A stretch of 22,008 nt of DNA from a virus. This document shows, piece after piece, positions 1 through 22,008 of this stretch; the stretch's first letter is position 1; each line of letters starts with the position of its first letter. The notes below the pieces were generated by a model that saw only the letters and a list, made by a program, of their open reading frames with translations, was not told the origin of the DNA and did not search any database. The stretch is from positions 1 to 22,008 of IMG/VR virus record IMGVR_UViG_3300011113_000184; one strand, written 5' to 3'. Made by a program: the position numbers and the translations under genes.

Positions 1-13
1 TACAGGAGATTAT

Positions 14-271
14 ATGTCACGCACATGCAATAACGAAGAAAAACTCAAGTTGACCCAATTGATCAATGAAGGTCTTGCTGTAACTCATGAGATCGAAACA
101 TTACAAGGTGGATTGACCGACACTATCAAGGCTGTCGCAGAAGAGCTTGAGATCAAGCCTAGCGTTCTAAAGAAGGCAATCAAGGTCGCACACAAGAGCC
201 GTCTTGGTGAGACTAATAAAGAAAATGAAGAACTCAATACTATTTTGGAGACTGTTGGTAAGACTCTGTAA
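14..271 (+). CDS. dsbA: DsbA-like double-stranded DNA-binding protein
   Basis: A small 85-residue charged, mostly helical protein. Its length, its central segment (about residues 36-65, with a DELGV-like stretch EELEIKPSVLKKAIK) and its place beside the polymerase resemble T4 DsbA, a small dsDNA-binding protein that assists late transcription. The start has a good ribosome site (AGGAG at 4-8, six bases before the ATG). The stop overlaps the polymerase start by one base (TAATG), so the two are probably translated together. Homology is judged by eye from a short sequence; it could be another small DNA-binding or regulatory protein. The family name is likely, the exact role is inferred. Confidence 0.6.
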   Translation: MSRTCNNEEKLKLTQLINEGLAVTHEIETLQGGLTDTIKAVAEELEIKPSVLKKAIKVAHKSRLGETNKENEELNTILETVGKTL

Positions 272-2976
272 TGAGTTACGTTGACGCAATCCACGATAGA
301 GATAGTGACAGGATTTTCATTGTAGAGCGCCAGCCTGACGGTAAGCGCACATACAATGAATTCCCTGCCAACTATACTTTCTTTTATTCAGATCCTAAAG
401 GCAAATATCGCAGTATCTATGGCGAGCCTGTCACACGTTTCAGCACACGCAAGCGTAGTGAGTTTGAGAAAGAAAAACGAATCCACAGCAATAAGAAACT
501 GTATGAATCGGATATCAACCCGATATTCCGCTGCCTAAGTGAAAACTACTTAGGTTGTGAGCCTCCAAAACTCCATACATGTTTCTTTGACATTGAGGTA
601 GATTTTGATCCGGAAAAGGGTTTTAGCCCCACTAGTGACCCTTTCAATCCGGTGACAGCTATCTCGATGTACTTGGATTGGCAAGATACATTGATCACGC
701 TTGCTATTCCTCCCAAGCATATGAGTGATGAGACTGCTCAGGATCTTACCACTGACTTGAGCAATACTATATTGTTCAGATCAGAGATTGAAATGTTTGA
801 AACATTCTTTGAATTGATCAAAGATGCAGACGTACTCACTGGTTGGAACTCTGAAGGATACGATATTCCATACATGGTCAATCGTGTCACAAGAATCATG
901 AGCAAAGATGACACACGCAAATTCTGTTTGCTTGGTCAGACTCCCAAAGCAAGAACATATGAACGTTTCGGTAAAGAAGAAACAACTTATGACCTTGTTG
1001 GTCGCATTCATATGGACTATCTACAGTTGTATAAGAAGTATAACTACGAGTCACGCCATAGTTATAAACTAGACTTCATCGGTGAGATGGAAATCGGTGA
1101 GAACAAGACACAGTATGAAGGTACATTGGATCAATTGTATAACAAGGACTTCAAGAAGTTCTTAGAATACAATCGACAGGATACTATGTTGTTGGTCAAG
1201 ATTCATAACAAACTCAAGTTCCTTGATCTTGCTAACGCACTAGCGCATGAGAATACTGTGTTACTTCCAACTGTCATGGGTTCAGTTGCTATGATTGAAA
1301 TGGCTGTCATGAACGAGGCACATGAGCGCGGCATGATGGTTCCTGACAAGAAGAAAAATATCAGCGACGGTGAGATGGCTGCTGCCGGCGCGTATGTCGC
1401 TGTGCCTAAGAAAGGCATTCATGAATGGGTAGGCGCCGTCGATATCAACAGTCTGTATCCTAGTGCTATCCGCACACTCAACATGGCTCCCGAAACAATC
1501 GTTGCTCAAGTTCGTCAAACACTAACTGAGCAACACTTGATAGATAAGGCAAGAAAACTTGCTAGTGAGAAGGCACGATACGACGAAGATGACGAAGTTG
1601 AGATGAGTTCGTTACTATGGGAAGGCATGTTCGGCACACTTGAATATGAAGCCATCATGAATCAAGAGCGTGGTACTATGCTGACCGTCGATTTTGAGAG
1701 TGGCGACAGCGTAGAAATGAGTGCTGCTGAAGTTTGGAAACTTATCTTTGATAGCAACAAGCCATATATCTTGAGTGCGAACGGTACGATCTTTAGAAGC
1801 GATCAAGAAGGTATTATCCCGGGTCTGTTGACACGTTGGTATAGTGATCGTAAAGATATGCAAAAGAAACTCAAAGAAAGTACTACTAAGGAAGATATTG
1901 AGTATTGGGATAAGCGTCAGTTAGTTCGCAAGATTTTACTAAACTCAGCGTATGGCGCATTGTTGAACGAACATTGCCGCTTCTATGATAAGCGTATCGG
2001 TCAGAGTGTAACACTAAGTGGTCGTCAGATTGTCAAGCATATGAGCGGGCAGATAAACGAAATCATTACTGGCAAGTATGATTTCTATGGTGATGCTATC
2101 GTATATGGCGATACTGACAGTTGTTACTTTAGTGCTTGGCCCATACTCAAAGAGCAAGTTGATCGCGGCGATATGGAGTGGACTAAAGAACTTTGCGTTC
2201 AACTCTATGACAATATCGCAGAGCAGGCAAACGATACTTTCCCAAGTTTCTGTGAACGAGCATTTCATGTCCCGCGTAAACTATGTGTGATCAAAGCGGG
2301 TCGTGAATTGATCGGTGATCGTACATTGTTCATCACGAAGAAACGATATGCTGTCAACATCTTTGACAAAGAAGGCAAACGTCTTGATGTCAATGGTAAA
2401 CAAGGTAAGATCAAGGCTATGGGCCTTGACTTGAAACGTGCTGATACGCCTAAATATGTGCAAGACTTCTTGTTTGAAGTGCTTGAGATGGTACTTGCTG
2501 GTAAGACTAGAGAGGATGTGATTGAGCGCATCAAAGAATTCAAGATTGAACTTGGCAATCAAGATAGTTGGACTAAGGGTAGCCCTAAATCTGTCAATAA
2601 TCTTACTATGTATGGTGATCTCGAAGCAAACAGTAAGACGGGTAAAGCAAACATGCCAGGACATGTTCGCGCAGCATTGAATTGGAACTATCTGCGACGA
2701 GTGAATAGTGACAATTACAGTATGAAGATGGTTGATGGTATGAAGGTTATCGTATGCAAGCTCAAGCCCAATCCATTAGGCTTTACGAGCATAGCATATC
2801 CTACTGATGAACTCAGACTGCCTAAATGGTTTACAGAATTGCCATTTGATGATCAAGCGATGGAAGCAACATTAGTTGATAAAAAGATCGAAAACTTATT
2901 GGGTGTGTTGAAGTGGGATCTAAAATCTAACACAGACACAAACAGTACATTTGATGAATTGTTTAGTTTCGGATAA
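271..2976 (+). CDS. 43: Family B DNA polymerase, T4 gp43-like
   Basis: Replicative polymerase of 901 residues, close to the 898 of T4 gp43. The 3'-5' exonuclease comes first: Exo I FFDIEVDFD with D107 and E109, Exo II GWNSEGYDIP with D198, Exo III YNRQDTMLL with D304. The polymerase domain follows: motif A VDINSLYPS (D391), motif B KILLNSAYG (554-562), motif C YGDTDS (612-617, D614 and D616). All catalytic aspartates are present, so it should be active. The C-terminus STFDELFSFG resembles the C-terminal peptide by which RB69/T4 polymerases bind the sliding clamp, whose gene follows. Its start overlaps the stop of the DsbA-like gene. Confidence 0.97.
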   Translation: MSYVDAIHDRDSDRIFIVERQPDGKRTYNEFPANYTFFYSDPKGKYRSIYGEPVTRFSTRKRSEFEKEKRIHSNKKLYESDINPIFRCLSENYLGCEPPKLHTCFFDIEVDFDPEKGFSPTSDPFNPVTAISMYLDWQDTLITLAIPPKHMSDETAQDLTTDLSNTILFRSEIEMFETFFELIKDADVLTGWNSEGYDIPYMVNRVTRIMSKDDTRKFCLLGQTPKARTYERFGKEETTYDLVGRIHMDYLQLYKKYNYESRHSYKLDFIGEMEIGENKTQYEGTLDQLYNKDFKKFLEYNRQDTMLLVKIHNKLKFLDLANALAHENTVLLPTVMGSVAMIEMAVMNEAHERGMMVPDKKKNISDGEMAAAGAYVAVPKKGIHEWVGAVDINSLYPSAIRTLNMAPETIVAQVRQTLTEQHLIDKARKLASEKARYDEDDEVEMSSLLWEGMFGTLEYEAIMNQERGTMLTVDFESGDSVEMSAAEVWKLIFDSNKPYILSANGTIFRSDQEGIIPGLLTRWYSDRKDMQKKLKESTTKEDIEYWDKRQLVRKILLNSAYGALLNEHCRFYDKRIGQSVTLSGRQIVKHMSGQINEIITGKYDFYGDAIVYGDTDSCYFSAWPILKEQVDRGDMEWTKELCVQLYDNIAEQANDTFPSFCERAFHVPRKLCVIKAGRELIGDRTLFITKKRYAVNIFDKEGKRLDVNGKQGKIKAMGLDLKRADTPKYVQDFLFEVLEMVLAGKTREDVIERIKEFKIELGNQDSWTKGSPKSVNNLTMYGDLEANSKTGKANMPGHVRAALNWNYLRRVNSDNYSMKMVDGMKVIVCKLKPNPLGFTSIAYPTDELRLPKWFTELPFDDQAMEATLVDKKIENLLGVLKWDLKSNTDTNSTFDELFSFG
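2950..2967 (+). repeat. 18-nt direct repeat, copy 1 (polymerase C-terminal clamp peptide)
   Basis: The 18 bases tttgatgaattgtttagt occur here and again at 6217-6234. In both places they are read in the same frame as FDELFS. Here they form the end of the DNA polymerase, the expected clamp-binding position. Confidence 0.9.
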
Positions 2977-2983
2977 TAAATGT

Positions 2984-3012
2984 TTGACACACGCAAAAAA
3001 TTCCTATATATT
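2984..3012 (+). promoter_or_regulatory. Sigma70-type promoter ahead of the sliding clamp gene
   Basis: A perfect TTGACA (2984-2989) and TATATT (3007-3012) are 17 bases apart, the ideal spacing for a bacterial housekeeping sigma factor. They lie in the 73-base gap between polymerase and clamp, one of the few real gaps in the window. Transcription would begin near 3019 and give the clamp its own early transcript. Prediction from motif only. Confidence 0.65.
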
Positions 3013-3027
3013 ACATATAGTTACGAC

Positions 3028-3034
3028 CTAAATA
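3028..3034 (+). promoter_or_regulatory. Possible T4-type late promoter box (CTAAATA)
   Basis: CTAAATA lies 15 bases before the clamp ATG and resembles the TATAAATA late box of T4-like phages. Together with the sigma70-like promoter just upstream it would allow early and late expression of the clamp. The match is imperfect and AT-rich DNA produces such boxes by chance. Confidence 0.35.
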
Positions 3035-3049
3035 ACACAAGAGGAAAAC

Positions 3050-3772
3050 ATGAAAGATAATTTACAAGATTTGATTCAGTATGTACATGGGCTAGGTGTC
3101 GTTGAGCTTATCAAAGTCAATGGCACAGATAAGCAAACTGTAGTTTCAGCGATTGCTGAGGACAAGAGCGTTGTAGTTGAAGGCACATTCCATAATCCTT
3201 CAGCGGACTTTATTGGCACTTTCGGTATGCCGAATCTAGGCAAACTCAAGACTATCTTGGGCTTTGACGATTACGATGAACACGCTAAGATCAATATCAC
3301 TAATAACAAAGACGGCGTCCCAAGTGCAGTTCACTTTGAAACTAAGGCTGGCGATTTCGTCAATGATTATCGTTTGATGGCTAAGGCTGTCGTTGAAGAA
3401 AAAGTCAAGGATGTCAAGTTCAAGGGTGCAGCATGGAACGTTGAGTTTGAGCCAAGCATTGCTGGTATCTTGCGTCTAAAGAAGCAGGCTAGTGCTAACA
3501 GCGAAGAAAACAACTTTACTGCTAAGACTGATAAGGGTGATCTAAAGATTTATTTCGGTGATGCTAGCACTCACAGCGGTAACTTTGTGTTTCATAGTGA
3601 TGTAGAAGGTACTCTAAGCCGTGCATGGCAGTGGCCCGTCAAGGTATTCTTGGCAATCATGGACTTGCCTGGTAGCAAGACTGTTCGTATCAGCGATCAG
3701 GGCGCAGCAGAAATCACTGTTGATAGTGGTTTAGCGACATATCGTTATCTACTTCCTGCACAAGCAAAGTGA
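3050..3772 (+). CDS. 45: Sliding clamp, gp45-like
   Basis: A 240-residue protein, similar in length to T4 gp45 (228). It has alternating beta-strands with little charge patterning, a segment SADFIGTFGMPNLGKLKTIL that matches the gp45 region around its interdomain strand, and a closing strand ITVDSGLATYRYLLPAQ. The trimeric clamp encircles DNA and tethers the polymerase; in T4 it also serves late transcription. It follows the polymerase and has a promoter region of its own. The ribosome site is GAGG at 3041-3044. No clamp-loader genes (gp44, gp62) are in this window. The assignment rests on position, length and weak but consistent similarity. Confidence 0.8.
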   Translation: MKDNLQDLIQYVHGLGVVELIKVNGTDKQTVVSAIAEDKSVVVEGTFHNPSADFIGTFGMPNLGKLKTILGFDDYDEHAKINITNNKDGVPSAVHFETKAGDFVNDYRLMAKAVVEEKVKDVKFKGAAWNVEFEPSIAGILRLKKQASANSEENNFTAKTDKGDLKIYFGDASTHSGNFVFHSDVEGTLSRAWQWPVKVFLAIMDLPGSKTVRISDQGAAEITVDSGLATYRYLLPAQAK

Positions 3773-4095
3773 TAAGGATAGTATCAAATACACAACCAAT
3801 TGTCTGGCAGATAGATAAACAATATCTACTGCCAGCACAAAGCGGTCAAGTTCGCTGGAACGGTAATAGTAAAGAATTTGAAGTGTGTGATAACGGCAGC
3901 GGAAGTTGGTATCGTATCAATCCTGAAGTAGAATTACGAAGTGGTCCCGAACTACTTGAAGTGATAGAGTGGGCTAAAAAGAAGATGATAGAAGAAAAGA
4001 AAATTGAAAAATTAGCCCAACAATATACTGCTGTAAAAGATGCTAAGGAAAAATTAGAACTTGTAATGAGATTGGTGCAGGATGAAAAAGATTGA
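3769..4095 (+). CDS. Clamp-adjacent hypothetical protein
   Basis: A 108-residue protein that I cannot assign. It begins at a GTG that overlaps the clamp stop (GTGA), so it is probably translationally coupled to the clamp. The N-terminal half (to about residue 55) is beta-rich and ends with a GSWYRINPEVEL segment; the C-terminal half is a charged helix, likely a coiled coil. Residues 19-24 read YLLPAQ, the same six residues found near the clamp C-terminus. Its place suggests a replication or late-transcription accessory role, but this is inference. Confidence 0.65.
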   Translation: MIRIVSNTQPIVWQIDKQYLLPAQSGQVRWNGNSKEFEVCDNGSGSWYRINPEVELRSGPELLEVIEWAKKKMIEEKKIEKLAQQYTAVKDAKEKLELVMRLVQDEKD

Positions 4096-4772
4096 TGAAT
4101 TGTATGGATAAAACACAGCATATCTGTGCGTTTGATATATTTGAAACTAATGTAGGTAATATATATCTTTCAAATAGGTACCCTGTTGCATATATTCCTA
4201 TTTCTAAGAACGCATCAACTTGGGCTAAAAATTACTTTTCAAATACCCTAAATTGGAAATTAGATTGTGATGAATCTATAAAATTATATAATCATAACGG
4301 ATGGCATATTTTCTCTACATTGAAGTTTTATAGAAAGATAGTAATACTACGTGATCCTATTGACAGATGGATTTCGGGTATAATTCAATACTTTTATACC
4401 TATGTTTCGGATAACTTTATTATAAATGATGAGATTTTAGATTACTTTTTTGCTAAAATATGTTTTGATCATCATACTATACCGCAAGTAAATTTCTTAC
4501 ATAATTTACAAATAGATACTATAGATTTTTTTATGATGAATGAAAATTTAGAACATAATTTGAACAATTACTTATTTTCTAATCTACCGAACGAATATAT
4601 TGAGATCCCTAACGAGTTGTATAAAAATAAAACACCTCTTATGGATAAGCCTGTGTACGATAAAATTAAAGAATTGATCAATACTAATCCTAAATATAGA
4701 AACAAAATTACTAATTTTTATAAATTAGATTATCAACTTATCAACAGTGTAAAATTTTATGAAGCAAATTGA
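4095..4772 (+). CDS. Sulfotransferase-like protein
   Basis: A 225-residue protein with the two signatures of PAPS-dependent sulfotransferases: an N-terminal phosphosulfate loop PISKNAST (about 35-42) and the 3'-phosphate motif RDPIDRWISG (about 86-95). The family moves sulfate from PAPS to sugars or other hydroxyl or amino groups. I chose the ATG at 4095, which overlaps the previous stop (TGATG); a TTG at 4092 is in frame but unlikely. The gene is far more AT-rich than its neighbours (9 of 60 bases are G or C at 4501-4560, against 24 of 60 at 5161-5220), which suggests recent acquisition. The substrate is unknown; virion or host surface sugar is possible. Confidence 0.75.
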   Translation: MNCMDKTQHICAFDIFETNVGNIYLSNRYPVAYIPISKNASTWAKNYFSNTLNWKLDCDESIKLYNHNGWHIFSTLKFYRKIVILRDPIDRWISGIIQYFYTYVSDNFIINDEILDYFFAKICFDHHTIPQVNFLHNLQIDTIDFFMMNENLEHNLNNYLFSNLPNEYIEIPNELYKNKTPLMDKPVYDKIKELINTNPKYRNKITNFYKLDYQLINSVKFYEAN

Positions 4773-6312
4773 TTTATCACAACAGCAAGATCCTAACTGG
4801 GCATTATTCTTGCCCGCAGTAAGTTCATTTTTTATCAGTGGACTAGGCAAGCAGCGCGAAGGTGAAAACTATTTCCCTGTTGAACGCATCCCTGCAGGCT
4901 TCAACGGTGATGTTGAATGTCTAAATTTTTTGAATAGTAGTAAAGGCCTATACACATATAAGTGGGGCCTCTATTCAGCAGGTCACGCTAACCTTGATAC
5001 TACTGTAGATGATCATGCTGAAAGCATCATCCGTAAGCGTGAGCAAGGTACGTTCATGCTTGGTGATAGTGGTGGATTCCAGATTCTCAAGTGTCAGTGG
5101 CCAGCAGACTGGAAGGATCCTAACTGTCCAAGAGCAATGGAAAAGCGTAAGGCTGTGTTGAAGTGGATGGATACATACATGGATTATGGTATGTGTCTTG
5201 ATATCCCTTCACAATCGTTGACCACTTATCATATCAAAGATAAGAAAACTGGTAAGAGCGCACATGGTATCAGCACAATCGAAGAAGCCATTGCTGCTAC
5301 ACATATCAATAATGAATACTTCATCAAGAATAGAAATGGTAATTGTAAATTCTTGAACGTCATGCAGGGTCGCAATCATAAGCAGTCAGATGACTGGTAT
5401 GCAGAGATGAAGAAATACTGTGACCCAAACATCTACCCAGACAATCATTTCAATGGTTGGGCGTTTGGTGGTCAGAACAAGATTGATATTCATTTGATGC
5501 TAAAGCGTCTTGTTCATATCATCTATGATGGACTTTTAGTTCCGGGCAAGCATGACTTATTGCACTGCCTAGGTACAAGCATCATGGAGTATGCTGTACT
5601 GTTTACTGACATACAGAAGGCTGTGCGCAAATATCATAATCCAAACTTCATGATCACATTTGACTGCGCTAGCCCATTCTATGGTGCAGCAAAGGGTCTA
5701 GCATATTTCAATACTAATATTGAGCATGGTAAGAAATGGTCATATAGTATGGAAAAGACTGCTGAGAATAAGAGTTATAGTAATGACAACCGTAAGTTTA
5801 GTGATGCTGTACTGGCTGAGGGGATTCATGATGTGTTTATGGATAGCCCAATCACTGACCGTATGACCATGAAGGACCTTTGTTACCGTGGCCAAGGCTT
5901 CATAAATAATCAAGGTCGTGAAACAAAGACTAGTTGGGATACACTTTCATACACATTGATTCAAGCCCATAATGTATATCAGCATATCACCGCTGTCCAA
6001 GAGGCGAATCGCCAGTATGAACAAGGTGTGATTCCCAAGATGATCATGAATGAGAATTTTGGTATCTATTTCGGTAAAGTTGTAGATGAAGTATTCAGCC
6101 AGAAAACTAGAGAAGATAGTTTGAATGTGATAGAATACTATAACAAGTTCTGGATGCAAATGCAGAGTGGTAGTCAGGGCATCAGCGGTAAGCGTACTGT
6201 GAATGCTATGACGATGTTTGATGAATTGTTTAGTGTTGAAAAAGTTGAGGAAGAAGTTGAAGAAACAATAGAAGATAGTGATGACGCTATCAATGAAGTT
6301 TTGGAGAACTAA
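4759..6312 (+). CDS. dpdA: DpdA-like DNA-guanine transglycosylase (TGT fold)
   Basis: A 517-residue member of the tRNA-guanine transglycosylase superfamily. GDSGGFQ (D103) matches the TGT substrate-binding loop, NVMQGR (200-205) the GIVQGG loop, WAFGGQ (234-239) the GYAIGG loop, and TFDCASP (D302) carries the expected nucleophile. In phages such enzymes are DpdA: they exchange guanine in DNA for a 7-deazaguanine. The CxCxxC zinc site of tRNA enzymes is not visible in the usual spacing after D302. Near the C-terminus comes FDELFS (487-492), identical to the end of the phage polymerase, then an acidic tail. FolE, QueD and QueE elsewhere in the window support a DNA-modification role. It overlaps the sulfotransferase by 14 bases. 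A tRNA target cannot be excluded. Confidence 0.85.
   Translation: MKQIDLSQQQDPNWALFLPAVSSFFISGLGKQREGENYFPVERIPAGFNGDVECLNFLNSSKGLYTYKWGLYSAGHANLDTTVDDHAESIIRKREQGTFMLGDSGGFQILKCQWPADWKDPNCPRAMEKRKAVLKWMDTYMDYGMCLDIPSQSLTTYHIKDKKTGKSAHGISTIEEAIAATHINNEYFIKNRNGNCKFLNVMQGRNHKQSDDWYAEMKKYCDPNIYPDNHFNGWAFGGQNKIDIHLMLKRLVHIIYDGLLVPGKHDLLHCLGTSIMEYAVLFTDIQKAVRKYHNPNFMITFDCASPFYGAAKGLAYFNTNIEHGKKWSYSMEKTAENKSYSNDNRKFSDAVLAEGIHDVFMDSPITDRMTMKDLCYRGQGFINNQGRETKTSWDTLSYTLIQAHNVYQHITAVQEANRQYEQGVIPKMIMNENFGIYFGKVVDEVFSQKTREDSLNVIEYYNKFWMQMQSGSQGISGKRTVNAMTMFDELFSVEKVEEEVEETIEDSDDAINEVLEN
6217..6234 (+). repeat. 18-nt direct repeat, copy 2 (inside the dpdA-like gene)
   Basis: This copy is identical to bases 2950-2967 and is in the same reading frame (FDELFS). 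It lies just before the acidic tail of the transglycosylase, a position where tRNA enzymes of the family have nothing comparable. Confidence 0.9.
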
Positions 6313-6313
6313 C

Positions 6314-6490
6314 ATGGCTTACACACAACAAATTAGAATTTTAGAAGAAAAGTTGAAACAACTTGGACTTGGTCCGCACGATTCTGAAAACATTTACAAA
6401 GTGTTGCAGATTCAGTCCGAGATCAAAAAGATGCATAGACTTGAATGGGAAGAAAATCATGAACGTATCAAAATGGATGAAGAGCGATGA
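6314..6490 (+). CDS. Small helical hypothetical protein
   Basis: A 58-residue charged protein, predicted by eye to be almost entirely helical, with a repeated E/K/Q pattern (about 8-20 and 36-56) compatible with a coiled coil. The ATG at 6314 follows GGAG (6303-6306) and is one base after the transglycosylase stop; an earlier in-frame ATG at 6278 would lie inside that gene and is not preferred. The end overlaps the next start (ATGA). No family recognised. Tight linkage on both sides suggests co-expression with the DpdA-like enzyme. Confidence 0.65.
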   Translation: MAYTQQIRILEEKLKQLGLGPHDSENIYKVLQIQSEIKKMHRLEWEENHERIKMDEER

Positions 6491-6939
6491 GTGAAGATCC
6501 AGTAATTTATCAATCTGCTATGGCTATGGCAGACAAGCGTGTTCGCATCAAAGATGTAGCCAAGCGTTTTATCTGGGTAACGTTTCAGCGCGAAGGTATT
6601 CATAAGTTCCCCGCAGCGGCAACCGAACCTAATCTACAAGATGTTGCCTTCTTGGCAAACGAACATAGACATATTTTTCATTTCAACATTAGTATTGAAG
6701 TATTTCACAACGATAGGGATATTGAGTTTATCCAGTTCAAACGTTGGCTAGAAAGTCTCTACCAAGGCACATTGGAACTAAACTTCAAGAGTTGTGAGAT
6801 GATTAGCGATGACCTCTATGAAGTTATTGCTAGTCGTTACCCAGGCCGTGACATTGAGATTACCGTCAGCGAAGATGGTGAGAACGGTGCCACGATTCGT
6901 TATAACACTACAAAACCAAATCTAAATGTAGTAATTTGA
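6487..6939 (+). CDS. T-fold-like protein (6-PTPS/QueD-related), no catalytic Cys
   Basis: A 150-residue protein whose layout parallels 6-carboxytetrahydropterin synthase: GIHKFPAA (H39) where the first zinc histidine sits, EHRHIFHF (H60, H62) like HGHxY, IEFIQFK like the VxDFxxLK strand, SCEMISDDL like PTAENLA, and ITVSEDGENGATIRY like the closing VxETPxxxAxY. The conserved catalytic cysteine before the histidine pair is missing, so if it is a T-fold protein it may bind a pterin or purine rather than make CPH4. It sits two genes after the DpdA-like enzyme. A true QueD candidate lies at 15195. The relation is read by eye and needs a profile search. Confidence 0.6.
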   Translation: MSEDPVIYQSAMAMADKRVRIKDVAKRFIWVTFQREGIHKFPAAATEPNLQDVAFLANEHRHIFHFNISIEVFHNDRDIEFIQFKRWLESLYQGTLELNFKSCEMISDDLYEVIASRYPGRDIEITVSEDGENGATIRYNTTKPNLNVVI

Positions 6940-6952
6940 GGAGATGAAAACA

Positions 6953-7162
6953 ATGTCGAGGAATGAACGTAAGTCAAACAGCCAAGTGAATCAGATTTTT
7001 GATGACCTTGAGGATTATCGTAATTTCTGCCGTTTATATGGCTATAAGTTTGATGAGGCTGAATTGTATAGCAATCGTAGTTTTGCTTTCAGGCAATTCA
7101 CGAAGTTTATGCAGGGTAAGCCATTCAAGGACATGTGGGAATTTGATGCAAAATCAGCCTGA
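6953..7162 (+). CDS. Small hypothetical phage protein
   Basis: A 69-residue protein rich in aromatic and charged residues, with YRNFCRLYGYKFDEAELY (about 22-39) and a C-terminal FTKFMQGKPFKDMWEFDAK. I chose the ATG at 6953 because GAGGAG (6938-6943) is nine bases upstream; the in-frame ATG at 6944 touches that site with no spacing. The C-terminus overlaps the cupin start by 17 bases. No function can be assigned from sequence; it looks like a small accessory protein. Confidence 0.65.
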   Translation: MSRNERKSNSQVNQIFDDLEDYRNFCRLYGYKFDEAELYSNRSFAFRQFTKFMQGKPFKDMWEFDAKSA

Positions 7163-7514
7163 TACAACTATCAGGAACTGGGGTTACTACCGGGTTCTAC
7201 ATACAGTTGGCTCTAGTGTAAAACTAAAGGAACTGATTGTAGAGCCCGGTAAAAGCCTTTCAATGCAATACCATAACAAAAGAAAGGAGTTTTGGTTTGT
7301 TGCAGAAGGTATCGCTACTCTGTATACTATTGATGATGAAAATCAAGAATATCATCTAGGTGATTTCGGCCTATATACAACTATACATATTGATACTAAA
7401 GAGTGGCATCAACTAAAGAATATTCAAGATTTTCCTCTAAAAATTATTGAAATTCAATATGGTGAAGAATGCTTAGAGGAAGATATTACTAGAAAAGTAA
7501 CAGGTGAATCATGA
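7146..7514 (+). CDS. Cupin, mannose-6-phosphate isomerase / WbuC type
   Basis: A 122-residue single cupin. LSMQYHNKRKEFWFVAEG (about 39-56) carries the first cupin motif with its metal-binding His and Glu, and TKEWHQLKN supplies the second-motif His. The ending IEIQYGEECLEEDITR is typical of the C-terminal cupin domain of type II phosphomannose isomerases and of small WbuC-like proteins. It may isomerise or bind a sugar phosphate for glycan synthesis, fitting the glycosyltransferase two genes downstream. The start is taken at the internal ATG at 7146; a longer frame from 6999 runs through the upstream gene and adds no cupin sequence. Locally more AT-rich than dpdA. Confidence 0.75.
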   Translation: MQNQPDTTIRNWGYYRVLHTVGSSVKLKELIVEPGKSLSMQYHNKRKEFWFVAEGIATLYTIDDENQEYHLGDFGLYTTIHIDTKEWHQLKNIQDFPLKIIEIQYGEECLEEDITRKVTGES

Positions 7515-8011
7515 GCAAACAAATAATTGAAGATGAATTGTCACGTACTAGAGAATTCAGAACTGAAAGACAAAAAAGAATTCAAGTCCTAAAACAACTA
7601 GGCGCGCCACAAACTATCATTCAAATCGAAGAAAAAATCGCTAAAATGACTTATACTGAATATCAGGTGTTTTGCGAAGAAGAAGAAAAACAAGAAGAAC
7701 TCAGAAAAGCAGAATTTCGTAAAAGTAATCCTCCTAATGAATCTATAGCAAAATTGATATATGAAAAGTTTGATTTATGGTTTGGCAAATATAAAGATGA
7801 TTCTGCAAAATTAGAATTAGAATTAGGAACAGGGCATTACTTTTACGAGCCGTGGTATTGGGGAGATAGAGCTCCGGGCGGAGTAGAAGAAGATTTTTAT
7901 GTTCAAATATTGAATGAAGATGATTGGTGGTCTGAAAATTACGCACCAGTCTTTGAGGTTTGCAGGCAACAAATTAGAAATAGACTAAAGGAATTAGATA
8001 GCAATGCGTAA
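7511..8011 (+). CDS. Hypothetical protein with coiled-coil N-terminus
   Basis: A 166-residue protein that I do not recognise. Residues 1-75 are highly charged and probably helical, with a run of Glu/Lys near 58-75 that suggests a coiled coil. Residues 95-150 are aromatic and acidic (FYEPWYWGDRAPGG, EDDWWSENY), suggesting a compact domain. The start overlaps the cupin stop (ATGA) and the end overlaps the next start by 8 bases, so it belongs to the cupin-glycosyltransferase transcription unit. The stretch is AT-rich (19 of 60 G or C at 7621-7680), like the cupin. Confidence 0.6.
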   Translation: MSKQIIEDELSRTREFRTERQKRIQVLKQLGAPQTIIQIEEKIAKMTYTEYQVFCEEEEKQEELRKAEFRKSNPPNESIAKLIYEKFDLWFGKYKDDSAKLELELGTGHYFYEPWYWGDRAPGGVEEDFYVQILNEDDWWSENYAPVFEVCRQQIRNRLKELDSNA

Positions 8012-9179
8012 GTTATACTATATGGGACTAGAGCCCTACAAGGCACGTTATACACTACAACTTCAAACATGGAACGAAGAAGTGTTTAGTCGTAGAAATA
8101 TCAAATATATTTTAGTTCCCGGCGATACATTGACTAGCGATCAGGCTATCGTTACAGGTCAAGTGTTAGATGCTCATGGGCGCACTTATTTCGGCATGAG
8201 TCAATTGATGAATTTGATTCGTATGTTGAAATCTGGTGAAATCAATAATGAAGATGTTATCTATTTTGAAGATATGTTTCAACCAGGCATCGAAAGCTTA
8301 CCTTATATTTTCGATCAGATTGATCCAGAATTTAGACCTAAAGTTTATGTCCGATGTCTAGCACAAAGTATTGATCCAGATGATTTCGTACATGTGTGGG
8401 GGATGTCTAACTGGATGCGTCAATATGAATTGATGCTAAATGAATTTGTAGATGGCGTCCTTGCAACTAACGAAGAAATGGTAATGCATATGAAAGTTGC
8501 AGGATGGAAGGCTCCTATCTATAATATTAGTGGTCTAGCATTTGGAAAGAACGAAGTTCGCACTAGACTTGATCATGAGCTAAAGCCATTCAATGAAAGA
8601 AAGATGCGTGTCGCATTTGCTGCACGTTGGGATCAAGAAAAGCAACCTGAATTCTATATGGATTTGATTGAAGAATGGTACAAGCGTTATGGTGATAACG
8701 TAGAATTCTGCGTATTGTCTGGTAGCAAGTTGCGTACTAATAATGATAGTTACATTGAACGCACACAGCGTCTTGCAGAAGAAGGTAAGCTCAAGGTTTA
8801 TGAAGACCTTGATAAGAATATGTATTACAGATTATTGAATGATAGCAGAGTATTATTCAATTGTGCTTTGCAAGACTGGGTGAGCAATACTGTGAGTGAA
8901 GCAGATGCATTGGGATGTAATGTGCTATACCCTGCATATCGCAGTTTCCCAGAAACGTTCGCAAATGACCATGAACGTATGTATATTCCTTGGTCATTGG
9001 AAGATGCTATCAACAAATTGCATCCATTGCTATGCGACCCACATGCAAATTTGGGTAAAATTAGTGACTACAATGACGGCACGATAGATAGAGTATGCGA
9101 CATTCTTGAAGGCAAGGGTGAGCAATGGTTGCGTATGTCTACCGATTACAGAAAACATACAAAAGAGGCAAAATATTAA
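8004..9179 (+). CDS. GT-B glycosyltransferase (GT4-like)
   Basis: A 391-residue glycosyltransferase of the two-Rossmann-domain type. The C-terminal domain has FAARWDQEKQPEFYMDLIEE (about 205-224), equivalent to the GRW...KNPE signature of GT4 enzymes, and SNTVSEADALGCNVLYP (294-310), the donor-binding acidic segment. It shares these with the second glycosyltransferase at 18812, so the two are probably related. The ribosome site is AAGGA just upstream. The acceptor is unknown: virion protein, host surface glycan, or modified DNA base are all possible. The cupin nearby may prepare a sugar phosphate. Confidence 0.8.
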   Translation: MRKLYYMGLEPYKARYTLQLQTWNEEVFSRRNIKYILVPGDTLTSDQAIVTGQVLDAHGRTYFGMSQLMNLIRMLKSGEINNEDVIYFEDMFQPGIESLPYIFDQIDPEFRPKVYVRCLAQSIDPDDFVHVWGMSNWMRQYELMLNEFVDGVLATNEEMVMHMKVAGWKAPIYNISGLAFGKNEVRTRLDHELKPFNERKMRVAFAARWDQEKQPEFYMDLIEEWYKRYGDNVEFCVLSGSKLRTNNDSYIERTQRLAEEGKLKVYEDLDKNMYYRLLNDSRVLFNCALQDWVSNTVSEADALGCNVLYPAYRSFPETFANDHERMYIPWSLEDAINKLHPLLCDPHANLGKISDYNDGTIDRVCDILEGKGEQWLRMSTDYRKHTKEAKY

Positions 9180-9180
9180 A

Positions 9181-10095
9181 ATGAATAACAAATTTAAAAT
9201 AGCAGGCGCATTATTAGTACTTGCGTTAGCAGGCGGAGTAGCAGTATACTTAACTAACGGTTCTGCTAAACCAGAAGTAGCGTCAACAACTACTACTTAC
9301 ACACCAAGTTTTGACAATGATGACAAGACTTGCACTACTGCACCTATCATTAGTGGCAACAGTGTAACATTTGGGAATGACACTACTAGTTGCGGTGGTA
9401 GAGTTGTATCTACACAAGGATACAAGAATATCACACAGATTCGTGCTACAGCAGATTTTAGCAAGTTGACTAGCAACTTTGTTACTAACACATTCTATAT
9501 GGTGAACAATCCTACTAACCCTGGATTGCAACCAAAAGGATCAAACTATTGTGATGCGGGTGGTAACAACGCAAGTTGGAACTGTCAAGAAGTTGACTTC
9601 TTTGAAGCAAACAAGAACGTAGTATTCCAACATACTATGCATATTGGTGATGGTAGCGGTAGCGCACCACAAAACTATCAGTTTAGTTATTCAACGACAG
9701 CAGACAGTTGTTTTGTGAATCTAACCCCAGCAACAGGATTAGTATCATGGAATGGTATCGATAAATCCAAACCAGTTGATATTATTATTGATTTAGATGA
9801 TAATGGTATGACTGTTACGTTCTCGCAAGGTACTATCAAAACTGTTGTTTATCAGATGGGCTCGGGATATTCGGGTTCTACAACATTTACTACTGAACAA
9901 CTACAGCGTTGGCAGCAGAGCAGAGCAGAAGGATATTGGTTGAACTTGAGCATGTGGCAAAGCATGTCATGGTCACCAGGAGCACCGCAAGGTTTCTATA
10001 ATTGGACTTGTCCATATGGCAATCTTTGCACTACAGGAACATCATCATACTTCAAAGTATACAACATTGAAGTAGATGCTGAAGATACGATTTAA
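9181..10095 (+). CDS. Exported GH16-like (concanavalin-fold) protein
   Basis: A 304-residue protein with a short positive N-terminus and a hydrophobic segment at about 7-24, a signal peptide or type II anchor; there is no lipobox cysteine. The mature part is rich in Ser, Thr, Asn and aromatic residues. QEVDFFEA gives E137-x-D139-x-x-E142, the catalytic ExDxxE of GH16 glucanases, and the surroundings are those of a beta-jelly-roll lectin/glucanase. Several cysteines (about 51, 71, 124, 135) could form disulfides outside the cytoplasm. A beta-glucan or related polysaccharide may be the substrate. The start at 9181 directly follows the glycosyltransferase; a frame opening at 9106 lies inside that gene. 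An inactive sugar-binding role is possible. Confidence 0.65.
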   Translation: MNNKFKIAGALLVLALAGGVAVYLTNGSAKPEVASTTTTYTPSFDNDDKTCTTAPIISGNSVTFGNDTTSCGGRVVSTQGYKNITQIRATADFSKLTSNFVTNTFYMVNNPTNPGLQPKGSNYCDAGGNNASWNCQEVDFFEANKNVVFQHTMHIGDGSGSAPQNYQFSYSTTADSCFVNLTPATGLVSWNGIDKSKPVDIIIDLDDNGMTVTFSQGTIKTVVYQMGSGYSGSTTFTTEQLQRWQQSRAEGYWLNLSMWQSMSWSPGAPQGFYNWTCPYGNLCTTGTSSYFKVYNIEVDAEDTI

Positions 10096-10113
10096 TTATA
10101 AAGGAGAAAGAAA

Positions 10114-10302
10114 ATGAATGCACATGATGACATTTTGGCTAGACTAGCCGACTATCAGGTTGAACATGAGAAGTTTGAGAAGGGCAACAACGCTGCCGGC
10201 ACACGCGCACGTAAGGCTCTAGGTGAACTTGCTAAGGCTGTCAAGGCACGCCGTAATGAGATTACTGCTACTAAGAACGCACGTAAGGAAGCAAAGGGCT
10301 AA
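10114..10302 (+). CDS. Histone H1/Hc1-like small basic protein
   Basis: A 62-residue protein rich in Ala, Lys and Arg. The block HEKFEKGNNAAGTRARKALGEL (about 18-39) followed by a basic KAVKARRNEI helix matches the N-terminal part of bacterial Hc1-like proteins, which have EKGNKAAxxRxR. Such proteins bind and compact DNA; in a phage it could help condense the genome or bind host DNA. A strong ribosome site (AAGGAG, 10101-10106) precedes the ATG, so it may be made in quantity. Similarity is by eye over a short protein. Confidence 0.7.
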   Translation: MNAHDDILARLADYQVEHEKFEKGNNAAGTRARKALGELAKAVKARRNEITATKNARKEAKG

Positions 10303-10305
10303 GTG

Positions 10306-10464
10306 ATGTCCGACTTGATGAGAATCACAAGTGAGATCATATGGCATTTTACTTGTGATTCTTGCAAGAATTGGTGGAGTATTTCCAGCATGGATGGTTG
10401 GAAACCTAAACGATTATATTGCCCACACTGTAGTCACAAACATAATTACGAAGAAAATAAATGA
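10306..10464 (+). CDS. Small zinc-ribbon protein
   Basis: A 52-residue protein with CDSC and CPHC pairs about 19 residues apart, the pattern of a zinc ribbon, and an aromatic strand NWWSI between them. It begins at ATG 10306 (or the GTG directly before) and ends with a TGA that overlaps the next start (ATGA), matching the way genes are joined here. It fills the whole gap between the Hc1-like gene and GMP reductase. Such small proteins often bind nucleic acid or act as cofactors of larger complexes; the role here is unknown. Confidence 0.7.
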
Positions 10465-11540
10465 GAATAGAAGAAGATATCAAACTTGATTTCAAGGATG
10501 TATTATTCCGTCCTAAGCGTAGTACATTATCTAGTCGTAAAGAAGTAGAACTTGAGCGCAAGTATACCTTCAAGCATAGTGGTAAGGTATATACAGGCAT
10601 CCCTATCATGGCTGCTAACATGGACGGTGTTGGTACCTTGACTTTAGCAGAAGAAATTAGTAGACATAAGTTATTCACATGTTTGACCAAGAGTCATACA
10701 TTTGATATGTTTGCTGATAGTATTTTCAAGATCGGTACTGACTATTTTGCTGTCAGTACTGGTACTGGTGAAAGAGATTTAGAAAGACTACAACAAATCT
10801 TCAACGTCTATCCAGAGATTCAATATATCTGTATTGACGTTGCTAATGGATATAGTGAACACTTTGGTATATTCGTCAGTAAAATTCGTGACAAGTATCC
10901 AAAGAAAACTATTATCGCAGGCAATGTTGTGACCGCAGACATGACGCAGGAGTTGATATTACGCGGAGCTGATATCATCAAAGTTGGTATTGGTCCAGGT
11001 AGCGTTTGTACTACTAGGATTCAGACTGGAGTTGGATATCCTCAATTATCAGCTATTATCGAATGCGCCGATGCTGCACATGGTCTTGGAGGTCACATTA
11101 TCGCTGATGGTGGATGTACTTGTCCTGGCGATGTGGCTAAAGCATTTGGTGCAGGCGCTGATTTTGTGATGCTGGGCGGAATGCTTGCAGGCCATGACGA
11201 AGGTGGTGGTACTATTATTGAAGAAAGTCATCTAACACAGAAATGTAACCCTGGTACAAATAATTTAGTTTATGAACGTAAAAAGTTCGTAGAGTTTTAT
11301 GGGATGAGTAGCGATACTGCTATGAATAAACATAGTGGCGGTGTTGCCGAATATCGTAGTAGCGAAGGTCGTACTGTACGTGTCCCATATAAGGGACCAG
11401 TAAATAAGACTATACTTGATATCTTAGGTGGATTACGCAGCACTTGTACATATGTAGGTGCGGATAGCCTAAAGAACTTGAGTAAGTGTACAACTTTTGT
11501 TAGAGTAACACAACAATACAACAATGTATATGGAAAATAA
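10461..11540 (+). CDS. guaC: GMP reductase
   Basis: A 359-residue TIM-barrel enzyme of the IMPDH/GMPR family without CBS domains. [10 protein letters not shown] carries the catalytic C183, and [14 protein letters not shown] the phosphate-binding loop. The C-terminal part ([18 protein letters not shown], then [14 protein letters not shown] and TTFVRVTQQ) is that of GMP reductase rather than IMP dehydrogenase. It converts GMP to IMP and ammonia with NADPH, moving guanine nucleotides toward adenine. With a phosphoribosyltransferase at 15694 it could recycle guanine set free by the transglycosylase. The start overlaps the zinc-ribbon stop. Confidence 0.92.
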
Positions 11541-11542
11541 CT

Positions 11543-12292
11543 ATGCCACACAAAAAAGTTCCTAAATGTCTTATTACCGCAGGATGTAGTTTCAGCCAAG
11601 TCCCTAATGCTGATGTCACATGGCCAGTTCATTTGCAAAATGCTCTTCACACAGATTGGTGCTTATTTTTAGGTCAAGGTGCTGCTGGTAATGGTATCAT
11701 CAGTAGGAAAGTAATATACAATGTTCAAAAGGCTCTAAAAATTTATAAGCCCGAAGAATTACTAGTAGGTATCATGTGGAGCGGGCGTGATCGTTGGGAA
11801 GTTTATAGTACAAATAAAGATTTACCTCATCATGATCTGAATAGCCATGCCGAAGGATATAGAAATCCTGTCCGTATAAATCAAGAATATAATTTTTACT
11901 TGATGAACGCACACTGGGACGATGATGCTACACAAAATTATATAAAGAATTATTATGATGAAACAGGTGCTTATATGTTGTCGTTAGAACATATCTTACG
12001 CACCCAATGGTTTTTGAAAAATCATAGAGTCCCATATTTTATGTGTGAGTACAGTATTGATTGCTTACCTACAAGAGATTCAACTATCGCCAACCATAGT
12101 GATATTAGATATCTATTGGATATGGTAGACAAATCTAATTGGATAGATATAGATAATATGTGGCAGTTTGCAGTTGATTCTGGTATACCTTTTGCTAGAC
12201 CGCCAGATCCTCATCCAAGTACCGAACATCACGAAATGTTTGTACGGGACAAAGTTCTAGTTCATTTATTTCAACGTGGTATAGTTGAGTAA
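11543..12292 (+). CDS. SGNH/GDSL-hydrolase-like protein
   Basis: A 249-residue protein with the blocks of the SGNH family: GCSFS (14-18, Ser nucleophile block), GAAGNGI (about 46-52, oxyanion glycine and asparagine), and a C-terminal DPHPS (about D222, H224) in place of the DxxH dyad. Members remove or transfer acyl groups on sugars, lipids or proteins. Here block I reads GCSFS rather than GDSxS, as in many phage relatives, so activity is unproven. It lies between GMP reductase and the folE leader. Target unknown; sugar acetylation would fit the glycosyltransferases. Confidence 0.65.
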   Translation: MPHKKVPKCLITAGCSFSQVPNADVTWPVHLQNALHTDWCLFLGQGAAGNGIISRKVIYNVQKALKIYKPEELLVGIMWSGRDRWEVYSTNKDLPHHDLNSHAEGYRNPVRINQEYNFYLMNAHWDDDATQNYIKNYYDETGAYMLSLEHILRTQWFLKNHRVPYFMCEYSIDCLPTRDSTIANHSDIRYLLDMVDKSNWIDIDNMWQFAVDSGIPFARPPDPHPSTEHHEMFVRDKVLVHLFQRGIVE

Positions 12293-12298
12293 TAAATA
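12291..12298 (+). promoter_or_regulatory. Possible late promoter box (AATAAATA)
   Basis: AATAAATA matches the T4 late box TATAAATA at seven of eight positions. It overlaps the end of the SGNH-like gene and is the first element of the folE leader. Transcription from it would start within the hairpin described next. Confidence 0.35.
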
Positions 12299-12302
12299 CA
12301 TA

Positions 12303-12320
12303 TGCTACACAACGGTAGCA
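12303..12320 (+). terminator. Small hairpin in the folE leader
   Basis: TGCTAC (12303-12308) pairs perfectly with GTAGCA (12315-12320) around a six-base loop ACAACG. It follows the SGNH-like gene and could weaken read-through or protect RNA ends. There is no T-run after it, so a classical terminator is doubtful. Confidence 0.3.
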
Positions 12321-12324
12321 AGTT

Positions 12325-12333
12325 TGATACAAT
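12325..12333 (+). promoter_or_regulatory. Extended -10 promoter candidate for folE
   Basis: TGATACAAT contains a TG-n extension and a -10 hexamer TACAAT (one mismatch to TATAAT). No good -35 lies 17 bases upstream, so it would be an extended -10 promoter. RNA would start near 12340, just ahead of the strong ribosome site AAGGAAGGAG (12345-12354). Confidence 0.4.
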
Positions 12334-12361
12334 TTTATCCGTGTAAGGAAGGAGAAAAACA

Positions 12362-13042
12362 ATGAGTTATAATAAGACAAAAACCAGCCCGGAGTTGGGC
12401 AAGCGTGTTCACGAATATCTAGTCAAGGTCGGTGTAGAGACGCCAACGATAGAAAACAATCTAGACCGAAAAGAAAAAATCAGCATTATTGAAAGCCACA
12501 TGGCTGAGATCATGAAAACACTAGGTCTTGACCTAAGTGATGATAGTCTAGCCGAGACACCAACTAGATGGGCCAAGATGGCCGTAAATGAAATTTTTTG
12601 GGGTCTTGATTGGGAAGCATTCCCCAAATGTACAACTGTTGACAACAAGATGCACTATAACGAGATGGTCGTTGAAAGAAACATCAATGTCCAAAGCAAC
12701 TGCGAACATCATTTAGTAGTAATCGATGGTCTTGCTACAGTTGCTTATGTACCCAAGCAGAAAGTTCTTGGATTATCAAAGATCAATCGCATCGTAGAAT
12801 ATTTCAGTAAGCGTCCACAGATTCAAGAACGATTGACTGAACAGATTTTCCACACATTGTGCTATATCCTTGAGACTGATGATGTTGCTGTAATGATTGA
12901 CGCACAACATTATTGTGTCAAGAGTCGAGGTGTAGAAGATACTGGTAGCAGCACAGTCACAAGTCGTCTCGGCGGTGGGTTCAAGAACGATCCTGCAGCC
13001 AGAGCAGAGTTTTATAATATTGCGATGAAGGGCTGCAAATAA
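12362..13042 (+). CDS. folE: GTP cyclohydrolase I
   Basis: A 226-residue protein, close to E. coli FolE (222). ETPTRWAKMAVNEIFWGL (about 65-82) is the family signature, NCEHHL holds zinc ligands C114 and H117, and HYCVKSRGV holds C185. It turns GTP into dihydroneopterin triphosphate, the entry step to 7-deazaguanines and folate. Here the likely use is the QueD-QueE branch encoded downstream. It has the strongest ribosome site seen (AAGGAAGGAG) and its own leader, so it probably opens a transcription unit running to QueE. Confidence 0.96.
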   Translation: MSYNKTKTSPELGKRVHEYLVKVGVETPTIENNLDRKEKISIIESHMAEIMKTLGLDLSDDSLAETPTRWAKMAVNEIFWGLDWEAFPKCTTVDNKMHYNEMVVERNINVQSNCEHHLVVIDGLATVAYVPKQKVLGLSKINRIVEYFSKRPQIQERLTEQIFHTLCYILETDDVAVMIDAQHYCVKSRGVEDTGSSTVTSRLGGGFKNDPAARAEFYNIAMKGCK

Positions 13043-13209
13043 TGAAAGTTCAACCTAAAGATACAAGCAAGGGTCATTTCTATGTTAGCCTTGTAAAAAG
13101 TGGATTCAGAATCGGTGCCGGTATCTGCTTACTTCAAGGACAATTTGTTCCGGCAGGTGTATTACTAATTCTAGCAGAAGTTTTAGGCATTGTTGAGGAA
13201 TTAGTGTGA
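13042..13209 (+). CDS. Small single-span membrane protein
   Basis: A 55-residue protein: a short polar N-terminus with several lysines, then a hydrophobic segment from about residue 22 to 51 with a Gly/Gln turn near the middle, ending in EELV. It may span the membrane once or as a hairpin. The start overlaps the folE stop (TAATG) and the end overlaps the next start. Function unknown; it could be a small accessory or host-envelope protein. Confidence 0.6.
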   Translation: MKVQPKDTSKGHFYVSLVKSGFRIGAGICLLQGQFVPAGVLLILAEVLGIVEELV

Positions 13210-13400
13210 GCGGTTTTGACGAACATCTGTTCACTAAAGTTTGTACACTAGAGGCTCAACTTGAGTTGAATACTAAACATCTTTACGAAACAGAAAAAAA
13301 GTTAGTTGAGATTGAAAAATTACTCAGGCAAGCACTAGAAGTCATTATTGATACTAATAGGGTGGCAAATGGGATTCAAGAAACCAATAGCACTAAATGA
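13206..13400 (+). CDS. Coiled-coil hypothetical protein
   Basis: A 64-residue protein beginning at GTG 13206, which overlaps the upstream stop (GTGA). After MSGFDEHLF the sequence is one long helix with heptad-like hydrophobic spacing (about 10-50), so a coiled coil is likely. The C-terminus overlaps the next gene by 32 bases. No family recognised. Confidence 0.55.
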   Translation: MSGFDEHLFTKVCTLEAQLELNTKHLYETEKKLVEIEKLLRQALEVIIDTNRVANGIQETNSTK

Positions 13401-13605
13401 CCTACAAATGCAGTTGATGAGGACACATAGAGAAATCTGTAGTCCTTATAATGATGGTTTTGTTCAATGGGAACTAAAGAAAGAGTTATATCAAGTAAAG
13501 TTCTTACTTGATGAGATGATAAAGCAACAGCCAACTTTCGGTGATGAAGAAGATTGGCTAAAAGAGCAGCATAAAAAACAAATGTGGAGTGAGTTGAAAA
13601 GATGA
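13369..13605 (+). CDS. Conserved-looking small phage protein
   Basis: A 78-residue protein with MGFKKPIALNDLQMQLMRTH at its start, then EICSPYNDGFVQWELKKELY and DEEDWLKEQHKKQMW. It reads like a compact helical protein that I associate with T4-like phages, but I know no function. The ATG at 13369 has GGGTGG a few bases upstream; an in-frame ATG at 13348 lies deeper in the previous gene. The end overlaps the cytidylyltransferase start (ATGA). Confidence 0.6.
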   Translation: MGFKKPIALNDLQMQLMRTHREICSPYNDGFVQWELKKELYQVKFLLDEMIKQQPTFGDEEDWLKEQHKKQMWSELKR

Positions 13606-14072
13606 TATTCAACAAGGTAAAAGAACTAAAGGATAAAGGACTAAAGATTGGTATCACATTTAGTCAATTTGACCTGTTACATGCAGGTCATATTGCCATG
13701 TTAGCAGAAGCAAAAAATCATTGTGACTATCTTATCGCTGGATTACAGAACAACGCACAATGGGACAGACCTAGTAAGAATGCCCCTATTCAAAGTCTAG
13801 TAGAACGACAGATACAATTGAGTGCTGTGCGTTTTGTAGATGAAATCGTTGTCTATAACACTGAGAAGGATCTTGAAGATATATTGCTAACACTACCATT
13901 AGATGTTCGCATCTTAGGTGTAGAATATCAACAGCAAGAATTTACCGGTCGTGCTATCTGTGAAAGACGTAAGATTGAACTTGTATTCAATGGTCGCGAT
14001 CATAGTTTCAGTAGCACAAACTTGCGTGAGCGTGTATGGACTGCTGAGAATCAAAAGAGGTATGCAGAATGA
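13602..14072 (+). CDS. Cytidylyltransferase-like nucleotidyltransferase
   Basis: A 156-residue protein of the HxGH nucleotidyltransferase superfamily. FSQFDLLHAGH (20-30) holds the nucleotide-binding HAGH, SLVERQIQL resembles the substrate region of glycerol-3-phosphate and RfaE-type enzymes, and FSSTNLRERV (136-145) is the closing phosphate-binding motif. Relatives join CTP or ATP to a polyol or sugar phosphate. This may activate a building block for surface glycan or for a DNA modification, but the substrate cannot be read from sequence. The start and stop both overlap neighbours (ATGA). Confidence 0.85.
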   Translation: MIFNKVKELKDKGLKIGITFSQFDLLHAGHIAMLAEAKNHCDYLIAGLQNNAQWDRPSKNAPIQSLVERQIQLSAVRFVDEIVVYNTEKDLEDILLTLPLDVRILGVEYQQQEFTGRAICERRKIELVFNGRDHSFSSTNLRERVWTAENQKRYAE

Positions 14073-14422
14073 AATATTTTAGTTTTAGCGGATTAGCAAA
14101 GCGCCAAGAATACTGGGCAGTAACATTACTTACATTTTTTGTAGGTTGGGTTCTATATGTGCTATCCATTTTACTAGCAGGTATAGTTGCTTTTGCTAGT
14201 CCAATGACCGGCGGCTTTCTTATTATCGTGCTAACATTAGCCTGGATAGTTGGAAGTGTATGGCTAACACTAGCAACAACTGTAAGACGATGCCGTGATG
14301 CGGACATACATCTATTGTGGGTACTATTGTGGTTCGTACCATTCATCAATTTCTGGTGGTGGATAATTATTGGTTGTCTACCAACAGTAGACAAAAACTT
14401 TATACCAAATGAGAAAACTTGA
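14069..14422 (+). CDS. DUF805 membrane protein
   Basis: A 117-residue integral membrane protein. FSFSGLAKRQEYW (about 4-16) is the DUF805 opening (FxGRxxRxxFW), followed by three or four hydrophobic spans (about 19-43, 49-70, 81-103) and the TVRRCRDADIH segment (about 71-81) typical of the family. The function of DUF805 is unknown. Starts by overlapping the cytidylyltransferase stop, ends by overlapping the Smr-like gene by 14 bases. A phage copy may alter the host inner membrane. Confidence 0.85.
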   Translation: MKYFSFSGLAKRQEYWAVTLLTFFVGWVLYVLSILLAGIVAFASPMTGGFLIIVLTLAWIVGSVWLTLATTVRRCRDADIHLLWVLLWFVPFINFWWWIIIGCLPTVDKNFIPNEKT

Positions 14423-14621
14423 TTTACATGGTGTTCGCCACCATGAAGTAAGGGTCATGGTAGAAGATTTTGTTTACATGAATCAAAATGAATTTCCATT
14501 AGAAATCATTTGTGGCAATAGCGAAAAGATGATAAAGTTAGTACAAGAAGCAATGGATTTGCATAGAGTTGATACGCATATGTTTAGATATGGCGTAATT
14601 GTAGCAAGAGGTTGGAGATGA
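14409..14621 (+). CDS. Smr-like domain protein
   Basis: A 70-residue protein with RKLDLHGVRHHEV at its start, the LDLHGxxxxEA of the Smr domain, and EIICGNSEKMIKLVQEAM (about 32-49), equivalent to the IIhGxGxxxLxxxV part. The usual HGxG is replaced by CGNS. Smr domains nick or bind nucleic acid (MutS2, and some are ribosome or RNA nucleases). This one is minimal, without the C-terminal region, so nuclease activity is uncertain. The stop overlaps the SufE-like start (ATGA). Confidence 0.75.
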   Translation: MRKLDLHGVRHHEVRVMVEDFVYMNQNEFPLEIICGNSEKMIKLVQEAMDLHRVDTHMFRYGVIVARGWR

Positions 14622-15025
14622 TCGATAAAAAGATTGATCACTATCGTAGTATCCTAAATATGTTTAGTGATAATACTGAACGCTATAAGTTCCTTATTGA
14701 CATGGGTCGTAAAGCACATGCTTTTCCTGAAGAGTTTAGATTAGAAAATTTCAAGGTACATGGCTGCATGAGCCAAGTATGGCTAGTACCTAAGTTTGAA
14801 AATGGTATAGTACAATATTACAGCGATAGTGATGCAGCAATTGTAAAGGGGACGGTTTCACTAGTCAGCGATATTTATAGTGGTAGTAGTCCAAAAGAAA
14901 TCGTTGACAATGACCGTAATCTAATGACAGAACTTGATTTAGGTAATATACTAAGTATGAATCGCCGTAACGGTGCATATAACATGCTCAACATGGTAAA
15001 AGAGCAGGCTAAAATATTTTTATAA
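14618..15025 (+). CDS. sufE: SufE-like sulfur-acceptor protein
   Basis: A 135-residue protein matching SufE along its length: an N-terminal helix, then FKVHGCMSQVWL with the sulfur-accepting C50 (C51 in E. coli), SDSDAAIVKGTVSLV and a C-terminal LSMNRRNGAYNML. SufE takes persulfide from SufS and delivers it for iron-sulfur cluster building. I chose ATG 14618, with AAGAGG six bases upstream; a TTG two codons earlier is not needed. In this context it may support the cluster of the phage QueE, or host iron-sulfur supply. No SufS is in the window. Confidence 0.9.
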   Translation: MIDKKIDHYRSILNMFSDNTERYKFLIDMGRKAHAFPEEFRLENFKVHGCMSQVWLVPKFENGIVQYYSDSDAAIVKGTVSLVSDIYSGSSPKEIVDNDRNLMTELDLGNILSMNRRNGAYNMLNMVKEQAKIFL

Positions 15026-15034
15026 GAGGCAATT

Positions 15035-15202
15035 ATGAAACTAACATGGGAAAATAATAAAGGGGATAAAGTGATCGTTATCTATGATAAGAATTGCATC
15101 ACAGACAAAGAAGTAGAATTGAATCCGAGCATTGCATTGGATCCATTATTTGAAAGCTTGAAGAACAAGATCGTCGAGGAATACGAGAAGAAAAATGCCT
15201 AA
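15035..15202 (+). CDS. Small hypothetical protein upstream of queD
   Basis: A 55-residue protein: beta-like N-terminus (MKLTWENNKGDKVIVIYD), one cysteine (about 21), and a charged helix ending EEYEKKNA. GAGG lies seven bases before its ATG, and it fills the whole gap between the SufE-like gene and queD, overlapping queD by 8 bases. No family recognised. The linkage suggests co-translation with QueD. Confidence 0.6.
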   Translation: MKLTWENNKGDKVIVIYDKNCITDKEVELNPSIALDPLFESLKNKIVEEYEKKNA

Positions 15203-15692
15203 ATATTACAGCACTAAAACATATGGCAATGACAGGGGTTTGAGTTGCTGCTTTCGTCAGTGGCGAAGCACTCATAGCCATTGTAGTTTGTTACATGGAT
15301 ACAGTATTGGTATCAAGATCATTTTTGAAAGTGATACGCTTGACTGCCGTAACTGGGTCATGGACTTTGGTGGACTAAAGAAGTTCAAAGAGTGGGCAGA
15401 GTATATGTTTGATCATACTATGTTGATTGCTGAGGACGATCCACACTTGAATACATTTACAGACTTAGCAAATATCGGTGAACTTGGTCCAAAACATATT
15501 TCAGCATTGGCTGATTTACGAATAGTTCCTGCTGTAGGCTGTGAAAAGTTTGCTGAAATGGCATATAACAAGATGTCAGAAATCATAGAGGAAATGAAAC
15601 AAACTCCAGATGTTATTGTCAATGGTAATGTTCGTGTCAAAAGTGTAGAAGTTTTTGAACACGGTGCTAATAGCGCAATCTATGAAGGATAA
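15195..15692 (+). CDS. queD: 6-carboxytetrahydropterin synthase, QueD-like
   Basis: A 165-residue T-fold enzyme. RSTHSHCSLLHGY (24-36) holds H27/H29, the catalytic C30 and H34; WVMDFGGLKKFK (about 54-65) is the VxDFxxLK strand; FDHTMLIAEDD matches the LDHxxLN loop; EVFEHGANSAIY closes the domain. QueD turns dihydroneopterin triphosphate into 6-carboxytetrahydropterin. The usual HGH zinc motif reads HGY here (Y36), so the third metal ligand must differ, perhaps one of the THSH histidines. It follows FolE and precedes QueE in the pathway. Loss of the metal site could instead mean another pterin role. Confidence 0.85.
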   Translation: MPKYYSTKTYGNDRGLSCCFRQWRSTHSHCSLLHGYSIGIKIIFESDTLDCRNWVMDFGGLKKFKEWAEYMFDHTMLIAEDDPHLNTFTDLANIGELGPKHISALADLRIVPAVGCEKFAEMAYNKMSEIIEEMKQTPDVIVNGNVRVKSVEVFEHGANSAIYEG

Positions 15693-15693
15693 T

Positions 15694-16155
15694 ATGAACA
15701 AAGTTTATTACACTGATAACCAAATCAAGAGCTATGTATTAGCAATCGCTAGACAGATGTATAAGGACAATTATCGTCCTGACTATATCGTAGGATTGTC
15801 TAGGGGTGGTTTAGTTCCTGGTGTGATGCTTAGTCATTATCTTGATGTACCTTTCTGTGCTTTGAATAAAGATGAAAGCAATTTTTGGATGGCTGAAGAT
15901 GCATTAGAAGGAACAAAAATTCTTGTGATTGATGATATCAATGATACTGGTGCAACATTGCAAGGATTGAAGAATGATTGGAGATCAAGTCAGGGAGACT
16001 GGGAAAGCGTATTTGGCTTCAATGTCAAGTTTGCTGTATGTATAGATAACGAAAGTAGCGAACAAGCAGTTGACTATTATGGACATAGTATCAATAAAGT
16101 AGAAAAGCCAGAGTGGTGTGTGTTCCCCTGGGAAGAATGGTGGGTCACTGCCTGA
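15694..16155 (+). CDS. Purine phosphoribosyltransferase
   Basis: A 153-residue type I phosphoribosyltransferase. VGLSRGGLVPG (about 33-43) and the PRPP loop VIDDINDTGATL (78-89) are diagnostic; the ending WCVFPWEEW is common in xanthine/guanine-type members (Gpt, COG2236). It would join guanine, xanthine or hypoxanthine to PRPP. The ATG at 15694 is one base after the QueD stop, with GAAGGA upstream. Placed between queD and queE, it may reclaim guanine released when the transglycosylase exchanges bases. Exact base specificity is not readable. Confidence 0.85.
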   Translation: MNKVYYTDNQIKSYVLAIARQMYKDNYRPDYIVGLSRGGLVPGVMLSHYLDVPFCALNKDESNFWMAEDALEGTKILVIDDINDTGATLQGLKNDWRSSQGDWESVFGFNVKFAVCIDNESSEQAVDYYGHSINKVEKPEWCVFPWEEWWVTA

Positions 16156-16367
16156 TGCGTGATTGGGCAAACTATAAACCCAATTGGTACAAAACTAGTA
16201 TCAAAATAAAGTCTGAAAATCAGTTTGAAGAACTGATGATATGGATGCAAAGTAATTTGCCCGGACATAGAAAGCATACTGTTTGGCGACTGACCGGTGA
16301 TAGATTGTTTGAGATACGATTTAGATATGAGCGTGACTATGAGTGGTTTGTGTTACGATGGCAATGA
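16155..16367 (+). CDS. Hypothetical protein, first of an EWFxLRW pair
   Basis: A 70-residue protein ending YERDYEWFVLRWQ. The start overlaps the phosphoribosyltransferase stop (TGATG). The next gene has the same closing EWFxLRW segment and a comparable alternation of strands and helix, so the two probably arose by tandem duplication. Basic and aromatic overall. No function recognised. Confidence 0.6.
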   Translation: MRDWANYKPNWYKTSIKIKSENQFEELMIWMQSNLPGHRKHTVWRLTGDRLFEIRFRYERDYEWFVLRWQ

Positions 16368-16648
16368 AAATAGTAAAATTGGATAGACGTTATACAGGCG
16401 GTCGTGAATTTGACTATGCTGTAGAATTTACTCGTCCATATACTGATGGGGAACTGTTTTGTGAAGTCAGAGAATGGTGCTGGCAGACATGGGGTCCAGG
16501 TCGTGAATTGAAATTTGTAGATATAAAGACTAGCCCGAACTGGGCATTTATGACAGATAATCATAGAACTAGGATATATCTAAGTGAGACAAAAGAAGTA
16601 GAATGGTTCACATTGAGATGGTCAGAATGTATACTCCAAAAAAAGTAA
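16364..16648 (+). CDS. Hypothetical protein, second of an EWFxLRW pair
   Basis: About 94 residues, with a Trp-rich middle (EVREWCWQTWGPG) and VEWFTLRW near the end, paralogous to the preceding gene. I prefer ATG 16364, which forms the ATGA overlap common here; ATG 16358 is equally in frame. Its end overlaps the following gene by about 22 bases. No function recognised. Confidence 0.55.
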   Translation: MKIVKLDRRYTGGREFDYAVEFTRPYTDGELFCEVREWCWQTWGPGRELKFVDIKTSPNWAFMTDNHRTRIYLSETKEVEWFTLRWSECILQKK

Positions 16649-16974
16649 AGTGGAATAGTCTAGCAGAACTACGAGATTTTTTGGCTAAAGAAACCACTGA
16701 AAAAATAGTGGTTTTTGATGGTTGGCGCTTGATTACTGAGACAACTATGTATACAATGTGTGATAGCAAATTGTTTATTGATAAACCACCCAAGGAGAAA
16801 AAGAGTGAGAGTAAAAGCACTAAGGGACGACCTGATGGTTCAGCAACAGATAAAGAACGAATGGGAACACATGGTCGGGGTGATAATGCTAAACCAGACA
16901 GGAAGAAAGCCAGTAAAGTTCGTGCTTCCAAAGTTCCTAAAAAAGTTTCCCGACGCAAGAAGTCTCCTAAATAG
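16627..16974 (+). CDS. Hypothetical protein with doubtful basic tail
   Basis: The first 58 or so residues (MYTPKKVKWNSLAELRDFL to about 16800) look like a genuine small protein with a helix and strands. After the A-run at 16798-16802 the same frame continues as a Lys/Arg/Ser tail that lies entirely inside the glycosylase gene, overlapping it by 170 bases. A shift by one base in the A-run would instead end the protein at a TGA overlapping the glycosylase GTG, the arrangement seen at other joins. Thus the tail may be an artefact of an indel, or a real frame. ATGs at 16603 and 16618 are alternative starts. Confidence 0.45.
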   Translation: MYTPKKVKWNSLAELRDFLAKETTEKIVVFDGWRLITETTMYTMCDSKLFIDKPPKEKKSESKSTKGRPDGSATDKERMGTHGRGDNAKPDRKKASKVRASKVPKKVSRRKKSPK

Positions 16975-17218
16975 TACAAGAGAACAAGTGATTGATATCA
17001 TCAAGCCACTTGGTATGTATAATATCAGGGAGAAGAGATTGCGTGGCATGAGCCGTGATTACTTGACCTGGGACAAGAATGATGCTAATATGTTATATGG
17101 CATTGGTAAATATGGTAGTGATAGTTATGAGATATTTTTCAAACAGAACTACAATGTGCAACCAACAGACAAGGAACTAATAAGATATCTAAATGAAGAA
17201 GTCAACACTAAAAGTTAG
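16805..17218 (+). CDS. MBD4-like DNA glycosylase (HhH-GPD fold)
   Basis: A 137-residue helix-hairpin-helix glycosylase that resembles the catalytic domain of vertebrate MBD4. Shared landmarks are the WEHMVGVIMLNQT helix (20-32), KPLGMYNIREKRLRGMSRDYL (67-87), the hairpin LYGIGKYGSDSYEIF (97-111) and VQPTDKEL with D122 at the place of the MBD4 catalytic aspartate. No Nth-type lysine or FeS cysteines are seen, so it should be monofunctional. MBD4 removes T or U from mismatches with G. The GTG at 16805 has AAGGAG eight bases upstream; ATG 16834 is a shorter start. It overlaps queE by 26 bases. Confidence 0.85.
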   Translation: MRVKALRDDLMVQQQIKNEWEHMVGVIMLNQTGRKPVKFVLPKFLKKFPDARSLLNSTREQVIDIIKPLGMYNIREKRLRGMSRDYLTWDKNDANMLYGIGKYGSDSYEIFFKQNYNVQPTDKELIRYLNEEVNTKS

Positions 17219-18059
17219 CGAACTATTCTATAGCATTCAAGGCGAAGGTAGATATATGGGCGTACCAAGTGTGTTCTTACGCACATTTGGTTGTAACTTC
17301 ACTTGTGATGGCTTTGGTATGAAGCGTGGCGAGAAATCGCAAGAACGACATAATGTAAATCCCAAAGATTATAAAGAATATCATGACTTGCCGTTAGTAT
17401 CTACCGGCTGTGATAGTTATGCGAGTTGGGATGTGCGATTCAAGAAACTTAGCCCAATGTTTACTACAGACGAACTAGCAGAAAAGATTGTTGACATATT
17501 GCCACATAAAGAATGGGTTGATGAGCATCTTGTCATCACAGGTGGTGAACCCTTGCTTGGCTGGCAGCGTAGTTATCCAGACTTGCTTGAACATCCATTG
17601 ATGAACAATCTCAGAGAGATCACTTTTGAGACTAATGGTACGCAAGAGTTATCAAGAGAGTTAGCAGAATATCTTGTAGACTGGCAAGAGAATAAAAACT
17701 ATAGTCTAGGTCGTGGATATGATAGCGTGACATTTAGCGTCAGCGCAAAGTTGAGTGTCAGCGGCGAGAAGCGTGAAGAGGCGATACGACCTGAAGTTAT
17801 ATGCGATTATCAAAATATAGGATATACATATCTAAAGTTGGTTATCGCAACACAAGAAGATTGCGATGAAGCATTAGAAGTAATCAAACTCTATCGTGAC
17901 AGTGGGTTTATTGGCAATGTCTATCTAATGCCAGTAGGCGGTGTTGAGAGTGTGTACAGTCTAAACAATCGTGCTGTGGCAGAGTTTGCTATGAAACATG
18001 GACTACGATATAGCGATAGAATCCAAGTGCCATTATTCAAGAATGCTTGGGGTACATAA
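17193..18059 (+). CDS. queE: 7-carboxy-7-deazaguanine synthase, QueE (expanded cluster motif)
   Basis: A 288-residue radical-SAM enzyme. SELFYSIQGEGRYMGVPSVF (9-28) is the QueE N-terminal signature, VITGGEPLL (114-122) the SAM-binding GGEP, and FETNGTQ the following strand. The cluster cysteines are C34 and C38 (CNFTC), but the third, normally two residues later, appears as C73 in STGCDSYASW, which equals the CDTxxxW that follows the third cysteine in ordinary QueE. About 34 residues have been inserted between them. It would form 7-carboxy-7-deazaguanine from 6-carboxytetrahydropterin made by QueD. Longer than the usual 210-250 residues because of this and C-terminal parts. Confidence 0.92.
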   Translation: MKKSTLKVSELFYSIQGEGRYMGVPSVFLRTFGCNFTCDGFGMKRGEKSQERHNVNPKDYKEYHDLPLVSTGCDSYASWDVRFKKLSPMFTTDELAEKIVDILPHKEWVDEHLVITGGEPLLGWQRSYPDLLEHPLMNNLREITFETNGTQELSRELAEYLVDWQENKNYSLGRGYDSVTFSVSAKLSVSGEKREEAIRPEVICDYQNIGYTYLKLVIATQEDCDEALEVIKLYRDSGFIGNVYLMPVGGVESVYSLNNRAVAEFAMKHGLRYSDRIQVPLFKNAWGT

Positions 18060-18061
18060 TA

Positions 18062-18598
18062 ATGATTACTATTGAACATATAAAAAATCCAGAATTAAAA
18101 ACGAAAATAGACAGTGTGCTATTGAAAGAAAACGTTTGGATAGGTACCGCCTTTGAAAATTTTCATATACTTAGCACAAACAAAAAAGGATCGATTGGCG
18201 AATTTTTTGTGGAGCAATATATGAGGTCTCGCGGCAGTATTGTAAAACCAAAAGTAAATACTGGACATGATAGAGTTGTAGACGGATATAAAACAGAAAT
18301 AAAATTCAGTTTGAGCCATCATATAAATCATTTATCAATTTGCAAAGATTGGGAAAGATGCATTTCAGTAGTAATTCGACCTGAAATTTCAAAAAGTATT
18401 TTTGTTTGGTTTACAAAAGATAACTTTATAGATTGGGTTAAAACTACTGATGTGTTTCGCCCGCAGGCTGCAGGAAATTCCGAGGGCAATACAAATGACG
18501 ATTATTGGATAGATAGTGATAAAAGACTTGAACGTTTATTATTATTACCTGGAGTAATGTCTATTTCTGAGTGGAATCATAATGCCCTTTTATCGTAA
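18062..18598 (+). CDS. PD-(D/E)XK-like nuclease
   Basis: A 178-residue protein with a GSIGEFFVEQYMRSRG helix (about 43-58), then GHDRVVDG and TEIKFSL (about 68-84), which together give the E...D...ExK core of PD-(D/E)XK nucleases. It could be a restriction-type or homing endonuclease, or one that attacks unmodified DNA. The gene is visibly AT-richer than queE (16 of 60 G or C at 18361-18420), suggesting later arrival. The start at 18062 is two bases after the queE stop. No known recognition domain can be named; a structural protein is less likely. Confidence 0.65.
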   Translation: MITIEHIKNPELKTKIDSVLLKENVWIGTAFENFHILSTNKKGSIGEFFVEQYMRSRGSIVKPKVNTGHDRVVDGYKTEIKFSLSHHINHLSICKDWERCISVVIRPEISKSIFVWFTKDNFIDWVKTTDVFRPQAAGNSEGNTNDDYWIDSDKRLERLLLLPGVMSISEWNHNALLS

Positions 18599-18815
18599 TG
18601 ACAGAGCAGATGACTGGGACTACTTTGAACGACATAGTATTGGTACAGAACTCAAGTTTGTATTTTTTCCTAAAAGAAGTTGGATTAGTGGTAAACTCAT
18701 ATGGCTAGAGTTTGCATATATGCAAACAGCGATATGGACTGGCCCCGGCGATAGTATTTTTGAACATCGTTGGTATACTAAACAAGAATATATCATAAAA
18801 AAATTGAAAGAATGA
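18582..18815 (+). CDS. Small hypothetical phage protein
   Basis: A 77-residue protein rich in Trp, Tyr and Phe: DRADDWDYFERHSIGTELKF, then a middle ISGKLIWLEFAYMQTAIW and a closing FEHRWYTKQEYIIKKL. It overlaps the nuclease end by 17 bases and the glycosyltransferase start by four. No family is recognised; the EHRWYT...EYI ending recalls small proteins of T4-like phages. Confidence 0.6.
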   Translation: MPFYRNDRADDWDYFERHSIGTELKFVFFPKRSWISGKLIWLEFAYMQTAIWTGPGDSIFEHRWYTKQEYIIKKLKE

Positions 18816-20146
18816 GAAAATACGATAAGCGCATTGGCTTTATAGTCAGCTATCAAACACTGATACCTCACGGTGGTATTGGACAGTTTACAAAAAGTTT
18901 CTGTGACTTGATGGATCAACATAACATCAAGGTAGATATCATCACGGATAAAGAACCCAAAGATAATGACTTTGTAAAATCATTGAATGCGAACATCATC
19001 TATCCAGATGAGTCATATGCATATACCAAGCATAGCAACATCTTTATGTATGGTGACACATATTGCTATGAGCGTATGGCAAACTTTCGTAATAGCATCA
19101 TCAAGGCATTAGAACATAATCTATACGACACTTTCATCTGTAACACATATGAATCAATTCAAGTAGCCAGTACTATGGGACTTGAAGATATGATACAGAT
19201 CATTGCATACACACATCTTGAAAGTCAGATATTCAAAGATACAAAGAATCCATTCTTATACAATACTAATGTCACTATGCGCCAGCAGTTACAAACTGAT
19301 GGCATCTATATAGGTACACAAAGCAAGTATAATCAACTACAGTTTGACAATGCTTATCACTTGCCTATACCTATCACTGAACCTGACTTATTGAAAGAAC
19401 ATCATAAGCCAAGAGAAGGTATATTGTTTATTGGTCGCTGGGAAGAGGGCAAAAACCCCGAACTATATCTAGACCTTATTGAGCAAACAAAACTACCTGC
19501 TAAGGTCATGACTAGCCCCAACGGTGCAAAGAAGTTTGAGGATAGACTAAAAAAGATTGGTGTACAGTATGATGTTCGTAGTAGCATTATCGGACAAGAA
19601 AAAGTAGATTTTATCACAAGTTGTAGAGTAGCATTCAATCCTAGCACAGTAGAAAGTTATGGTATGGCTTTCTATGAACAAATGATACAGATGCCAACAG
19701 TTGTGTTAGAAGATATGCGCTGGACTAACAACTTTGATAGTAATCATTATTATAAAGTCAATAAAAAGAACATGGCTAAAATTGTAACAGACTTATATAA
19801 TAAGGTAGTTGATGCTAAGTCTTGGTATGATAATGGTGTACTAGCCAGATATACTGAGATTGAAAGTCAAGTATTTCATAAGTGGAACGAATGTTTCAAT
19901 AGTTATAAGTCTAAGCAAAGCAATAACAATACAGCAAAAATATGTAATCTAACTACAGTAAAATATGTTGATTATATTACCGATCTACAACGAAACATTA
20001 TTTGTATTGACGATGTGCGTAGCGTATTATCAAACAAACATAAATTCATTGTGACATATACAGACAACGATACATATTTGAGCAAGGATAAAGATTTTGT
20101 CCCTGTAGAAGAAACAGAAACAACAGGACTATTTGAGGGATTATGA
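18812..20146 (+). CDS. GT4-family glycosyltransferase
   Basis: A 444-residue GT-B enzyme. GGIGQFTKSF (21-30) is the N-terminal loop, ILFIGRWEEGKNPELYLDL (about 204-222) the GT4 GRxxxxKN signature, and E281-x7-E289 (ESYGMAFYE) the donor-binding EX7E. Residues after about 370 form a less conserved tail not needed for the fold. It shares the RW..EK.PE.Y.DLIE block with the enzyme at 8004. The acceptor is unknown. The downstream epimerase may supply its sugar nucleotide, and their genes overlap by four bases. Confidence 0.88.
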   Translation: MRKYDKRIGFIVSYQTLIPHGGIGQFTKSFCDLMDQHNIKVDIITDKEPKDNDFVKSLNANIIYPDESYAYTKHSNIFMYGDTYCYERMANFRNSIIKALEHNLYDTFICNTYESIQVASTMGLEDMIQIIAYTHLESQIFKDTKNPFLYNTNVTMRQQLQTDGIYIGTQSKYNQLQFDNAYHLPIPITEPDLLKEHHKPREGILFIGRWEEGKNPELYLDLIEQTKLPAKVMTSPNGAKKFEDRLKKIGVQYDVRSSIIGQEKVDFITSCRVAFNPSTVESYGMAFYEQMIQMPTVVLEDMRWTNNFDSNHYYKVNKKNMAKIVTDLYNKVVDAKSWYDNGVLARYTEIESQVFHKWNECFNSYKSKQSNNNTAKICNLTTVKYVDYITDLQRNIICIDDVRSVLSNKHKFIVTYTDNDTYLSKDKDFVPVEETETTGLFEGL

Positions 20147-20979
20147 AAAAAGTATTAGTAACAGGTAGCTCAGGCTATATTGGTAGTCATCTATGTAAGA
20201 TGCTAAAGGGCAACTATGAGGTTCATGGATTAGATATCAATGACCCGATCGTGCCTGTAGACAAGTTCTATAAAGTAGATATCAATAGACTGTTTACTAT
20301 ACCCGATCAAACTGATCCCTATGATGCGGTCATTCATCTAGCAGCATTAGTCAATGTAGGCATGAGCGAAACTATGCCCATACTCTATTACATTACTAAT
20401 GTCAATGGCACTATGAATGTATTGAACAAGGTGCCGACCAATAACTTTATCTTTGCTAGCACAGGGCAAGCAAGTTTGTGCGCTAACCCATATAGTATCA
20501 GCAAACGAGCAGCAGAAGATTGTGTCACAGAATATTGTACAAAGCATAATCCAAAAGATTATACCATGTTTAGATTCTACAATGTGTTAGGCATGGATGG
20601 TATCAATCCGACCAACCCCGATGGATTGATGTCAGCGTTGATGAAAGCAGGTAACACAGGTGAGTTTACTATATTCGGTGATGACTATAACACACCAGAT
20701 GGTACTTGTGTGCGTGACTATGTACATGTCTATGAAATCTGTAACGCATTGATGATGGCTATCGAAGATCCAGCCAATGGTCTTGAGAATCTAGGTCATG
20801 GTGTAGGCAAGAGTGTCAAGGACATGGTTGAACTTTACAAGATCGTAAATAATGTTGACTTTACTGTAAATATTGGACCAAAGAAGAAAGGCGATCCTGC
20901 CGTCAGCGTATTAGACGATCCTGGTCGTTACATGAAACACATGTACGAATTGAAAGATTTGCTAAAAGTTAGTGTATAA
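20143..20979 (+). CDS. NAD-dependent epimerase/dehydratase, GalE-like
   Basis: A 278-residue short-chain dehydrogenase/epimerase. TGSSGYIGSH (7-16) binds NAD, Y117-x3-K121 (YSISK) is the catalytic pair, and TPDGTCVRDYVHV is the UDP-hexose 4-epimerase (GalE) sequence. It is about 60 residues shorter than bacterial GalE, mainly by shorter loops. It would interconvert UDP-hexoses for the glycosyltransferase in front of it. Whether the substrate is UDP-glucose/galactose or an acetamido form cannot be told. Its end overlaps the minus-strand gene by 11 bases. Confidence 0.9.
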   Translation: MKKVLVTGSSGYIGSHLCKMLKGNYEVHGLDINDPIVPVDKFYKVDINRLFTIPDQTDPYDAVIHLAALVNVGMSETMPILYYITNVNGTMNVLNKVPTNNFIFASTGQASLCANPYSISKRAAEDCVTEYCTKHNPKDYTMFRFYNVLGMDGINPTNPDGLMSALMKAGNTGEFTIFGDDYNTPDGTCVRDYVHVYEICNALMMAIEDPANGLENLGHGVGKSVKDMVELYKIVNNVDFTVNIGPKKKGDPAVSVLDDPGRYMKHMYELKDLLKVSV

Positions 20980-22006
20980 GCAGTAGACTGCTTAGAACAT
21001 CATTACGGTTAGCAGCATCATCGCCATCACCTGGCTTCACGATAACATTCCATTTGCCTTTTTCTTTGCCAACTGGAATCTTCATCATCTCATCATAAGT
21101 GATGATTGATTTTGGATCTAGGCTGTACTTGGCAGCGATACGATCCTTGACTGCTTGTTCTGCTTGTGGGTTCTTATATTGCCACTTACCTGCTTTATCT
21201 TTTTCTAATAGATCAGCAAATATAACTTCTGGAACGATGCGACTGTTCTTTGTTTTAGCAAAGTCAATTTTCTTTTCTTGACTTGGCTGTGCGCCCATTG
21301 AGAAATTGATTTTGAAGTTGTCTGGTTTTTCTCCCTGTGCCACGCTTGCTAACTTAGTATAGGCATAGAAGTCAACATCTGGGAATTTCTTTGCTAGATT
21401 ATACGCCTTGTCTAGATATTCTGGGCTAAAGAAGTCGCCAGCATCATGCCAACGAATGATAGTCTTGATATTCTTTTTACTATTTTTTGCGGCAAACTCA
21501 GCAATCTCACTTTCTAGCATACCCATGAATCCATCTGGATCATTGTATAAGAAGTTCAGTAATCTTGTCTGACTTAGATTACTTGCTGGATATTGAATAT
21601 AACCGCCCTTCATAGCATAGCAAACTAATTTACAGTTGCCAGCACCTGGGCATGTATTGATGACTACGAATTCATTACTATCTTCATCTACAGCGAGACC
21701 AATCAATGCTGGTAGTCCAACATTATAGAATTGGCTAGCAGTACCATCGCTATGCTGCATCTTTTCATTTTGCTTGAGGATCTTACTTGGACGCTCAGTA
21801 AACAAACTTGCTAGTTTGTCAAGATCATATTTCTGACCATCTTGGTTTACGATAGGTACATTGCTGCGATGTATATATGGGTACTTATATTTGTCTGTTT
21901 TAGTTTTTAGGCTCTTGAATTGTGGGTTACCCTTTTTATCTAGTTTTGGCTTACCAGTTTTATCAAGCATAGGCTCGCCTACTACTCGGTCTAGATATTT
22001 GATCAA
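20969..22006 (-). CDS. GP88-like phage protein (three-cysteine), possibly 5' truncated
   Basis: The only minus-strand gene. 345 residues are visible from a TTG two bases from the window edge; the true start may lie outside. TCPGAGNCKLVCYAMKGG has C119, C125 and C129, IIRWHDAGDFFSPEYL (183-198) and VDFYAYTKL (about 211-219) are typical of the GP88 family found in mycobacteriophages and other phages. The role is unknown; the cysteines could hold a metal or cluster. The N-terminal LDKTGKPKLDKKGNPQ is repetitive and lysine-rich. It faces the + strand operon and overlaps the epimerase by 11 bases. Confidence 0.7.
   Translation of the reverse strand: MIKYLDRVVGEPMLDKTGKPKLDKKGNPQFKSLKTKTDKYKYPYIHRSNVPIVNQDGQKYDLDKLASLFTERPSKILKQNEKMQHSDGTASQFYNVGLPALIGLAVDEDSNEFVVINTCPGAGNCKLVCYAMKGGYIQYPASNLSQTRLLNFLYNDPDGFMGMLESEIAEFAAKNSKKNIKTIIRWHDAGDFFSPEYLDKAYNLAKKFPDVDFYAYTKLASVAQGEKPDNFKINFSMGAQPSQEKKIDFAKTKNSRIVPEVIFADLLEKDKAGKWQYKNPQAEQAVKDRIAAKYSLDPKSIITYDEMMKIPVGKEKGKWNVIVKPGDGDDAANRNDVLSSLLLIH
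20977..20994. terminator. Hairpin at the convergent gene junction
   Basis: TAAGCAG and CTGCTTA form a seven-base-pair stem around a TAGA loop, and it includes the epimerase stop codon. Because the two genes converge here it could work as a terminator in both directions. There is no T-tract on the + side, so efficiency is doubtful. Confidence 0.35.
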
Positions 22007-22008
22007 TT

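Follow-up and report, generated by a model that had tools for sequence, protein, structure and literature searches.

How a DpdA enzyme finds phage DNA and exchanges many guanines per infection is the question raised by the locus described here. The window, by which we mean the whole 22-kb IMG/VR phage fragment that was analyzed, encodes a family B DNA polymerase (PolB), a predicted sliding clamp and a DpdA-like base-exchange enzyme, and a short peptide is common to the polymerase and the base-exchange enzyme. A preliminary description of this DNA had proposed that the peptide tethers the enzyme to the phage clamp. Based on the analysis reported below, we consider it very likely that the phage sliding clamp has the DpdA-like enzyme among its clients, through a tail peptide that would dock on the clamp and provide for processive, replication-coupled guanine exchange. 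The features concerned are collected in Table 1.

Table 1. Coordinates of the window features, and of the 9g/CAjan-type genes compared with them
Feature	Coordinates	Strand	Basis
Family B DNA polymerase (PolB)	271..2976	+	Pfam DNA_pol_B 5e-40; exonuclease domain 1e-23; phrog_262 E 3e-202
PolB C-terminal peptide STFDELFSFG, predicted sliding-clamp-binding motif	2944..2973	+	18 bases at 2950-2967; relatives' ends; T4 position
PCNA/gp45-type sliding clamp (predicted), 240 aa	3050..3772	+	AlphaFold2, Foldseek; phrog_12062 'unknown function'
DpdA-like base-exchange enzyme, TGT fold, 517 aa	4759..6312	+	AlphaFold2 + Foldseek
TGT-type signature GDSGGFQ, residues 102-108	5062..5082	+	invariant or nearly so, 48 diverse members
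TGT-type signature FDCASPF, putative nucleophile D302	5659..5679	+	D302, A304, S305 invariant in 48 members
Predicted disordered DpdA tail, residues 471-507	6169..6279	+	pLDDT
FDELFS, predicted to bind the clamp, residues 487-492 (together with the adjoining MTM and acidic residues)	6217..6234	+	conservation; predicted helix
Acidic end of DpdA tail	6235..6309	+	net acidic fraction
GTP cyclohydrolase (FolE), preQ0 pathway	12362..13042	+	phrog_2197 E 4e-74
QueD-like 6-carboxytetrahydropterin synthase, preQ0 pathway	15195..15692	+	phrog_2389 E 1e-36
QueE-like radical SAM enzyme, preQ0 pathway	17193..18059	+	phrog_2076 E 2e-52
9g/CAjan-type dpdA	L327:3007-3960 (9g), L350:3301-4221 (CAjan), L335-L345, L348		Q-x-LF end

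The DpdA-like protein resembles tRNA-guanine transglycosylases

By sequence, the DpdA-like protein has no relatives in Pfam, PHROG, NCBIfam or PDB, and searches of PADLOC, Pfam, NCBIfam and PDB sequences for an assignment of this protein and of the clamp gave no useful matches. The family identity of both was therefore obtained by fold comparison. The AlphaFold2 model of the DpdA-like enzyme, built from 48 relatives, has a pLDDT of 90, and all 11 of its Foldseek PDB matches at E ≤ 0.001 are tRNA-guanine transglycosylases (TGTs), with a best E of 1e-6 and target-normalised TM values of 0.33-0.53. Residues D103, S104, G106, F107, Q108, D148, H269 and D302 are invariant among the 48 DpdA-like sequences. 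The FDCASPF signature parallels FDCV(L/I)P of TGTs, and the residue roles given here are those known for TGTs. The canonical zinc site of tRNA TGTs, CxCxxC...H, is not recognizable, there being no CxCxxC in the 517-residue sequence. When the window family was compared by hhalign with a single DpdA2 sequence from Vibrio phage nt-1, the probability was 7.7% (E 0.0045, 169 columns) and the signatures were aligned; with a single 9g DpdA sequence, the probability was 0.15% and no similarity was detectable.

The label "DpdA-like" used in the preliminary description proved right both in fold and in genomic context, the window also encoding FolE, QueD and QueE. QueC was found neither in the window nor in a 150-kb relative. 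Other genes in the stretch with the preQ0 genes encode an IMPDH/GMP reductase-domain protein (10461-11540), a SufE-like protein (14612) and a phosphoribosyltransferase (15655). On the opposite strand, a gene at 20969-22006 matches Pfam GP88 (phage gene product 88).

A predicted sliding clamp is encoded next to dpdA

The clamp gene is predicted to encode a protomer with the two-domain processivity fold. Its AlphaFold2 model, a monomer, has a pLDDT of 95.5 and matches PCNA by Foldseek with an E of 1e-11 and a TM of up to 0.72, among 486 matches at E ≤ 0.001. The arrangement of the genes is conserved as well: in 82 of 84 representatives dpdA is preceded by the clamp gene at a distance of at most 1.5 kb, and in 40 of these the distance is at most 60 bases. 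The two genes are directly adjacent in about half of the relatives; in the window, a sulfotransferase-like gene (4092-4772) lies between them. The clamp of Pseudomonas phage PA5oct (L082:2918-3664), a cultured phage whose DpdA belongs to the window family, carries the annotation "structural protein", and the PolB of the same phage (L082:1-2837) is interrupted by an ORF for a putative Hef-like homing endonuclease and so consists of two ORFs. In Phosso, the clamp match (L095:3969-4709) adjoins the PolB gene and the DpdA-like gene is distant, at 323216.

The peptide is conserved and the identical bases are not

As the preliminary description had reported, the polymerase and dpdA genes encode FDELFS by the same 18 bases in the same frame. 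The sequence TTTGATGAATTGTTTAGT is found at 2950-2967, as codons 894-899 of PolB, and at 6217-6234, as codons 487-492 of the DpdA-like gene, where the peptide reads MTMFDELFSVE and is followed by the acidic tail. No third copy is present in the window, even with up to 3 mismatches allowed. The expected number of such 18-mer matches is 0.02, and two copies were seen in 0 of 100 shuffles. Given the same peptide and the codon usage of the window, the probability of identical codons is about 0.006, a value calculated after the fact.

The identity of the 18 bases is unique to the window, as none of 80 relatives retains it; already in the closest relative, PolB has FDDLFS, with one base different. 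Since no relative keeps the bases, their identity is an incidental, chance by-product of the common peptide, and the suggestion of a recent copy from gene to gene, or of a constraint on codons, is rejected on the same ground. The conservation lies in the peptide pattern, and the peptide itself, unlike its identical bases, is not incidental. A mere coincidence of short peptides and codons within one genome would fit the lack of conservation of the exact 18 bases, but at the level of the peptide it is refuted by family-wide conservation, shuffles and permutations, leaving it extremely improbable.

The motif persists in a disordered, degenerate tail

In the AlphaFold2 model, pLDDT exceeds 90 over most of residues 1-468 and falls below 50 at 471-486 and at 492-507; residues 483-490 are modeled as a short helix. 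The motif lies past the folded core, in the predicted disordered tail, which bears out the earlier placement of the motif beyond the catalytic core. In window-type DpdAs, usually 21-39 residues follow the motif, and the mean net acidic fraction after it is 0.34 among 48 members.

An alignment of close relatives had been proposed as a check on whether FDELFS is kept in both genes. This check was passed: among the 80 relatives, which are 74-94% identical, the end of PolB is a [FV]xxLF peptide and an F[DEN]xx[LMF]F-type peptide is present in every DpdA, its site having moved in one (L018). The wider DpdA-like set comprises proteins that are 27-94% identical to each other, which were grouped at 70% identity into 43 clusters. 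Diverse members were gathered with alignment queries; PA5oct DpdA, used as a single query against viral contigs, gave no pattern match. The strict pattern F-x-x-L-F-[D/E] was observed in the tails of 30 of the 43 clusters and a relaxed pattern in those of 37, whereas shuffling of the tails gives expectations of 1.9 and 8.8 clusters, respectively. In 48 representatives, position 487 is F in 38, position 490 is L in 34 and F in 7, position 491 is F in 45, and position 492 is usually occupied by an acidic residue. No other column of this otherwise degenerate tail is as well conserved as F491.

The motif is weak or displaced in some members (L136, L141, L179 and Phosso, which ends VEGLF). Members without F491 show a motif-like peptide nearer to the C-terminus: L018 has FEELC and then a terminal STFNSFFE, L110 has FDSLV and then a terminal NFDSIFDIE, and L112 has a new peptide, FVSSLWEGDD, further on. 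Three large relatives provided 88 orthologue groups; of these, only PolB and DpdA have the motif at the C-terminus, and no further clamp clients with the same motif were found in these phages. Homologues from bacterial and archaeal assemblies were also compared. Where the gene lies beside a clamp gene, the motif is present in all five complete proteins; where no clamp gene is nearby, there is 1 match in 33, and that one lies inside a core helix. Chromosomal homologues of the DpdA core without the tail were seen in Azospirillum, Shinella, Sphingomonas, Limnohabitans, the Roseobacter group and others (L294-L324), apparently an uncharacterized bacterial TGT-like group. A weak homologue from Roseicella aerolata (L325) has RQLNLF, a match to the beta-clamp motif, close to its end.

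The DpdA tail resembles the end of its own polymerase

In the relatives, PolB ends in ST[FV]xxLFxFG-like sequences. We scored whole DpdA tails against polymerase ends, a measure preferred over automatic motif picking, which selected wrong segments in L084, L106 and L193. The score of a DpdA tail with the PolB end of its own phage was 20.9, compared with 18.15 ± 0.43 for the ends of other phages, a difference reached in 0 of 10,000 permutations. Control scores were 13.4 for shuffled tails and 10.2 for the clamp's own end. The excess was observed against relatives at 35-50% identity (p 8e-8) and at 50-65% (p 5e-4) and was weak at 65-80% (p 0.07), statistics which are only partly corrected for phylogeny and an effect which fades among near relatives. 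Likewise, possession of an FF-type peptide is associated between PolB and DpdA (Fisher p 1e-5, kinship ignored). In one matched pair the polymerase ends MQQFFEF and DpdA ends MNEFFEF; in Vibrio phage 2.275.O the corresponding ends are NNTDLFDW and NNNDLFGW.

These comparisons bear on whether the motif might instead be an intramolecular or dimerization element of the enzyme. TGTs dimerize, and hydrophobic FxxLF helices often pack against their own protein core; in addition, a second conserved helix follows the DpdA motif. However, the motif segment is predicted to be disordered and in several lineages has shifted to the very end of the protein, and the motif tracks the polymerase end phage by phage and is missing from clamp-less homologues that keep the core. 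We regard a role in self-association as highly improbable. The similarity to the phage's own polymerase, the regain of the peptide after loss, its occurrence in PolB and DpdA only and its absence where there is no clamp are four independent lines which argue that the DpdA peptide is a clamp peptide.

Comparison with known clamp clients

A close parallel is the sliding-clamp-binding motif (SCBM) of the T4 late sigma factor gp55, its co-activator gp33 and the polymerase gp43, which likewise combines hydrophobic and acidic residues, lies in a flexible tail at the C-terminus and is nearly identical in the polymerase and a second client of the same clamp. Of the proven clamp clients, T4 gp43 ends KASLDFLFG, at the same position as the PolB peptide of the window, and gp55 ends PSLDFLYEAND, with SLDFL[F/Y] in common. 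The gp43, gp55 and gp33 motifs are interchangeable and also function at an internal position (PMC2988020). Judged from their peptides, the PolB and DpdA of the window appear to form a pair with the same architecture as gp43 and gp55: the features of an SCBM client that are present are a tail peptide like the polymerase C-terminus and a cognate PCNA/gp45-type clamp in the same phage. Here, in contrast, the second client is a DNA base-exchange enzyme rather than a transcription factor, and the consensus is FxxLF[D/E].

T4 alpha-glucosyltransferase (alpha-GT) is also a phage DNA-modifying enzyme bound to the phage sliding clamp, as its binding to gp45 was reported (Sommer 2004, as cited in PMC13216743) and confirmed by pull-down (PMC13216743). 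It differs in its substrate, 5-hydroxymethylcytosine, and in its unrelated fold, and no recognizable motif of this kind is present at its C-terminus, SSFCFKEQFDIITK. Eukaryotic DNMT1 is a DNA methyltransferase that is tethered to PCNA by a short N-terminal PIP motif and acts in a replication-coupled manner. It shares with the enzyme described here the placing, proposed for the latter, of a DNA-modifying activity on a sliding clamp and differs in having an N-terminal PIP box, methyltransferase activity and a maintenance logic. Clamp-tethered DNA modification is therefore already known in principle, and base exchange would be a new case. No paper that connects a sliding clamp with DpdA or with the insertion of 7-deazaguanine was found in the titles, abstracts and term counts searched, subscription papers and preprints lying outside that scope.

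The T4 system also brings in another possible use of a true clamp-binding motif, namely control of clamp occupancy through competition with the polymerase, or recruitment of DpdA to late-transcription or packaging complexes. T4 clamp clients include the late transcription factors gp55 and gp33 (PMC2988020), and clamp binding by alpha-GT did not explain its in vivo dominance, its share being due mostly to expression (PMC13216743). Against such a role, the catalytic core of DpdA is that of a TGT, its active-site residues being invariant, and the same genome carries preQ0 genes. Since the catalytic core and these genes are present, delivery to DNA is the simplest role, and we consider the other roles unlikely.

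A model for clamp-directed base exchange

In the model that we favor, DpdA would swap guanine in phage DNA for a 7-deazaguanine from the phage or host preQ0 pathway. Its flexible acidic tail would present F-x-x-L-F-[D/E], the equivalent of the end of its own PolB, and this peptide would occupy the hydrophobic pocket of the PCNA/gp45-type clamp, whose gene precedes dpdA. Clamps that the replisome leaves behind would then carry DpdA along, and guanine would be exchanged in freshly synthesized duplex; the clamp would confine the enzyme to phage DNA with loaded clamps, making insertion processive and coupled to replication. We infer the DpdA-clamp binding, the processivity and the coupling to the fork from steps that were observed: the TGT and clamp folds, the conservation of the motif, the similarity to the own polymerase, the adjacency of the genes and the lack of the motif in clamp-less homologues. 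Modification of DNA behind the fork, as the preliminary description had it, is plausible, with T4 alpha-GT, whose clamp binding did not account for its share in vivo, as a caution.

A clamp tether would give a concrete answer to the question posed at the outset and would extend the "sliding tool-belt" idea to base exchange, suggesting that in these phages DNA modification proceeds from the replication machinery itself. In large phages, the motif together with the gene adjacency also indicates many DpdA and clamp genes that have gone unannotated, under the labels hypothetical or structural.

Clamp-type peptides in a second DpdA family

The characterized DpdAs of the E. coli laboratory phages 9g and CAjan are likewise TGT-related and needed for 7-deazaguanine insertion, with dpdA near clamp and polymerase genes and a clamp-type C-terminal peptide. 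They differ from the window family in being about 310 residues long, in accompanying a beta-type clamp, and in having the peptide at the last residues with no acidic tail. All 13 scored 9g/CAjan-type DpdAs (the type found in 9g, CAjan, other Queuovirinae and relatives, Streptococcus Dp-1 and others) have LF or nearly so at the C-terminus, whereas the same ending was observed in 0 of 42 products of neighboring folE, queD, clamp and pol genes and in a background of 5 of 616 phage proteins. The ends include RLQDLFDE, RVQELF, RIQELF, RVMELF (CAjan-type), NEQMELF, DQPGLF and RQRRLF. Several of them match the beta-clamp motif Q-phi-x-[L/M]-[F/L] (PMC11139829) fully or nearly so, and the conserved Q-x-LF end is an apparent beta-clamp-type binding motif. 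The dpdA gene overlaps the clamp gene start to stop or adjoins it in several of these phages and lies within 1.4 kb of it among those listed; the beta-type clamps are identified mostly by annotation, with weak Pfam matches or none.

Other DpdAs lack such a peptide. It is absent from the DpdAs of Typha and Hedgerow (Rosebush virus), and no clamp gene was found in the mycobacteriophage stretch read. DpdA2 of nt-1 is also TGT-related and has the signature DSGG[FL]Q, and its C-terminus, YPDFKS, contains no such motif. Approximately 28% of G is modified in Rosebush and about 0.1%, as dPreQ0, in nt-1, compared with 27-32% of guanines exchanged in 9g and CAjan (PMC6884629). Relatives that lack the motif and yet have modified DNA, which had been named as evidence against the tether, were not found within the window family but do exist outside it, in nt-1 DpdA2 and the Rosebush type (Hedgerow). 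Because DNA is modified in these phages, the clamp peptide is not required for DpdA chemistry; it is a feature of clamp-adjacent DpdAs and not a universal one. The idea of a base-exchange enzyme with a clamp-binding peptide has strong comparative support, from the conserved motif in a disordered tail, the own-polymerase similarity, the regain, the restriction to clamp phages and the adjacency.

The two DpdA families go with different clamps, PCNA-type in large PolB phages and beta-type in 9g/CAjan-like phages and Streptococcus Dp-1. It seems reasonably likely that 7-deazaguanine insertion is coupled to the replisome in many phages, and that at least two DpdA families unrelated in sequence have convergently gained a peptide fitting the clamp encoded next door, which would direct the enzyme to new DNA. 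A DpdA relative in Edwardsiella phage ZHS (L349:3277-4077) ends KQSLW, a variant of that C-terminal peptide, and has a beta-clamp-like gene 1.4 kb away.
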